Below, piece by piece: positions 1 to 64,000 of a DNA stretch of 64,000 bases. Each line of letters starts with the position of its first letter. Position 1 is the first letter of the stretch. The stretch is from an uncultured Gammaproteobacteria bacterium (GTDB taxonomy: Bacteria > Pseudomonadota > Gammaproteobacteria > CAMYKB01). The stretch is from NCBI GenBank assembly GCA_947258875.1, contig CAMYKB010000005.1, positions 52,608-116,607 on the forward strand, given 5' to 3'. The notes under the pieces are model-generated. The model had not been told where the DNA came from, did not search any database, and was given only the letters and a program-made list of their open reading frames with translations. Position numbers and translations under genes: made by a program.

Positions 1-130
1 CTGCTTTGAAACGCGTATAAGAGCGTATCCGGCACCATGCCTTTGTTCTGCTGACCTGCTCAATAGACAGAATAATATAATATACATAAATATCAATTAA
101 TTAAAACTGATATTTAACCTTGACTATTGC

Positions 131-159
131 TTGTCTTGGGACTTGCCATGTTACATTAT
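131..159 (+). promoter_or_regulatory. Possible sigma70-like promoter for nudJ
   Basis: TTGTCT and CATTAT lie 17 bases apart, each matching four of six consensus positions, about 65 bases before the nudJ start. The surrounding 1-221 stretch is AT-rich and holds no supported gene. The match is weak and made by eye. Confidence 0.25.
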
Positions 160-221
160 CGCAGCTGTGGACACTGCCTCACAGGTGTTTACCCACTGTT
201 CAGCTATGCTAAATTCAGCTT

Positions 222-668
222 ATGACATGGCATCCGCACATCACAGTAGCAGCGGTAACTGAGCGGGACGGCGAATTCCTACTGGTTGAAGAATGTGTAG
301 ATGGTTCTCTGGTCCTGAACCAACCGGCGGGGCATCTTGAGGACGGCGAAAATCTGCTCGATGCCGTCATCCGCGAAACACGCGAAGAAAGTGCCTGGCA
401 TTTTCTGCCAGAAGCCATCGTCGGGATCTATCGCTGGCGACACCCCTCGAACCACGAAACATTCATTCGCGCAACCTTCTGCGGCAGTGTATCAGAACAT
501 GATCCTCAACAGGTGCTTGACGACGGCATAGTACGGAGCGTCTGGCTGAAATACGCGGCGCTTACCAACCAGCCGCAGAACCTCCGCAGTCCCCTGGTGT
601 TACGCAGTATCGACGATTACCTGGCGGGGAAACGCTATTCATTATCGATTCTAAGCGATCTGCTTTGA
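222..668 (+). CDS. nudJ: NudJ-like Nudix phosphatase
   Basis: A 148-residue Nudix hydrolase. The Nudix box runs from about residue 37 (GHLEDGENLLDAVIRETREE), with the metal-binding REXXEE core intact; the usual Gly near the end of the box is Ala (EESAW). NudJ proteins hydrolyse nucleoside di- and triphosphates and thiamine-type pyrophosphates in the cytoplasm. The assignment to NudJ rather than another Nudix rests on placement directly before mnmA and hflD, the usual gammaproteobacterial order, and on normal length. The ATG at 222 fits the family N terminus (MTWHPHITVAAV). The gap to mnmA is 310 bases, so the two may not be tightly co-transcribed. Confidence 0.85.
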   Translation: MTWHPHITVAAVTERDGEFLLVEECVDGSLVLNQPAGHLEDGENLLDAVIRETREESAWHFLPEAIVGIYRWRHPSNHETFIRATFCGSVSEHDPQQVLDDGIVRSVWLKYAALTNQPQNLRSPLVLRSIDDYLAGKRYSLSILSDLL

Positions 669-820
669 CTTATAAAAATACACACCGCAAAGACATGAAG
701 GACACATAAAGAATACTCGGCTTGTCAATTTCCCTATTTCTCTTTGGCAAATGACCAAGATACCTGATTCCCACAGTCCTTCGTGGAAACCCATACCTGA
801 GTTAAGCGATACAATGGTAT

Positions 821-854
821 GCGTTTCCACGCAGGAGCAGGAGCGTGGGAACAG
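821..854. repeat. Palindromic REP-like element
   Basis: GTTTCCACGC and GCGTGGGAAC flank a 10-base loop (AGGAGCAGGA). They pair over 10 positions with one G-U. This resembles the dispersed GTTCCCACGC/GCGTGGGAAC palindromes known from many gammaproteobacterial genomes. It sits in the 310-base nudJ-mnmA gap (669-978), in which I see no gene. No T-run follows, so it is not a clear terminator. Confidence 0.5.
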
Positions 855-978
855 GAAAAACAAATCAGAGAACCCTGTCAGTATGCATGCTGCAACCATG
901 CGGAAATGACTATTTGCTGTAAAATGTAGCTGCTGAGATAATAGCCTCTACCAGCTAAATGATGTTCCCGTCTCTCTA

Positions 979-2076
979 ATGTCTAGCCCATCAAAACAAC
1001 ACATCGTCGTCGGTATTTCCGGAGGGGTCGACTCGTCGGTCGCGGCGCTGTTGCTCAAGCAACAAGGCCATAAAGTCGAAGGCCTGTTCATGAAGAACTG
1101 GGAAGAAGATGACAACGACGAGTATTGCGCGGCGGCAGCTGACCTGGAAGATGCCCGCGCTGTATGCGAGGCGTTGGGTATTCGTTTACACACCGTTAAT
1201 TTTTCCAGTGAATACTGGGACCGCGTATTCACCTATTTCCTGCAGGAATACCGCGCCGGGCGCACCCCTAACCCTGACGTGATGTGCAATAAGGAAATCA
1301 AATTCAAGGCATTCCTGGATCATGCCATGACACTGGGTGCAGACAGCATCGCGACCGGTCATTATGCGCGTGTTGCACGTGTCAAAAATAAGACTCAGCT
1401 TTTGAGGGGTATTGATCACAACAAGGATCAGACCTACTTTTTACATACTCTGGGACAACATCAGCTCAAGTATGCCCACTTCCCCGTCGGCGGCAGCAAC
1501 AAGGCAGAGGTCCGCAAGATTGCAGCACAGGCTGGTCTGGTCACCCATGATAAAAAGGACAGCACAGGAATATGTTTTATCGGCGAACGCCGCTTTCGCG
1601 ATTTCCTGGCACACTATCTGCCGGCACAACCCGGTGATATCGTTAGCCCTGAAGGCCATGTCATAGGCACACATCAAGGCCTGATGTACCACACTATAGG
1701 TCAACGACAGGGACTGGAGATTGGTGGTCTCAAAGACATGCCAGAAGCGGCCTGGTATGTGGTTGCCAAGGATATGTCGACCAACCGTTTAATCGCAGCA
1801 CAGGGGCATGACAACTCACTGTTGATGCACAGCGGGTTAATAGCGAACCAAATACACTGGATCAATGAAGAACCCCTGGACACATCCACTAGCTATACGG
1901 CAAAGATACGTTACCGGCAGGCCGATCAGGCGTGTACACTCACCTCACTCACACAAGACCGCTATCAGGTAAATTTTGCTGAGCCACAACGCGCCATTAC
2001 CCCGGGCCAGTCTGTGGTTGTGTATCACGGGGAAACCTGCCTCGGTGGCGGTGTAATCGATCAAATAGTGAAATAA
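979..2076 (+). CDS. mnmA: tRNA 2-thiouridylase MnmA
   Basis: A 365-residue enzyme that thiolates U34 of Lys, Glu and Gln tRNAs, using ATP and sulfur relayed by Tus proteins. The PP-loop SGGVDSS lies at residues 14-20. The two catalytic cysteines are visible: Cys103 in NPDVMCNK and Cys199 in [11 protein letters not shown]. The GHYAR and KDQTYFL family motifs are present and the length is typical. ATG at 979 gives the expected short N terminus before the PP-loop. hflD begins two bases after the stop, so the pair is almost certainly co-transcribed. Confidence 0.96.
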
Positions 2077-2078
2077 CC

Positions 2079-2702
2079 ATGACAACTGCAACAGAAAACC
2101 AGGTCATTGCCCTGGCTGGCCTCTACCAATGCATTGAACAGGTGCAGCAACTCGCCTGGCAAGGCAAAATTATTGATTATCCAGCCTATGAAATCTGCCT
2201 GAAGAGTTTGCTCAAAACAGACGTTGACAGTTATGCCGATGTCTATGAGGGCAGCTACAACCTCATACCGGGCCTGCGCAGCCTGAAAGCGACGTATAAC
2301 AAGCAGGATGACAAGCAAAGCATGGATCGCATGCGTTATGCCGTTACCCTGCTCTACCTGGAAAAGAAACTCAGCAAGTTACCCGTGATGATGGAAAAAA
2401 TCGACCAAGGACTGATTGAAGTGCAAAACCAGTTACAACATTTCGAGCTCACGCACAGTAATGTCATCAATAAATTTGCAGACATCTACCTGGAGACCAT
2501 CAGTAAAATCGCTCCACGCATCATTGTGCATGGCGATGAGTCATTCCTGGTCAATCAGGACACTGCGAGCCGCATTCGTGCCCTGCTGTTGGCCGGTATC
2601 CGTGCCGCCTGGTTATGGCGTCAGGCGGGTGGCAGCCGCTGGCAGCTGTTTCTGGGTAAAAAGAAGATATTGGCAACAGTGGACAAGCTGCTACTGGCCT
2701 GA
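2079..2702 (+). CDS. hflD: HflD high-frequency lysogenization protein homologue
   Basis: A 207-residue, largely helical protein of the HflD (YcfC) family, recognised by the N-terminal pattern (QVIALAGLYQCIEQVQQLA), the length and the position immediately after mnmA. In E. coli HflD is a peripheral inner-membrane protein that interferes with phage lambda CII; its general cellular role is unclear. The C-terminal segment (RIRALLLAGIRAAWLWRQAGGSRW) matches the family. In E. coli purB follows hflD; here acnA takes that place and purB lies about 14 kb downstream. Confidence 0.92.
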   Translation: MTTATENQVIALAGLYQCIEQVQQLAWQGKIIDYPAYEICLKSLLKTDVDSYADVYEGSYNLIPGLRSLKATYNKQDDKQSMDRMRYAVTLLYLEKKLSKLPVMMEKIDQGLIEVQNQLQHFELTHSNVINKFADIYLETISKIAPRIIVHGDESFLVNQDTASRIRALLLAGIRAAWLWRQAGGSRWQLFLGKKKILATVDKLLLA

Positions 2703-2804
2703 ATCTGGCAGAATCAGGTATAATCATTTATTAACTCAGCCTATGCTTTTTAATACTAAGCATTGGTTTTAGCTATTCTAGATACCCCGACCAGAGATAC
2801 CCGC

Positions 2805-5465
2805 ATGTCAGATACCTACAACACTAAAAGCAGTCTTGATGTAAACGGCAAACACTATGAAATGTTCAATTTATCAGGACTGGAACAAGCAAGGCGACTG
2901 CCGTTTTCATTGAAAATCCTGCTGGAAAATCTGCTGCGCCACGAGGATGGCAAAACCGTCACTGCCGATGATATCCAGGCCATGCTCGATTGGGACCCGC
3001 AAGCCGAACCAAAAACAGAAATTGCCTATAGACCGGCGCGCGTACTGATGCAGGATTTCACCGGTGTACCGGCGGTGGTCGATCTCGCAGCCATGCGTGA
3101 CGCCATGAAAGCGCTGGGTGGCAATCCAGACAAGATCAATCCACTGCAACCCGCTGAACTGGTCATCGATCACTCGGTGCAGGTCGACAGTTACGGCAGT
3201 GACAAGGCCTTCGATCTGAATGCTTCACTGGAATTCAGCCGTAACCGCGAGCGTTACAGTTTTCTCAAATGGGGACAAAACGCGTTTTCGAATTTCAAGG
3301 TCGTACCCCCGGATACCGGCATCGTGCATCAGGTCAACCTCGAATACCTGGCACGTGTGGTTTTTGCGCAGGATAAAGAAGGTGTGACACAGGCCTACCC
3401 TGATACAGTCGTCGGTACCGACTCACACACCACCATGATCAATGGTGTTGGGGTACTGGGCTGGGGCGTCGGTGGTATTGAAGCCGAAGCCTCCATGTTG
3501 GGACAGCCGATTTCCATGCTGATACCGAAAGTAGTGGGTTTCAAACTCACGGGTCAGTTACCTGAAGGTACAACCGCAACTGATCTTGTATTGATTATTG
3601 TTGAAATGCTGCGCAAACACGGTGTTGTGGGTAAATTTGTGGAATTTTACGGTGATGGCCTGGATCATATGCCGTTGGGCGACCGCGCCACGATTGCAAA
3701 TATGGCCCCCGAGTATGGTGCAACCTGTGGCATCTTCCCTATTGATGAGGAAACCTTGCGATACCTGCGCCTCACCAGCCGTGATGAGGCGCAGGTGGCG
3801 CTGGTGGAGGCCTATGCGCGTGCGCAAGGTATGTGGCGTGAGCCCGGTGACAATCGCGCCGAGTACAGTGAATACCTGGAACTTGATCTCGGCAGCGTTG
3901 AGGCCAGTCTCGCAGGGCCTAAGAGACCCCAGGACCGCGTGCCACTCAAGCATTCCAAAACAATATTCAGCGATGAATTGCAGCGCTTGAAGAAAGAACG
4001 CAATCTGCAAAGCAAAGGACCGGTAAAGGTCTCTGTTGATGGAGAGACGATGGAATTGAACGACGGCAGTGTCGTCATCGCCGCCATCACCTCCTGCACC
4101 AACACATCCAATCCGACCGTGATGGTCGCGGCCGGACTGGTAGCCAAGAAGGCGGCGGCACTGGGTCTTACTGTCAAACCCTGGGTCAAGACCTCACTGG
4201 CGCCGGGATCGCGTGTAGTGACCGATTACCTGACCAATGCCAAATTAATGGATGACCTCAATCAACTGGGTTTCAATGTCGTCGGTTATGGCTGCACCAC
4301 CTGTATCGGCAATTCCGGTCCGCTGCATCCGGAGATTTCAAAAGCCATAAATGAAAATGACCTTGCTGCGGTGTCAGTATTGTCGGGGAACCGTAATTTT
4401 GAAGGCCGCGTGCATGCTGATGTGCGCATGAATTACCTCGCCTCACCGCCGCTGGTGGTTGCTTACGCGATAGCCGGGCGTATGGATATCGACGTGTATA
4501 ACGAACCTTTGGCTAAAAACAGCCACGGCGTTGCTGTGTACCTTAAGGATATCTGGCCGACACAACAGGAAATTGCAGAAACCGTATCGGCTTGTTTAAA
4601 TGCCGAACAATTTTCGAAATCTTACCGCAACGTGTTTGCCGGTGAAGAAAACTGGAAAAATCTCGATGCCGGTGAAGGCAAGCTCTACAGCTGGGATGAT
4701 TCCACCTATGTGGCAAACCCACCCTATTTCGACGGTATGACCATGCAGGTCAGCGATGCCTCGGATATCAGCGGCGCGCGCGTACTGGCGCTGCTGGGTG
4801 ATTCAGTCACAACCGATCACATCTCACCTGCGGGCGCCATCAAGGCCGACAGCCCTGCCGGACAATACCTGCAGGAACGCGGCGTCAAACCGGCCGATTT
4901 TAATTCCTACGGCTCACGCCGCGGTAATCATGAAGTCATGATGCGCGGCACCTTCGCCAATATTCGCCTGCGCAACAAGTTGGCACCGGGCACCGAAGGC
5001 AGCATCACTATTCATCAACCTTCGGGCGAGCAGATGTCGATCTTCGATGCCGCCATGAAATACAAAGCCGAGAACGTGCCATCAATCGTCATTGCCGGCA
5101 AGGAATACGGCTCCGGTTCTTCACGTGACTGGGCCGCTAAGGGACCGCGCCTCCTGGGTGTTCAGGCTGCAATTGCCGAAAGCTACGAACGTATACATCG
5201 ATCCAATCTTGTCGGTATGGGTATCCTGCCGTTGGAATTCATGCCTGGCGAGCGTGCCGAGACACTTGGACTTAGTGGAGAAGAAAGCTATGCCATTCAA
5301 GGCATGCAGAATGGCGCTGCCAAAGAAGTCACTGTTGTAGCAACAGCTGCAGACGGATCGCAAAAAACCTTCAAGGCCAAAGTCCGTATCGACACACCCC
5401 AGGAAGTCGAGTACTACCAGAATGGCGGTATCCTGCACTATGTACTAAGACAACTCGCTGCGTAA
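2805..5465 (+). CDS. acnA: Aconitate hydratase A
   Basis: An 886-residue aconitase of the AcnA/IRP type, which interconverts citrate and isocitrate through cis-aconitate in the TCA and glyoxylate cycles. The three [4Fe-4S] ligands are visible: Cys431 in [10 protein letters not shown] and Cys497 and Cys500 in [11 protein letters not shown]. The swivel domain carries the substrate-binding loop [14 protein letters not shown] start at ATG 2805 ([10 protein letters not shown]), the family N terminus; the ORF track extends to a TTG at 2763 without support. The gene stands alone, with a hairpin terminator about 26 bases after the stop. The exposed cluster makes this class of enzyme oxidant-sensitive. 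Confidence 0.97.
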
Positions 5466-5491
5466 GCGTTACCTGTCTGTTAGAAATACAT

Positions 5492-5516
5492 AAGACCGGC
5501 TAGCCCGGGCTTTTTT
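5492..5516 (+). terminator. Probable rho-independent terminator after acnA
   Basis: AAG-A-CCGG, a five-base loop CTAGC, then CCGG-G-CTT and a T-run. The stem is short and has one mismatch, but it is correctly placed after acnA and before the convergent HupE-like gene. Confidence 0.55.
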
Positions 5517-5639
5517 CTGAATGCATATATTATAGGCTGAATATCGGCATCCGATCAGATTATTACACTCAGCAGGTGCGCAACGTAGATATTTGATGCT
5601 AGGTTGATGAAGACTTCCCCTCGCCTATTTGGAATATCA

Positions 5640-6875
5640 TCAATATAAATCCAAGCGCTCGAAGAACCAGTACAAGCCAATCACGGAGATCATGACTGAA
5701 CCTGGAAGAATGACATAGCGGTAGTATTGCGCGCGCGACCTGAGCCAAAAACCAACTGCAAGAAAGGCAGCACCGATGACTGCAAGCTGACCGAATTCAA
5801 CACCTATATTGAAACTGATTAAGGCCGTGACGAAAGCATCGCTAGGCATACCAAATTCGCCGAGTACACTCGCGAATCCCATGCCGTGCAAAAGTCCAAA
5901 ACAGAATACAAGGACCAGGCGCGATTTATGCAATTGCTTGGCGTAAATATTTTCTATGCCTACATAGGCGATCGACAGGGCAATCAGCGGCTCTACTATC
6001 CTCGCGGGCAGATTTATAATGCCATTTATCGACAATCCTAATGTGATGGTATGCGCGAATGTGAACATCGTGACCTGCCATAACAAGGGATGCAATCGCT
6101 TACTGAGTAAGAAGATACCAAGGATAAAAAAGATATGATCCAGTCCTTTGGGTACAATGTGCTCGAAACCCAGCTGGATGTAAGACCACACAACCTCACT
6201 CACCGGTTGGCGGGTAAACAGTTCCGCCAGCGAGAACGGTTCGCTGGTCCTGTCTTTTTTCAGCCACTGCCACTCGGACCAATGCCATCTCTCATTAGTC
6301 TCATCCACCTGCCGGACGCGTACTGCGTTGTCGCCGAAGTATTCGGGGTAGTACCAGGTCAAAGATTTGGTGGCACGATCCAGCTTACCTTCCAGCACTA
6401 TCACGCTGATACGCGGCACCTTGGTATACCCAGGCCCAGGAATGTCCACCTGGGTAATCCGCAGTGGCACCTCAACGCCATCACCCTTGAGCCTTACCCG
6501 GGAGAGAAACTCGGGCTTGAAGGGCTCGAAGGCAATGGCCAGTTGTGATGCCTCCAAGCCCCTCAGGGCATCATACTCAGCAGCATTTGGCGCATCCTGA
6601 GTATTGCGGTATTGGGCGTTTATACCGGTCAGTAAGGCTTCTATACTGGCCCGTATCTCGATCACCGCCTGGCCGCTGGTATGGGCGCTGATCTCTACTA
6701 GTGCGGGTTTTACTACATCAGCTTTACCCCCTCTGGGTAGAAATCCCGCCAAAAACGCCATCAATAGCAGGCCCATGGCCCTTAGCAAGGGCTTCTGGTT
6801 TAGGTATACTGCGCGGCTTCGTCTGAGATTGTGCATGGTTTTTTTGGGGCGGGATTGATACGTCATTCCTGGCAT
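5640..6875 (-). CDS. HupE/UreJ-family membrane protein
   Basis: A 411-residue protein with an N-terminal hydrophobic segment (about residues 32-48), an extracytoplasmic domain of about 170 residues, and a C-terminal multi-helix membrane domain. The start of that domain, GLDHIFFILGIFLLS followed by FTFAHTITL, is the HupE/UreJ_2 signature. HupE and UreJ are nickel/cobalt importers, but long members with an outer domain are seldom characterised, so the substrate is not established. Several starts are possible: ATG at 6875, or internal ATGs such as the one encoding MHNLRRSR. It diverges from soxB with about 160 bases between the starts. No hydrogenase or urease gene is present, so the usual nickel context is missing. 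Confidence 0.75.
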   Translation of the reverse strand: MPGMTYQSRPKKTMHNLRRSRAVYLNQKPLLRAMGLLLMAFLAGFLPRGGKADVVKPALVEISAHTSGQAVIEIRASIEALLTGINAQYRNTQDAPNAAEYDALRGLEASQLAIAFEPFKPEFLSRVRLKGDGVEVPLRITQVDIPGPGYTKVPRISVIVLEGKLDRATKSLTWYYPEYFGDNAVRVRQVDETNERWHWSEWQWLKKDRTSEPFSLAELFTRQPVSEVVWSYIQLGFEHIVPKGLDHIFFILGIFLLSKRLHPLLWQVTMFTFAHTITLGLSINGIINLPARIVEPLIALSIAYVGIENIYAKQLHKSRLVLVFCFGLLHGMGFASVLGEFGMPSDAFVTALISFNIGVEFGQLAVIGAAFLAVGFWLRSRAQYYRYVILPGSVMISVIGLYWFFERLDLY

Positions 6876-7035
6876 CTATTTCCTAGACACAGGACTCGAA
6901 ATATAACAGGGGTGGCCTGGATTCATTGGCATCGATATGTGCACTAGCATACCTTGCATCTATGCCCAGCTATCCATGTTCATCGTTTAGTATGTATGAA
7001 AAGTTTTAATGTACTTATAAATTGAGGATTATTAC

Positions 7036-9000
7036 ATGTCACAGTTCGACCGCCGTACTTTTCTCAAATTACTCAGTATGGGCGCCATCAGCGCCTCAAC
7101 CCTGGCAAGCATCGCCTGCTCAAAGAATGACAAGGAAGCTGCTGGCAAGATCAAGGAGGCCGTAGAGGTCGCTACTGAAGCCCTGGAGAAGACCTCTAGC
7201 GCCGGGTTTTATGACGCACCGATGCAAGGTGATGCGCGTATTTTGCACATCACCGACGTGCATGGCCAGTTGAAGCCTGTATATTTTCGCGAGCCAAACG
7301 TGAACCTGGGTGTAGGTGACGCCTATGGACGTCCACCGCATGTCGTCGGAAAGAGGCTACTCGAATCCGTTGGCCTGCCAACTAATGGACGCGAAGCCTA
7401 TGCCTACACCTACTTGAATTTCGAAGCGTTTGCTAAAGAGTTTGGACGCATGGGCGGATTTGCTCATGTCAAAACATTACTGGATCAGCTGCGTGAAAGC
7501 GCGGGTGGTCGTTCCAATACATTGACCGTTGACGGCGGTGATCTGTGGCAAGGCTCTGGCACCTCGTTATGGACCCGCGGCGTGGACATGGTTGAAGCCT
7601 CCAACATCCTTGGGATCGACGTGATGGTTGGTCACTGGGAATTCACTTATAAAGAAGATGAGGTGCTGAGCAACGTGACACTGTTCAAAGGCGACTTCAT
7701 CGGCCAGAACGTACGCGTTAAGGAAGAGGCTTTGTTCGGCGATGAATACATCGCCATGGTTGAGAAATACGACGGTCGTGGTTTGTACGATGAAGATACC
7801 GGGCACGCCTTCCAGCCCTATACCATGAAGGACGTCGGTGGTAAGCGCTTTGCAGTTGTCGGTCAGGCCTTCCCGCGTACCGCAAACGCTAACCCGCCGG
7901 AGTTCTTCCCGGATTGGTCCTTCGGCTTACGTGAGGACGACATGAAGGCACTGGTGAAGAAAATCCGCAACGAAGAAAACCCTGATGCCGTGATTCTGGT
8001 TTCGCACAATGGCATGGACGTAGACATCAAGATGGCTGAACGTGTACCCGGCCTGGATGTAGTGTTCGGCGGCCATACCCACGACGGCATCCCAGAACCA
8101 ATCGAAGTTAAAAATGTTGACGGCGGCAGCTGCCTGGTTACTAACGCCGGTTCCAATGGTAAATTTGTTGGCGTCATGGATTTTGGTTTCGCTGAAGGCA
8201 AACTCAAGAGTCGTAATTATAAAATGTTGCCTGTCTTTGCCGATATGTTGCCCGCCAATAAGGAAATGGAGGCCTATATCACGCAAATGCGTAATACCAA
8301 ATACGATGAAAACATCGTAGAAAGCCGCGCCCGTAATCGCTTCTACAACCAAGAACGGTTGGGCAAAACCTTTGAAGAAATCCTCTCCGAAAAGCTCGCT
8401 ATTGCCGACCGCACACTGTATCGCCGGGGCAACTTCATGGGTACCTGGGACCAGGTCATCTGCAATGCTCTGCGCGAGGAATACGGCGCTGATGTTGCCA
8501 TGTCTGCAGGTGTACGATGGGGCACCACCACACCGAAGGGCGAGTGGATTACTATGGAGGATGTTATGACCCAGTGCTCGTTGACCTACGGTGAAACCTA
8601 CGTCAACGAAATGACAGGCAAACAATTATTGAACGTGCTTGAACAAGTGGCTGACAATCTCTTCGACCCCGACCCTTACCTCCAGTCCGGCGGAGACATG
8701 GTTCGCGTGGGAGGCATGGATTACACCATCGACCCGACCAAAAAGCTCTACGAACGCATCACTGATGCTCGCCTGGATAACGGTGACCCTATCGATCCGG
8801 AAAAAACCTACAAGGTCGCCGGCTGGGCCGTAGTTAACCGTACCCCCGAAGGCCGTTTGATTTGGGATGTCGTACGTGACCATATCCTTTTAAACAAGGG
8901 TACCGATAACGTGCTTAACCTTCCCAAAATTAACCACCCCAAACTGATTGGGGTCTCGACCAACCCAGGAGTTGCCGATTACGAGGGCGAAATAAGTTAA
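7036..9000 (+). CDS. soxB: SoxB thiosulfohydrolase
   Basis: A 654-residue periplasmic dimanganese enzyme of the 5'-nucleotidase/calcineurin fold, which releases sulfate from the sulfur carrier SoxY during thiosulfate oxidation. Metal-site motifs appear in order: DVHGQ (residues 74-78), GGDLWQGSG, GHWEFTY, SHNG and GGHTHD. The GHWEFTY form is typical of SoxB rather than plain nucleotidases. The N terminus carries a twin-arginine signal (DRRTFLK) and a lipobox-like site before Cys28 (LASIAC). An Ala/Glu/Lys-rich linker of about 30 residues then precedes the catalytic domain, making the protein longer than many SoxBs. No other sox gene is in the window. A strong terminator follows. Confidence 0.94.
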   Translation: MSQFDRRTFLKLLSMGAISASTLASIACSKNDKEAAGKIKEAVEVATEALEKTSSAGFYDAPMQGDARILHITDVHGQLKPVYFREPNVNLGVGDAYGRPPHVVGKRLLESVGLPTNGREAYAYTYLNFEAFAKEFGRMGGFAHVKTLLDQLRESAGGRSNTLTVDGGDLWQGSGTSLWTRGVDMVEASNILGIDVMVGHWEFTYKEDEVLSNVTLFKGDFIGQNVRVKEEALFGDEYIAMVEKYDGRGLYDEDTGHAFQPYTMKDVGGKRFAVVGQAFPRTANANPPEFFPDWSFGLREDDMKALVKKIRNEENPDAVILVSHNGMDVDIKMAERVPGLDVVFGGHTHDGIPEPIEVKNVDGGSCLVTNAGSNGKFVGVMDFGFAEGKLKSRNYKMLPVFADMLPANKEMEAYITQMRNTKYDENIVESRARNRFYNQERLGKTFEEILSEKLAIADRTLYRRGNFMGTWDQVICNALREEYGADVAMSAGVRWGTTTPKGEWITMEDVMTQCSLTYGETYVNEMTGKQLLNVLEQVADNLFDPDPYLQSGGDMVRVGGMDYTIDPTKKLYERITDARLDNGDPIDPEKTYKVAGWAVVNRTPEGRLIWDVVRDHILLNKGTDNVLNLPKINHPKLIGVSTNPGVADYEGEIS

Positions 9001-9017
9001 TCATTTTTATCGATGAC

Positions 9018-9047
9018 AAAAAAAGCCCCGCATTGCGGGGCTTTTTT
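9018..9047 (+). terminator. Rho-independent terminator after soxB
   Basis: AAAAGCCCCG, a five-base loop CATTG, then CGGGGCTTTTTT: a GC-rich stem flanked by an A-run and a T-run. The symmetry could let it work in both directions. Confidence 0.95.
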
Positions 9048-9083
9048 GTTCAACCACTAATCATCATTAAAAATTCATGTGGA

Positions 9084-9200
9084 CTACACCTTTAACGAAA
9101 CTTCCTGATCAGTCAGCTCATGCCCGACCCACACGACCACCTTGCGCGCACCAGCGTCTGCTGCCAATTCCTGTAAAACACGCTCTTCGACGTTAGTATG
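9084..9200 (-). pseudogene. In-frame coding-like tail after yaiI, possible gene remnant
   Basis: Directly after the yaiI stop, the same reading frame stays open for 38 codons to a TAG at 9084-9086. The hand translation is protein-like, for example VEERVLQELAADAGARKVVV and WVGHELTDQEVSLKV. There is no ATG or clear ribosome site, and YaiI already has family length at its own stop, so this does not look like part of YaiI. The simplest reading is the 3' end of a gene whose front was lost. I do not recognise the family, and chance cannot be excluded at this length. Confidence 0.3.
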
Positions 9201-9656
9201 TTATTTATTTGCAGAATACCTGGCCAGTAATTTATCCAGCTGATTCGCAAACGATTGACGATCACTATGGCTCAGCGCCGGCGGCCCGCCCGTGTTTATT
9301 CCACTGGCCCGCAATGTATCCATAAAGTCTCTTGTATTAAGGCGGTCTTTAATACTATCTGCCGAGTACAGTTCCCCGCGAGGATTGAGAGCATAACCCC
9401 CCTTCTCAATCACTTCTGCAGCCATAGGGATATCACTGGTAATGACAAGATCATCAGCAGATAACCGCTTTACAATCTCATTATCAGCGACATCAAAACC
9501 AGACTCGACTTGAAGAAAGTTAATATTGCGCGATGGGGGTGTCCGAAGTGGGTGGTTTGCCACCAACGTTAGGGGTGTTCCGGTACGCTCTGCCGCTCTG
9601 AACAGTATCTCCTTGATCACCACCGGGCATGCATCCGCGTCGACCCAAATTTTCAT
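9201..9656 (-). CDS. yaiI: YaiI/YqxD family protein (DUF188)
   Basis: A 151-residue cytoplasmic protein of the UPF0178/DUF188 family, recognised from the N terminus [20 protein letters not shown], the central [13 protein letters not shown] and the C-terminal [11 protein letters not shown]. The family is PIN-like, with conserved acidic residues (VDADACP, SDIP), which suggests metal-dependent nuclease or nucleotide binding, but no function is established. Length is typical. It is the first of three minus-strand accessory genes here and does not appear to belong to an operon. Confidence 0.9.
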
Positions 9657-9705
9657 TTCAGGCCACTTCCGTTAAATCTTTGATCGTTGGGACCGATATC
9701 ACAGC

Positions 9706-10107
9706 TCACGCGTCTGGATCCGGTTTTTTAGGCAGATCATCCTTAACCTCAAACCAGGGAACGTGCGTGTCAAAAAAGGCGTGTGCTTGTGGCTCTCGGT
9801 CTAATGGCCCAGTGATATTGGCGCGAGCGATATGCAGTTCACCCGGCCATTTTTCGGAGCGAAAAAATAAACTGCTGCCGCAACGAGAACAAAAGCCACG
9901 TTGGGCTTCGGGGGTGAACGAATGCCAGGCCAGCACATTTTCATCATCCTGGATCGTAACCTGTGACTCCTCAACGCCTACCCAGGTGACAAAAGCAGCC
10001 CCGTGCGATCGTTGACACATCGTACAGTGACAATGCGCGACCCATTTCGATGGAAATTCCATCGAGAACGTTATCCCACCACACAGGCATTGCCCTGATG
10101 TTGTCAT
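9706..10107 (-). CDS. GFA-family (Mss4-like fold) zinc protein
   Basis: A 133-residue protein of the glutathione-dependent formaldehyde-activating (GFA/CENP-V) family. All zinc-site motifs are visible: Cys7-x-Cys9, Cys26-x-Cys28-xx-Cys31 (HCHCTMCQRSHG) and Cys73-xx-Cys76 (FCSRCGSS). The founding enzyme condenses glutathione with formaldehyde, but most members have unknown substrates, and nothing nearby points to one. It lies about 50 bases upstream of yaiI on the same strand. There is no signal peptide, so it should be cytoplasmic. Confidence 0.88.
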   Translation of the reverse strand: MTTSGQCLCGGITFSMEFPSKWVAHCHCTMCQRSHGAAFVTWVGVEESQVTIQDDENVLAWHSFTPEAQRGFCSRCGSSLFFRSEKWPGELHIARANITGPLDREPQAHAFFDTHVPWFEVKDDLPKKPDPDA

Positions 10108-10210
10108 AATTATCGATTCACCCGCTTATCAACGTCTTGCATAAAGGGCGCGCGTATTTTGCGCGTCCCAGTGAGCGATAGCGAACGATTTGATGCAATT
10201 GTTAGGTTCA

Positions 10211-10726
10211 TTAACCATCTAGTGCTACCAACAACTTCTTACCTCGTGATCTCATTGCTGGAGTGCCTTCCTTTGTCAGTCGTTTCACTTGCTTTCGCAC
10301 CATGCCAACATAACTACTATCTTGTATTGCAATATCAGTCAACGCCTGCATTGCAAATGCTTTAACAATACTACTTTCATCCTTGAGATAACTCTGCATT
10401 AATTCATAAACCATTTCGCGTTCTTTTTTTGTCAAGTTAAGCCTTGGCAATATCTGTGCTGTGTGCCATCGAACCTCTTTCTGATTAATATTTGCTATTT
10501 TACTTAAAAACAGTTTTTTATATGGCTTTAACCATTCCGGGTGATCTCGCGTAATCTTCTCTACTGCATCCGATGATCTCATTCTAAGGCCAGGGTTTTC
10601 TATAAGTATCGCATTTACTACATCACCAAATAATTTTGGATTCGATAAAACCTGCTTCACTACTACTTCAGACTTACCAGCTGTCCGTAGATCTCCAATA
10701 CTTAATAGTTTTTCTATCCTATTCAT
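10211..10726 (-). CDS. HEAT-repeat-like helical protein, function unknown
   Basis: A 171-residue lysine-rich protein with helix pairs spaced like HEAT repeats, for example VRWHTAQILPRLNLTKKERE and SIVKAFAMQALTDIAIQDSS. HEAT-like solenoids usually mediate protein contacts. There is no signal peptide, membrane segment or catalytic motif. The DNA looks more AT-rich than its neighbours, and the gene is followed upstream by AT-rich repeats and a short orphan ORF, which fits acquisition by transfer. I cannot name a closer family. Confidence 0.6.
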   Translation of the reverse strand: MNRIEKLLSIGDLRTAGKSEVVVKQVLSNPKLFGDVVNAILIENPGLRMRSSDAVEKITRDHPEWLKPYKKLFLSKIANINQKEVRWHTAQILPRLNLTKKEREMVYELMQSYLKDESSIVKAFAMQALTDIAIQDSSYVGMVRKQVKRLTKEGTPAMRSRGKKLLVALDG

Positions 10727-10795
10727 ACGGCCAATGTATATTACGTTATGAACCTAACTGCTATTAGGTGACATTTCTATATCTATAAATAATTT

Positions 10796-10840
10796 ATACA
10801 TCTAGATATCTAATATCTACATCTAGAAACTAGATATCTA
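10796..10840. repeat. AT-rich interleaved short repeats
   Basis: TACATCTAGA occurs at 10797-10806 and 10818-10827. The 11-mer CTAGATATCTA occurs at 10802-10812 and 10830-10840 and contains the palindrome AGATATCT. Together they form an iteron-like block in the 282-base gap upstream of the HEAT-like gene. It could be an operator or a recombination relic; the function is not visible. Confidence 0.5.
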
Positions 10841-10964
10841 TCGCCTCATCCACAATACGCCATTCGTACCCAAACCCCAATAGCTCGTGAACATCGATCG
10901 CCATGCCTGGGTTTGCTGTCCAAGCGCCGTAGATTTGGCTGACCAACGCGGAATTATCAAGCAT
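10830..10964 (-). CDS. Possible 44-residue ORF or gene remnant
   Basis: Hand translation gives an open frame from ATG 10964 to TAG 10830-10832, starting MLDNSALVSQIYGAW and continuing MAIDVHELLGFGYEWRIVDE. The composition is protein-like, with aromatic and acidic residues well mixed. No good ribosome site precedes the ATG, and a TAA lies just upstream in frame. Its last codons lie inside the AT-rich repeat block. It may be a short real gene or the tail of a lost one. I do not recognise it. Confidence 0.3.
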   Translation of the reverse strand: MLDNSALVSQIYGAWTANPGMAIDVHELLGFGYEWRIVDEAIDI

Positions 10965-11008
10965 AGCTGTTAGGATTCGTTACACTCACCCCAACCAACA
11001 GAAGGTTA

Positions 11009-13180
11009 TTATTCCACAGCATCGAAAACCATTAACAGGAAGGTATATTCTTCTGCAGTTTCGTACAGGCTTTCGTAGCGACCTGATTTGCCACCGTGCC
11101 CTGCCCCCATGTTGATTTTCATCATCAACAGATTGTCATCTGTTTTGGTATGCCGTAGTTTTGCGGTCCACTTGGCGGGTTCCCAATAGGTCACGCGTGG
11201 ATCATTGATGCCACCGGTAACCAGCATGGGCGGGTAGGTTTTAGCTTCGATATGGTCATAGGGCGAATAACTTTGGATCAACTCGAAGGCTTCTTTTGAT
11301 TCGATGGGGTTGCCCCACTCCGGCCATTCAATGGGCGTTAACGGCAGTGAGGTATCCAGCATGGTATTGAGCACATCGACGAAGGGTACATGCAATACTG
11401 CGCCGCGCCAGAGTTCCGGCACCTGATTAATGACGGCGCCCATGAGTTCACCGCCTGCACTGCCGCCGGAGATCGAGATGTTCCCTGTTGAGGTGTAGTG
11501 CTGAGCAATCAGGTCGCGTGCCACATCGACAAAGTCGTTAAACGTATTGGTTCGCTTATCGAGTTTGCCGTCCTCATACCATTGATAACCCATATCATCA
11601 CCGCCGCGTATATGGGCGATAGCATAGGCGAAGCCCCTGTCCAGCAGACTCAGGCGTGCACTGGAAAATCCGGGTGGGTAATCATGGCCATAGGCGCCAT
11701 AACCTGTAAGGTGCAGACGCCCCTGGCCGTTTTTATTAAAACCTTTTTTATACACGACCGATACAGGGACCTTGGCGCCATCACGCGCGGTGGTGAAGAA
11801 ACGCTCGGTGACATATTGCGTCTTGTCGTATCCTGACGGGATTTCCTGTTCCTTGCGCAGCTCCAGTTTGCGTTCAGCCAGTGAATAATCGAAAACGGAA
11901 TCCGGGGTCACCATGGATTCGTAATTGATACGCAGATGCTTCTGGTCGTATTGCGGATTATTACCGATGCCGGCACTGTACGCGGCCTCGGGTAGCTCAA
12001 TATAATGTTCTGAATCATCGGCATTGCGGATACGAATCTGATCCAGGCCTTCTACACCCTCCTGAATCGCTATAAAATCGCGGAAAACCTGCAAACCACG
12101 GAAATAATGCCGATCTGAGCCTGCAATCAGGGTTGCCCAATGTTCACGTTCGGGTTTGTCCTCTGGCGCTGTTGCGATGCGGAAATTTTTATGCTGATCA
12201 TTGCTGCGGATGAAAAACCGACCCTGCCCGTGATCGGCGTCATAATCATGTTTGGCTTTCCGCCGGCTCATCAATTTCGGTTTTTCCAGTGGGGTATCCG
12301 CCGGTATAACATAAACCTCTGCGGTTACATGGTCTGCCGTGCGTATAAAAATAAATTCCTCTGAACTGGATAAGTCGACACCTACGAAAAAACTACTGTC
12401 TTGCTCTTCATAGATCACCGGATCATCTTTAGGATCGCTGCCGAGGCGATGATAACGCACCTGGTAAGGCCGCCATTCCTTACTGACGACGGTATAGAGG
12501 AAACCTTTGGAATCGGCAGCCCAGGTAATGTCACCCGAGGTTTCAGGGATTGCATCTTCCAGAGCTTCATCTGAACCCAAATCTTTTACATGAATCGTAA
12601 AACGTTCCGAGCCGTTAGTATCGGCAGACCAGGCCATCAATTTTGTATCCGGACTAACCGCTAAGTCACCCAGCTTGAAATACTCCAGGCCTTCGGCTTC
12701 CTTGTTTTCATCCAGAATCGCGTTCCAGTCTTCATTTCCACCAGGTTTACGATCCCAAATGCGATACTGGCTGCCTTTACGGAATGTCCAACGGTAATCG
12801 AATCCATGTTCGACCCATGGCACTGATGCATCATCCTCCTTGATCCGTCCCTTTAGTTCCTGAAACAGCTCTTCAGTGAGTGTCTTATGTGGCGCCATGA
12901 CGGCTTCGAAATAGGCGTTTTCAGCCTTCAGATAATCTAGTACGGGTTCGTCATTTACCTCCGGATAGCTCTGATCCTTCAACCAGTGCCAGGGATCGGT
13001 GACCGTAATGCCATGATAGGTGAAGCGGTGCGGGCGTTTTTCAGCGAATGGGGGCGTCAGTTCTACTGGTGCCTCAAGAATAGCCATCGATTGGGGCCCT
13101 TTTGTCACAATGTGTACACATGCTGTTGATAACACAATCAGCAGGCAAATTGTCAGGTTAATTAGGTAACGATAATTCAC
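11009..13180 (-). CDS. Prolyl oligopeptidase family S9A peptidase, probable lipoprotein
   Basis: A 723-residue serine peptidase resembling oligopeptidase B (PtrB) and prolyl oligopeptidase. An N-terminal hydrophobic segment ends in a lipobox-like LSTAC, which suggests export and lipid anchoring. Then come the S9 N-terminal segment (VTDPWHWLKDQ), a beta-propeller, and an alpha/beta-hydrolase domain. The catalytic triad is readable: Ser574 in GGSAGG, Asp660 in GGINDPRVTYWEP and His695 in GAGHGG. Members cut short peptides after basic residues or proline; which applies here cannot be told. Related secreted forms occur in marine Gammaproteobacteria. The gene stands alone. Confidence 0.88.
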   Translation of the reverse strand: MNYRYLINLTICLLIVLSTACVHIVTKGPQSMAILEAPVELTPPFAEKRPHRFTYHGITVTDPWHWLKDQSYPEVNDEPVLDYLKAENAYFEAVMAPHKTLTEELFQELKGRIKEDDASVPWVEHGFDYRWTFRKGSQYRIWDRKPGGNEDWNAILDENKEAEGLEYFKLGDLAVSPDTKLMAWSADTNGSERFTIHVKDLGSDEALEDAIPETSGDITWAADSKGFLYTVVSKEWRPYQVRYHRLGSDPKDDPVIYEEQDSSFFVGVDLSSSEEFIFIRTADHVTAEVYVIPADTPLEKPKLMSRRKAKHDYDADHGQGRFFIRSNDQHKNFRIATAPEDKPEREHWATLIAGSDRHYFRGLQVFRDFIAIQEGVEGLDQIRIRNADDSEHYIELPEAAYSAGIGNNPQYDQKHLRINYESMVTPDSVFDYSLAERKLELRKEQEIPSGYDKTQYVTERFFTTARDGAKVPVSVVYKKGFNKNGQGRLHLTGYGAYGHDYPPGFSSARLSLLDRGFAYAIAHIRGGDDMGYQWYEDGKLDKRTNTFNDFVDVARDLIAQHYTSTGNISISGGSAGGELMGAVINQVPELWRGAVLHVPFVDVLNTMLDTSLPLTPIEWPEWGNPIESKEAFELIQSYSPYDHIEAKTYPPMLVTGGINDPRVTYWEPAKWTAKLRHTKTDDNLLMMKINMGAGHGGKSGRYESLYETAEEYTFLLMVFDAVE

Positions 13181-13243
13181 ACAAGGTCAAAATTCACACT
13201 GTAGCATTTCACCAACCTCGGCCCGCTTATTAAATCGTGTTAT

Positions 13244-14875
13244 TTAACTTGCCAGATTTGGCTGTAGCTTATGCGGCATGTATTTAATCCAGTGATTGAG
13301 GTCATCAATAGGCATAGGTTCGCCGATGTAGTAGCCCTGAGCCTTGTCGCAACCTAATTCGCGCAGCTGATGCAGCACATCCTCGTTCTCTACGCCCTCG
13401 GCAATGATAGTGCGATTCATATTGTGTGCAAGCTCGATCGTTGATCTGATAATCATATGGCTATTGGGATCGCGCATCATGTCGATAATAAAGGACTTAT
13501 CAATCTTGATTTCGTTGACAGGCAATCTTTTAAGATAATGTAAAGATGAATACCCTGTACCATAATCATCAATAGAGAAAAGTACACCAATATCGTGCAG
13601 ACGCCGCATGATGTTGATTGCCTTTTCAGGGTTCAGCATCACGGCGCTCTCGGTGATCTCCAGATGCAGGCTCCTGGGGGTAATTGCACGGCTGCGAAGG
13701 CTCGCCGCAACATAATCGAAAAGATTAATATCGTGCAGATTAATTGCGGATAGATTTGTTGAAATAGGAATTTGAATGCCTGCCGATTGCCATTCTGCCA
13801 ACTGGTCGAGTACTACGTCGAGCAACCAGCTGTAAAGCGCTTTGATCATGCCGCTCTCTTCAGCAAGTGGAATGAAATCGTCCGGCATCAAGTTACCCAA
13901 CCTGGGATGTGTCCAGCGGATAAGCGCTTCGACGCCACACAACGCACCCGTATCCAGTTGAATCTGTGGCTGATAATGTACAACCAGATGATCATCTTCA
14001 ATGGCCTGACGTAAATCACCCAAAATACTCAATTCTTCTGGTGACTTGGTGGCAAGCGCTGCTTCGTAAATCACGATGTCGTGAGTATTTTGCTTGGCTT
14101 CGTACATTGCGATTTCCGCATGTTTCATCAAAGCGTTCTCGGTATCACCGTGCTCAGGATAAAGTGCTGCTCCGATGCTAATGCCTATATCAGTAGGATA
14201 CCCAGACAGGGTGATAGGTTCATGCAGTACCGAGACGATATGGGTTGAGATTTTTCTTAGATCGTCAATATCCGTGACTGGTTGAATCAGGACACCAAAT
14301 TCATCACCGCCAAGTCGCGCCAGCATATCTGTCCGCCGCAGGTTCCGATGCAGGCGCATGCCAACTTCCTGCAACAACAAATCACCACAGTTATGCCCAA
14401 GGGTTTCATTGATATGCCTGAAGCGGTCAAGATCCATCATTAATACGGCAAACTTGATCGCTGGATCGGCTGTATTGGTCATCTCGGCCAGATGATTAAG
14501 GAAAAATGTCCGGTTTGGTAGGCGTGTCAGGTTGTCATGCAACGCGTGATGTTGTTGCATGGCGATGATGCGCTTGGTTTCCTGCAGTGAACCTAAGCTC
14601 ATGCGGCTGATAGTCAGTACGAAGAAACTGCCAATACAAAATATCGCCGATGCGATCACTTCCAAGGTGCTTACATCACGCTGTAGGATCAAGTAAGCAA
14701 ACGCAAGATAACCGGCGATAAACAGCCCTATAAGGACGGCAAGCAGCAACCAGGACCGGGAAAATTCCCTGTTTTCATGAATGATAATGCGCGCATACGA
14801 TAGCGAGATAACCAATACAGCAGCGCCGATAAAAATCAGCGCCATACTCATTTGTGTGGCAAGTGTGATATCCAT
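13244..14875 (-). CDS. Membrane GGDEF-EAL protein (c-di-GMP metabolism)
   Basis: A 543-residue inner-membrane protein. Three hydrophobic helices (about residues 8-30, 43-64 and 70-90) lead into a GGDEF domain and then an EAL domain. The cyclase signature GGDEF is intact at 189-193, with an RxxD inhibitory site just before it (RRTD, 180-183). The EAL motif (316-318, GVEALIRW), DDYGTGYSSL and IIAEGVEN are also intact. Both c-di-GMP synthesis and breakdown are therefore possible, and which dominates cannot be read from sequence. There is no recognisable ligand-binding sensor domain, so input probably comes through the membrane helices. It lies about 50 bases upstream of the fumC 3' end on the same strand. 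Confidence 0.93.
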   Translation of the reverse strand: MDITLATQMSMALIFIGAAVLVISLSYARIIIHENREFSRSWLLLAVLIGLFIAGYLAFAYLILQRDVSTLEVIASAIFCIGSFFVLTISRMSLGSLQETKRIIAMQQHHALHDNLTRLPNRTFFLNHLAEMTNTADPAIKFAVLMMDLDRFRHINETLGHNCGDLLLQEVGMRLHRNLRRTDMLARLGGDEFGVLIQPVTDIDDLRKISTHIVSVLHEPITLSGYPTDIGISIGAALYPEHGDTENALMKHAEIAMYEAKQNTHDIVIYEAALATKSPEELSILGDLRQAIEDDHLVVHYQPQIQLDTGALCGVEALIRWTHPRLGNLMPDDFIPLAEESGMIKALYSWLLDVVLDQLAEWQSAGIQIPISTNLSAINLHDINLFDYVAASLRSRAITPRSLHLEITESAVMLNPEKAINIMRRLHDIGVLFSIDDYGTGYSSLHYLKRLPVNEIKIDKSFIIDMMRDPNSHMIIRSTIELAHNMNRTIIAEGVENEDVLHQLRELGCDKAQGYYIGEPMPIDDLNHWIKYMPHKLQPNLAS

Positions 14876-14925
14876 TCTTTTTATAATCGCTTATTGTTAT
14901 GGGCCAGCAGTCTGAGCATCTATTC

Positions 14926-16317
14926 TCAGCTGTGCTGGATACCTCCCTTGGTCAATTGTGCCGGATTCAAAAGTCGTTGTAGATCCTCTTCAGACAGATC
15001 CGTCATTTCACGGGCTACATCAAACACCGGCCTGTTCTCGGCATAAGCCCGTTTGGCGATCGCCGCGCCCTGCTCATAGCCAATCACAGCGTTAAGCGCC
15101 GTAACAAGAATAGGATTTTTATCAATGGCTTGCAATATATTCTTTGAGTTAACTGTAAAATCAGCTAGCGCCTTATCGGCCAGTATGCGTGAGGCATTGG
15201 CAAGCAGTTCTATGCTCTGCAGCAGGTTATAGGCAATCACAGGGAGCATGACATTCAGTTGGAAATTGCCCGCCTGCCCGGCCACAGTGATAGTTGCATC
15301 ATTACCGATGACCTGTGTACAGACCATTGTAACGGCTTCGGGTATAACCGGGTTGACCTTGCCCGGCATGATGCTGCTGCCAGGTTGTAATGCCGGCAAG
15401 GCAATTTCACCCAAACCGGCCAGGGGCCCGGAGTTCATCCAGCGCAGGTCATTGGCAATCTTCATGAGACTGACCGCCAATGTCTTGAGCTGGCCGCTCA
15501 TTTCCACAGCGGCATCCTGTGCACTCAGGCCCTCAAACAGATTGGGCTTCGGTTCAAATTGGATTCCACTCAGATCGCTGAGCGCTACCGCGACCTTGCC
15601 CCCGAACGCCGAGTCGGCATTGATTCCGGTACCGACAGCGGTCCCACCCTGTGCCAGTTGGCGCAATCGTGGCAACGACGCTTCGATGCGTTCGATGCCA
15701 TAACCAATCTGAGCTGCCCAGGCGCTTAGTTCCTGATCCATCCCTACTGGCATGGCGTCCATCAAGTGGGTGCGCCCCGTCTTGACCTGGCCGCTAAGCG
15801 TTTTAGCCTTTTGCTCGATGGTGCCGGCCAGGTGCTGCAAGGAAGGCAACAACTTCTCATGTATTGCCAGGCAGGCACTAACATGAATCGCTGTCGGGAT
15901 CACATCATTGGAACTCTGGCTCATATTGACATGGTCATTGGGGTGGATTTGTTTCCCGGAACCCCTGCTTGCAAGTGTTGCAATGACCTCATTGGCATTC
16001 ATGTTAGTGCTGGTGCCGGAACCCGTCTGAAATACGTCTACCGGGAAATGTTGGTCATATTCACCCTCGGCGACCGCCCTGGCGGCCTCCCCGATCGCTT
16101 GCATCATCGTCTTCTCCAATAGGCCCAGCTCATGATTAGCCGTCGCACATGCCGCCTTGATCAGGCCCATGGCGCGGATAAAGCCCCGCGGCATAGGCAG
16201 GCCGCTAATGGGGAAATTTGTGACTGCACGTTGTGTCTGGGCAGCATAAAGCGCATCTGCAGGGACTTGCAGGTCACCCATACTGTCCTTGACGATTCGA
16301 AATTTGTCTTCTGGCAT
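14926..16317 (-). CDS. fumC: Class II fumarate hydratase
   Basis: A 463-residue iron-independent fumarase that interconverts fumarate and malate. The superfamily signature reads GSSIMPGKVNPV, and the active-site segments TGSGTSTNMNANEV and KTGRTHLMDAMPV are present. I start at ATG 16317 (MPEDKFRIVKD), which has GGAG about eight bases upstream; the ORF-track start at 16443 would run through the purB promoter. FumC is oxygen-stable, unlike [4Fe-4S] fumarases. The gene is divergent from purB with 101 bases between starts, and both enzymes belong to the same fumarase/aspartase superfamily. Confidence 0.95.
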   Translation of the reverse strand: MPEDKFRIVKDSMGDLQVPADALYAAQTQRAVTNFPISGLPMPRGFIRAMGLIKAACATANHELGLLEKTMMQAIGEAARAVAEGEYDQHFPVDVFQTGSGTSTNMNANEVIATLASRGSGKQIHPNDHVNMSQSSNDVIPTAIHVSACLAIHEKLLPSLQHLAGTIEQKAKTLSGQVKTGRTHLMDAMPVGMDQELSAWAAQIGYGIERIEASLPRLRQLAQGGTAVGTGINADSAFGGKVAVALSDLSGIQFEPKPNLFEGLSAQDAAVEMSGQLKTLAVSLMKIANDLRWMNSGPLAGLGEIALPALQPGSSIMPGKVNPVIPEAVTMVCTQVIGNDATITVAGQAGNFQLNVMLPVIAYNLLQSIELLANASRILADKALADFTVNSKNILQAIDKNPILVTALNAVIGYEQGAAIAKRAYAENRPVFDVAREMTDLSEEDLQRLLNPAQLTKGGIQHS

Positions 16318-16374
16318 GTTATTGATCTCCGTGGCAATCACAGTGGTCACGATAAGTGTTATGCATCTCTGTAG

Positions 16375-17786
<1,412 letters not shown>

Positions 17787-17793
17787 TGACTTA

Positions 17794-18480
17794 ATGGATG
17801 ATTCACCTTACAGACCGCCACAAGCAAGGCTCGATAAGGAACCGAAACCTGTTGATTTTGGCAACACCACGCTGACCCCAAATAAACTTAGATTTGCGGG
17901 CTGGATGTGCTTTGTCTATCTGCTGCTGTACACGGCACAAATCGGGTATTCTTTTCTTGGCAACAGAACCGGCTTCGCTGCTCTGGATAACGAAACCGGA
18001 CAATGGTCAGATAGCTATGTGTTGGACAGTCTTGTTCTTGTAATAGAGATATTCCTGTTATGGCGTTTAAAGCAACTGTTGAATAGCCGTTTTCAACTTT
18101 ATAAAACCGATAAATATATTATTGCGCTCATTATCATGAGCGTCCTTTTTACCGCCACCAACTTCCCAATGGATGACGACAACAATCCCTTCAGCCCTCT
18201 CATGCTGATTCTATATGCATTACTGGTTCCCTACGGGATTGCCATGGTGCTGCTGGGCAGGAACATGCTCGGCTATAAAGAATATTGTAAATACTACCGC
18301 CCATACACCTATCTGACGATAACCACAGGCATTATGTCGGCAACCATCATCCTGATGCTGCTGGCCATACCCTTTTTCCTTATTATTATCGTATTGCAAG
18401 GTTTGCTTTTTCTGGGTGCTGCGAAAGAACTAGGCGAATTTAATCAAACACAGAAAACGCAGGGTTATGCGTCTGCATAA
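17794..18480 (+). CDS. Multi-pass membrane protein, function unknown
   Basis: A 228-residue protein from ATG 17794; the ORF track starts earlier, inside purB. A short cytoplasmic N terminus with a PYRPPQA stretch is followed by about five hydrophobic helices: residues ~32-56, a helix pair in the middle (IALIIMSVLFTATNF, LMLILYALLVPYGIAMVLL) and a very hydrophobic C-terminal pair. A PYxPP start before a bundle of helices is seen in several uncharacterised proteobacterial membrane families, but I cannot assign one. It starts eight bases after purB and may be co-transcribed with it. Confidence 0.65.
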   Translation: MDDSPYRPPQARLDKEPKPVDFGNTTLTPNKLRFAGWMCFVYLLLYTAQIGYSFLGNRTGFAALDNETGQWSDSYVLDSLVLVIEIFLLWRLKQLLNSRFQLYKTDKYIIALIIMSVLFTATNFPMDDDNNPFSPLMLILYALLVPYGIAMVLLGRNMLGYKEYCKYYRPYTYLTITTGIMSATIILMLLAIPFFLIIIVLQGLLFLGAAKELGEFNQTQKTQGYASA

Positions 18481-18634
18481 CAGAGCAAACTGGGGCTCTG
18501 CTCTCGACAAATACCATATCGCATTAGCCAAAACGCCTGGCGAGTAACGAAGCCATATCTATGGGCACAGACGCCAGCACAAATCACGGTTAGAATATAT
18601 CCAGACACTCATTACGGACCCGGTAGATACCCTC

Positions 18635-19183
18635 ATGGCAAGAATACATCGTACGGCAACCCTGCTCCTGCTATTGCTGGCCTTTAATGTCAGCGCACAA
18701 GAATCCTCTAATCCCTTGCATGAAGCCGCAAAATCGGGTGATGCCAATGAGGTCATCGAACTCCTGAAAAATGGTGCTGATATCAACATACAGGACCATA
18801 AAGGCAGGACGCCGCTGATGCTGGCAACGGTCTATAACCATCCCGATATGACAAATATCCTGCTCAGCAAGGGCGCGGATGTCAGCCTGCGCGATAAAAG
18901 CGGCAACACCGTTGTGAAATACGCGGCCTGGAATGATGACACTACAGTGATACAGGCGCTTGTGGACGCCGGCGCTGACGTGAATGCCGTGAGTCATGCG
19001 AATATTTCACCACTTCGGGTTGCCGCCACCAGCGGCAATACCAATATGGTCAGGTTCCTGCTAAAGCACGACGCCGACCCGAATATTGTCGGCAAGGACG
19101 GATGGACGGCGTTGTCATTCGCAAAAATACGCCAACACAATGAAATTGTGAAACTGCTGAATGAAGCAGGCGCAAAAAAATAA
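18635..19183 (+). CDS. Exported ankyrin-repeat protein
   Basis: A 182-residue protein with a cleavable-type signal peptide (TATLLLLLLAFNVSAQ, cut near residue 21). About five ankyrin repeats follow, seen from the repeated patterns PLHEAAKSGDANEVIELL, TPLMLATVYNH, NTVVKYAAWND, SPLRVAATSGN and TALSFAKIRQHNEIVKLL. It should work in the periplasm as a binding scaffold. Small periplasmic ankyrin proteins are linked to oxidative-stress protection in some proteobacteria (for example near catalase), but no such partner is adjacent here, so its ligand is unknown. Its end overlaps the long ORF start of the next gene. Confidence 0.8.
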   Translation: MARIHRTATLLLLLLAFNVSAQESSNPLHEAAKSGDANEVIELLKNGADINIQDHKGRTPLMLATVYNHPDMTNILLSKGADVSLRDKSGNTVVKYAAWNDDTTVIQALVDAGADVNAVSHANISPLRVAATSGNTNMVRFLLKHDADPNIVGKDGWTALSFAKIRQHNEIVKLLNEAGAKK

Positions 19184-20444
19184 AGTTGATCAGAGGCTCC
19201 TAAATCATGGACTCGCGATCCAGAACAGCACTGACCAGATTTATACTGAGTTGAGTAGCGCAATCAATACACACTTTCGATTTTCAGTGCTAGGTGAGCT
19301 TACGCCCGATGCGTTTCTGCGTGATTATTGGCAAAAGAAACCCCTGCTTATCCGCAACGCCTGGCCAGATATTAAACCCGTTATATCTGCCGACGAACTC
19401 GCCGGTATCGCCTGCGACAATAGCGCCTCCTCACGACTGGTGATCGAACAAGGCGGCGTCACACCCTGGGAGGTGCGTTACGGCCCTTTCGCTGAAGATG
19501 AATTTACCCACCTGGCGGAGTCTCATTGGACTCTATTGGTCTCCGACCTCGAAAAAGTGGTCCCCGCAGCCCGTACCCTGCTCGATGCTTTCCGTTTCAT
19601 CCCGGACTGGCGTATCGATGACCTCATGGTCAGTTATGCTGTTCCCCAGGGCTCGGTCGGACCACACATTGATGAATACGATGTCTTCCTGCTACAAGCG
19701 CATGGCCGGCGCCATTGGCAAATCAATACCAATAGCGATGCAAATGATTTCCAACCAGATCAGGAGTTGCGCATTCTCCGGCATTTTCAAGCACAAGAGG
19801 AATGGATACTAGAACCCGGCGACATGCTGTATTTGCCACCCGGTGTTGCCCACCATGGCATCGCCGTGGATGAGTGTATGACTTATTCCATCGGTTTTCG
19901 TGCGCCTTCTCACCGCGACATGCTGGCGGCATACCTTGAAGAGATCATCCTATCTATCGGCAGTGAGCAACGCTACCGCGACCCTGGTCTAGGTCTACAA
20001 GACAACCCGGGGGAAATCAGCCAGGCATCTCTGCAACAAATCAGCAATTCACTGAAGAATTATCTCAACATAGATGAACCACAGCTGCAGCGCTGGTTCG
20101 GACGCTACATCACCGAACCCAAGAGCCACTGGGAGCCTGATGAAACCTGTGAAAACCCCTTCACGCAACAGGATAGTGCCCACAAAATTCGTACAGAACA
20201 AAAAATGACACGTGACCCGGCAGCCCGATTCGCCTATCTACAGCAATCCGATCAACTGTGGTTTTTTGCCAATGGGCAACAATACGCCCTACCATCCTCA
20301 CATATAGATACGATCGAACAACTGTGCCTGCATTACGAATATCCGGCAAGCCTGATCGAGAAAGTTGCTCAACGGCCTCAATTAAATGATCTGCTTGTAG
20401 CGCTTGGGCAGCAAGGCTTGCTATATTTCAATCATGATGACTGA
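19161..20444 (+). CDS. roxA: RoxA/YcfD-type ribosomal protein L16 arginine hydroxylase
   Basis: A JmjC/cupin 2-oxoglutarate- and Fe(II)-dependent oxygenase; E. coli YcfD hydroxylates an arginine of ribosomal protein L16. Diagnostic segments include the HxD iron motif in VGPHIDEYDVF, the distal histidine in PPGVAHHGI, and YSIGFRAPSHRDML, followed by the winged-helix C-terminal region. The true start is uncertain. Homology appears to begin near FSVLGELTPDAFLRDYWQKKP, about 40 residues into the 427-residue ORF, and no ATG lies close by, so a TTG or GTG near 19251-19287 may be used. The GNAT gene start overlaps its stop. Confidence 0.85.
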   Translation: MKQAQKNKVDQRLLNHGLAIQNSTDQIYTELSSAINTHFRFSVLGELTPDAFLRDYWQKKPLLIRNAWPDIKPVISADELAGIACDNSASSRLVIEQGGVTPWEVRYGPFAEDEFTHLAESHWTLLVSDLEKVVPAARTLLDAFRFIPDWRIDDLMVSYAVPQGSVGPHIDEYDVFLLQAHGRRHWQINTNSDANDFQPDQELRILRHFQAQEEWILEPGDMLYLPPGVAHHGIAVDECMTYSIGFRAPSHRDMLAAYLEEIILSIGSEQRYRDPGLGLQDNPGEISQASLQQISNSLKNYLNIDEPQLQRWFGRYITEPKSHWEPDETCENPFTQQDSAHKIRTEQKMTRDPAARFAYLQQSDQLWFFANGQQYALPSSHIDTIEQLCLHYEYPASLIEKVAQRPQLNDLLVALGQQGLLYFNHDD

Positions 20445-20874
20445 GGGTTTCACCATCAGACTGGCTGACTGGCAACAGGATCAAGAGGCACTTCGCCTGA
20501 TCCGTGAACAGGTGTTCGTCATCGAGCAGCACGTCCCTGTAGAGCTTGAATGGGACGGCATAGATGAGCAGTGTATTCATGCCATTGCTGAAGATACTAA
20601 AAGCAAAGCAATCGGTACGGCGCGCCTGTTACCCGATGGCCATATCGGCCGGATGGCGGTGTTGCAAGACTGGCGCAACAGGGGTATCGGCCGCGCGCTG
20701 CTGAAGACCCTGATGGAAGTCGCTACAGACAAAGGCATCAGTGTTGTGCGACTCAATGCACAGACACAAGCCCTAGCCTTTTATGAGCAAGCCGGATTTG
20801 TTGCCTTTGGAGATGAGTTCATGGAAGCCAATATTCCGCACCGCCATATGAAATTTATGACACACAACGGTTGA
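20434..20874 (+). CDS. GNAT N-acetyltransferase
   Basis: A 146-residue GNAT from ATG 20434 (or the adjacent ATG 20437), overlapping the roxA stop. The acetyl-CoA-binding motif A reads IGRMAVLQDWRNRGIGRAL, with the RxxGxG loop intact, and the C-terminal AFYEQAGFVAFGDEF is typical. The opening (LIREQVFVIEQHVPVELEWD) is shared with ElaA/YjcF-like GNATs, so small-molecule or peptide amines are possible substrates. The ATGA overlap with the next gene indicates translational coupling. Confidence 0.85.
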   Translation: MMTEGFTIRLADWQQDQEALRLIREQVFVIEQHVPVELEWDGIDEQCIHAIAEDTKSKAIGTARLLPDGHIGRMAVLQDWRNRGIGRALLKTLMEVATDKGISVVRLNAQTQALAFYEQAGFVAFGDEFMEANIPHRHMKFMTHNG

Positions 20875-21413
20875 TGAACGACATAGCACAACAAGACTTA
20901 CTGGATGCCATAGAGCAAGGAAAGCTTGGTGAAACCGAGGGTGACCTGCAACTCGACAGCGCCGCATTAAACAGGGCTGCGGTTCTCAGTCTTGCATCAC
21001 AGGCCAGCCAGCGGTTGTATATTACCAGTCGCTACCTGGATGCCATGTTGTATGACAACGCCGAGTTCGTTGAAGCCGTATCAAAACTGGCGCGCAACAA
21101 CCGTTTTTCCATCATCCGAATTCTCATCAATGACCCGGAACCTGCGATCAAGCAAGGCCATCGTCTTGTCAGTCTGGGCCGACGTCTCAGTTCGTCTATA
21201 GAAATTCGCAGGTTTGGCGATGAATTCCGTAACTATAACGAGGCCTTCCTGGTTGCCGATACTTACGGCGTAATGCATCGTAAAAATGCAGATTTATATG
21301 AGAGCAGCCTGAGTTTCAAGGCGCCATTAAAAGTCAGGGAATTGATCAAGGCATTCGATGTGATGTGGAAACACAGTATCCAGGATTCCGATCTTAGAAG
21401 GCTCGATTTGTGA
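20874..21413 (+). CDS. DUF7931-like protein, function unknown
   Basis: A 179-residue protein whose ATG overlaps the GNAT stop (ATGA). The pattern (RLYITSRYLDAMLYDNAEFVEAVSKLARNN, IRILINDPEPAIKQGHRLVSLGRRLSS) recalls proteins found directly after this GNAT type in Pseudomonas and relatives. The segment from the TSRYLD stretch to the INDPEPAIKQGHRLV stretch looks like a phospholipase-D-type fold without an HKD motif, so catalysis is doubtful. Tight coupling to the GNAT suggests a shared job, which is unknown. Confidence 0.65.
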   Translation: MNDIAQQDLLDAIEQGKLGETEGDLQLDSAALNRAAVLSLASQASQRLYITSRYLDAMLYDNAEFVEAVSKLARNNRFSIIRILINDPEPAIKQGHRLVSLGRRLSSSIEIRRFGDEFRNYNEAFLVADTYGVMHRKNADLYESSLSFKAPLKVRELIKAFDVMWKHSIQDSDLRRLDL

Positions 21414-22216
21414 GGCGGTTATTATTCAGTATGCTGGCACTGCTACTTATGATAACGCCAGTGCAGGCCGGACAAAACGATCCGTTGGAAATCATTACAC
21501 TGCAACACCGCATGGCAGCGGATGTGATACCTATCATTCAGCCAATGCTAAAAGCAGATGATTCCATCACGGGCTACAATAATCAGCTGATATTACGAAC
21601 CAGTAAATCCCGCCTCTCCGAAATTCACAGCTTGCTTGAATCACTGGACCGTGCACCCCGCAATCTACTCATTAGTGTTGATAATTCGTCATCCGCTAGC
21701 GGGCAAGATCGTAGCATTGAGGGATCGACACATCTCTATAGCAGCTCACGTACAGGTGCTGACATCAATGTTGATGTTAAGGGGCGCAGCCACCGTAGCA
21801 ATGCCGATGGCAGGTACCAATTACGCGTCCTCGAAGGGCATGCAGCAGTCATTGAAACAGGACGAGATACACCCTATCAGGGTTATGAAGTTATCGAAGA
21901 CCGCAATGGCCGTATTATCCGCAAACATATTGATTATCGCGAAGTGCGTAGCGGCTTTTATGTCGTGCCTCAAGTCATCGGTCAGCGCGTCGATCTGGAA
22001 ATTGTGCCACAGCAGGAATCACTGTCTGACAAAGCTGATGGCAGCCTCAAGTTGCAACACATTGATACAGTCGTCTCAGGACGACTTGGTGAGTGGATCA
22101 ACATCGGTGGGATCATGGCCGGCCAGCGTCAGGACTCACGTGGGTTACTGGCGCAAACTCAACGTCGCAGCGACATGCAGACTACGGTTCGTATCAAGGT
22201 TGAGATCATCGATTAG
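21410..22216 (+). CDS. Exported secretin N-domain-like protein
   Basis: A 268-residue protein from GTG 21410, overlapping the previous stop. The signal peptide is LLFSMLALLLMITPVQAG. An N0/NolW-like module follows (LEIITLQHRMAADVIPIIQPML ... NQLILRTSKSRLSEIHSLLESLD), the ring-forming domain of secretins, but the beta-barrel secretin domain is missing. The rest has a Ser-rich stretch and a segment resembling secretin cores (VVSGRLGEWINIGG). It probably binds a periplasmic partner rather than forming a pore. The gene converges on nudF with a 4-base overlap. Confidence 0.7.
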   Translation: MRRLLFSMLALLLMITPVQAGQNDPLEIITLQHRMAADVIPIIQPMLKADDSITGYNNQLILRTSKSRLSEIHSLLESLDRAPRNLLISVDNSSSASGQDRSIEGSTHLYSSSRTGADINVDVKGRSHRSNADGRYQLRVLEGHAAVIETGRDTPYQGYEVIEDRNGRIIRKHIDYREVRSGFYVVPQVIGQRVDLEIVPQQESLSDKADGSLKLQHIDTVVSGRLGEWINIGGIMAGQRQDSRGLLAQTQRRSDMQTTVRIKVEIID

Positions 22217-22812
22217 CACCACATCTCGCGGAGTTTTCTGCGATTGATCTGCAACCACTGTAAGCCGATTATCGCAATTGAATTGCGGATCACACCCTCT
22301 TCCAGCATGCTAAAGGCCGTATTGGCATCGACAGCTGTTACACGTATATCCTCACCTTCTTCTGCAAGGCCGTGTATACCACTCACACCCTCGGCATCGA
22401 CGCGCCCAATAAACAAGGACACATGCTCGGCATAACCGGCCGGTGTAGGGTAGTAGTCATAAACAGGTATCAATGTTTGCAGGGCACAACCCGCCTCTTC
22501 GCGTGTTTCACGATACGCCACCTCCTCTACTGATTCACCAGTTTCAACCAGTCCCGCAATAATCTCCAGCATCCAGGGTCCCTGGGGTGAGGTGATCGCA
22601 CCCGCTCGGAACTGCTCAATCAATATCACCTCATCACGCCGCGGATCATAGGGTAATACAGCTACCGCATGACTATGTTGGCCATGCTGCATCAATTCAC
22701 GCTCCAGTACAGGACTCCATCCACCGTCGAACAGCTCATGACGTAAACGCAGTTTTTCAAGCTTGAAGAACCCCCGATAACACTCTTGTCTATCAATCAA
22801 TTCCCATTTCAT
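22213..22812 (-). CDS. nudF: ADP-ribose pyrophosphatase NudF
   Basis: A 199-residue Nudix hydrolase that splits ADP-ribose to AMP and ribose-5-phosphate. The Nudix box GLVETGESVEEVAYRETREE is complete, ending EEAGC. The upstream segment VAVLPYDPRRDEVILIEQFR and the downstream YPTPAGYAEHVSLFIGRVD match the NudF dimer family. Length is typical. It faces the small gene at 22874 across a short divergent gap. Confidence 0.9.
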   Translation of the reverse strand: MKWELIDRQECYRGFFKLEKLRLRHELFDGGWSPVLERELMQHGQHSHAVAVLPYDPRRDEVILIEQFRAGAITSPQGPWMLEIIAGLVETGESVEEVAYRETREEAGCALQTLIPVYDYYPTPAGYAEHVSLFIGRVDAEGVSGIHGLAEEGEDIRVTAVDANTAFSMLEEGVIRNSIAIIGLQWLQINRRKLREMWC

Positions 22813-22873
22813 AACGTTGATTCCTGTTTTAAGCTAGAATAGCTGTAACTTTAAGGCATGTAGTGGGTAGTCC

Positions 22874-23167
22874 GTGAGCGAACTGGTTACATTGTTACAA
22901 GACTTAATCGGCAAATCCTTGCAATACGAAGGTGCCAGTTACCGGGTAATAGAGGTGTTGCCGGAAGCACCCGCATTGGTGTTGCAATCGGTTATCAACA
23001 ACACTATTCAAGGCAATCAATTCGGTGATGCCCAACGCCGCACACCTACGACACTCACATTACCCGCAACAGTTGGCCCTGACAAAGAATTGCACTCAGG
23101 TATCCGTAGCCTGCTCTCCACCGCAGAGCTTCAACAGCTGCGCACATTGCTGAAACAAAATCCCTAA
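22874..23167 (+). CDS. Small conserved-looking protein, function unknown
   Basis: A 97-residue soluble protein starting at a GTG (GTGAGCGAACTGG). It has a compact N-terminal beta-rich part (SLQYEGASYRVIEVLPEAPALVLQ) and a helical tail (SLLSTAELQQLRTLLKQ). The N-terminal stretch looks like a small barrel, and no catalytic residues stand out. It converges on kdsB with a 4-base overlap. I do not recognise the family. Confidence 0.6.
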   Translation: MSELVTLLQDLIGKSLQYEGASYRVIEVLPEAPALVLQSVINNTIQGNQFGDAQRRTPTTLTLPATVGPDKELHSGIRSLLSTAELQQLRTLLKQNP

Positions 23168-23916
23168 CTGGCAGTAATTAATTTTTCTACTGCGGCAAGG
23201 TCGGCCTGTGTATCGACACCAATACCCGGTGGTGCGGCGCATTCAGCAACATGTATATCTTCCCCATACCATAGTGCGCGCAACTGCTCCAGACGTTCTA
23301 TTTGTTCCAGGCGGCATGCTGGCCTGGCCGTGAATTTTTTCAGATACGCGGCACGATAGGCATATATACCGATATGCCGAAACCCCAGGATTCCCTTTGT
23401 CGGAGCCTTGTCATTATCCAGTCTTTCACAGGGGATCGGTGCACGGCTGAAATATAGCGCATAACCCTGATGGTCGAACACCACCTTGACGGCATTGGGG
23501 TTAATGAATTCTTGCTGAGAAGTAATTGGAACACTTAAGGTAGCAATCGAAGCCCTGTTATATGCATGCAGGTTCTCTGCCGCCTGGCGGATATTTGCTG
23601 CAGGCATTAATGGCTCGTCACCCTGCAGATTGACGACAATATCATTGTCCGCCCATCGCATCATTGCAGCTGCCTCCGCCAACCGGTCTGTTCCCGAGGC
23701 ATGTTCAGCAGACGTCATGCATACTGTGGCACCAAAGGCCTGTGCTGCGCTGCGTACACGCTCATCATCAGTGGCAATGACGACTTCATTGGCGCCACTA
23801 TCAACCGCATGCTCATAGACATGCTGGATCATGGGTTTTCCGGCAATTACCGCGAGGGTTTTACCCGGTAGGCGTTGCGAGGCATACCGCGCAGGAATAG
23901 CAACCTTGAATTTCAC
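23164..23916 (-). CDS. kdsB: CMP-Kdo synthetase KdsB
   Basis: A 250-residue 3-deoxy-manno-octulosonate cytidylyltransferase, activating Kdo with CTP for the inner core of lipopolysaccharide. The nucleotide-binding N terminus IPARYASQRLPGKTLAVIAG is diagnostic. NLQGDEPLMPAANIRQAAENL and YFSRAPIPCERLD follow at the expected spacing. It is the last gene of the envelope block running from comEC. Ten bases separate it from trm112, matching common gammaproteobacterial order. Confidence 0.95.
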   Translation of the reverse strand: MKFKVAIPARYASQRLPGKTLAVIAGKPMIQHVYEHAVDSGANEVVIATDDERVRSAAQAFGATVCMTSAEHASGTDRLAEAAAMMRWADNDIVVNLQGDEPLMPAANIRQAAENLHAYNRASIATLSVPITSQQEFINPNAVKVVFDHQGYALYFSRAPIPCERLDNDKAPTKGILGFRHIGIYAYRAAYLKKFTARPACRLEQIERLEQLRALWYGEDIHVAECAAPPGIGVDTQADLAAVEKLITAS

Positions 23917-23926
23917 TTAGTGATTG

Positions 23927-24118
23927 TCACTTTTTGTATGATTCATACTCTTCCTGAGTCAACTGACGCGCTTCATCCTGTAGCATTACAGGTATCCCAT
24001 CACGGATAGGGTACCCCAGACGCGCCGAAGTCGATATCAACTCCTGTTTATCTTTATCATAAATAAGTGGCCCTTTGGTTACCGGGCATACCAGGATATC
24101 GAGTAATTTTTTATCCAT
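23927..24118 (-). CDS. ycaR: Trm112/YcaR family protein
   Basis: A 63-residue protein from ATG 24118 ([18 protein letters not shown]). The ORF-track start at 24190 extends into lpxK without support. The family is a small zinc-ribbon type fold related to eukaryotic Trm112; here only one cysteine (ILVCPVT) remains, as usual for bacterial Yca[10 protein letters not shown]-type core is present as [15 protein letters not shown]. Its role is unclear, but it sits between lpxK and kdsB in many Gammaproteobacteria. It overlaps the lpxK 3' end by a few bases. Confidence 0.9.
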
Positions 24119-25121
24119 GTCTAGATTTTCCAAGAAGATTAAATAATTGTTCAGAAAAAATGGGTTCGAATGCAACTTCCAACGGCACATACCAGTGATG
24201 CGTCTGCGCGAACCGTCGGCACTTAACAGCGTCTTTTTCTGTCATCAAGACGGGTATTTTATCATTAAATTCGAGGTCACCCGACCTATAAACCTGATGA
24301 TCGGCAAACGCATGTTCATGCAGTCGTAATCCATATGCCTGCAACATCGAGAAAAAGCGCGCCGGGTGGCCGATGCCGGCAATCGCATGGACAGGCTCCT
24401 CATCAAACGATGTCAATGCGCGCCGCACAGAAGGATCCTGAAGATTTACAGCTTCAGCAATATATATACGCATGGCAACTTCATTGAGATTCGGATTCGG
24501 TTTGCTGTTACCGCTATTGCTTACCACGAAGTCGACTTCAGCTAATCGTTTCTGTGGCTCACGCAGTGGACCAGCCGGCAGGCAATAACCATTGCCAAAG
24601 CGGCGCTCACCATCGACCACGGCAATTTCGATATCCCGTGGCAAGCGATAGTGCTGCAGGCCATCATCGGAAACAATAACATTGCAGGCATGTTTTTCAA
24701 TAAGATAATTTGCAGCCCGCAGCCTGTCAGGGTCGACTATCATTGGGCTTTGGGTACTGCTTGCAATCAATACCGGCTCATCCCCCACATCCTCAGGATT
24801 ACTGTTCGGCACGACGTCCATCGGCCATTCACTGGAGCTACCTCCATACCCACGACTGATGATCCCAGGAATATAACCTCGTTGCTTTAATTGTTCTATC
24901 AGCCATATCACCAAAGGCGTTTTACCAGTGCCACCGACAGTGATATTGCCGACAATAATTACAGGCACGGACAAAGGCTGTCTTTTCCCAGCGGTAGCGA
25001 CGTAATAGTAACGCCGTATTGATACGAGCAGACAAAACACTACGGACAGCGGCCACAACAAGTAAGTCAGGATATGCTTCGTATACCAGCTTGCAGCAAG
25101 CTTCTGCTTGAAAGTGTTCAC
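24111..25121 (-). CDS. lpxK: Tetraacyldisaccharide 4'-kinase LpxK
   Basis: A 336-residue membrane-associated kinase that adds the 4'-phosphate to the lipid A precursor. A hydrophobic N-terminal helix ([20 protein letters not shown]) precedes the P-loop [14 protein letters not shown]. The family segments [33 protein letters not shown] and [11 protein letters not shown] are all present. Length is typical. It lies nine bases after msbA, so lipid A synthesis and export are co-transcribed. Confidence 0.95.
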
Positions 25122-25130
25122 GCGCCTGTA

Positions 25131-26924
25131 TCAGCGCGATTGATCGGCCGGTTTCCCGGCCAGCATTTCATCGGGCTCTCGTAATTGTAACTGGTACAGA
25201 CTGGCATAAGCACCTTTGCGGGCAAGCAACTCATTATGTGTACCTGATTCGATGATTTGTCCATCGCCCATAACAATAATCCGATCGGCGTTTTCTACTG
25301 TGGACAGGCGATGCGCGATCACCAAAGTTGTCCTGTTTTTCAGCAGTGAGTCGAACGCCGCCTGGATATGTCGCTCGGACTCGGCATCCAGTGAGGAAGT
25401 CGCTTCATCGAGAATCAAAATAGGTGCATCCTTGAGAACGGCACGCGCGATTGCTAAGCGTTGCCGTTGGCCTCCAGATAACAGTACGCCGTTATCGCCG
25501 ATGAGCGTTTCCATACCTTCAGGTAATTTGTTGATGAATTCCATGATGTGCGCAGCTTCGGCCGCCGCAAGAAGTTGTTCACTTGTCACATTGCCACGCC
25601 GGCCATAGGCAATATTGTTGGCGATCGAATCATTAAACAACACCACATCCTGGCCAACATAGGTGATCTGTTCGCGCAACTGCGCGAGGCCTAACTCGCG
25701 AATATTGATGCCGTCGAGAAAAATCTCACCACTTGCAGGTTCGTAAAAGCGCGGCACTAGATTGACGAGAGTGGATTTGCCACTGCCAGAACGGCCTACC
25801 AGCGCTACCGTCTCACCTGGCTTTACCTTGAAAGAAATGCCTTTCAACACATCGCCTTTAGCTACATCGTAGCGAAATTGGACATCACGGAATTCGATCT
25901 CACCAGAAACCTCGCCGTGATGGTTTGTTGACTGGTCAAATTCCTGTTCTGTGTCTAGCAGCTGGAAAATACTCTGACCCGCGGCTATACCCTTTTGCAA
26001 GGATTCGTTAATCATGGTCAAGCGCCGCGCTGGGGTTAAGAGCATCGCCATGGCAAAGATAAACGAAACAAAGGTGCCGGCGGAAACATCTTCCCTGACC
26101 GAATCACTAAAGGCGACAAATATGATGCCGGCAAGCGCAGAACCCACAATGAACTGCACTATCGAGGTACTGAGGGCTTTGGTAGCAACCATTTTGAGTT
26201 CCAGCATGCGATTGCGGTCATTTACCTTATCAAACTGGTGGTTCTCGTAATCATGCCCACCAAAAATCTTGACGACCTTGTGTCCGCTGATCATCTCTTC
26301 CGTGACATGCGTGATATCACCCATCGATGACTGGATACGATGACTTATGCGGCGAAAGCGGCGTGTGACAAATACCACCACTGCGGCGATCAGCGGTGCA
26401 GTCAGCAGAAATGTCAGGGTCAACACCCAGTTGTGATAAAACATCAGCGCCAATAATGCGATGATTGTAAGCGTATCCCGTACCACCACTGTAAAGGCCT
26501 GTGAGGCCGCTGTTGCGACCTGTTGCACATTGTAGGTGATCTTGGAAACCAGTTGCCCCGCAGAACTGCTGTCGAAATATGACACCGGCGCATGCAATAA
26601 GTGGTTGAACATTTCACCGCGCAGACGCTTGACAACCTGCTGCCCGACATTCGACATGAAATACGTCGACAGGAAATTGCCCAGGCCACGTACCAGCAGT
26701 GCCATCACCATCAACAGTGGCAGCCATCGAATCATTACGGGATCAGCATCGACGAAACCATCGTCTATGACCAATTTCATAAGATAAGCCAAGCCCGCAT
26801 CGGTTGGCGCATACACAGCCATACCCAGAATAGCCAAGCCAAAATATCGGGCATGGGCCATCGAATATGAAAGCAAGCGGCGATATACCATACCGCCACT
26901 GTAGTACTGATCGGGTTGCGGCAT
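25131..26924 (-). CDS. msbA: Lipid A export ABC transporter MsbA
   Basis: A 597-residue half transporter with a six-helix membrane domain and a C-terminal ATPase, acting as a homodimer to flip lipid A-core across the inner membrane. Walker A is GRSGSGKST, the signature motif LSGGQRQRLAIARA and Walker B ILILDEATSSLD. The membrane part includes DAGLAYLMKLVIDDGF and the coupling segment SSMGDITHVTEEMISGHKVVKIFGG typical of MsbA. The lpxK neighbour supports MsbA over other exporters of the same fold. Confidence 0.95.
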   Translation of the reverse strand: MPQPDQYYSGGMVYRRLLSYSMAHARYFGLAILGMAVYAPTDAGLAYLMKLVIDDGFVDADPVMIRWLPLLMVMALLVRGLGNFLSTYFMSNVGQQVVKRLRGEMFNHLLHAPVSYFDSSSAGQLVSKITYNVQQVATAASQAFTVVVRDTLTIIALLALMFYHNWVLTLTFLLTAPLIAAVVVFVTRRFRRISHRIQSSMGDITHVTEEMISGHKVVKIFGGHDYENHQFDKVNDRNRMLELKMVATKALSTSIVQFIVGSALAGIIFVAFSDSVREDVSAGTFVSFIFAMAMLLTPARRLTMINESLQKGIAAGQSIFQLLDTEQEFDQSTNHHGEVSGEIEFRDVQFRYDVAKGDVLKGISFKVKPGETVALVGRSGSGKSTLVNLVPRFYEPASGEIFLDGINIRELGLAQLREQITYVGQDVVLFNDSIANNIAYGRRGNVTSEQLLAAAEAAHIMEFINKLPEGMETLIGDNGVLLSGGQRQRLAIARAVLKDAPILILDEATSSLDAESERHIQAAFDSLLKNRTTLVIAHRLSTVENADRIIVMGDGQIIESGTHNELLARKGAYASLYQLQLREPDEMLAGKPADQSR

Positions 26925-26932
26925 ATTCAGTA

Positions 26933-27352
26933 TTACTTGGTTTCGGTCCTGCTGGTGGCTATCGATAATCGGGTAATTCCCAGACGGGCAGCAGTATCCA
27001 TTGCGGTAACAACAGATTGATGAGGCGTGCGTGCATCGGCCCTGATCACCACGGGTTTGTTTTCCTGGCCGTCAATCGCCTTACTGATTGCTGCGTATAA
27101 TGTTTCCTGAGAAGAGTCGACCAGCGCATTGCCATTCAGATAATAATGGCCTTGGATGTCAATCGAGATATCCAGCGGCTTCATGGCCTGCTCCGCAGAT
27201 TTCGCCGTTGCATCAGGTAGGTCGATACGCAATTCGGAATAGCGATCAAATGTAGTTGTAATCATAAAGAAGATCAGCAACAGGAAAACCACATCAATGA
27301 GTGGGGTCAGGTTGACGTCCACATCCTCTATCTTGTTTGACTTGAAATTCAT
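26933..27352 (-). CDS. exbD: ExbD/TolR family biopolymer transport protein
   Basis: A 139-residue inner-membrane protein with one N-terminal helix (VNLTPLIDVVFLLLIFFMITTTF) carrying the conserved proton-channel Asp in PLIDVVF, and a periplasmic domain. With ExbB it forms a proton-driven motor that energises TonB or a related partner. No tonB is adjacent; in this gene order (comEC-exbB-exbD-msbA) the pair is often separate from tonB. Its ATG overlaps the exbB stop by four bases. Confidence 0.9.
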   Translation of the reverse strand: MNFKSNKIEDVDVNLTPLIDVVFLLLIFFMITTTFDRYSELRIDLPDATAKSAEQAMKPLDISIDIQGHYYLNGNALVDSSQETLYAAISKAIDGQENKPVVIRADARTPHQSVVTAMDTAARLGITRLSIATSRTETK

Positions 27353-27987
27353 GCGGCCTGGCTGGGCACCTCTCCCGACCTGGTCTTTCTATTATGCATA
27401 ACCTCAACCAGTTTGATGGCTTCACGCTCCATACTGATCACCAATGCCTCGATGCGGCGCCTGAAGAAGCGGTAAAAAGCGAGACTGGGTATCGCGACTG
27501 TGATGCCGGCAGCCGTTGTTAGCAGAGCCGTGGAAATACCACCGGCCAGCTCACCTGGATCTCCAACCCCGACACTGGTAATGACACTAAACACCTTAAT
27601 CATGCCAACGACCGTGCCCAGCAAACCCAATAGCGGTGTAATCGCCGCAATAGTACCGAGAGTATTGATAAAGCGTTCGAGATCGTGGACAACATGTCGG
27701 CCGGCCTCCTCAATACTCTCTTTCATGATTTCCCGGTCATAATGCCGATTGAGCAAGCCGGTAGCGAGAACACGCCCCAAGGGAGAACTGTCACGGATAC
27801 CAAGGATGCGTTTCTCGTCGAGCTGATTCTTTTTCTGCCAATGCCAGATTTGCGCAACAAGATGCTTCGGCATTACTCGCTGTGGCCGCAGGGTCCAGAA
27901 TCGCTCAACGATAATGGCCAATGCGAATACTGAGCAGGCAATTATCGGCAACATCAACCATCCACCGGCCTTTATGATTTCAAACAC
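27349..27987 (-). CDS. exbB: ExbB/TolQ/MotA family proton channel protein
   Basis: A protein of about 212 residues from a GTG at 27987 (MFEIIKAGGWLMLPIIACS). The ORF track starts at 28038, but the extra 17 residues do not resemble the family. Three membrane helices are visible, including IAAITPLLGLLGTVVGMIKVF and STALLTTAAGITVAIPSLAFY, the two conserved channel helices. It pairs with ExbD to use the proton gradient. An AGAAGG sequence lies about a dozen bases upstream of the chosen start. Confidence 0.9.
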   Translation of the reverse strand: MFEIIKAGGWLMLPIIACSVFALAIIVERFWTLRPQRVMPKHLVAQIWHWQKKNQLDEKRILGIRDSSPLGRVLATGLLNRHYDREIMKESIEEAGRHVVHDLERFINTLGTIAAITPLLGLLGTVVGMIKVFSVITSVGVGDPGELAGGISTALLTTAAGITVAIPSLAFYRFFRRRIEALVISMEREAIKLVEVMHNRKTRSGEVPSQAA

Positions 27988-28089
27988 GGATGTGGCAACC
28001 TTCTGTTTATGTTGAAAAACGGATGCTAAGGGCAGCAATCATACTGTATTTGCCATGCTGACTAAATGCCTTATTTAAGGAACCTCTGA

Positions 28090-30405
28090 TTACCTCTCGG
28101 TCGTGGCGGGCATTGACGTCCAGTAACGTCTGCCAGTGTGTCGATACCTGTCAAGCAGCTCAACTCCGTTCTGTGGATGAATCCTGAACGCCATTGCGCC
28201 CGTCTCGGCAGTTATCAGCACCTCAATACCACGATCCTCGTAGCGTTTCACGATATCTGCCTTAGGAAAGCCAAAACGGTTTCGATAACCGCTGGATACC
28301 AGTGCATAATCTGGATTCACGGCCCCAACGAATGCTGTGGTTGAGGAAGTCCTGCTACCATGATGAGGCACCAGTATGATGCTACTGCGCAAGCTGTCAC
28401 CGTACTGCCTGAGCATGGTCTTCTCGGCATGGGATTCGATATCACCCGTCAGTAGCACCGAGCCGCCGGCATTACTAACTCGTAGCACACAGGAGCGATT
28501 ATTGTCTGTGGAATACCAGTCTGCAGCCGGACCCAGGACATTAAACTGTACGTTGTCCCATTGCCACTGTTGACCAGCCACACATTGTTGGACAGGAGCA
28601 TGGTCTATCTTCTTGTCGGTACTGTGAATAACCTGTCCGACGCTGATACCTGCCAATAACGCCGTAGTTCCACCGATATGGTCATTGTCACCATGGCTGA
28701 TCATCAGGGTGTCAATGCCGCGAACTCCCAGTTTCCTCAAATAGGGCAATATCACGGCGTCGCCGGCATTGAAGGTATTACTGAAACGGGCGCCCGTGTC
28801 GTAAACAAGCACATGCTCACGCGTCTGGATGACCGCAGCCAGTCCCTGCCCTACATCCAGCAGGGTCATACGGAATTCACCGACATCCAATGAGTCGCCA
28901 TCCGCAACCAATAACGGCGCTAACATCACCACACCAAGCCAGCGTGCAGGCCAACCGCGAGGCGCTAACAGCAGTAGCACACCCAAAACAGCGGGCCACA
29001 TCGCCCAGCCTGGCGGTGCATGCTGCCATTTTGCGTGGGGTAATGTGGCAAGCATTTCCAGCAAATGCCACATCAAATCCAGCGTATGATCGGCGACCCC
29101 CAACAGCAACTGACCCAATGGCGCCCACAACAGCAGCATTGTCGACCCCAACAGGGTCAGGGGCACAACAACAAAACTGACCCAGGGTACTGCAATAAGA
29201 TTCGCCAGCGGAGCAACAAGCACAGAACGCTGAAAAAACAGCAGCCCAAGCGGTAACAAACCGACCGCCAGTACCCACTGAAGCTTCCCCCATGATTGCC
29301 AGCCTCGCAGGCGATCATGGAGACGGCCCGCCATTACATAGGCTATACAGGCTACCGCGGTAAAGGAAAGCCAGAAACCTGCTGACATCACCGCCAGTGG
29401 ATCCCATAACAATACCGCCAGCAGCGCCACAGAAAGCACCTGAGATACGGTTATTGTGCGCCCCGTCGTCGTGGCTACCAATACCACCGTTAACATCACT
29501 AATGCCCGTTGTGTCGGTACCGTAAATCCCGCCATCAAGGCATAGAACAGAGCAAATATGATAGCTGACAAGGCGGCGGCACGCTGCGCCGGAAACGCAA
29601 GGCAAAGGCGGCTACTATAGCGCCACAGCCGGAATACCACCCAGAAAACCAAGCCAGCCACAAGTCCAATATGCAGACCCGAGATCGCCAGCAAATGATT
29701 GGTGCCGGTATCGATCAATAATTGCCATTGATGAGGCTCGATCCCACCACGTTCGCCAACAGTCAAAGCTGTCAACACACCGATATTATCGCTCGCCGGC
29801 AAGGCCAGCCTCATGCGGTCATGCAATGACTGCCGCAACCGCCCAATAGGCCGAGACAGGCGGCTTACCGGCAATTGTGCATAGGCCTGCTTGCTTCTGA
29901 CATATCCTGTGGCGCGCACTCTGTGCTGGAACAACCAGGCCTCATAGTCGAAGCCACCTGGATTCATGAATCCCCAGGGCCGTTTCAGGCGCACTGTGAA
30001 GGTCCAACGTTGTCCCAGCCGCAAATTCGGTGCGTCACCGTACCAACTCAGCCGGATATGCTGCGGTAAGTGATGGATCAATTGACCATCAAGTTCTGCC
30101 GACTCAGCATCAAAATAGAAACGTGTCCTGCGCTCATTTTTTTCCGGTATGGAATCGATAATGCCAGTGATTTGCAAGTCTTCACCTTCGAGTGAAGGTT
30201 CCAGCGAGGGTGCTATCTGCAACTGCGCGTGCATCAAGGCCCACAAGAAGCCGATGCCAAGCATCAATGGGAACCTGAACCGCGGGCTATACCACAACAG
30301 CAATACAAGCAGCGGTAGCAAAACAACCCAATACCCTGTCGGCAACAGTTCGAGCTGTTGCAGGATTAGCACACCAAACAAAAACCCCGACGCAGCCATT
30401 TTCAT
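28090..30405 (-). CDS. comEC: ComEC/Rec2 DNA uptake channel
   Basis: A protein of about 771 residues from ATG 30405 (MKMAASGFLFG). The ORF-track start at 30534 would run into the divergent DUF2062 gene. Domains in order: N-terminal helices with a DUF4131/OB-like segment (GEDLQITGIIDSIPEKNERR), the Competence multi-helix domain (ISGLHIGLVAGLVFWVVF), and a C-terminal metallo-beta-lactamase domain with SHGDNDHIGG, LLTGDIES and PHHGS. ComEC carries single-stranded DNA across the inner membrane during transformation, and the MBL domain may degrade the other strand. It is the first gene of the envelope block. Confidence 0.93.
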   Translation of the reverse strand: MKMAASGFLFGVLILQQLELLPTGYWVVLLPLLVLLLWYSPRFRFPLMLGIGFLWALMHAQLQIAPSLEPSLEGEDLQITGIIDSIPEKNERRTRFYFDAESAELDGQLIHHLPQHIRLSWYGDAPNLRLGQRWTFTVRLKRPWGFMNPGGFDYEAWLFQHRVRATGYVRSKQAYAQLPVSRLSRPIGRLRQSLHDRMRLALPASDNIGVLTALTVGERGGIEPHQWQLLIDTGTNHLLAISGLHIGLVAGLVFWVVFRLWRYSSRLCLAFPAQRAAALSAIIFALFYALMAGFTVPTQRALVMLTVVLVATTTGRTITVSQVLSVALLAVLLWDPLAVMSAGFWLSFTAVACIAYVMAGRLHDRLRGWQSWGKLQWVLAVGLLPLGLLFFQRSVLVAPLANLIAVPWVSFVVVPLTLLGSTMLLLWAPLGQLLLGVADHTLDLMWHLLEMLATLPHAKWQHAPPGWAMWPAVLGVLLLLAPRGWPARWLGVVMLAPLLVADGDSLDVGEFRMTLLDVGQGLAAVIQTREHVLVYDTGARFSNTFNAGDAVILPYLRKLGVRGIDTLMISHGDNDHIGGTTALLAGISVGQVIHSTDKKIDHAPVQQCVAGQQWQWDNVQFNVLGPAADWYSTDNNRSCVLRVSNAGGSVLLTGDIESHAEKTMLRQYGDSLRSSIILVPHHGSRTSSTTAFVGAVNPDYALVSSGYRNRFGFPKADIVKRYEDRGIEVLITAETGAMAFRIHPQNGVELLDRYRHTGRRYWTSMPATTER

Positions 30406-30477
30406 AGCGTATAAACGTATAATATGGATAATGTGGGCCGCGTATACAGGCCTGCTGTAAACTGATACCGAGAACCA

Positions 30478-31017
30478 ATGCCAAAGAAACTGATCCAGCG
30501 CCTCGTTCCAGGCATGAATTCGATACGTGAACACAAATCGCTACACCTGTTCGGCGATTTACTGCACGATCCGAATTTGTGGCACCTCAACCGTCGTTCG
30601 GTTGCCGGCGCATTTGCGGTAGGTCTGTTTACAGCGTTTATTCCCGTCCCTGGGCAAATGCTCATCGCTGCAGCTCTGGCTATATTCTTTCGCGTTAACC
30701 TGCCTCTTTCGGTAATGTTGGTGCTAATAACTAACCCCATCACCATACCGCCCTTGTACTACTTGGCTTACAAAGTTGGCAATGCCATTCTGGGTAATGT
30801 CCCAGGAACATTTAATTTCGAACTCAGTTTCGACTGGCTAGTCAACGGGTTAATCCCTGTGTGGAAACCCTTCCTGCTGGGTTGCTTTGTGCTTGGTGCC
30901 CTGGCTGCACTAATTGGTTACAGTGCTATTCGCCTCTATTGGCGTATGTACGTATTAAGAAACCGTGAGCGACGCCGCTTACGCAAACGTAACGGCACAT
31001 CCAGTGGTGTAAAGTGA
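30478..31017 (+). CDS. DUF2062 membrane protein
   Basis: A 179-residue protein of the DUF2062 family. Diagnostic stretches are RRSVAGAFAVGLFTAFIPVPGQM and LITNPITIPPLYYLAYKVG, followed by a membrane helix (FLLGCFVLGALAALIGYSAI) and a very basic C terminus (RNRERRRLRKRN). The function is unknown. A position between comEC and the lol genes is common in Gammaproteobacteria. The start at 30478 is 72 bases from the chosen comEC start, leaving space for a divergent promoter. Confidence 0.88.
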   Translation: MPKKLIQRLVPGMNSIREHKSLHLFGDLLHDPNLWHLNRRSVAGAFAVGLFTAFIPVPGQMLIAAALAIFFRVNLPLSVMLVLITNPITIPPLYYLAYKVGNAILGNVPGTFNFELSFDWLVNGLIPVWKPFLLGCFVLGALAALIGYSAIRLYWRMYVLRNRERRRLRKRNGTSSGVK

Positions 31018-31027
31018 TGCGGCAGGA

Positions 31028-31723
31028 TTACTGTAAATATAAAACTCCATCCCGGAGTTCATAGACCCTGTCCATATTGCCAGCCAGATGCGCATCATGT
31101 GTCACCACCAGGAAACTGGTATGCAATTGCTCATTCAACTGTAACATCAATTCATAGATATGATCAGCAGTCTTGCGATCGAGGTTACCTGTCGGCTCAT
31201 CCGCCAGTACCGCCTTGGGTTCTGTTACCAGTGCCCGACAAATAGCTACACGCTGACGTTCACCACCTGATAATTCACCCGGTTTGTGTAATAAACGCGC
31301 TTGCAGTCCTACCTTATCCAATATCGATTCTGCGCGCTCCCTGGCTTCATGTGGTTTGAGTCCGCGAATCAGCAACGGCATCGCTACATTTTCGAGAGCA
31401 GTGAATTCCGGAAGCAGATGGTGAAACTGATACACAAAACCCAGAGACTGATTACGCAGTTTGCCACGTGCCGCATCCGAAAGCTTGCTCATGTCGTGGC
31501 CACATACGTGCACATCACCACTAGAGGGAACGTCCAGTCCACCTAGCAAATGCAACAAGGTACTCTTGCCACTGCCGGAGGCTCCAATCACTGCCACTTT
31601 CTCAGCGGGCCCGATATCAAATTCGACACCATTGAGCACATCGGCACTCAGCCCACCTTCTTGGTAGCGCTTGGTGAGCATATGGCAACGGATAACTGAT
31701 GTCTGTGCAGTATTACCTTGCAT
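31028..31723 (-). CDS. lolD: Lipoprotein-releasing ABC ATPase LolD
   Basis: A 231-residue ATPase of the LolCDE complex, which extracts outer-membrane lipoproteins from the inner membrane and passes them to LolA. Walker A is GASGSGKST, signature [14 protein letters not shown], Walker [13 protein letters not shown]. The pattern [23 protein letters not shown] is typical of LolD. It starts five bases after the permease gene stop, so the two form an operon. Confidence 0.94.
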
Positions 31724-31728
31724 ACCGA

Positions 31729-32976
31729 TTACTCATAACGTAAGGCCTGCGCGGGCTGGGTACGCGATGCCCGCCACGCAGGGTAGATTGTTGCAATGAC
31801 AGAAAGCAAGAATGCGACCGAAGCGACCAACACCACATCAGATGACTGTAGATCTGACGGCAAGTCACTGATGTAATAGATATCGGGTGATAGGAATTTG
31901 GTGCCAAGCAGACCTTCCAGACCAGCAATCAGTTTTTCCAGATTCAATGACAGCAGCACCCCGCCGATGATGCCCAGCATGGTTCCAAATACACCGATAA
32001 AGGTCCCTTGAATCATAAACACAGACATCACACTACGTGGAGTCAACCCCAGTGTGCGCAGTATGGCAATATCCGCCTGCTTATCGGTTACTACCATGAT
32101 TAGCATGGAAACAATGTTAAATGCTGCCACTGCGACAATCAGTGTCATAATGATGAACATCATGGTCTTTTCCATCTGCACTGCACGAAAATAATTCGCG
32201 TGCTGACGCGTCCAGTCGCTGATCCAGTAATCAGCACCCAGGTCATTTTCGAGCTGACGTGTGATAGGCACGATTTTAAACAGGTCATCGACCTTGAGTC
32301 GCAACCCGCTGATACCATCGCGCATCTGATAAAGTTTGACAGCATCATCCAGATGGATCAGCGCCGCATGCCGGTCATATTGCGACATACCGACTTCGAA
32401 AACACCCGTCACGGTAAAGCGGCGTAATCTGGGTAAAATGCCTGCTGGCGTGACACTTGCCTGCGGCGTGATCACCATGATCTTGTCACCAACACCTACA
32501 GACAGCGCGTCTGCCAGCAACCTGCCCAAAATGATACCGTAATCCCCAGCACGAAGATCGGACATCTGCCCCGCAACCATCTTGTCACCCACATCAGACA
32601 CTTTGGGTTCTTCCTGAGGCAAAACTCCACGTATCGAAACGCCGCTGACCAGCTGGCCATTGATTAACATCGCCTGTCCTTCGATGTAGGGCGCTGAACC
32701 TTTAATCTGCGGATATGCATCAAGCTTGGTTGCCAGAGAACCCCAGTCATCCAGACGTCCTCTAAGCTCGGTTACAGTGGCATGCGAAGTCATCCCGAGG
32801 ATACGGGTACGCATCTCGGTCTGAAAACCGTTCATGACGGAAAGTACCGTGACGATGACCGTGATACCCAGTGCAATTCCCAGGATAGACACCAGGGAGA
32901 TGAATGAGATGAAGTGATTACGGCGTTTGGCCCGCGTGTACCTGAGGCCAATAAAAAATTCTATGGGCTGAAACAT
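31729..32976 (-). CDS. Lipoprotein-releasing permease LolC/LolE
   Basis: A 415-residue FtsX-type permease from ATG 32976 ([27 protein letters not shown]); the 18 residues before it on the ORF track are not family-like. One N-terminal helix, a large periplasmic domain and three C-terminal helices ([20 protein letters not shown]) fit LolC/E. Only one permease is present, as in many species where a single LolF-like protein replaces LolC and LolE; a second copy elsewhere cannot be excluded. The sequence alone does not separate LolC from LolE. Confidence 0.92.
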
Positions 32977-33211
32977 AGCGCGCATTAAAGCACAAAAGAA
33001 CTTTGAAATTGAATCAAAAGATGTGAACAAAGTTTTCTGATGCCGAATCTTTTGAATGAGTTACCGATCTTAAGCATGAACAAGCGCCAGATAGCTCAAA
33101 AACCGACCAATGGTCTAAAATTTCCAACCAGCTCAATAGGCTAGATGACTTTTCTCATCAACAGACTGATGCTATAGTCACACACATAAGCTATCCCATG
33201 GGGAGCCACAC

Positions 33212-33493
33212 ATGCTCAAAAGACTGTCGATCATTAGCTGCGCCATAGCAGGTTTACTGATTTCCGTGCCTGCTGGTGCCGATGTCCTCAAAATTGACGG
33301 CAAGCGCGTCGTTGCAAAGGACAATACGCCCACACGTGGTATGAACAAGTCTCAGGTCAAGCAGCGCTATGGTGCACCTGTTTCAAAGAAGGGCGCCGTA
33401 GGTCAACCGCCCATTTCGAGTTGGGACTACGGCAACTACACGGTGTATTTTGAATATGACAAAGTCCTGCACTCAGTAGTTCGCCGCAATTAA
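33212..33493 (+). CDS. Small exported protein, BamE/SmpA-like pattern
   Basis: A 93-residue protein with a signal peptide (LSIISCAIAGLLISVPAGA) and a short mature domain. The stretch TRGMNKSQVKQRYGAPVSKKG resembles the GMT-x-x-V-x-x-x-x-G-x-P motif of BamE/SmpA-type small envelope proteins, followed by PPISSWDYGNYTVYFEYDKV. The function is unknown. GGGGAGCC lies just before the ATG. It is followed within 60 bases by aguA, and the gap can fold over the aguA ribosome site, suggesting coupling. Confidence 0.7.
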   Translation: MLKRLSIISCAIAGLLISVPAGADVLKIDGKRVVAKDNTPTRGMNKSQVKQRYGAPVSKKGAVGQPPISSWDYGNYTVYFEYDKVLHSVVRRN

Positions 33494-33494
33494 G

Positions 33495-33555
33495 CACCAC
33501 ACCCACCACTGCATACCAAGATATTGTCACTCCCCTCATTAGGTGTGGCGGTGTG
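33495..33555 (+). promoter_or_regulatory. Stem that may cover the aguA ribosome site
   Basis: CCACACC at 33497-33503 pairs perfectly with GGTGTGG at 33542-33548, which contains the AGGTG before the aguA GTG start. CACACC can instead pair with GGTGTG at 33550-33555, over the start itself. A ribosome finishing the upstream gene (stop at 33491-33493) would open the stem. Confidence 0.4.
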
Positions 33556-34611
33556 TCTGTCAAGTTACCGCCCGAATGGGCTCCCCAATCGGCTATTGCT
33601 CTGGTGTGGCCACATGCCAACACAGACTGGGCTGATGATCTCACCGCAGCAGAACAGGCCTATATCGAATTTAGCAGACAGATCACCCGGTATCAGCGGC
33701 TGGTAGTTGTCTGCTACGACACTGCACACCGCGCTCATGTGCAACAGCTGCTCAGCAACGCAAACATCAGCCAGCATCGCGTGGTGCTCACGACAGCCCC
33801 CTCTGACGATACCTGGTTGCGGGATACGGGACCGTTAACCGCGCTGGTGGATAATAAGCCACTGTTACTTGATTTTCAGTTTAATGGCTGGGGAAACCGC
33901 TACGAGTATGCCCTTGACAACCGCATCACCCGCACACTTTATGAGCAGGGCATTTTCCCTAATGTGCAGATTGAGTCTGATGATCTGGTGCTGGAAGGCG
34001 GCAGTATCGAAACCGATGGTGAAGGCACATTATTAACCACCAGCCGCTGCCTGCTCGCTGGCACACGCAACCCGGCGATGGACCGTGACGACATGCAGGC
34101 GAAGCTGACTGTACGTTTTGGAATCAAACGAATTCTCTGGCTGGAATCAGGCTACCTGGCAGGCGATGATACCGACGGACATATCGACAACCTCGCACGC
34201 TTTTGTAATCCCTGGACGATTGCCTATACGGCATGCAATGACGCGAACGATGAGCATTATGTGCCACTGAAAGCCATGCACGAGGAATTGACGACGTTCA
34301 GGGATGATCAAGACAACCCCTACACCCTGGTCGCACTGCCCATCCCGGCAGCTGTGTACAATAGCGACGGCCAACGACTACCCGCCAGCTATGCCAATTT
34401 TCTGATTATCAACGGCGCGGTACTTGTACCGGTGTTTAAAGACCCAGCAGATCAGATCGCACTGGATCGCTTACAATCCATATTCACGGACCGCGAAGTC
34501 AGCGGCATTGATTGCCGTCACATCGTCAAGCAATATGGCGGCCTGCACTGTCTGAGTATGCAACTGCCAGCAGGCGTATTGTCCACCCAATGCGCTAACC
34601 TGCATAAATGA
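33553..34611 (+). CDS. aguA: Agmatine deiminase AguA
   Basis: A 352-residue enzyme converting agmatine to N-carbamoylputrescine and ammonia. Family landmarks are DDTWLRDTGP, QFNGWG, EGGSIETDGEGTLLTT, DDTDGHIDNLARF with the catalytic histidine, and the C-terminal nucleophile region GGLHCLSMQ, which replaces the more usual GGGNIHC. The start is a GTG at 33553 with AGGTG seven bases upstream. aguB begins nine bases after the stop, forming the two-step agmatine-to-putrescine pathway. No arginine decarboxylase gene is visible here to supply agmatine. Confidence 0.93.
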   Translation: MSVKLPPEWAPQSAIALVWPHANTDWADDLTAAEQAYIEFSRQITRYQRLVVVCYDTAHRAHVQQLLSNANISQHRVVLTTAPSDDTWLRDTGPLTALVDNKPLLLDFQFNGWGNRYEYALDNRITRTLYEQGIFPNVQIESDDLVLEGGSIETDGEGTLLTTSRCLLAGTRNPAMDRDDMQAKLTVRFGIKRILWLESGYLAGDDTDGHIDNLARFCNPWTIAYTACNDANDEHYVPLKAMHEELTTFRDDQDNPYTLVALPIPAAVYNSDGQRLPASYANFLIINGAVLVPVFKDPADQIALDRLQSIFTDREVSGIDCRHIVKQYGGLHCLSMQLPAGVLSTQCANLHK

Positions 34612-34620
34612 GCACACATT

Positions 34621-35514
34621 ATGAAAGTCGGACTCGTTCAGCAAACCAATAGCAACGACTACCAGCAAAACCTCGACATGAGTTTGCAAGGTAGCCGTGA
34701 GGCGGCAAAACAGGGTGCACAGCTCGTCTTGCTCCAGGAGCTGCATACCAGCCTGTATTTCTGCCAACGTGAAGACCCTCAGCTGTTTGACCTGGCGGAA
34801 ACCATTCCCGGCCCAACCTGCGAATTATTAGGCGAACTCGCACGGGAACTGAGCATTGTTCTCGTAGGTTCAATATTTGAAAAACGCGCAGCCGGTTTGT
34901 ATCACAATACTGCCGTCGTATTCGATAGCGATGGCAGCCTGGCCGGCAAATACCGCAAAATGCACATCCCGGATGATCCCGGTTATTACGAAAAATATTA
35001 TTTCACACCGGGTGACGCCTCCGAAAGTGGTGGTTTCAAACCTATTAAGACATCACTGGGCAAAGTCGGTGTGCTGGTATGCTGGGATCAATGGTTTCCG
35101 GAAGCCGCACGGCTGATGGCTCTGGCGAGTGCCGATTTATTACTCTATCCCACCGCGATCGGTTGGGACCCTGAAGATCCAGAAGACGAGCAACAGCGCC
35201 AATGCGATGCATGGATAACAAGCCAGCGTGCACATGCCATCGCCAATGGACTCCCGGTATTAAGCTGTAACCGTGTCGGTTTAGAAAACGACCCTACAGG
35301 TGCAACCCAGGGTCACCAGTTCTGGGGTTCAAGTTTTGTCTGCGGCCCCCAGGGCGAGATGCTTGCTCAGGCACCCATTGATCAACCCACTGTACTGGTG
35401 ACCGATATTGACTTGCAACGCAGCGAAGAGATACGTCGCACCTGGCCGTACCTACGCGACCGGCGTATCGATGCCTATACCGACCTCACTCAACGCTATC
35501 GAGACGAGAAATAA
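34621..35514 (+). CDS. aguB: N-carbamoylputrescine amidase AguB
   Basis: A 297-residue nitrilase-superfamily amidase completing putrescine synthesis from agmatine. The catalytic triad regions are visible: Glu in LLQELHTSLYF, Lys in KYRKMHIPDDP and Cys in GVLVCWDQWFPEAARLMAL. YFTPGD and ILYPTAIGW-type segments (LLLYPTAIGWDPEDPEDE) separate AguB from other nitrilases. Length is normal. It follows aguA by nine bases on the same strand. Confidence 0.95.
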   Translation: MKVGLVQQTNSNDYQQNLDMSLQGSREAAKQGAQLVLLQELHTSLYFCQREDPQLFDLAETIPGPTCELLGELARELSIVLVGSIFEKRAAGLYHNTAVVFDSDGSLAGKYRKMHIPDDPGYYEKYYFTPGDASESGGFKPIKTSLGKVGVLVCWDQWFPEAARLMALASADLLLYPTAIGWDPEDPEDEQQRQCDAWITSQRAHAIANGLPVLSCNRVGLENDPTGATQGHQFWGSSFVCGPQGEMLAQAPIDQPTVLVTDIDLQRSEEIRRTWPYLRDRRIDAYTDLTQRYRDEK

Positions 35515-35542
35515 ACGTCTGCCACAGGCTATCGGCACATCT

Positions 35543-35857
35543 ATGGCTGCGAAATATCTGAATGAGCTCTCTGCGCTAGTAAAGCGTATTAGCAACGGCC
35601 AAGACTTCAATGTGAACCTTGAGTGCAAACATTTTTCCAGTGGTGCCGCTCTCTATGCTGATGAAAGAATATGCATTTCCCTGACGCCCGCAGGCTTTGC
35701 AGTCAAGTTGGCGGAATCTTCGAGGAATGAACTGCTGACTCACCACCGGGGCAAACCATTCCGCTATTTTGCTAAAGGCCCCATAAGAAAGGATATTGAT
35801 ACCCGAACAATACGGCGAGATCAAGCGAGTTTACATCTCGCCCGTAGCGAGGGGTAA
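35543..35857 (+). CDS. TfoX N-domain-like protein with a replaced C terminus
   Basis: A 104-residue frame from ATG 35543. The ORF-track start at 35408 lies inside aguB and is not supported. Residues ~25-85 resemble the TfoX/Sxy N-terminal domain: HFSSGAALYADERICISLTP ... FAVKLAESSRNELL ... KPFRYFAKGPIRKD. Family members then continue with a conserved helical end, but here the next bases code, in another frame, for the tail of a GNAT enzyme, so the last ~20 residues (TRTIRRDQASLHLARSEG) are out-of-frame sequence. The gene is probably a truncated relic created by deletion. Confidence 0.55.
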   Translation: MAAKYLNELSALVKRISNGQDFNVNLECKHFSSGAALYADERICISLTPAGFAVKLAESSRNELLTHHRGKPFRYFAKGPIRKDIDTRTIRRDQASLHLARSEG

Positions 35858-36042
35858 AAGCATCGGCGAGCAGACCATGAGTACATTGGAGGCGCGACTT
35901 ATAGATTGCGGCATCAGCACCTCCAGATAGGAGACTGGCACTTTACCTGAAATACGGCTATAAAATAATCAATCCGTTCGGTGAATATGAAGAGGATCCT
36001 TACAGTATTTTCATGGAAAAAGGCTGGCGGATAGTTGAATGA
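35802..36042 (+). pseudogene. Broken GNAT acetyltransferase, 3' part only
   Basis: Two frames read as the second half of one GNAT protein. From 35802, CCC GAA CAA TAC encodes PEQYGEIKRVYISPVARGKS then IGEQTMSTLEARLIDCG, which contains motif A, and ends in TAG at about 35928. From 35941 a shifted frame gives LYLKYGYKIINPFGEYEEDP followed by YSIFMEKGWRIVE and a TGA at 36040-36042. The usual ETGxxQPEALA segment between them is damaged (ETGT remains). The front half is missing and replaced by the TfoX-like sequence, so this is a deletion scar plus a frameshift. Confidence 0.75.
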
Positions 36043-36172
36043 CGGGTCCACGTAAGCACAATCTTCCGTATTTCACTACAAATACACATAAAAACCTGGA
36101 TTATTCTTGCGTGGCTGCGACTCAGGCCTGGGTAGCACATCTGGCCCTGACACGCCCAATGGCAATAATAAT

Positions 36173-36186
36173 ATGATATATATCAA
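36173..36186 (+). promoter_or_regulatory. FNR/Anr-like box before the methyltransferase
   Basis: ATGAT-ATAT-ATCAA differs from the FNR consensus TTGAT-N4-ATCAA at one base. Its centre lies about 77 bases before the start codon at 36257. TATGTA at 36203-36208 or TTTAAT at 36213-36218 could act as the -10, giving an approximate class II spacing. The flanking DNA is AT-rich, which raises the chance of a random match. Confidence 0.45.
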
Positions 36187-36256
36187 TAATTTTTTACGGA
36201 AGTATGTAAAAGTTTAATGGAACCATTACATCCAACGACACGAAGAAGGAACAGAT

Positions 36257-37006
36257 ATGAGCTGTACATATTGTGAGAAAGAAAGTGCGCGTGTGCAAGC
36301 CTTCAAGTCAATCTGGGCCAACGATATCAATGATGTATTTGCAGATGTTGCCAATTATTACGACCGCATAAATAATTTTGCCAGTCTCGGCTTGCTCAAT
36401 CGTATACGCCAGCAATTTCTCTCCACCATTGAAGTACGACCCGATCACAAAGTTCTTGATGTATGCGCCGGTACAAACGTTATTGGTATCGACTTACTAA
36501 AGAAGCAGCCGGATATCGATGTCTATGCTGTAGACAGAAGCGCCGCGATGCAGGATGTCGGTAGAAACCGCGCAAAACAGCATGGTTTCGAAATCAACGG
36601 TTTTATCTGTGATGTTCACAAATTGCCATTCCCTGATAACTATTTTGATGTGGTAACGCTACAGTATGCGACACGCCACTTGCGTGTGATGGATGTGTTT
36701 TCTGAAATCAACCGAGTACTTAAACCGGGTGGGAATTTTTATCACTGCGATATGCTAAGACCAGCCAACAAAATAATAGAGCATGGTTACTACATATATC
36801 TGAGAGCCAGCCTGGCTTTTCTTTCCTGGGCATTCCGCAGTGGATCGGCAGCCGTGAAGTGTCAGGATTACTTCATTGATGCCATTCGTATGTTTTACTC
36901 GACAGATGAACTCTCAAATCTACTAACGGAATTGGGCTTCGCTGACGTCACTGGTAATTCTGTACTGGGGGGTACCGTGGCATTCCATAAGGCATGCAAG
37001 GTATAG
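36257..37006 (+). CDS. UbiE/COQ5-like class I methyltransferase with N-terminal CxxC
   Basis: A 249-residue SAM-dependent methyltransferase. The SAM loop is VLDVCAGTNVIGIDLL, and the order of later motifs (CDVHKLPFPDNYFDVVTLQYATRHL, EINRVLKPGGNFYHCDM) matches the UbiE/MenG quinone C-methyltransferase family. The glycine-rich loop is atypical (CAGTNV for GGTGD). The N terminus MSCTYCEKESARV carries a CxxC not found in UbiE. The likely substrate is a quinone-like ring or lipid, not proven. AGAAGGAACAG precedes the ATG, and an FNR-like box lies upstream, hinting at low-oxygen expression. No other quinone gene is adjacent. Confidence 0.75.
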   Translation: MSCTYCEKESARVQAFKSIWANDINDVFADVANYYDRINNFASLGLLNRIRQQFLSTIEVRPDHKVLDVCAGTNVIGIDLLKKQPDIDVYAVDRSAAMQDVGRNRAKQHGFEINGFICDVHKLPFPDNYFDVVTLQYATRHLRVMDVFSEINRVLKPGGNFYHCDMLRPANKIIEHGYYIYLRASLAFLSWAFRSGSAAVKCQDYFIDAIRMFYSTDELSNLLTELGFADVTGNSVLGGTVAFHKACKV

Positions 37007-37113
37007 CCTCTTTGTTTGTTTGCGCTAAAAGTACAACCCTCATCACATAGCGCGTATGGCACAACGGCCACTAAATAATAGGTCCAGGAACCCTTAATAA
37101 GATGATTTGACAC

Positions 37114-37476
37114 ATGAATCTGTTCTCATTGGTATCCGCAATATTACTGGTCATACTATTGACCGCGTTTATGATAATGTTGCTTCTCGCAATCATTTTC
37201 AACATGAAAATAGGCGCGAAATACCGAACAGTTCTCGCCAGAAAACTCCATGCATTGCGAATGGGTAGTATGTTGACTGCTCTGGGCATTGATGCCGAGG
37301 TCTACTTGCATAGCATCAAAATCAGCGATATTCACAGGCAAATGGAACGCTGTTCGGCATGTGATAATACAGCCCAGTGCGATGAAAAATTGTCTAATAA
37401 TAATGTTGATAGCGATGATATTGACTTCTGTAGCAACAAGGAATCTTTTAAGAGCATGCTTAACAAAACCATCTAA
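37114..37476 (+). CDS. DUF6455-like single-pass membrane protein
   Basis: A 120-residue protein with one strong N-terminal helix (LVSAILLVILLTAFMIMLLLAIIF) and a cytosolic tail. The tail (MLTALGIDAEVYLHSIKISDIHRQMERCSACDNTAQCDEKL ... DIDFCSNKESFKSML) matches the DUF6455 pattern, with three cysteines in CSACDNTAQC and one in DFCSNK. The cysteines could bind a metal or cluster; that is inference. It lies about 110 bases after the methyltransferase on the same strand, and a structured inverted-repeat region begins right at its stop. Confidence 0.65.
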   Translation: MNLFSLVSAILLVILLTAFMIMLLLAIIFNMKIGAKYRTVLARKLHALRMGSMLTALGIDAEVYLHSIKISDIHRQMERCSACDNTAQCDEKLSNNNVDSDDIDFCSNKESFKSMLNKTI

Positions 37477-37534
37477 AACACAATAGAGTAATACACCGCC
37501 GAAATACTCAGGACACCACATCTCCTATTGTGTT
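37477..37534 (+). repeat. Nested inverted repeat after the DUF6455 gene
   Basis: AACACAATAG (37477-37486) and CTATTGTGTT (37525-37534) are perfect 10-base inverted copies. Inside them GAGTA (37486-37490) pairs with TACTC (37505-37509). The outer arm overlaps the DUF6455 stop region. No T-run follows, so this is not a standard terminator. Confidence 0.6.
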
Positions 37535-37548
37535 ATACCCCACTGAGT

Positions 37549-37580
37549 GACACAGACAACCTTTCGCAAGGTTCTGTGTC
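37549..37580 (+). repeat. Strong hairpin, 13 bp with a bulge
   Basis: GACACAG-AC-AACCTT, loop TCGC, then AAGGTT-CTGTGTC: 7 and 6 base pairs separated by a two-base bulge. It lies 14 bases after the nested repeat and has no T-run, so it may be part of a structured RNA or a DNA site rather than a terminator. Confidence 0.65.
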
Positions 37581-37914
37581 GACATCATGGTTGTAGAATA
37601 TCCAGGATCATGCCAGGCAACAGGTATTTTACTTCTACGGCATGCTAGAGATGGCAGCATGCAAAGATCCGAGGTAGTGCGATTGCCCAATCGAGCAGGC
37701 GCACCGCTCAATACCGGGCTCTATCGTCACAGCCTGCAGACTCATAAAAACGCCATGTGGATATCCACTACACTGCATCTGCAGGCCATACTACATCACC
37801 ACATAATCGGGTAAAATCGCACCCACATATAATAATGATATGCTGCGATAGCATAATAGCTCTTTAAATTTGCCTGCTCGCCAAGAAAAGCCGTATAAAC
37901 ATTCATGATGAATA
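37581..37914. other. 334 bases without a supported gene
   Basis: Short ORFs here (37508-37711 minus, 37587-37814 plus) lack ribosome sites and family resemblance. A GCATGC pair at about 37639-37662 forms a small dyad. A TATAAT lies near 37830, and AT-rich DNA precedes the cyclase gene, so its promoter is probably in the last 100 bases. Confidence 0.4.
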
Positions 37915-40206
37915 ATGAAAAAAATAACCCATATTGATCGGGCCTTGACTGGAAACAATCCGGAGGAGAGGCACCCGCATCGGCTTGCCGCGATCATGTT
38001 CACTGACGTGGTCGGCTATTCGCGCTGGATGAATGAGGACGAGGCACAGGCCATTCGCCTGGTTGAACAACACCGCAAGCAACTGATTCCTCTGATTGAA
38101 GCCCATGGGGGCACGCTGATCGATGCTGTAGGCGACTCCCTGTTTGCCTGTTTCGACAGCGCTATTGAAGCAGCGAGCGCAGCCATCGATATGCAACGGG
38201 CGATGGACCAGTTCAGCCTGAAGCACAACCCGGGCAACCGTCACTTCCAGATCCGTATCGGCATCCATGTAGGCGATATCGTCATAAAGAACAAACGCGC
38301 CTTTGGTGATGGGGTCAACATTGCCGCACGCATTGAACCACTGGCCCGCCCTGGCGGCATATGTGTTACCCAAACCGTATTCGACCTCATCCGCGATAAG
38401 GTGGGGGCAGCTTGCCTGCCTATGGGCCAACGTAATCTGAAAAACATACCGGAACCCGTTAACCTATTCCAGCTCATCCACGAACCCACAGCGATAGAGC
38501 GCTTGGGTGAATCACTACTGAACCGCCTACCTTCGCTGAGCCTCTTACTCAACCATCTTGTGCTAAACCGTAAAGCGCTTAGAAGCGGACTGATTATTGT
38601 TGGCTTAGCATTGGTAATTCCATTGGTATTGCACTATTCGAAAAAGCCAACCATACAGCCTACGACGACACAGTATTACAATATAGAATTGCGTGATTTT
38701 AAAAATCTCAGCGATAGCACCAAGACTTACCTCAGCCAAGGTATTACTGATGTTATCGGCTCTCAATTAACAAACATTCCGCGTCTGTATCTTGTTGGTG
38801 CGCAAATGGCTACTGACGCACCACTGCGCCTTGAAGGTAGCATCCAGCATGACCGGGATCGCCTGCGTATTACGTACCGTCTGGTTCGTAACAAAGACCA
38901 GGTGCAGCTGGGTGCCGGCGTAGTAGATGGGATGACAAGTAACATCTTCAAACTACAGGATAAAGCCGCCAGTAAAATAGCCGCCATGCTGGGAGACATA
39001 CTAAGTATCGAAACAGCACATGCTAGACCTGTTAAACTGACACACGATGTAACGGCCTATGATTATTACCTGCAGGGCCACGGCTACTTAAGACAGCCCA
39101 AAAACCAAGCGACGTTAGCTAACGCGGTCGAGTTATTTACACGCGCCTTGAGTCTGGACCCTGAGTTTGCCCGCGCATACGCCGGACTATGCGTAGCAAA
39201 CGTACAATCTCATATTCTTGGCCACGACCCTGCCTACATCAAACAGGCGGAATCAGACTGCCATCAGGCACTGGGGCTGGATAATAAACTCACCGCGGTA
39301 CACACCGCACTGGGTGAGCTCTATCTAGAGACGGGAAAATATAATGATGCCATTACACATCTTAATAAAGCCATATCCTTCAATCAGAAGGATTTTGATG
39401 CCTACCATTCGTTGGCCTTTGCGTATTCGAAATTGAAGCAGCCGCAGCAAGCCGAAGCCACGTTCCAGAAAGCAATCCAACACCATCCCGGCTACTTCAT
39501 GAATTATCAGATGCTGGGCATATACTTGTTCTATGAAGGCCGTTTACAGGAATCTGCACGGGCTTTTCAAACAACAACCGAGCTAGCGCCTTCCTATGCC
39601 TATGCGCACAGTAATTATGGAGTAACACAATTTCTACTAGGAGATTTCGATCAGGCACTCTCAGCCTATCAAAAATCATTGTCAATTAATAAAAATGAAC
39701 TCGCATACACTAACCTCGCCAAGCTGTATTATTATCAGAGAGATTTCAGCAAGGCCAAAGACCATTATCTCAAGGCACTTGATATCACGCCACGTTATCA
39801 TATTGCTTGGCGCGGCCTCGCTGAAGCATATTCACAACTGGAAAATTCCGTAGAAGAAAGCAAAGATGCTTACATATATGCTTTGAAATATGCAGAGGAG
39901 CGATTAGAGGTTAACGCCCAGGACTCAGAGGCGCTACTGACACTCGCAGCAGCCAGTAGCAAACTTGGAGATACAATAGAGGCCAGCACCGCTATTGCGA
40001 AGCTATTGGCATTGGTACCGGAAGATCCAGAAACTCAGTTTGAGATCGCCCTTATATGGAAAAACATGGGCCAGAAACAACGCTCGCTGAAGGCGCTGGA
40101 GAAGGCTCTCCGGCTGGGATTATCAACTGACCTGTTCAAATTAGCTCCGGATCTGGATGACATCCGAAATGAACCGGGCTTTAGAGCACTACTCGATACC
40201 GGCTAA
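37915..40206 (+). CDS. Class III adenylate/guanylate cyclase with TPR domain
   Basis: A 763-residue protein. Residues ~22-190 form a class III cyclase domain, with metal-binding Asp31 (MFTDVVGYSRWMN) and Asp74 (DAVGDSLFACF) and the segment AFGDGVNIAARIEPLA. A membrane helix follows (SGLIIVGLALVIPLVLHYS, ~223-241), then a FlgO/TolB-like segment (GITDVIGSQLTNIPRLYLVG) and about eight TPRs. This is the layout of rhizobial-type cyclase-TPR proteins. Whether cAMP or cGMP is made is unresolved. The GDS in place of GDG near Asp74 is unusual but keeps the metal ligand. The TPRs would lie across the membrane from the cyclase and may sense a protein partner. Confidence 0.88.
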   Translation: MKKITHIDRALTGNNPEERHPHRLAAIMFTDVVGYSRWMNEDEAQAIRLVEQHRKQLIPLIEAHGGTLIDAVGDSLFACFDSAIEAASAAIDMQRAMDQFSLKHNPGNRHFQIRIGIHVGDIVIKNKRAFGDGVNIAARIEPLARPGGICVTQTVFDLIRDKVGAACLPMGQRNLKNIPEPVNLFQLIHEPTAIERLGESLLNRLPSLSLLLNHLVLNRKALRSGLIIVGLALVIPLVLHYSKKPTIQPTTTQYYNIELRDFKNLSDSTKTYLSQGITDVIGSQLTNIPRLYLVGAQMATDAPLRLEGSIQHDRDRLRITYRLVRNKDQVQLGAGVVDGMTSNIFKLQDKAASKIAAMLGDILSIETAHARPVKLTHDVTAYDYYLQGHGYLRQPKNQATLANAVELFTRALSLDPEFARAYAGLCVANVQSHILGHDPAYIKQAESDCHQALGLDNKLTAVHTALGELYLETGKYNDAITHLNKAISFNQKDFDAYHSLAFAYSKLKQPQQAEATFQKAIQHHPGYFMNYQMLGIYLFYEGRLQESARAFQTTTELAPSYAYAHSNYGVTQFLLGDFDQALSAYQKSLSINKNELAYTNLAKLYYYQRDFSKAKDHYLKALDITPRYHIAWRGLAEAYSQLENSVEESKDAYIYALKYAEERLEVNAQDSEALLTLAAASSKLGDTIEASTAIAKLLALVPEDPETQFEIALIWKNMGQKQRSLKALEKALRLGLSTDLFKLAPDLDDIRNEPGFRALLDTG

Positions 40207-40308
40207 GGCACCATGTCACTGCGACAACTGAAACCTCAGTCGTAAATATCTTTAAATACATCCACCAGACTAACTATAACTGCCCACTATTCTTGTTCGG
40301 GAATCACT

Positions 40309-42696
40309 ATGAGCGGAAAACTCTACAATCTTATCTTTAAAGGCGAAGTCACAGATCAGTACACTGTCGCACAGGTTAAAGATAATTTCGCTGAAAGTTT
40401 CAAAAAAGATCCCGCAACGCTTGAGCCACTGTTTTCAGGCGTACCTTGCACGCTTGTAAAGAACTTGGATCGGGAAAGAGCGGAAAAGCAGGCGATGCTG
40501 ATGAAACGTCTCGGGGCCATCGTTCATGTAATACAAGCAGATGATATCTCTGCTGTTCCCGCCAGTGGGCAGACAAAATATAAACCCAAATCATCTGCGT
40601 CAGAAAAGCCGGAAGCCAATCTTTCTAGTCAGCATGCAGAGTTACCATATAAAGAAAACCACAGAAAAGAAAAAAATGAAAGTCTAATCGCAGGCGCGAT
40701 CGAGCAACAAAAATCAAAAGCCACTAATGAAAAAATCAACAAGAGAAGCTGGCTCCGGTATCGTTTCGACACCTTCATGGCAAAAGGCGGTGCTTCGATA
40801 TTTAAGGCCCTGACGGTTACATTTCTAATCATATTTATCAGTATTGCAGCAACCAGAGGACTATTTCTGTTGTTTTTCCCTGAAGCGGCACTACAGTACG
40901 AGAATTCAGGATTTTTCGCTAATTTATATATTACGTTTCTGCAGCTAACCGACCCCGGCAATATGGCACAGGATATTCAATCTTCACCATGGTACAAGGT
41001 ATTTGCCGTGCTGGCAGGTCTTGCCGGTATCATTATGCTGTCAGCACTGATCGCGTTTATCACCACGAGCATGGATCAAAAAATCAATGAACTCAAACGT
41101 GGTCACTCAAAAGTCATAGAAAATAACCACACCCTGATTTTAGGCTGGAATGAACAACGCATCGTCGAAATTATCCGGGAGCTCATTCTCGCAAATGAAA
41201 GTGAGGATGATGCCTGTGTTGTTATCCTTGCTGATAAAGATAAGGAAGAAATGGACGATGCATTAAGACTTAGCATCCCCAACTCCAAGACAACCCGGCT
41301 GGTCACGCGGAGCGGGAATGTATCGACGATAGCTAATCTAGATATGGTATCAATCGAGAGATGCAAATCAGTTATCATACTGGCGGATTGCGAAGATACC
41401 GACAGTGCAGCTAAAAAAGCGAGCAGTGACGCAAAGGCCATTCAAACCGTGCTTGCAACCACAGGTAAGGGGCCGGATGATGAAGACTTCAACATCGTCG
41501 TGGAAATATTTAACCCAACCCATCGCGAAATCGTTAAATCAACCTTCCCCGAACACGTCGTTACCGTCAACACCAGCGACATCCTCGCCAAATTATTGGT
41601 CCAGACCTCTCGCTCTATTGGCTTGTCCGTTGTTTATAACGAAATTCTGTCTTTTGACGGCTGTGAAATGTATTTCCACACGGATGATTGGGGAGAGATT
41701 AATTTCGGTCAGCTGGGTTACCATTTCTCCGACGGTGTACCAATGGGTGTCCGCCAGGCGGACGGCGGCCTCATCATGAACCCCGAGGTCACATATAAAA
41801 TGAGGGACGGTGACGATATATTAATCGTGGCCGATGATGATTCAACTATTGAATATCAATCAGAAGTTGTAGCAATACCTGACAATTATGAGCTGGCTGG
41901 CGGCCGGCTTCCCCAACGAATCGAGCGTGAGTTGGTACTCGGTTGGAATCATAAGTCAGCAATTATCTTGCGGGAGTTCGCCGATTACGTCGAAGAAGGT
42001 AGCGAAATTCATATTCTACTTAAAACTCCTTCTGACAACCAAAGAAAAGAAATAACCACACTCAATAATGACCTTGATGGGATAGATTTAAAATTGATTG
42101 AGAAAGACCGTCTCGACCGCGATGAATTAATGAAACTCAAACCCTTCAGCTATGACAATATTATTATTCTTGCCAGTAATGATGGTGAAACCGACAATAT
42201 CGATGCGCAACACGTAGACTCTGAGAATATTGTCGCGCTACTCCTCCTGAGAAGTATATTTAACGTGTATCCAGAAGAAAGCAAAAAAACAAAGCTAATC
42301 ACCGAAGTTCTGGACTCTCAGAATTACCCGCTCGTGGCGCGCGCTGGAGTCAAGGATGTCATCATATCAAACCGTCTTGTCAGCATGATCATGGCGCAAA
42401 TTTCAGAAAGTCGGGACATTCAAAAAGTGTATGACGACATTTTCCAGGAAGACGGTTCGGAAATATACCTTAAACCCGCCAAACTCTATTTCAAATCATT
42501 TCCCATTGATGTTTCATTTGCCGACATGATGGCCATTGCACAAAAACGTGAAGAAATATGTATTGGTGTAAAAATCAAAGCACTCGAATCGGATAATGAG
42601 CAGAATAACGGCGTGCAACTCATACCGGACAAAAATACCCGATTCGCGATGCAGGCCGATGATAACCTGGTGGTTTTGGCCGAAGATGAGCTATAA
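40309..42696 (+). CDS. Castor/Pollux-type ion channel with an extra N-terminal module
   Basis: A 795-residue protein. Residues 1-78 form a compact domain (YNLIFKGEVTDQYTVAQVKD ... CTLVKNLDRERAEKQAMLMKRLGA) followed by a charged linker to about 150. Membrane helices lie at ~166-190 and ~230-253, with a pore-like stretch between them (YITFLQLTDPGNMAQ). Two tandem RCK-like halves follow, beginning TLILGWNEQRIVEIIREL and ELVLGWNHKSAIILREF. This is the Castor/Pollux/DMI1 channel layout, a cation channel family first known from plant nuclei. The N-terminal module is not part of that family. A bacterial function is not established. Confidence 0.8.
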   Translation: MSGKLYNLIFKGEVTDQYTVAQVKDNFAESFKKDPATLEPLFSGVPCTLVKNLDRERAEKQAMLMKRLGAIVHVIQADDISAVPASGQTKYKPKSSASEKPEANLSSQHAELPYKENHRKEKNESLIAGAIEQQKSKATNEKINKRSWLRYRFDTFMAKGGASIFKALTVTFLIIFISIAATRGLFLLFFPEAALQYENSGFFANLYITFLQLTDPGNMAQDIQSSPWYKVFAVLAGLAGIIMLSALIAFITTSMDQKINELKRGHSKVIENNHTLILGWNEQRIVEIIRELILANESEDDACVVILADKDKEEMDDALRLSIPNSKTTRLVTRSGNVSTIANLDMVSIERCKSVIILADCEDTDSAAKKASSDAKAIQTVLATTGKGPDDEDFNIVVEIFNPTHREIVKSTFPEHVVTVNTSDILAKLLVQTSRSIGLSVVYNEILSFDGCEMYFHTDDWGEINFGQLGYHFSDGVPMGVRQADGGLIMNPEVTYKMRDGDDILIVADDDSTIEYQSEVVAIPDNYELAGGRLPQRIERELVLGWNHKSAIILREFADYVEEGSEIHILLKTPSDNQRKEITTLNNDLDGIDLKLIEKDRLDRDELMKLKPFSYDNIIILASNDGETDNIDAQHVDSENIVALLLLRSIFNVYPEESKKTKLITEVLDSQNYPLVARAGVKDVIISNRLVSMIMAQISESRDIQKVYDDIFQEDGSEIYLKPAKLYFKSFPIDVSFADMMAIAQKREEICIGVKIKALESDNEQNNGVQLIPDKNTRFAMQADDNLVVLAEDEL

Positions 42697-42819
42697 CATA
42701 AGCTTGCGAGGCGTCAATTTCATCCTGATAGCAAAAAAATCGACTCACTCAGAAAAGAATTTTATGCAAACTACTAAGCCCAGCAGCTGCGCGCTCCAGC
42801 TATCCGGAGATTTGCAGCA

Positions 42820-44120
<1,301 letters not shown>

Positions 44121-44124
<4 letters not shown>

Positions 44125-44603
44125 GTATCGTTATCCTTCGTTTGGGCATCCTGGCTTTCATCAAGCAGTTGCTTTAATTGTTCCTGTTCCGCCTCGCTCA
44201 GAGGTGTATCGCTGACAGTTTTACGACGACGCAACATAAGGATCATAAGTAACGCGCCACCGCCAAGTAATACAAACGGCCCGTACCACAGTAGATAGGT
44301 CTTGGGTTGGACCAGAGGTTTGTACAATACGAAATCGCCATAACGTGAATGCATAAAATCGAGCACCTCCCGGTCACTGGCTCCCTGCTCCAGCAACTTG
44401 ACGACTTCATCGCGCAGATCCTGAGCCAGCCCGGCATCAGAATCGGCCAGCGACTGGTTCTGGCACACCAGGCAGCGCAACTCGCCGAGCAATCCGTAGT
44501 AACGGTCTTGTAAGGCTGGATCGATCTCAGCTACTGATTTAGCACCAAGCCAGAGTGGCAAGGCCAACAAGCTGATCATTAGCCATAGTGAAAAGTGTTT
44601 CAA
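44121..44603 (-). CDS. ccmH: Cytochrome c maturation protein CcmH
   Basis: A 160-residue thiol oxidoreductase with a signal-like N-terminal helix. The active-site motif LRCLVCQNQS has Cys44 and Cys47, followed by the three-helix fold (DAGLAQDLRDEVVKLLEQG, FMHSRYGDFVLYKP) and a C-terminal membrane helix (GPFVLLGGGALLMILML). It reduces apocytochrome CxxCH thiols and works with CcmF and CcmI. This is the short CcmH form, with CcmI encoded separately. Both ends overlap their neighbours by four bases. Confidence 0.95.
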
Positions 44604-45133
44604 ATTCGTGTCTCTTGTAATTGTTTAACGATGGGCAGGATCTTTGTTTGATAAATCTCGTGCGTCATCGGCCCGATATGTTTGTAGCGGATCATGCCAT
44701 TTTGATCAATCAGGAATGTTTCTGGCGCACCGTATACTCCCCAGTCAATCGCAACGCGTCCGTCTTCATCAAAGGCGGTCGCGGTATAGGGATCACCCAG
44801 CTCGCGCAACCAGCGCAGTGCGAGGGGGCGCTCGTCTTTGTAATTCAGGCCGTAAATGGGCAACTGCTGTTGTTGCGAGAGTTCAACCAATACACCATGT
44901 TCCTGACGACAGGCAAAGCACCATGTCGCCCAAACATTAAGCAGTGATATCTGGCCTTTAAAGTCATCACTGGAAAAAACCTGACTGGCATCTTTGAGTC
45001 GCGGCAGGGAAAATTGCGGTACTGGTTTATCGATTAGGGGCGAATCGACCTTTCTGGGGTCGAGCGTCAAACCAATGGCCAGGAAGGCGACTAACGCTAT
45101 GAAGATAGCGGCTGGTATGAGAAAGCGTGACAT
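44600..45133 (-). CDS. ccmG: Thiol:disulfide oxidoreductase CcmG/DsbE
   Basis: A 177-residue membrane-anchored thioredoxin-fold protein that keeps apocytochrome c or CcmH thiols reduced. The anchor helix (FLIPAAIFIALVAFLAIGL) leads to the active site WATWCFACRQEH, Cys72 and Cys75; the usual residues between the cysteines are PT or VP, so Phe-Ala is a variant. GLNYKDERPLALRWLRELGDPY and GVYGAPETFLIDQNG are CcmG-specific. Its start shares one base with the ccmF stop. Confidence 0.95.
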   Translation of the reverse strand: MSRFLIPAAIFIALVAFLAIGLTLDPRKVDSPLIDKPVPQFSLPRLKDASQVFSSDDFKGQISLLNVWATWCFACRQEHGVLVELSQQQQLPIYGLNYKDERPLALRWLRELGDPYTATAFDEDGRVAIDWGVYGAPETFLIDQNGMIRYKHIGPMTHEIYQTKILPIVKQLQETRI

Positions 45134-47130
45134 CAGGTTTGTCCGGGGGAAGGATTCAGCTCAGCGTCAATAGCCTGACTCGCTTCCTTGCGTTGCGCCA
45201 ATCGATATCGCCGGTCGGAAGCGGCTAAAATGCCGCCAAACGCCATGAACAATGGTCCTAACCAGATCCACTGGATAAAGGGTTTGTAGTACACCCGCAT
45301 ACCCCAGGCACCGTCCGTGAGTGGCTCGCCCATGGCAACATAGATGTCACGCAATAAATTGTCATCGATGCCGGCTTCAGTCATGGGGTTATTCTGTACG
45401 TGGTAAATGCGTTTTTCCGGATGCAGGGTCGCAACCTTGCGACCATCGCGGGTGACGGTCATAACACCCTGATCAGAGCGATAGTTGGGACCTTCTAGAG
45501 GCCTGCTACCTTCAAAGCGAAACACATAGCCGGCCAAAGCAACGCTCTCGCCTGGTGCCATACGGAGTTCCTTTTCGACACCAAAGGCATTGCTGAAGAT
45601 GATGCCTATGGCAACAATAGCCATTCCAAGATGCGCAAAGGTCATACCGTATATTCCACGTGACACACCCGTTACCGCTTCCGCCAATGATTTATGTGCT
45701 CTCCTGCGCTGGATGTGTGACCATAAATTATAGAGTGCTGACAGCACAATCCAACCGCTCAAGCCGATGCCCAATGCCACCATGATGGTGTTTCTAGCAA
45801 ACAAAACCAGCGGCACGCCAATGCCGAGTACAACGGCGGCTGCAAACACCCAACGCAGACGATGAATCAGTTCACTGGCTCGCGCCTGCTTCCAGCGCAC
45901 GAAAGGTCCGACCCCCATAAGGAACAGCAGCGGAATCATCAAGGGTGCAAACACGCTGTCAAAATAAGGCGGGCCAACCGAAATCTTGCCGAGGCCCAGA
46001 GCATCCAGGAACAAGGGGTACAAGGTACCGACCAGAATAGTGACCAGCGCCACCACCAATAGAATGTTATTAATGAGCAAGAAGGTCTCGCGTGACATCG
46101 ACTGGAAGCTACCGCTACTGCGTACCTTGGGTGCACGCCAGGCATACAGTAATAACGAACCTCCTACGACAACTGCGAGAAACGCCAGGATGTACACGCC
46201 ACGTGCGGGATCGGTTGCAAAGGCATGTACGGACACTAATACACCGGAACGCACCAGGAAGGTGCCCAACAGACTCAGGGAAAACGCGAGGATCGCCAGC
46301 AGTACTGTCCAGCTCTTAAAGGCACCGCGTTTTTCGGTTACGGCCAGGGAATGAATCAGGGCTGTACCCACCAGCCAGGGCATAAACGAGGCATTCTCAA
46401 CGGGATCCCAGAACCACCAGCCACCCCAACCCAACTCATGATAGGCCCACCAGCTGCCCAGCATGATGCCAATGGTGAGGAAAATCCATGCTGACGTTGC
46501 CCAGGGCCGCGACCAGCGTGCCCAGGTGGCATCCAGTTGACCACCCAATAAGGCCGCAATAGCCAGCGCAAACGCGACTGAGAAGCCGACATAGCCCATG
46601 TAGAGCATGGGCGGATGAATCACCAGGCCCGGATCCTGTAACAACGGATTCAAATCGCGTCCATCGGCGGGAATTGGAAACAGGCGATCAAATGGATTGG
46701 ACGTAAAGAGTATGAACAGCAGGAAACCGATGCTGATGAGTCCCATAACTGCAATCACGCGTGCGGCATAGGTCTGCGGGATGCTGCGGCTAAAGATCGT
46801 CACAGCTGTCGTCCAACCACTGAGGATCAGTGCCCATAACAGTAAGGAGCCTTCATGCGCACCCCAGACAGCTGAGATACGGTATTGCAACGGCAACAGA
46901 CTGTTGGAATTTTCTGCGGTATAGCGTACTGAGAAATCGTTATAGATGAAGGCGTAAGTCAGGCAACCGAAAGCTATCACCAGGAACAGAAACTGCCCGC
47001 GCGCCGCGGGACGCGCCACCGCCATCCACTCGGGGATACCACGATGCGCGCCCACCAGCGGCACTACGCTCTGGATCAAGGCCAGACCCAGGGCGATAAT
47101 GAGTGCAAATTGTCCGATTTCAGGGATCAT
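45133..47130 (-). CDS. ccmF: Heme lyase subunit CcmF
   Basis: A 665-residue polytopic protein that takes heme from CcmE and, with CcmH and CcmI, attaches it to apocytochrome c. The WWD domain GWGGWWFWDPVENASFMPWL is clear, and further family segments VWGAHEGSLLLWALILSGW and LGTFLVRSGVLVSVHAFA are in place. Length and more than a dozen hydrophobic helices are as expected. It lies four bases after ccmE. Confidence 0.97.
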   Translation of the reverse strand: MIPEIGQFALIIALGLALIQSVVPLVGAHRGIPEWMAVARPAARGQFLFLVIAFGCLTYAFIYNDFSVRYTAENSNSLLPLQYRISAVWGAHEGSLLLWALILSGWTTAVTIFSRSIPQTYAARVIAVMGLISIGFLLFILFTSNPFDRLFPIPADGRDLNPLLQDPGLVIHPPMLYMGYVGFSVAFALAIAALLGGQLDATWARWSRPWATSAWIFLTIGIMLGSWWAYHELGWGGWWFWDPVENASFMPWLVGTALIHSLAVTEKRGAFKSWTVLLAILAFSLSLLGTFLVRSGVLVSVHAFATDPARGVYILAFLAVVVGGSLLLYAWRAPKVRSSGSFQSMSRETFLLINNILLVVALVTILVGTLYPLFLDALGLGKISVGPPYFDSVFAPLMIPLLFLMGVGPFVRWKQARASELIHRLRWVFAAAVVLGIGVPLVLFARNTIMVALGIGLSGWIVLSALYNLWSHIQRRRAHKSLAEAVTGVSRGIYGMTFAHLGMAIVAIGIIFSNAFGVEKELRMAPGESVALAGYVFRFEGSRPLEGPNYRSDQGVMTVTRDGRKVATLHPEKRIYHVQNNPMTEAGIDDNLLRDIYVAMGEPLTDGAWGMRVYYKPFIQWIWLGPLFMAFGGILAASDRRYRLAQRKEASQAIDAELNPSPGQT

Positions 47131-47134
47131 ATGT

Positions 47135-47662
47135 TTAGTTATCCGCTTTCAGGGTATCCGGCATGTCCATACCAGATTTTGCCGTATTGGCCGGGGCATT
47201 TATGGGTATATTTTCAGGATGCGCGCCGTCTGTGCGCTTTCCCGCTGTCTTCAAGGCATCAGCCACTTCCGGAGGCATATAGTTTTCGTCATGTTTCGCC
47301 AGGACTTCTTCGGCACGGAACAGGCCGTCGTTCTCCAGCCGGCCCATGGCAACGATACCCTGCCCCTCGCGAAACAGATCGGGAAGAATGCCGGTATAGG
47401 TGACGGGTACAACCCCGTCGGTATCGGTGAGGTTAAAACTCACCGTAAGGCCATCGTTCTGCCGATTGACACTGCCTGCTACGACCAGACCACCGACGCG
47501 GAAGGCGCGATCTACGGGCGCCTCACCTGCCAGGACTTGCGTAGGGCTGTAAAAATAAAGCAGGTTCTGATTGAACGCGTACAGACCCAGTGCCGTGGCG
47601 CTGAAGATGCCGGTCACCAGGATAGTTACCATAATGAGACGTTTTTTGCGTTTTGGATTCAT
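47135..47662 (-). CDS. ccmE: Heme chaperone CcmE
   Basis: A 175-residue membrane-anchored periplasmic chaperone that binds heme covalently through His124 in [13 protein letters not shown]. The start MNPKRKKRL with the helix that follows, the [12 protein letters not shown] segment and the variable tail are typical. Its ATG overlaps the ccmD stop by four bases (ATGA). Heme is loaded by CcmC with CcmD and handed to CcmF. Confidence 0.96.
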
Positions 47663-47823
47663 GATTGATTACCTGAAAGACTAATTTTGTCGGCGAGGCG
47701 GCGCAACAATTGCCGCCTGCGTAATATGGGCGAAATCAAGGTTGCCAGCAGAATGACCAATGCTAGCGCATAGGAGCTCCATACATAAAATGCATAACCG
47801 CCCATGTGTAAGAATTCTTGCAT
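47659..47823 (-). CDS. ccmD: Heme exporter accessory protein CcmD
   Basis: A 54-residue protein absent from the ORF track because it is short. Hand translation from ATG 47823 reads [20 protein letters not shown], then a hydrophobic helix ([14 protein letters not shown]) and a basic tail ([12 protein letters not shown]). The [15 protein letters not shown] pattern is the CcmD signature. CcmD stabilises CcmC-CcmE and helps release holo-CcmE. It lies nine bases after ccmC and overlaps ccmE by four. Confidence 0.95.
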
Positions 47824-47832
47824 CTTATTGCC

Positions 47833-48570
47833 TCAAGATAGTTGAACCACTTCACGCACCCAGTTGCTGTTGCGTTCCCGTTCCAGCACTTCGCAACGTG
47901 CGCGCATTAATAACACCATACCAAAATACGCCTTGAAGGCGACGGCCATAATCAGCAATGGAATCAGCATTCTGGTATCCATCGAAGGCTGGTCTAGCTT
48001 GGTGATCGTGGCACCTTGATGCAAGGTATTCCACCACACCACCGAATAATGAATGATAGGAATATTCACTACTCCAACCAGAGCCAGAATCGCGGCTGCA
48101 CGCGATGCAGTGCGCGTATCCTCGATTGCCGAATACAGGCTGATAACACCTAGATACAAAAACAGCAGGATAAGTTCCGAGGTCAGGCGCGCATCCCAGA
48201 CCCAGTAGGCACCCCACATCGGCTTGCCCCATAGCATTCCCGTAACCAGCGCCAATGCCGTAAACGAGGCACCGATCGGGGCGCAACTGATGGCGACGAC
48301 CTCTGCCAGCTTCATTTTCCAGATCAGGGCGATCGCACCGGCACCGGCCATCACCATATACACAAACATCGACATCCAGGCCGCTGGCACATGGATGAAT
48401 ATGATGCGATAGCTCTCGCCTTGCTGGTAATCAGCGGGTGCAACCACCAGCCCCCAGTACAGTCCCACCCCAAACAGGATGAGCGTCAGCACCGCAAGCC
48501 ATGGCAACAGGCGTCCCGCGTAAGTATAAAAATACCGGGGTGAGCCCAGCTTATGAAAAAATGTCCACAT
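47833..48570 (-). CDS. ccmC: Heme transporter subunit CcmC
   Basis: A 245-residue protein with six membrane helices that loads heme onto CcmE. The WWD-type loop PMWGAYWVWDARLTSELILLF is diagnostic, and conserved histidine regions appear in IFIHVPAAWMSMFVYMVMA and VVWWNTLHQGATI. Length is normal. It follows ccmB by four bases. Confidence 0.96.
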   Translation of the reverse strand: MWTFFHKLGSPRYFYTYAGRLLPWLAVLTLILFGVGLYWGLVVAPADYQQGESYRIIFIHVPAAWMSMFVYMVMAGAGAIALIWKMKLAEVVAISCAPIGASFTALALVTGMLWGKPMWGAYWVWDARLTSELILLFLYLGVISLYSAIEDTRTASRAAAILALVGVVNIPIIHYSVVWWNTLHQGATITKLDQPSMDTRMLIPLLIMAVAFKAYFGMVLLMRARCEVLERERNSNWVREVVQLS

Positions 48571-48574
48571 ATCG

Positions 48575-49240
48575 TTAACTCAAACTAATCCGCAGGGCCG
48601 CAGCCGTTGCAAAGGGTGTCAGTGTCAGCGCCAGGATCAACAATGCACCCATGATTGCCAATTGCCCGTTTACCGCCAGACCGGATGCCGCGGCATCGAC
48701 CGCACCGGATGCAAAAATAAGTAAAGGGATATACAAAGGCAGCACCAGCAGGGACAACAACATACCCCCCTTGCGCAATCCTACAGTCAATCCAACCCCT
48801 ATTGCACCGATCAAACTCAGCACGGGCGTACCCAGCGCCAATGTCAAAACCAAGGTTAGCATAGCCTCGGAAGGTAGGTACAATAAGACCGCTAACAGCG
48901 GCGCAAGTACCAGCAAGGGCAAGCCCGCCACCAGCCAATGTGCGAGCACTTTCGCCATTACCAGTGCTGGTAAGGAATGCGGGCTTACCAATAATTGCTC
49001 CAGACTACCATCCTCAAAATCCGTGCGGAATATCGTATCCAGTGATAATAGTGATGCCAGCAATGCCGCCACCCATACAACGCCCGGCGCCAGCGTCTTC
49101 AACACACTGCTTTCAGGACTAATCGCCAGCGGAAATAGAGTAATCACCAATACAAAAAACAGTAATGGATTGGCCATCTCCGAACGATTTCGGTACGTGA
49201 GAAGTAAATCACGTTTCAGTACAGCATTAAATGCACTCAT
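48575..49240 (-). CDS. ccmB: Heme exporter permease CcmB
   Basis: A 221-residue permease with about six helices that forms an ABC transporter with CcmA, needed to release heme-loaded CcmE. The N terminus LKRDLLLTYRNRSEMANPLLFF and the segment RTDFEDGSLEQLLVSPHSLP are family signatures. It is 32 bases downstream of ccmA. Confidence 0.95.
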   Translation of the reverse strand: MSAFNAVLKRDLLLTYRNRSEMANPLLFFVLVITLFPLAISPESSVLKTLAPGVVWVAALLASLLSLDTIFRTDFEDGSLEQLLVSPHSLPALVMAKVLAHWLVAGLPLLVLAPLLAVLLYLPSEAMLTLVLTLALGTPVLSLIGAIGVGLTVGLRKGGMLLSLLVLPLYIPLLIFASGAVDAAASGLAVNGQLAIMGALLILALTLTPFATAAALRISLS

Positions 49241-49272
49241 ATATCGTTTGCCAGATTAAAATGGATACAAAC

Positions 49273-49902
49273 TTACAATTTGACCGAGATCACATGAGCG
49301 TCACGCAGATTGATTCCACGATGGGTCGTTGTAACCAGCATACCGCCGTTTGCCAGATGCTCAACCAGCATGTGTTCCAGTAGATCAACAGTCGCCAGAT
49401 CGAGCGCCGTCAATGGCTCATCTAGAATCCACACATGGGCATTCAACAGGCAAAGCTTTGCCAGGGCAACCCGCCGACGTTGCCCGGCAGACATAACACG
49501 GCAAGCAACTTGTGCATGTTCAGCCAGGCCCATGGTGATTAATGCATCTGCAGCTGTGATATTAGTGCGGGGACGCCCCAGTTGCTCTGCGATACGCAGA
49601 TTTTCCAGTGCTGTCAGGTCATCTTTGATACCGACATGATGGCCGATATAGATCAACTCACTGAGGTATTCAGTTCTTTCTTCTTCGATGTTTTGCCCGC
49701 ACCACAGCACCCGCCCCTCGTTCGGCAGGCTTAAACCACACAAAATACGCAGTAAACTCGTCTTGCCACTGCCATTGGCCCCCTCAACCAGCAACGCCTC
49801 TCCGGATTCCAGGGAAAAATTGAGGTTTGAGAACAGCTTACGGTCATTTCGCACACATTCCAGCCCTTCGACCGCGAGGGCTACCTTATTACTTTCAGGC
49901 AT
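49273..49902 (-). CDS. ccmA: Heme exporter ATPase CcmA
   Basis: A 209-residue ATPase of the CcmAB complex and the first gene of the ccm operon. Walker A is GANGSGKTS, signature MSAGQRRRVALAKL, Walker B VWILDEPLTALD. The signature MSAGQ in place of LSGGQ is usual for CcmA. A 7-base dyad lies about 50 bases upstream. Confidence 0.95.
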   Translation of the reverse strand: MPESNKVALAVEGLECVRNDRKLFSNLNFSLESGEALLVEGANGSGKTSLLRILCGLSLPNEGRVLWCGQNIEEERTEYLSELIYIGHHVGIKDDLTALENLRIAEQLGRPRTNITAADALITMGLAEHAQVACRVMSAGQRRRVALAKLCLLNAHVWILDEPLTALDLATVDLLEHMLVEHLANGGMLVTTTHRGINLRDAHVISVKL

Positions 49903-49950
49903 TGCTTATCGGTTGTCCTTTATAGAATCCGCTGTAGGAAATCAGGATAA

Positions 49951-49970
49951 CTATTTGATAACACAAATAG
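49951..49970. promoter_or_regulatory. Operator-like dyad upstream of ccmA
   Basis: CTATTTG-ATAACA-CAAATAG is a perfect 7-base inverted repeat with a 6-base centre, 49-68 bases before the ccmA start. Its spacing fits a dimeric regulator. The regulator is unknown and no family consensus is matched exactly. Confidence 0.4.
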
Positions 49971-50016
49971 AACCAAACTGGCCAAAAAAAGCATCGAACA
50001 TGCCCTTCCAAGCCCC

Positions 50017-50022
50017 TATAAT
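50017..50022 (+). promoter_or_regulatory. TATAAT box before the RNA candidate
   Basis: A perfect TATAAT lies seven bases before the first hairpin of the RNA candidate, where a start near 50029 would be expected. The -35 is poor (TCGAAC at 49994-49999). Confidence 0.5.
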
Positions 50023-50027
50023 ATCAC

Positions 50028-50201
50028 CTGAGGATCCAGATAGGTCTTACCCCCTGTCATCCTCTCAACACAGTGAGCGTGACCAGTGCACCACGTAAAC
50101 AGTGTTGGGCAGAACATATAGCTTCTGCGTTTAGACCATCAATCTAAAAAGTAGTAATCCAAAGTTAAGCGACTGGCGTCTCCCCGTCAGTCGCTTTTTT
50201 T
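50028..50201 (+). ncRNA. Candidate structured non-coding RNA, about 174 nt
   Basis: Five successive hairpins fill an intergenic region with no coding frame. GAGGAT/ATCCTC spans 50030-50064 and has inner CAG/CTG and GGT/ACC pairs. CUCAACAC/GUGUUGGG spans 50064-50109, with one G-U and an inner CGTG/CACG. GCAGAA/TTCTGC spans 50109-50128, and TTTAGA/TCTAAA spans 50130-50148. A 9-bp terminator stem with a T-run follows at 50167-50201. The first two hairpins compete for base 50064. A TATAAT lies just upstream. I do not recognise 6S, tmRNA, 4.5S, RNase P or an RsmY/Z-type RNA. Pairing was found by eye and no covariation test was possible. Confidence 0.6.
50167..50201 (+). terminator. Rho-independent terminator of the RNA candidate
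   Basis: AAGCGACTG and CAGTCGCTT form a perfect 9-bp stem around a 12-base loop, followed by five more T. No coding gene on this strand ends nearby, so it implies a non-coding transcript. Confidence 0.9.
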
Positions 50202-50463
50202 ATGCAAAATCACTCTATTCAATATTTTATCTGTATTTCCCATAATTTACATCTAAGGAACCTCTGATTGACTCCTTCCTTAGGTCCGCAAACAGCGCAT
50301 CCATGCACTACTACTTACGATCAGGCTACCCCGAACCCAGAAGCAATCAGGGGAGCCTCGAATTTGATGCGTACGATTTGATTACCAAATTGACACTGCA
50401 ATGCATGGCCCGTTGTGGGAGAATGCCGCTGCTTGATTCAGCTGTCCTGTGTGCGTACATGTC
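50202..50463. other. 262 bases between the terminator and mfd
   Basis: No supported gene. An ORF at 50303-50521 overlaps the mfd start and lacks family resemblance. The mfd promoter should lie here, but I see no convincing -10/-35 pair. TAAGGAACCTCTGATT at 50254-50269 also occurs at 28076-28091. Confidence 0.4.
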
Positions 50464-53400
50464 ATGCCTGGTACCAATAACATTAAACCGTTACAACCCC
50501 TGCTACCCGACGCAGGCGTAACCTGTATTCAATGGGCGCAGCTCTATGGGTGTAGCCGCGGCCTTGCAATTCATGCTGCATTGGAAGAGCATCGCGGGCT
50601 CATCGTTCTAATTGCCACGGACACCTCAGCAGCTCTGAAGCTCGAACAGGAATTGGGCTTTTTTTCTGCGTCCGATTCACGGCACATATTACATCTCCCG
50701 GACTGGGAAACCTTACCTTACGATATCTTTTCGCCACATGAAGATATCGTTTCCGAACGCCTGCAAACGCTCTACCTCTTACCCAGACTGAAACAGGGTA
50801 TCCTGATCCTTACAACACGCACACTCGCCCAAAGACTGGCGCCACGTGAGTTTCTGAAACAGAACAGCCTGATACTCGACCAGGGCCAGCGTATCGATAT
50901 CGACGAGACCCGCCGTCACCTGGAGCAATCCGGCTATAGCAATGTCTCACAAGTGATGTCGCATGGTGAATTCACCATCCGGGGATCGATTATCGATCTT
51001 TATCCCATGGGTAGCCCGCTCCCCTACCGTATTGATCTGTTTGATGACGAAATTGAGTCGATACGCTGCTTCGATCCTGAGAAACAGACCTCGCTTGAAA
51101 AGATCTCGCAGATACGCCTGCTCCCAGCACATGAATTCCCCACCGATGAATCTGCTATAACGCGGTTTCGCCAGCAACACCGCGTGATTTTCGAGGGGGA
51201 TCCCAACGCCAGCCTGATTTACCGGGAAGTCAGCAAGCGCAGTATGCCCGCCGGTATTGAATATTATATGCCGTTGTTTTTTGAGCAGACCGCCACGCTA
51301 TTTGATTACCTTCCGGACAACACTCTGTTTATACACGCCGGGGATATGCAAGCATCGCTTGAGGAATTTCAGCAGGAAATAAATGAACGCTATGAACAAC
51401 GTCGACATGATGTAGAACGTCCCTTACTGCCGCCGCAATCACTGTTCATTGGCAGTGATGAAATTGAACAGGCAATGCGCATCGCACCCAGGGTGCAGCT
51501 TCAACGTTATGAGATAGAACATCCTGACAGCCGCTCATCGATCAATTACCACACCACTGCCCTGCCAAATCTCACCATCCAGCCCCGTTCAGCGGAGCCT
51601 GCACAAGCTCTTAAAAATTTTATTGCGCAGGAAAATTACCGTGTATTGTTCGTAGCCGAGTCCGCCGGCCGCCGCGAGTATTTACTGGATAGTCTGCGCG
51701 GTTTTGGTATCCGCCCGGTACAAGTCGAGAACTGGCCTGCATTCATTGCCAGCAGTGAAACATTTACCATCACCATCGCTCCGCTTGAAGATGGCGTGTC
51801 TCTTCCGGACGCAAATATTACGATCATCACCGAAAACCAGTTATTTGGTGAACGCGCCGCACAACGTCGGCGCCGCAGTGCGCCAACCCGTGATGCCGAA
51901 TCCATTGTGCGCAACCTTACCGACCTGCACGAAGGTGCGCCGGTGGTCCATGAAGAGCATGGTGTTGGCCGATATATGGGCTTACAGGTTTTGGATGTCG
52001 GCGGTGTGGTGGCTGAATTCCTGATGCTTGAATACGCAGGTGGTGACAAACTGTACGTGCCGGTAGCCTCTTTGCATCTCATCAGCCGTTACACAGGTGC
52101 AAGCCCCGAAAACGCACCGCTGCATAAGCTGGGCAGTGACCAGTGGCAAAGGATTAAGCGCAAGGCGGCTGCCAGGGCACGCGATGTCGCTGCTGAATTA
52201 CTCGAAATTTATGCACGTCGTGCTGCCCGTCAAGGCATACACTTCGAAACCGCGAGCGATGAATACGCAGCCTTCGCTGCGGCCTTCCCCTTTGAGGAAA
52301 CACCCGATCAGCAACAGGCGATCGATGATGTACTTGACGATATGGCGGCCCAGCAACCTATGGATCGCGTGGTCTGTGGCGATGTCGGCTTCGGCAAAAC
52401 TGAGGTTGCCATGCGTGCCGCCTTTGTCGCGAGCCAGAATAATAAACAGGTCGTTGTTCTGGTGCCCACTACTCTGTTGGCACAGCAACATGGGCAAAAC
52501 TTTTCTGACCGTTTTGCCGACTGGCCGATACGTATCGAAATACTGTCACGCTTCGGCAGCACGAAACAGCAACAGGCGGTCATCCAGGACCTGGCAGAGG
52601 GTAAGGTCGATATTGTCATCGGCACCCACAAGCTGCTGCAACCCGCCATCAAATTCCGGGACCTTGGATTGGTCATCGTCGATGAGGAACAGCGTTTCGG
52701 TGTACGCCATAAAGAGCGCCTCAAAGCCATGCGTAGTGAAGTGGACATGCTGACGTTAACGGCGACGCCTATTCCACGCACACTCAATATGTCACTCAGC
52801 GGCTTACGTGATTTATCAATTATTGCTACACCCCCGGATCATCGGCTGGCGATAAAAACATTTGTTGGTCAATGGAATGATGCAACCATCAGCGAAGCCT
52901 GCCAGCGTGAACTCAAGCGCGGCGGCCAGGTGTATTTCCTGCACAACGAAGTCCAGTCTATCGAAAAGATAGCGCATCAAATTCAGCTACTGTTACCCGA
53001 TGCAAGTATCGCCATTGCACATGGGCAGATGCGTGAACGTGACCTGGAACAGGTGATGCTTGATTTTTATCATCAGCGATTCAACATCCTGGTATGCACC
53101 ACCATCATTGAAAGCGGTATCGATGTACCCACCGCCAATACCATTATCATGAACCGAGCCGACAAACTGGGGCTCTCCCAGTTACATCAATTACGTGGGC
53201 GTGTCGGCCGTTCACACCATCGGGCCTATGCCTATTTGATGACACCACCCCAGGGCGCCATGACAGCCGATGCCATCAAGCGCCTTGAAGCCATAGAAGC
53301 ACTTGAGGATCTGGGGGTCGGCTTTACACTTGCAACCCACGACCTGGAAATCCGCGGCGCCGGTGAATTGCTGGGTGAAGGTCAAAGTGGACAAATCCAG

Positions 53401-53943
53401 GAAATTGGATTCACATTGTATAATGAACTGCTGGAGCGCGCCGTTACAGCCCTGCGTTGCGGTGAAATACCCGATCTTGAAACCCCCATTACTCACGGCT
53501 GCGAGGTCGATCTCGGCGTACCCGCATTGCTACCCGACGATTATGTACCTGATGTGCATACCCGCCTGATTCTGTATAAACGCGTATCCAACGCCGCTAC
53601 ACCAGAAGCCCTGCGCGAATTACAGGTCGAAATGATCGATCGTTTCGGTATGCTGCCGGAATATGCCAAGAACCTGTTTGAGGTAACACAAGTCAAATTG
53701 AGGCTCAGCGGCATTGGTATTACCCGGCTTGAGGCTGGTGACGCAGGCGGTCGCATCGAATTTGACGAAAACCCCAACATCGATCTGGACAAGCTGGTGA
53801 GATTGATTCAAAGTGATCCACAGACCTATAAGATGGACAGCAACAAGCGACTGCGCTTCGATATTGAGACCGGGACACTTGAAAAACGTATCGCGATTGT
53901 GATCGACTTGTTAAACGATCTTTCACTCAAAAAAGCTGCCTGA
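50464..53943 (+). CDS. mfd: Transcription-repair coupling factor Mfd
   Basis: An 1159-residue ATP-driven translocase from ATG 50464 that removes RNA polymerase stalled at DNA lesions and recruits UvrA. Domains in order: the UvrB-like N-terminal part (LPDWETLPYDIFSPHEDIVSERL), the RNA-polymerase-interacting domain (VVHEEHGVGRYMGLQVLDVG), and the RecG-like motor with Walker A GDVGFGKTE, VDEEQRFGVRHKE, LTATPIPRTLNM and SQLHQLRGRVGR. The C-terminal TRCF domain (TRLILYKRVSNAAT) completes it. Length is normal. The csiV gene follows within five bases. Confidence 0.97.
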   Translation: MPGTNNIKPLQPLLPDAGVTCIQWAQLYGCSRGLAIHAALEEHRGLIVLIATDTSAALKLEQELGFFSASDSRHILHLPDWETLPYDIFSPHEDIVSERLQTLYLLPRLKQGILILTTRTLAQRLAPREFLKQNSLILDQGQRIDIDETRRHLEQSGYSNVSQVMSHGEFTIRGSIIDLYPMGSPLPYRIDLFDDEIESIRCFDPEKQTSLEKISQIRLLPAHEFPTDESAITRFRQQHRVIFEGDPNASLIYREVSKRSMPAGIEYYMPLFFEQTATLFDYLPDNTLFIHAGDMQASLEEFQQEINERYEQRRHDVERPLLPPQSLFIGSDEIEQAMRIAPRVQLQRYEIEHPDSRSSINYHTTALPNLTIQPRSAEPAQALKNFIAQENYRVLFVAESAGRREYLLDSLRGFGIRPVQVENWPAFIASSETFTITIAPLEDGVSLPDANITIITENQLFGERAAQRRRRSAPTRDAESIVRNLTDLHEGAPVVHEEHGVGRYMGLQVLDVGGVVAEFLMLEYAGGDKLYVPVASLHLISRYTGASPENAPLHKLGSDQWQRIKRKAAARARDVAAELLEIYARRAARQGIHFETASDEYAAFAAAFPFEETPDQQQAIDDVLDDMAAQQPMDRVVCGDVGFGKTEVAMRAAFVASQNNKQVVVLVPTTLLAQQHGQNFSDRFADWPIRIEILSRFGSTKQQQAVIQDLAEGKVDIVIGTHKLLQPAIKFRDLGLVIVDEEQRFGVRHKERLKAMRSEVDMLTLTATPIPRTLNMSLSGLRDLSIIATPPDHRLAIKTFVGQWNDATISEACQRELKRGGQVYFLHNEVQSIEKIAHQIQLLLPDASIAIAHGQMRERDLEQVMLDFYHQRFNILVCTTIIESGIDVPTANTIIMNRADKLGLSQLHQLRGRVGRSHHRAYAYLMTPPQGAMTADAIKRLEAIEALEDLGVGFTLATHDLEIRGAGELLGEGQSGQIQEIGFTLYNELLERAVTALRCGEIPDLETPITHGCEVDLGVPALLPDDYVPDVHTRLILYKRVSNAATPEALRELQVEMIDRFGMLPEYAKNLFEVTQVKLRLSGIGITRLEAGDAGGRIEFDENPNIDLDKLVRLIQSDPQTYKMDSNKRLRFDIETGTLEKRIAIVIDLLNDLSLKKAA

Positions 53944-53947
53944 AGCA

Positions 53948-54652
53948 ATGCTAAAAACCGACTCGCTCACCCTTCGCCTTACCCTTGCGGCTGCATGTCT
54001 GCTGATTTATCTGGCCTCTGCATCGTCGGCCAGCGCGGCAACATACAAGGTCGAAATGCTCGTGTTTAAACATCTCGACAACCCTGGACAGGGACGCAGC
54101 CCGTTATCAGCATATGCGGAACAGCCCGATACCGGCGGCGCGGTAGACTTGCTTGCGGGTGAGCAACGCGACGGATTTAGACTGCTAACTGGAAGCACTC
54201 TCAGCCTTAATGGTGTCAAAGCAAAACTTGAGGCTTCAGGTAAATATCAGATCATGGAGCACATCGCCTGGCGTCAACCTGGCTTGAGAAAATCCTCTGC
54301 CAAACCTGTGCGTATCACATCCGGACATGACTACAGCGACGAGTACCCAGAGCGCATGCAGTCCAAATGGAGCACCGATAACAGTGGCCTGCCTGTCAAC
54401 ATTATTGCTGCACCACGTCTTAGAGAACTGGATGGTACGGTAAAAATTGTCCTCGGTCGCTTTTTACATATCTACACCGATCTGATCTATCGTAAACCTG
54501 TCAGTACCGAGACTGTAGACATCGATCGAACATTGTCCTCTAATACACTCGCGGATTTCACGCTCAAGATGCACCGCCGCATGCGCAGCCGTGAACTGCA
54601 TTACATCGACCATCCTATGCTGGGTATACTGGTGCGTATCGTGCCATTATGA
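53948..54652 (+). CDS. CsiV family exported protein
   Basis: A 234-residue protein with a signal peptide (LAAACLLIYLASASSASAA). The mature start TYKVEMLVFKHLD, the middle LSLNGVKAKLEASGKYQIMEHIAWRQPG and the end MRSRELHYIDHPMLGILVRI match the CsiV family. CsiV from Shewanella and Vibrio-type bacteria binds peptidoglycan and was linked to D-amino-acid sensitivity. Placement directly after mfd is shared with Pseudomonas and relatives. Its start is four bases after the mfd stop, indicating one operon. Confidence 0.85.
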   Translation: MLKTDSLTLRLTLAAACLLIYLASASSASAATYKVEMLVFKHLDNPGQGRSPLSAYAEQPDTGGAVDLLAGEQRDGFRLLTGSTLSLNGVKAKLEASGKYQIMEHIAWRQPGLRKSSAKPVRITSGHDYSDEYPERMQSKWSTDNSGLPVNIIAAPRLRELDGTVKIVLGRFLHIYTDLIYRKPVSTETVDIDRTLSSNTLADFTLKMHRRMRSRELHYIDHPMLGILVRIVPL

Positions 54653-54666
54653 TTGTTACCAGGCAG

Positions 54667-55407
54667 TCAGATGACCCTGATTACCGCCTTCAGCAGTTCG
54701 CGTACTTTTGCCATACTCTGCGTTAGAATCTTCTGGATCTCTGCCATGCTAATCTCGGTATCATCACGGCCAGCTGCCCAGTTGGCACAGACTGCGCAGG
54801 TGGCATAACAAAGCCCCAGCTCACGCGCCAGTGCCGCTTCCGGCATCCCGGTCATACCGACCATGTCACAACCATCCCGTGCCATGCGGGTGATCTCAGC
54901 GGCCGTCTCCAGACGTGGGCCCTGACAGGCTCCGTATACACCCCCTTCAAAGCTATCCAGGTCCGCGTCGTGGGCCGAGCGGATCAATGTCTTGCGTAAT
55001 GACTCACAGTAGGGATGTGTAAAATCGATGTGTGTCACCTTGTCTGGCCCTTTTTCAAAAAAGGTATGAGCGCGCGATGAAGTGTAATCAATGATCTGAT
55101 CCGGAAAAGCGATACGTCCAGGCCACATTTCAAGATGTATGCCGCCTACCGCCGCAACCGCAATAATATTTTCCACACCGATGCGCTTAAGTGCCCAGAT
55201 ATTTGCACGATAGTTAACATTATGGGGCGGGATAGTGTGTCCTTGACCGTGACGCGGCAGAAACACGATTGGTTTGCCATAGAGTTCACCGTGCGTTAAC
55301 GGTGCCGATGGTGGACCATAGGGGGTGCGCACGACTTCACGGTGCGTAATTTCCAATCCTTCGAGTTTGGTGAGCCCGGTACCACCAATAATTGCCAGTT
55401 CTGACAT
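54667..55407 (-). CDS. mtnP: S-methyl-5'-thioinosine phosphorylase
   Basis: A 246-residue PNP/MTAP-family phosphorylase. The start IIGGTGLTKLEGLEI, the HGQGHTIPPHNVNYRANIWAL motif and the substrate segment DMVGMTGMPEAALARELGL match the methylthioinosine subgroup, where methionine-cycle waste is first deaminated and then cleaved to hypoxanthine and methylthioribose-1-phosphate. MTAP that accepts methylthioadenosine is the main alternative. The adjacent hpt could reuse hypoxanthine, which favours the inosine form. It starts 12 bases after hpt. Confidence 0.85.
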   Translation of the reverse strand: MSELAIIGGTGLTKLEGLEITHREVVRTPYGPPSAPLTHGELYGKPIVFLPRHGQGHTIPPHNVNYRANIWALKRIGVENIIAVAAVGGIHLEMWPGRIAFPDQIIDYTSSRAHTFFEKGPDKVTHIDFTHPYCESLRKTLIRSAHDADLDSFEGGVYGACQGPRLETAAEITRMARDGCDMVGMTGMPEAALARELGLCYATCAVCANWAAGRDDTEISMAEIQKILTQSMAKVRELLKAVIRVI

Positions 55408-55419
55408 GATTTTCCTTTG

Positions 55420-55971
55420 TTATTCGCTTACGGCGTAGATCGCTGGGAGGTTGCGCAGATGGTTTTTGTAATCCATACCGTAACCAAACACATAACGGTC
55501 CTCAACGCTGAGGGCCACGAAATCCGCTTTTGCCTTGGGATGTTTACGTTTGTGGATTTTTTCGACCAGCACCGCCGACAAGATCTTGCTGGCACCTTGT
55601 TGCCGGCAGTAATCCATGATTGCCACCAAGGTATCACCTTCATCGAGAATATCGTCGACAATCAACACGGTGCGGTCTTGCAGATCAAGCCCGGGCTTCC
55701 TGTGCCAGACAATATCCCTACCCTGTGTATCACCGCGGTAACGGCTGGCATGGATATAGTCAATCTGGGTGTCTAAAGGCAAGCTCAATAATAAATTGCT
55801 CGCCGTCATCAGGGCACCGTTCATCACCGGCAGCACCACAGGCGTGGTACTCCCTATGACATCAGCAACCTCAATAGCCATCTGTTGCAAAGCGGCCTCG
55901 ATCTGGGTCCGAGTGTAGATAAGATCAGCTGCGGCAAGAACATCGGTAATCTCTGCATCGAACGTTTTCAT
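55420..55971 (-). CDS. hpt: Hypoxanthine-guanine phosphoribosyltransferase
   Basis: A 183-residue purine salvage enzyme making IMP or GMP from hypoxanthine or guanine and PRPP. The PRPP-binding motif VLIVDDILDEGDTLVAIMDY is complete, and VLPVMNGALMTASNLL and ALSVEDRYVFGYGMDY are typical. It lies between the MscS gene (4-base overlap) and mtnP (12 bases), linking it to methylthioadenosine recycling. Confidence 0.92.
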   Translation of the reverse strand: MKTFDAEITDVLAAADLIYTRTQIEAALQQMAIEVADVIGSTTPVVLPVMNGALMTASNLLLSLPLDTQIDYIHASRYRGDTQGRDIVWHRKPGLDLQDRTVLIVDDILDEGDTLVAIMDYCRQQGASKILSAVLVEKIHKRKHPKAKADFVALSVEDRYVFGYGMDYKNHLRNLPAIYAVSE

Positions 55972-57122
55972 ACAGAGTCCTGTCCTGAACTCGCCTGGGA
56001 ATCCGCTATGCCAGGGTGTTCACCCTTAATGGCGACGCCTTCCGGGATTTGCAACGTTGTCGTGGGGAAGGCTATTTCAGCGCCCGAATCCTCAATTATA
56101 CCCGCAATCTTCAGTAGTACATCCTGCTTGACCTCATGAAAATAGACCCACTCTGTCGTCCTGGTAAAGGTATACACGAAGAAATCCAGCGAAGAAGCAT
56201 TAAACGTGTTGAAATTAACGATCATGGTCTGGCTTTGATCGATTTCCGGATGCCCGCGGAGCATTTTTTTAACCGCTTCGACAATGCTGCCCATTTTGTG
56301 CAAATCGTCATAACGTATACCGATGACTTCATGTATGCGCCGGTGTGACATGCGTGATGGATTTTCCACGGCAACAGTGGTGAACACCGCGTTCGGCACG
56401 TACAAGGGACGTTTGTCAAAACGACGAATCCTTGTCAGTCGCCAACCAATATCTTCTACCGTACCTTCGATCTCTTTATCAGGCGAGCGAATCCAGTCAC
56501 CGATAGCAAACGGCCTGTCTAGATAAATCATTAGGCCACCAAAAAAATTCGCCAACAGATCCTTGGCGGCAAAACCGATCGCAATACCGCCGATACCACC
56601 AAAAGCGAGCACACCAGAAACACTGAACCCCAGGGTTTGCAAAACCACCAGTGCCGCCGTGATCAATATGGCTGTACGTACCAATTTACCCAGCGCATAC
56701 ACAGTCGTATGATCGATCGGCTCTTCGCGATGCTGGTTCTGTTTGATCAATGCCTGTTCAAAATTACGTACCAGCAGAAATAGAAACCAGGTCAGGGCCG
56801 CGATCACGCCCACTGAACGCGCCGGGCCGATGAACTGGAAGATCGGCGCGGCTGTCTTGGCGCGAATTATTTCAGCTGCAAAACTAAGGCCGACGACCCA
56901 TACCAATAGTCGTAACGGTTGTCGGATAGAATGTATGACCGCATCATCCCAGGGGTTCTTTGAGGTATCTGTCTTGGCAATCAATCTCCTAAGTACACGC
57001 ACTAGGAAGAAATTGATCAGTAAAATAGCAAGAACGACAATAAATACCTGGAGTGTCCACCCGCCGATACCGTCGATCTGAGCGATTTGTTGTTTAAACG
57101 CTGTTAACCATGAGTTTTCCAT
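55968..57122 (-). CDS. MscS-family mechanosensitive channel
   Basis: A 384-residue membrane protein. Four hydrophobic helices lead into the MscS pore segment (VSGVLAFGGIGGIAIGFAAKDLLANFFGG), followed by the beta domain (DRPFAIGDWIRS) and the alpha-beta C-terminal domain (RYDDLHKMGSIVEAVKKML). Such channels open under membrane tension to release solutes on osmotic downshock. It is longer than E. coli MscS at the N terminus and resembles YbdG/YnaI-type proteins. Its stop overlaps the hpt start; linkage to purine salvage is probably only transcriptional. Confidence 0.9.
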   Translation of the reverse strand: MENSWLTAFKQQIAQIDGIGGWTLQVFIVVLAILLINFFLVRVLRRLIAKTDTSKNPWDDAVIHSIRQPLRLLVWVVGLSFAAEIIRAKTAAPIFQFIGPARSVGVIAALTWFLFLLVRNFEQALIKQNQHREEPIDHTTVYALGKLVRTAILITAALVVLQTLGFSVSGVLAFGGIGGIAIGFAAKDLLANFFGGLMIYLDRPFAIGDWIRSPDKEIEGTVEDIGWRLTRIRRFDKRPLYVPNAVFTTVAVENPSRMSHRRIHEVIGIRYDDLHKMGSIVEAVKKMLRGHPEIDQSQTMIVNFNTFNASSLDFFVYTFTRTTEWVYFHEVKQDVLLKIAGIIEDSGAEIAFPTTTLQIPEGVAIKGEHPGIADSQASSGQDSV

Positions 57123-57165
57123 TTCTTTTGCTTACCTTTCGATTCTATTGTTAACTTACAGATAG

Positions 57166-58212
57166 TCAGACATCCATTTCAAGCCAGGGCGAACTATCAT
57201 AAGATTGCACCAGCGCCACGGCCTGCTGCCATTCTTCACTTGCTCGCAGTGCTTCATTACCGGGGGCTTTGCGACCGTGCAACCGTGTGAGACGTAACTG
57301 CGAGGCCGGGTTCTCATAATCATCCAGACTCTCCAGAACTTCGCGCGCGCCCTCAGGATGATTGCAGACCAACACCATATCGCAGCCCGCATCGAGTGCA
57401 GTTTGCGCACGCTCAGCGTAGCCACCTGCAACATTAGCAGCCTCCATACTCAGATCATCACTAAAGATCACACCCTCAAAACGCAGTTGTTTGCGTAGCA
57501 CTATTTTCAGCCAGTAGTTCGAATAACCGGCGGGTTGTTGGTCTGCACAGGTGTAAATAACATGTGCAGGCATGATACCCGCAAGGCCGTAATGAATCAT
57601 GCGTTCAAACGGCACCATATCTTCCAGCAAGATATCCTGCTCAGGGCGTTTATCGACAGGTAAATCAGTATGCGAATCCTCTTTTACACAACCATGACCA
57701 GGAAAGTGTTTGCCGGTAGCGACCATACCCGCACGTTTCATTCCTATCATATAATGATGCGCAAGATCGGCCACCGCATCAGGTTGACGATGAAATGCGC
57801 GATCGCCTATGACCCCGCTGACACCACGCTCGAGATCGAGTACTGGTGCAAAACTGAAATCGATCCCCACCGCACGCAATTCGGCAGCCATCAGCCAGCC
57901 GGTTGTTTCTGCATAATGCCGCGCACGTTGCCGATCATGATCGTAAATATGTCCAAGCTGCCTGACAGCTGGCAAGGTTGTGAAACCGTTATGAAAACGT
58001 TGTACCCGGCCGCCTTCCTGATCGACAGCAATCAACAAACGCGGGACACGCAAGGCATGTATTTCATCGATCAATTCCGTCAACTGTGTAATAGAGTCAA
58101 AATTACGGGTAAACAGAATAACGCCGCCCGTCTGTGGGTGGCGTAGCATAGTTCGTTCCTGCTCAGTGAGTTCTGTACCCACCAAATCGAACATCACGGG
58201 TCCAAGTGACAT
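57166..58212 (-). CDS. nagZ: Beta-N-acetylhexosaminidase NagZ
   Basis: A 348-residue cytoplasmic GH3 enzyme that removes GlcNAc from anhydro-muropeptides during cell wall recycling. Signature segments are GVILFTRNF, LIAVDQEGGRVQRF, KHFPGHGCVKEDSHTDLP with the general-acid histidine loop, and VIFSDDLSMEAA with the catalytic Asp. Length is typical. It is upstream of mscS on the same strand with a 43-base gap. Nothing is visible in the 299 bases before it (58213-58511), which contain AT-rich DNA without a clear gene. Confidence 0.95.
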   Translation of the reverse strand: MSLGPVMFDLVGTELTEQERTMLRHPQTGGVILFTRNFDSITQLTELIDEIHALRVPRLLIAVDQEGGRVQRFHNGFTTLPAVRQLGHIYDHDRQRARHYAETTGWLMAAELRAVGIDFSFAPVLDLERGVSGVIGDRAFHRQPDAVADLAHHYMIGMKRAGMVATGKHFPGHGCVKEDSHTDLPVDKRPEQDILLEDMVPFERMIHYGLAGIMPAHVIYTCADQQPAGYSNYWLKIVLRKQLRFEGVIFSDDLSMEAANVAGGYAERAQTALDAGCDMVLVCNHPEGAREVLESLDDYENPASQLRLTRLHGRKAPGNEALRASEEWQQAVALVQSYDSSPWLEMDV

Positions 58213-58511
58213 GACTGTACAATCATAATTCGTCTAAAAGCCACTGATTGTACCCAAGCCCACTCACGAACCCTAAATTTTCCTGAGTAAATAATGCGAG
58301 ATTTAAAAACACTACTGACAGGAGATGCTTCAAGGAATAGGCGGCAGGGCACTTTCAGCTAGGGACTCAGCTCAATTCGGGACCATGATGTGAACGCAAT
58401 AAATCAGTATTTTTATAGTATATTCAAAATATTATATGGTTATTCTAAGGTGATATATAACTATATGTCACAACCCAATCCCAGTCCGCACAGATCCACA
58501 TCCACTTCTGA

Positions 58512-59711
58512 CTAGTCACGCTGTTTGATGCGAGTGCTATCCTCGATTGCTTTATCTGGGTGAGAAATTACATGCTCCCCCTCTTCCAGGCCTTTGACTA
58601 CTTGCGCATGCAGGCCGCTGCGTTGGCCGAGTTCGACCGAGCGCAGTTCAGCCTTACCTTTTGCATTTACAAATACGGCCCAGCTGTTATTACCATGGCG
58701 GAATAAGGCGCTGGCGGGAATCTGCAGGACATCATCCGATTCCCAGAGTATAAAACTTGCTTCGACGCGGTAACCGTCGCCGAGTTTTTGCCAAACCCCC
58801 GGCGATGAAATGATATCCGCAATGACCAGTACACGTTGTTCTTCCACACCCAATGCGGAAATCTTGGTGAAGCCGGCGGGTTCAACAGTGCGCACCTCGC
58901 CTTCCAGTGTATGTTCACCCCCCCAGCGATCGAACACGACACGCATACCGGGCTGAATGCGCACGGCGTCGGAGGACAACACGTCGATTTCAATTTCCAG
59001 TGCGCGTGAGTTACCGACCTCGATCAAAGGGTCGCCGGCATTGGACACGCCTTCGCTTTCGCGATAGACCTTCAATACCTGGCCGCTGACAGGTGAACTG
59101 ATGGCAACCCGTTCGCCTGACTGGCCAGGATTTTCCGCTGCCGAATAACGTAAAGCCGTTTGTGCAGCTTCCAGTTCGTGTTGGGCAACATCGACGGCGA
59201 ACTCGGCAGAACGCAGAGCAGCACGTGCACGTCGCGCCGTGGTCTCAGCCTGATCGAGGGTTTCGCGCGACACCGCGCCATCCTTGAAGATTTCCCGAAA
59301 ACGCTTGAGCTCTTTATTGGCGAAGTTGGCGTCTGCGGTTGTGGCGCTCACGTCCTGCTGTGCGGATTTGAGTCGGGATTCCGCCGCCCCGACACGTGCT
59401 TCTGCCTCGGCGCGGCTGCGGGGATCAAGCACTGTCGAACGCAGTGGATCAAGCGCCATCAAGACTTCACCATGAGCGACCGCATCCCCCACATCCAGTT
59501 CGATACGGCGCGCATAGCCGGATACCGGCGCGTAAATCACATAACGGTCAATGACACGTGTCTTACCCTCTTCCTCAACGGTCACCTGTAGTTTACCGCG
59601 CGAAACTTCAACGATATCAACCGTAACAGGTTTGGGCATGAAACCGTAGGCGATAAATAATACGATTAACATTGCAAGTGCGATCATGCCGATGCGTCGT
59701 TGTAGATTCAT
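58512..59711 (-). CDS. HlyD-type periplasmic adaptor of an ABC efflux system
   Basis: A 399-residue membrane-fusion protein. An N-terminal helix (IGMIALAMLIVLFIAYGFM) is followed by a biotinyl-lipoyl segment (VIYAPVSGYARRIELDVGDAV), a coiled-coil hairpin (~100-200, rich in Ala, Glu and Arg) and beta domains (VFDRWGGEHTLEGEVRTVEP). It would link the inner-membrane ABC pump encoded upstream to an outer-membrane channel, as MacA does. It starts four bases after the permease gene. The substrate is unknown. Confidence 0.88.
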   Translation of the reverse strand: MNLQRRIGMIALAMLIVLFIAYGFMPKPVTVDIVEVSRGKLQVTVEEEGKTRVIDRYVIYAPVSGYARRIELDVGDAVAHGEVLMALDPLRSTVLDPRSRAEAEARVGAAESRLKSAQQDVSATTADANFANKELKRFREIFKDGAVSRETLDQAETTARRARAALRSAEFAVDVAQHELEAAQTALRYSAAENPGQSGERVAISSPVSGQVLKVYRESEGVSNAGDPLIEVGNSRALEIEIDVLSSDAVRIQPGMRVVFDRWGGEHTLEGEVRTVEPAGFTKISALGVEEQRVLVIADIISSPGVWQKLGDGYRVEASFILWESDDVLQIPASALFRHGNNSWAVFVNAKGKAELRSVELGQRSGLHAQVVKGLEEGEHVISHPDKAIEDSTRIKQRD

Positions 59712-59715
59712 TGAT

Positions 59716-62082
59716 TTATTCCTTTGTCTTCAAAACGGCTATCAGGTCGAGCCGGTTGAGTTTATGTTTGATCGCCAGCGCCGATATTACAGCGGAAAGT
59801 ATGACCACCAGCATTGCAAAGGCATAGGTGTCTGCATCAATCACGAACGGCAAACGGATCAGTTCAGTGGGGATCGTGCTCATCATATACAGACCCAACA
59901 CACGTCCAATAATAAAACCCAGGGGAATCGCCGCGAGCGTGAGCACCGCCAGTTCACCGAGCAGAATGTAGGAAATTTCACCACGGGTAAAACCCAGCAC
60001 CCGCATGCTGGCGAGTTCACGGCTACGCTCTGACAAGGCAATGCGGGCGCTGTTATACACTACACCGAATGCAATCGTGCCTGCGAGTATGGTGTTGAAA
60101 AACACAAAAATAAGTACCTGCTCGCCCATGGCGTCGTAAAAATTTTGTATCGCGAGTTGGCTCGCTTCCGTGCCTGCGACCCGCGGCGTATCTTTAAGGC
60201 GCGTATAAATTTCCGCTTGATAACGTTCATCAGCTGCCAGATAAACACCCGAGATAGCATGGCCTTCGCGCATCATGCGATTAAGTGCATCGAGCTGCAT
60301 ATAGGCGGAGACACCGATAAACTGATTAACAAAACCCGCTACGGTGACTTCACGTACGGGCCGACTGCCCTCCAACACCTCCACAGTGAGGCGATCACCC
60401 GGCCGCACACCCAGTATCTCGCCCAGGTAATCGGTGAGCACAATGCCGGCCGGTGGCAACCGAATCTGTCGCTGCTGGTCATCGAGCAAGCGGCGCAGTT
60501 CGCCCGCCGGCTGTACACCCTGAATGGCGGTGCGGTAGCTGCGGTGCTCGTAGTTAAGGCGTACCGGCACGGCACGGAAGGCCTCAGCGTACTCGACACC
60601 CCGCATACTGCGCATCTCGTGCATGGCCTTACGTGAGGTTGGTTCGACAAAGCTCACCACCATATCCTCGCGTTGCGCCAGGGTGAATTCGATATCCACC
60701 ATGGCGTCGATGGAATCACCAAACAGGCGGCCAACAATGAGGATGGCATAAGCAAAGGCGATACCGGTGATCGACAGTATCGCTTTAAGCGGGCGACGCT
60801 CGAGATGACGGATGATCATACGGCTGGGTTGGTGCAACACGCGTTGCAGGCCGATACGCTCGACAATACTCTCCCGGTATTTTGCCGGTGGCTCGGGACG
60901 CATGGCCTCGGCAGGCGGCAGACTGACTGCCGTGCGCACGGCAAACACAGTGCCGATAGCGGCGGCCACCGTGCTCACCAGGGCTGCCGCCAGGATCAGG
61001 CGTAGATTCAGCTCATAATACAAAAACGGCAGGCGATAATGCTCAATATAAAGTTCACTGAGGTTCACACCCAACCAGGCACCGGCACCCACTCCGGTGG
61101 CCGTGCCCAACAACACGATCAGCATTACCAGCTGAATATAGTGCAGACCTATCGCCATGTTGCTATAGCCGAACGCCTTGAGCGCGGCGATTTGCTCACG
61201 CTGGGTACTGACCAAACGGCTCACGACGACATTCAACAGAAAGGCAGCCACGCCGAGAAAAATGACCGGGAACAGTGTCGCCATCTGTTTGAGTTGCTCA
61301 AACTCCTGCGAAAGATAGTAGTGCGAGATTTGATCCTCGCGGCCATAGGCGCCCAGCCCACCGTAGGGTTCGAGCAGGTTATCAAGTCGGTCAATGACAT
61401 CATCGAGTTGCGCATCCGCAGTCAAAGTCATCGTCGCATCATTAAATGCACCATCCATATCATAGGCAATGCCTAACGGCGTACGCGCCATCCAGAAAAT
61501 ACCGAAGCGTTTGTAGTCCGGGAAGATCGAGTTGGGATTAGCCTGATAAACATGTTCCGGTGTCAGTGCAATTCCGGCGATCGTCAACGCCTTACGGCGG
61601 CCATTGATAATCGCTGCCAGGTGATCGCCTGGCACCAGCTTGTGCGCTTCGGCAAACGAATCGCTAATCACTACCTCGTCGTCACGCTCCGGCTCGGGCA
61701 ACCGGCCCTGGCGCAAATACAGTTGATTCAACAGTGGCTGTCCCGCATCCGGAATGGAAAAGAGTTGGCCTTTAACGGGCTCGTTGAACCCCGGAATATC
61801 TACATTGACTGCGGCTACCACTCGCGTTTCCAGCAACTGCACACCCGGAATGTCTGCCAGTCGTGAGCGCAGGTCCTCCGGTGCGCGCTTAAGGGAAGCG
61901 AACGCGTGAGCGAAATGATAGTCCTGGTAATACGTGGTGCGTGAGAATTGCAGCGAATCCAGGGTGCTGAGCGACATGATAAAGGTCGCCACACCACTGC
62001 CAATAACCATGGCGATGGCCAGCGCCTGGCCGCGCATTAGCCACAGGTCACGCAGCAATTTATGGTTTATCGCTCTCACCAC
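59716..62082 (-). CDS. Large FtsX-type ABC permease
   Basis: A 788-residue permease with an N-terminal helix ([20 protein letters not shown]), a first periplasmic domain, a middle membrane block ([21 protein letters not shown] and following), a second periplasmic domain and a C-terminal FtsX block ([21 protein letters not shown]). The duplicated plan differs from the four-helix MacB type. The ATPase is separate and overlaps it by seven bases. With the adaptor gene it probably forms a tripartite exporter of unknown cargo. Confidence 0.88.
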
Positions 62083-62810
62083 TGCAGCTCGTGGGGTGAT
62101 TTCTTGTGCGTATTGGTGAGCACTTCGGTGATCAAACCGTCTGCCAGATAAATCACCCGGTCCGCCATCGAGGCAATATCGGCATTGTGGGTAATGACCA
62201 CCGTGGTGGTTCCGAGCTCGCGGTTGACACGCTCTATCGCCTCCAGCACCACGATGCCGGTCTCAGAATCCAGCGCGCCGGTAGGTTCATCACAAAGCAA
62301 CACGTCAGGATTTTTTGCAATCGCACGCGCGATTGCCACGCGCTGTTGCTCACCACCTGATAGCTGGGCCGGAAAATGATCAAGCCGATCTTCCAGACCT
62401 ACGATCTGCAGTGCCTGTGCCGGTTGCATGGGGTCTTTGGCGATCTCGGTCACCACCGCGACGTTCTCGCGCGCAGTCAGGCTAGGAATTAAATTGTAGA
62501 ACTGGAATACAAAACCGACCTGAAATCTGCGATAGTCGGTCAATTCATGGTCCGTAGCTTGAGTGAGCACCTGATCCTGGTAGTGCACACTACCCGTTGT
62601 AGCGGTATCCAACCCGCCCAGGATATTGAGCAGGGTCGATTTACCGCTACCAGAGGCGCCCAGCAATACCACTAATTCACCTTCGAAAAGCTGCAGATCA
62701 ATGCCCCGCAGGGCATGCACATCGACCTCACCCATGTGGTAGATCTTGGTCAGGCCCCGCGCTTCGAAGACCACTGGCGGAGTGGCAAGTTCGCCATCTC
62801 TAATATTCAT
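62076..62810 (-). CDS. ABC transporter ATP-binding protein (MacB/LolD class)
   Basis: A protein of about 244 residues from ATG 62810 ([12 protein letters not shown]); the extra 18 residues of the track are not family-like. Walker A is GASGSGKST, signature [14 protein letters not shown] and Walker [13 protein letters not shown], all of the LolD/MacB type-VII class that pairs with FtsX-like permeases. It is the first gene of the three-gene export operon. Confidence 0.9.
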
Positions 62811-63045
62811 GCCTACGCCTGATAAAAGAATATCATCCAGATGCCTGAAGGCCAGCAGTCCCATTGTTGCGTCACAACGCCTGGCCCATATGAGACCGCC
62901 CTTCTTACAGCCTCGTCACCATACCATAGTGGAATCAGATCCAGCCAAAATGACCCTGATCAGCTATTTCCCAGATCCCTGTATTGTTGCTAGACTACCT
63001 GGTTATCTTTAAGTAACCAGCTTGCGGGTTAGGAATAATTATAAA

Positions 63046-63567
63046 ATGAATACCCCAGTAGAAAAGGATGATCTGTCACTCGACCGGGATATTTTTCTCC
63101 GTCAACTGATACGCGAACTTGCGGGTACGCTCGAAGAAGTCATCGGCCTCAACGAGGCATCTGATTTCATCAGTATTGTCGGTCAGCAGCTTGGTGATTG
63201 GATCAATGACAAATACCAGCTCAGCACCGGTAAGACACATTTTTCCAGAGAGGAAGTTGCGGATATTCTGGTCGACCTCAAACGCCGCATAAACGGTGGG
63301 TTTTCGGTTACTGAACAAGATGATGAAAAGATCAGTCTGCGGAATACAATATGCCCGTTCAGCAACGGGGTACTGGGCCGACCCAGTATGTGCATGATGA
63401 CCTCCAACGTGTTTGGCGTCATCGCCGCCGATAACCTCGGTTACGCCAAAGTAGAGCTGCAGAAAACCATTGCCGATGGCGACGGCCATTGCGAAGTTAT
63501 AGTGTATATCAAGCAAACCGCCGAGGCGAAATCCTGCACCGGACGTGAATATTTCGCTGCCGATTAA
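63046..63567 (+). CDS. Methanogen-output-domain (MetOD1)-like protein
   Basis: A 173-residue soluble protein from ATG 63046 (MNTPVEKDDLSLD). The C-terminal half (NTICPFSNGVLGRPSMCMMTSNVFGVIAADNLGYAKVELQ split over short motifs CPF, RPSMCMMTSNVFG and NLGYAKV) matches the MetOD1 pattern, a cysteine-containing domain found in signalling proteins. The N-terminal half is helical. It starts 33 bases before a PAS protein, so the two probably act in one signalling unit. What it senses is unknown. Confidence 0.7.
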   Translation: MNTPVEKDDLSLDRDIFLRQLIRELAGTLEEVIGLNEASDFISIVGQQLGDWINDKYQLSTGKTHFSREEVADILVDLKRRINGGFSVTEQDDEKISLRNTICPFSNGVLGRPSMCMMTSNVFGVIAADNLGYAKVELQKTIADGDGHCEVIVYIKQTAEAKSCTGREYFAAD

Positions 63568-63599
63568 CAAATTAATCCTGAAATATTTCAAAGCTTCAT

Positions 63600-64000
63600 A
63601 TGGAGGTTAATTCATTCCTTACGTTCGCGGGCTGCTTTTCCGAACCGATGGCACTGGTCACAGGCAATGGTGATATCCTGTCGGCCAACCCGGCATTCTG
63701 CAAACTGCTCAACAACAGCTTACAAAACCTCAGCGGCAAATCGCTTACCGATTTGGTCTCTGACCCTACTGACAAATTCACGAAGTACCTGTACAGCTGC
63801 GCGCGCAGTAAGCAAGCCGTCATGGGACAAATTGTCTGGCGGACCGATGGCCTGGAAATCCAGAGCCTTTGCTATGGCAGTGTACTTAAACCCAAGTCTG
63901 AGAAGAACCCTGCGCATATTCTCCTGCGTTGCAAGCCTGAAAAGGATTTTATATCACTCAGCGCTCAATTATCAGCACTGCATCATGAGGTCGAACTGCG
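63600..64000 (+). CDS. PAS-domain signalling protein, cut by the window edge
   Basis: An open frame from ATG 63600 to the end of the window (at least 133 residues), missing from the ORF track because no stop is reached. The start MEVNSFLTFAGCFSEPMALV and the segment NGDILSANPAFCKLLNNS read as a PAS domain, and the last visible part (ISLSAQLSALHHEVEL) as a coiled coil, suggesting a sensor kinase or cyclase beyond the edge. AGCTTCAT before the ATG is a weak ribosome site. The downstream type cannot be told. Confidence 0.7.
   Translation, partial: MEVNSFLTFAGCFSEPMALVTGNGDILSANPAFCKLLNNSLQNLSGKSLTDLVSDPTDKFTKYLYSCARSKQAVMGQIVWRTDGLEIQSLCYGSVLKPKSEKNPAHILLRCKPEKDFISLSAQLSALHHEVEL

Follow-up and report, generated by a model that had tools for sequence, protein, structure and literature searches.

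Intergenic small RNAs that have been assigned to no family are common in bacteria, and RNAs of this type most likely work in trans, by pairing with mRNAs. In sponges of the CsrB/RsmZ type, the defining feature is the presence of repeated GGA motifs in the loops. The sX13 RNA of Xanthomonas is a highly structured sRNA with its own gene, made of consecutive stem-loops, some of which carry C-rich loops; its loops act on G-rich sites close to start codons and it works without Hfq (PMC3771888).

The element described here comprises a TATAAT box and a 174-base stretch between ccmA and mfd, at positions 50017-50203 (plus strand) of the window, that is, of the whole stretch of 64,000 nucleotides that was analyzed, which belongs to contig CAMYKB010000005.1 of an uncultured Gammaproteobacteria bacterium (assembly GCA_947258875.1). 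The ccm genes lie to its left on the minus strand, with the start of ccmA at 49902, and mfd lies to its right on the plus strand, with its ATG at 50464, 260 nt past the element, the gap between both genes being 49903-50463. We found no literature on a small RNA located between ccmA and mfd. In our view, the element is probably a small RNA gene in its own right, about 174 nt long, whose product would be structured and is predicted to act in trans. The initial annotation had stated that no plus-strand gene ends at this position, and the arrangement of genes and ORFs around 50167-50203 agrees with this: none ends ahead of the terminator found there, which is separate from any coding gene. The interval had also been described as free of ORFs. 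This is true for convincing ORFs, but two mechanical ones exist, one of 136 codons (49688-50098) that runs antisense to ccmA, and a GTG ORF of 24 codons at 50073, the longest internal candidate, which lacks a Shine-Dalgarno sequence. Neither of them resembles a gene.

The predicted transcript spans 50030-50203 on the plus strand, with its start placed 7-8 nt past the -10 box. Folding of 50028-50203 as a single strand gave five consecutive hairpins with a minimum free energy of -58.9 kcal/mol, while shuffled sequences had a mean of -36.05 kcal/mol (sd 3.5) and none of the 200 shuffles was equally stable (z -6.5). The main helices are well determined, with mean pair probabilities of 0.89-1.00. 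Hairpin 1 (50030-50064, plus strand) has 6+6 bp with a one-sided 3-nt bulge and a C-rich apical loop, UCUUACCC (mean pair probability 0.98-0.99). Pairing in this hairpin begins with the predicted start itself, G50030, so that the 5' end of the RNA is closed in the predicted fold. Hairpin 2 (50065-50108, plus strand; 0.95-1.0) has 7+2+5 bp and the loop ACCAGUGCAC, which contains the palindrome GUGCAC at 50086-50091. Hairpins 3 (50109-50128, plus strand; 0.96) and 4 (50130-50148, plus strand; 0.89) have 6 bp each, with the loops CAUAUA and CCAUCAA, respectively. They are followed by an A-rich single-stranded linker, AAGUAGUAAUCCA (50149-50161, plus strand; unpaired probability 0.95), ahead of the terminator, so that the exposed parts are the loops of hairpins 1 to 4, this linker and the terminator loop UCUCCC. 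All the hairpins of the initial annotation were found, but the four complementary pairs listed there (6, up to 8, 6 and 6 bp) under-called hairpins 1 and 2.

The structure signal does not come from the terminator alone, since the fold of 50028-50164, which excludes it, still has a z of -4.4. Furthermore, the plus strand of the interval folds better relative to shuffles than the minus strand (z -6.8 vs -2.9, the latter falling to -1.4 when the terminator part is removed), suggesting that the plus strand is the transcribed one. In a scan of the window with 176-nt tiles on both strands, the most extreme of the 726 tiles was 49985 on the plus strand, which overlaps the element.

Two other structured stretches were observed in the window. 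The second most extreme fold (705-880, z -6.2) is a long hairpin with arms GGAAACCCATACC and GGTATGCGTTTCC in the gap between the ORFs 222-668 and 979-2076. A further one (37665-37840, z -4.7) has a hairpin formed by GCCTGCAGA and TCTGCAGGC and lies in a gap of 900 bp (37006-37915) that contains no long ORFs.

The intrinsic terminator (50167-50203, plus strand) has a stem of 12 bp at 50167-50196, 7 of them G-C, and a T7 tract, with the T-run reaching 50201. The initial annotation had recognized both the hairpin and its T-run, but had given the stem as 9 bp. The stem is nearly perfect (92% complementary) and the T-run is present only on the plus strand. Of 84 terminator-like sites that were listed for 1-60000, this one ranks first when G-C pairs and total pairs are considered together, and no other site in that interval combines 7 G-C pairs, 12 pairs and such a T-run. 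On the other side of the element, the TATAAT box that had been noticed is indeed present at 50017-50022 and is part of a predicted sigma-70 promoter (49994-50022, plus strand; TCGAAC, 17 nt, TATAAT) that a weight matrix of approximate E. coli hexamer frequencies places within the top 0.020% of positions when both strands of the window are ranked. Its -35 box is weak, with 3 of 6 consensus positions, and a strict consensus scan lists no promoter at the element.

As a control for these two signals, the gap (49903-50463) was shuffled 3000 times with its dinucleotides preserved. Of the shuffled gaps, 25% contained a promoter of equal score and 0.03% a terminator of equal quality, and none of the 3000 had a promoter followed by such a terminator. 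For this reason we rest the case on the terminator and the structure, and take the promoter as supporting evidence only. The same figures bear on the idea that the hairpins and the terminator arose in the spacer by chance and that no defined transcript exists. The frequency of equally good promoters in shuffled gaps would fit with it, as would the fact that no conservation has been shown, but a fold of this stability, the rarity of the terminator and the absence of the ordered pair from all shuffles make it very improbable. The separate transcript that the initial annotation had proposed is thus a well-supported prediction, on the basis of the fold, the promoter-like site, the terminator and the shuffles.

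The main rival to a small RNA gene is that the element belongs to the 5' leader of mfd and that its structure and early terminator attenuate read-through in response to some signal. It is upstream of mfd on the same strand, with 260 nt between it and the ATG, and a row of hairpins that ends in a terminator is what attenuator leaders typically show. Moreover, the 5' arm of the terminator can pair weakly upstream when the nascent fold ends in that arm. However, no competing antiterminator of comparable strength is seen, as the fold becomes 17 kcal/mol less stable once the 3' arm is blocked (-41.9 vs -58.9). In addition, mfd likely has a separate promoter (50218-50246, plus strand; TTCAAT, 17 nt, CATAAT, with the -10 at 50241; top 0.19% in the weight-matrix ranking), which sits downstream of the RNA terminator, and a repeat-like insert separates the element from mfd. 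Besides, no comparable common element was found upstream of mfd in 30 relatives, in which the terminator positions are not shared and the nearest of which (G085) has no terminator there. Because no competing antiterminator is seen, and because of the promoter-like site and the insert that lie between the element and mfd, we disfavor the leader and consider it unlikely.

The insert just mentioned is a small stretch at approximately 50254-50358, between the predicted mfd promoter and mfd, whose ends are imperfect inverted repeats, AGGAACCTCTGATTG and CAATCAGGGGAGCCT. Part of it (50255-50300) recurs in the same genome at G000:C33:20216-20261 (89%, locus L003), in a stretch ending in ATCAGAGGTCC, which gives it the appearance of a small repeat that has been inserted, MITE-like and with IS-type ends.

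The element itself is single-copy in the genome and is therefore not a dispersed repeat. Searches at the family and order levels returned only its own genome, which is the sole representative of its order in the collections, and in the nearest sampled family CcmA and Mfd are only around 54% and 68-72% identical, respectively (G085 and G208). A contig search with CcmA yielded only distant ABC-transporter relatives from other phyla and genera. A covariance model built from the single sequence found, among 369 genomes of the class, itself and one match at E = 0.09, which was rejected as noise given that number of genomes. DNA similarity searches in phages, plasmids and E. coli gave no match, the exact terminator and loop patterns were not found in viral contigs, and the three genomes searched from the nearest sampled order gave no match either. 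Regarding the neighborhood, in none of the 29 relatives whose ccmA surroundings were inspected does mfd adjoin within the flanks, and none of the 29 matches the RNA. As small RNAs are usually recognizable only inside a family or order, and the relatives sampled are distant, these negative results are not a strong argument against a function.

The lack of homologs in the genomes of the class, phages, plasmids and E. coli would also be expected from a functionless relic, either a decayed structured RNA or what a mobile element or prophage has left behind with its promoter and terminator, and the adjoining 50255-50300, being a repeat, points in the same direction. Nevertheless, five intact stems and a terminator stem of such complementarity are unexpected in a sequence under decay, and an origin from a mobile element or prophage is opposed by the lack of both a second genomic copy and any phage or plasmid match. 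Given the intact stems and the shuffle results, a relic and mere chance are both less likely, and we regard a relic as quite unlikely.

The DNA search in the 369 genomes of the class returned only two 24-nt matches, both antisense within hisI, in two other genomes (L009 and L010). The matching segment (50073-50096; 22-23 of 24 bases) corresponds to the stem and the loop in hairpin 2, and to the codons HVVYWSRS of hisI. A role of the element as an antisense RNA or a target mimic directed at hisI would find its basis in this match to conserved codons in two genomes. However, the two hisI copies of the organism itself agree at fewer positions (18 and 15 of 24), a single match of this kind is unsurprising by E-values over 369 genomes, and the second one falls on the same conserved codons. 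We have thus rejected the matches, taking them as chance similarity to a run of conserved codons, and a role on hisI seems extremely improbable. As a separate observation, the two hisI copies, which are 75% and 72% identical to the query, are found in two complete-looking hisF/hisI/hisE neighborhoods (L011, G000:C19:58078-58458; L012, G000:C58:930-1310), so that either the his cluster is duplicated or C58 is a stray contig that comes from a different organism.

With respect to known families, Rfam gave no match, neither with the gathering cut-offs over the whole window nor at the locus with E<=5, in agreement with the initial remark that the element resembles no common structured RNA. That remark went further and saw in it something undescribed. 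In a strong sense this is not supported, as nothing points to a conserved class and a lineage-specific small RNA suffices as an explanation; the element is undescribed only in the weak sense of a lineage-specific sRNA candidate without an Rfam family. That it could represent a small RNA family that no known family covers, confined to a poorly sampled order and acting through its tandem loops or through GUGCAC homodimers, is doubtful. Kissing-loop dimers form at self-complementary loop sequences of the GUGCAC type, but we estimate that a palindromic hexamer would occur by chance in these loops about one time in five, and for this reason dimerization through the hairpin 2 loop is only a possibility.

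As read from the sequence, RNA polymerase would start at around 50030 from the TATAAT promoter and transcription would run for about 174 nt until it stops at the strong intrinsic terminator. The product should be almost fully structured, consisting of the five hairpins, a U-tail and the A-rich linker, which is exposed. An RNA of this form would most likely act in trans by pairing with mRNAs via its exposed loops or the linker, a pairing that could take place with or without Hfq, and a chaperone such as Hfq is probably involved. Hfq is encoded in the genome, and the predicted RNA contains both an A-rich linker and a U-tail; the linker at 50149-50161 is possibly a putative Hfq contact. The exposed loops were compared with 52 start regions, those of 51 genes in the window and that of hfq. 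There was no pairing enrichment, and the two C-rich loops paired worse with these regions, a small sample, than with shuffled ones. A C-rich anti-Shine-Dalgarno mode like that of sX13 is thus unsupported by this small sample. This result also counts against a small RNA gene, as do the weak -35 box and the lack of any homolog in the collections searched, and thus of covariation. If transcribed, the element would be a small RNA not described before, from a lineage of which few members have been sampled, and one that is easy to test because its start and its stop are clearly predicted; alone, it would change no general picture.

Several known RNAs share part of this architecture. 6S RNA (RF00013) is also a stand-alone structured RNA of similar length, but its long hairpin with a central bubble is absent from the element; it was rejected as an identity because its covariance model has no match at the locus and the 6S RNA of this genome is located elsewhere (G000:C3:73204-73383, 100 bits). 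A chain of short hairpins with a terminator at the end recalls the CsrB/RsmZ-type sponges; this candidate was rejected as well, since the sole GGA of the element (50032-50034) is paired in a stem and there is no Rfam match. The typical intergenic sRNAs associated with Hfq in gammaproteobacteria resemble the element in having their own promoter (here a predicted one), an intergenic location, a terminator with a U-run and an A-rich linker, whereas their extended unpaired 5' seed is absent here, where the first predicted base is paired. Finally, sX13 has three hairpins instead of five, and it targets G-rich sites at starts, while the C-rich loops of the element, which has no Rfam match, showed no such enrichment among the window genes. 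What sX13 and the element share is a series of stem-loops with C-rich loops, here represented by the CCC in the loops of hairpin 1 and of the terminator.
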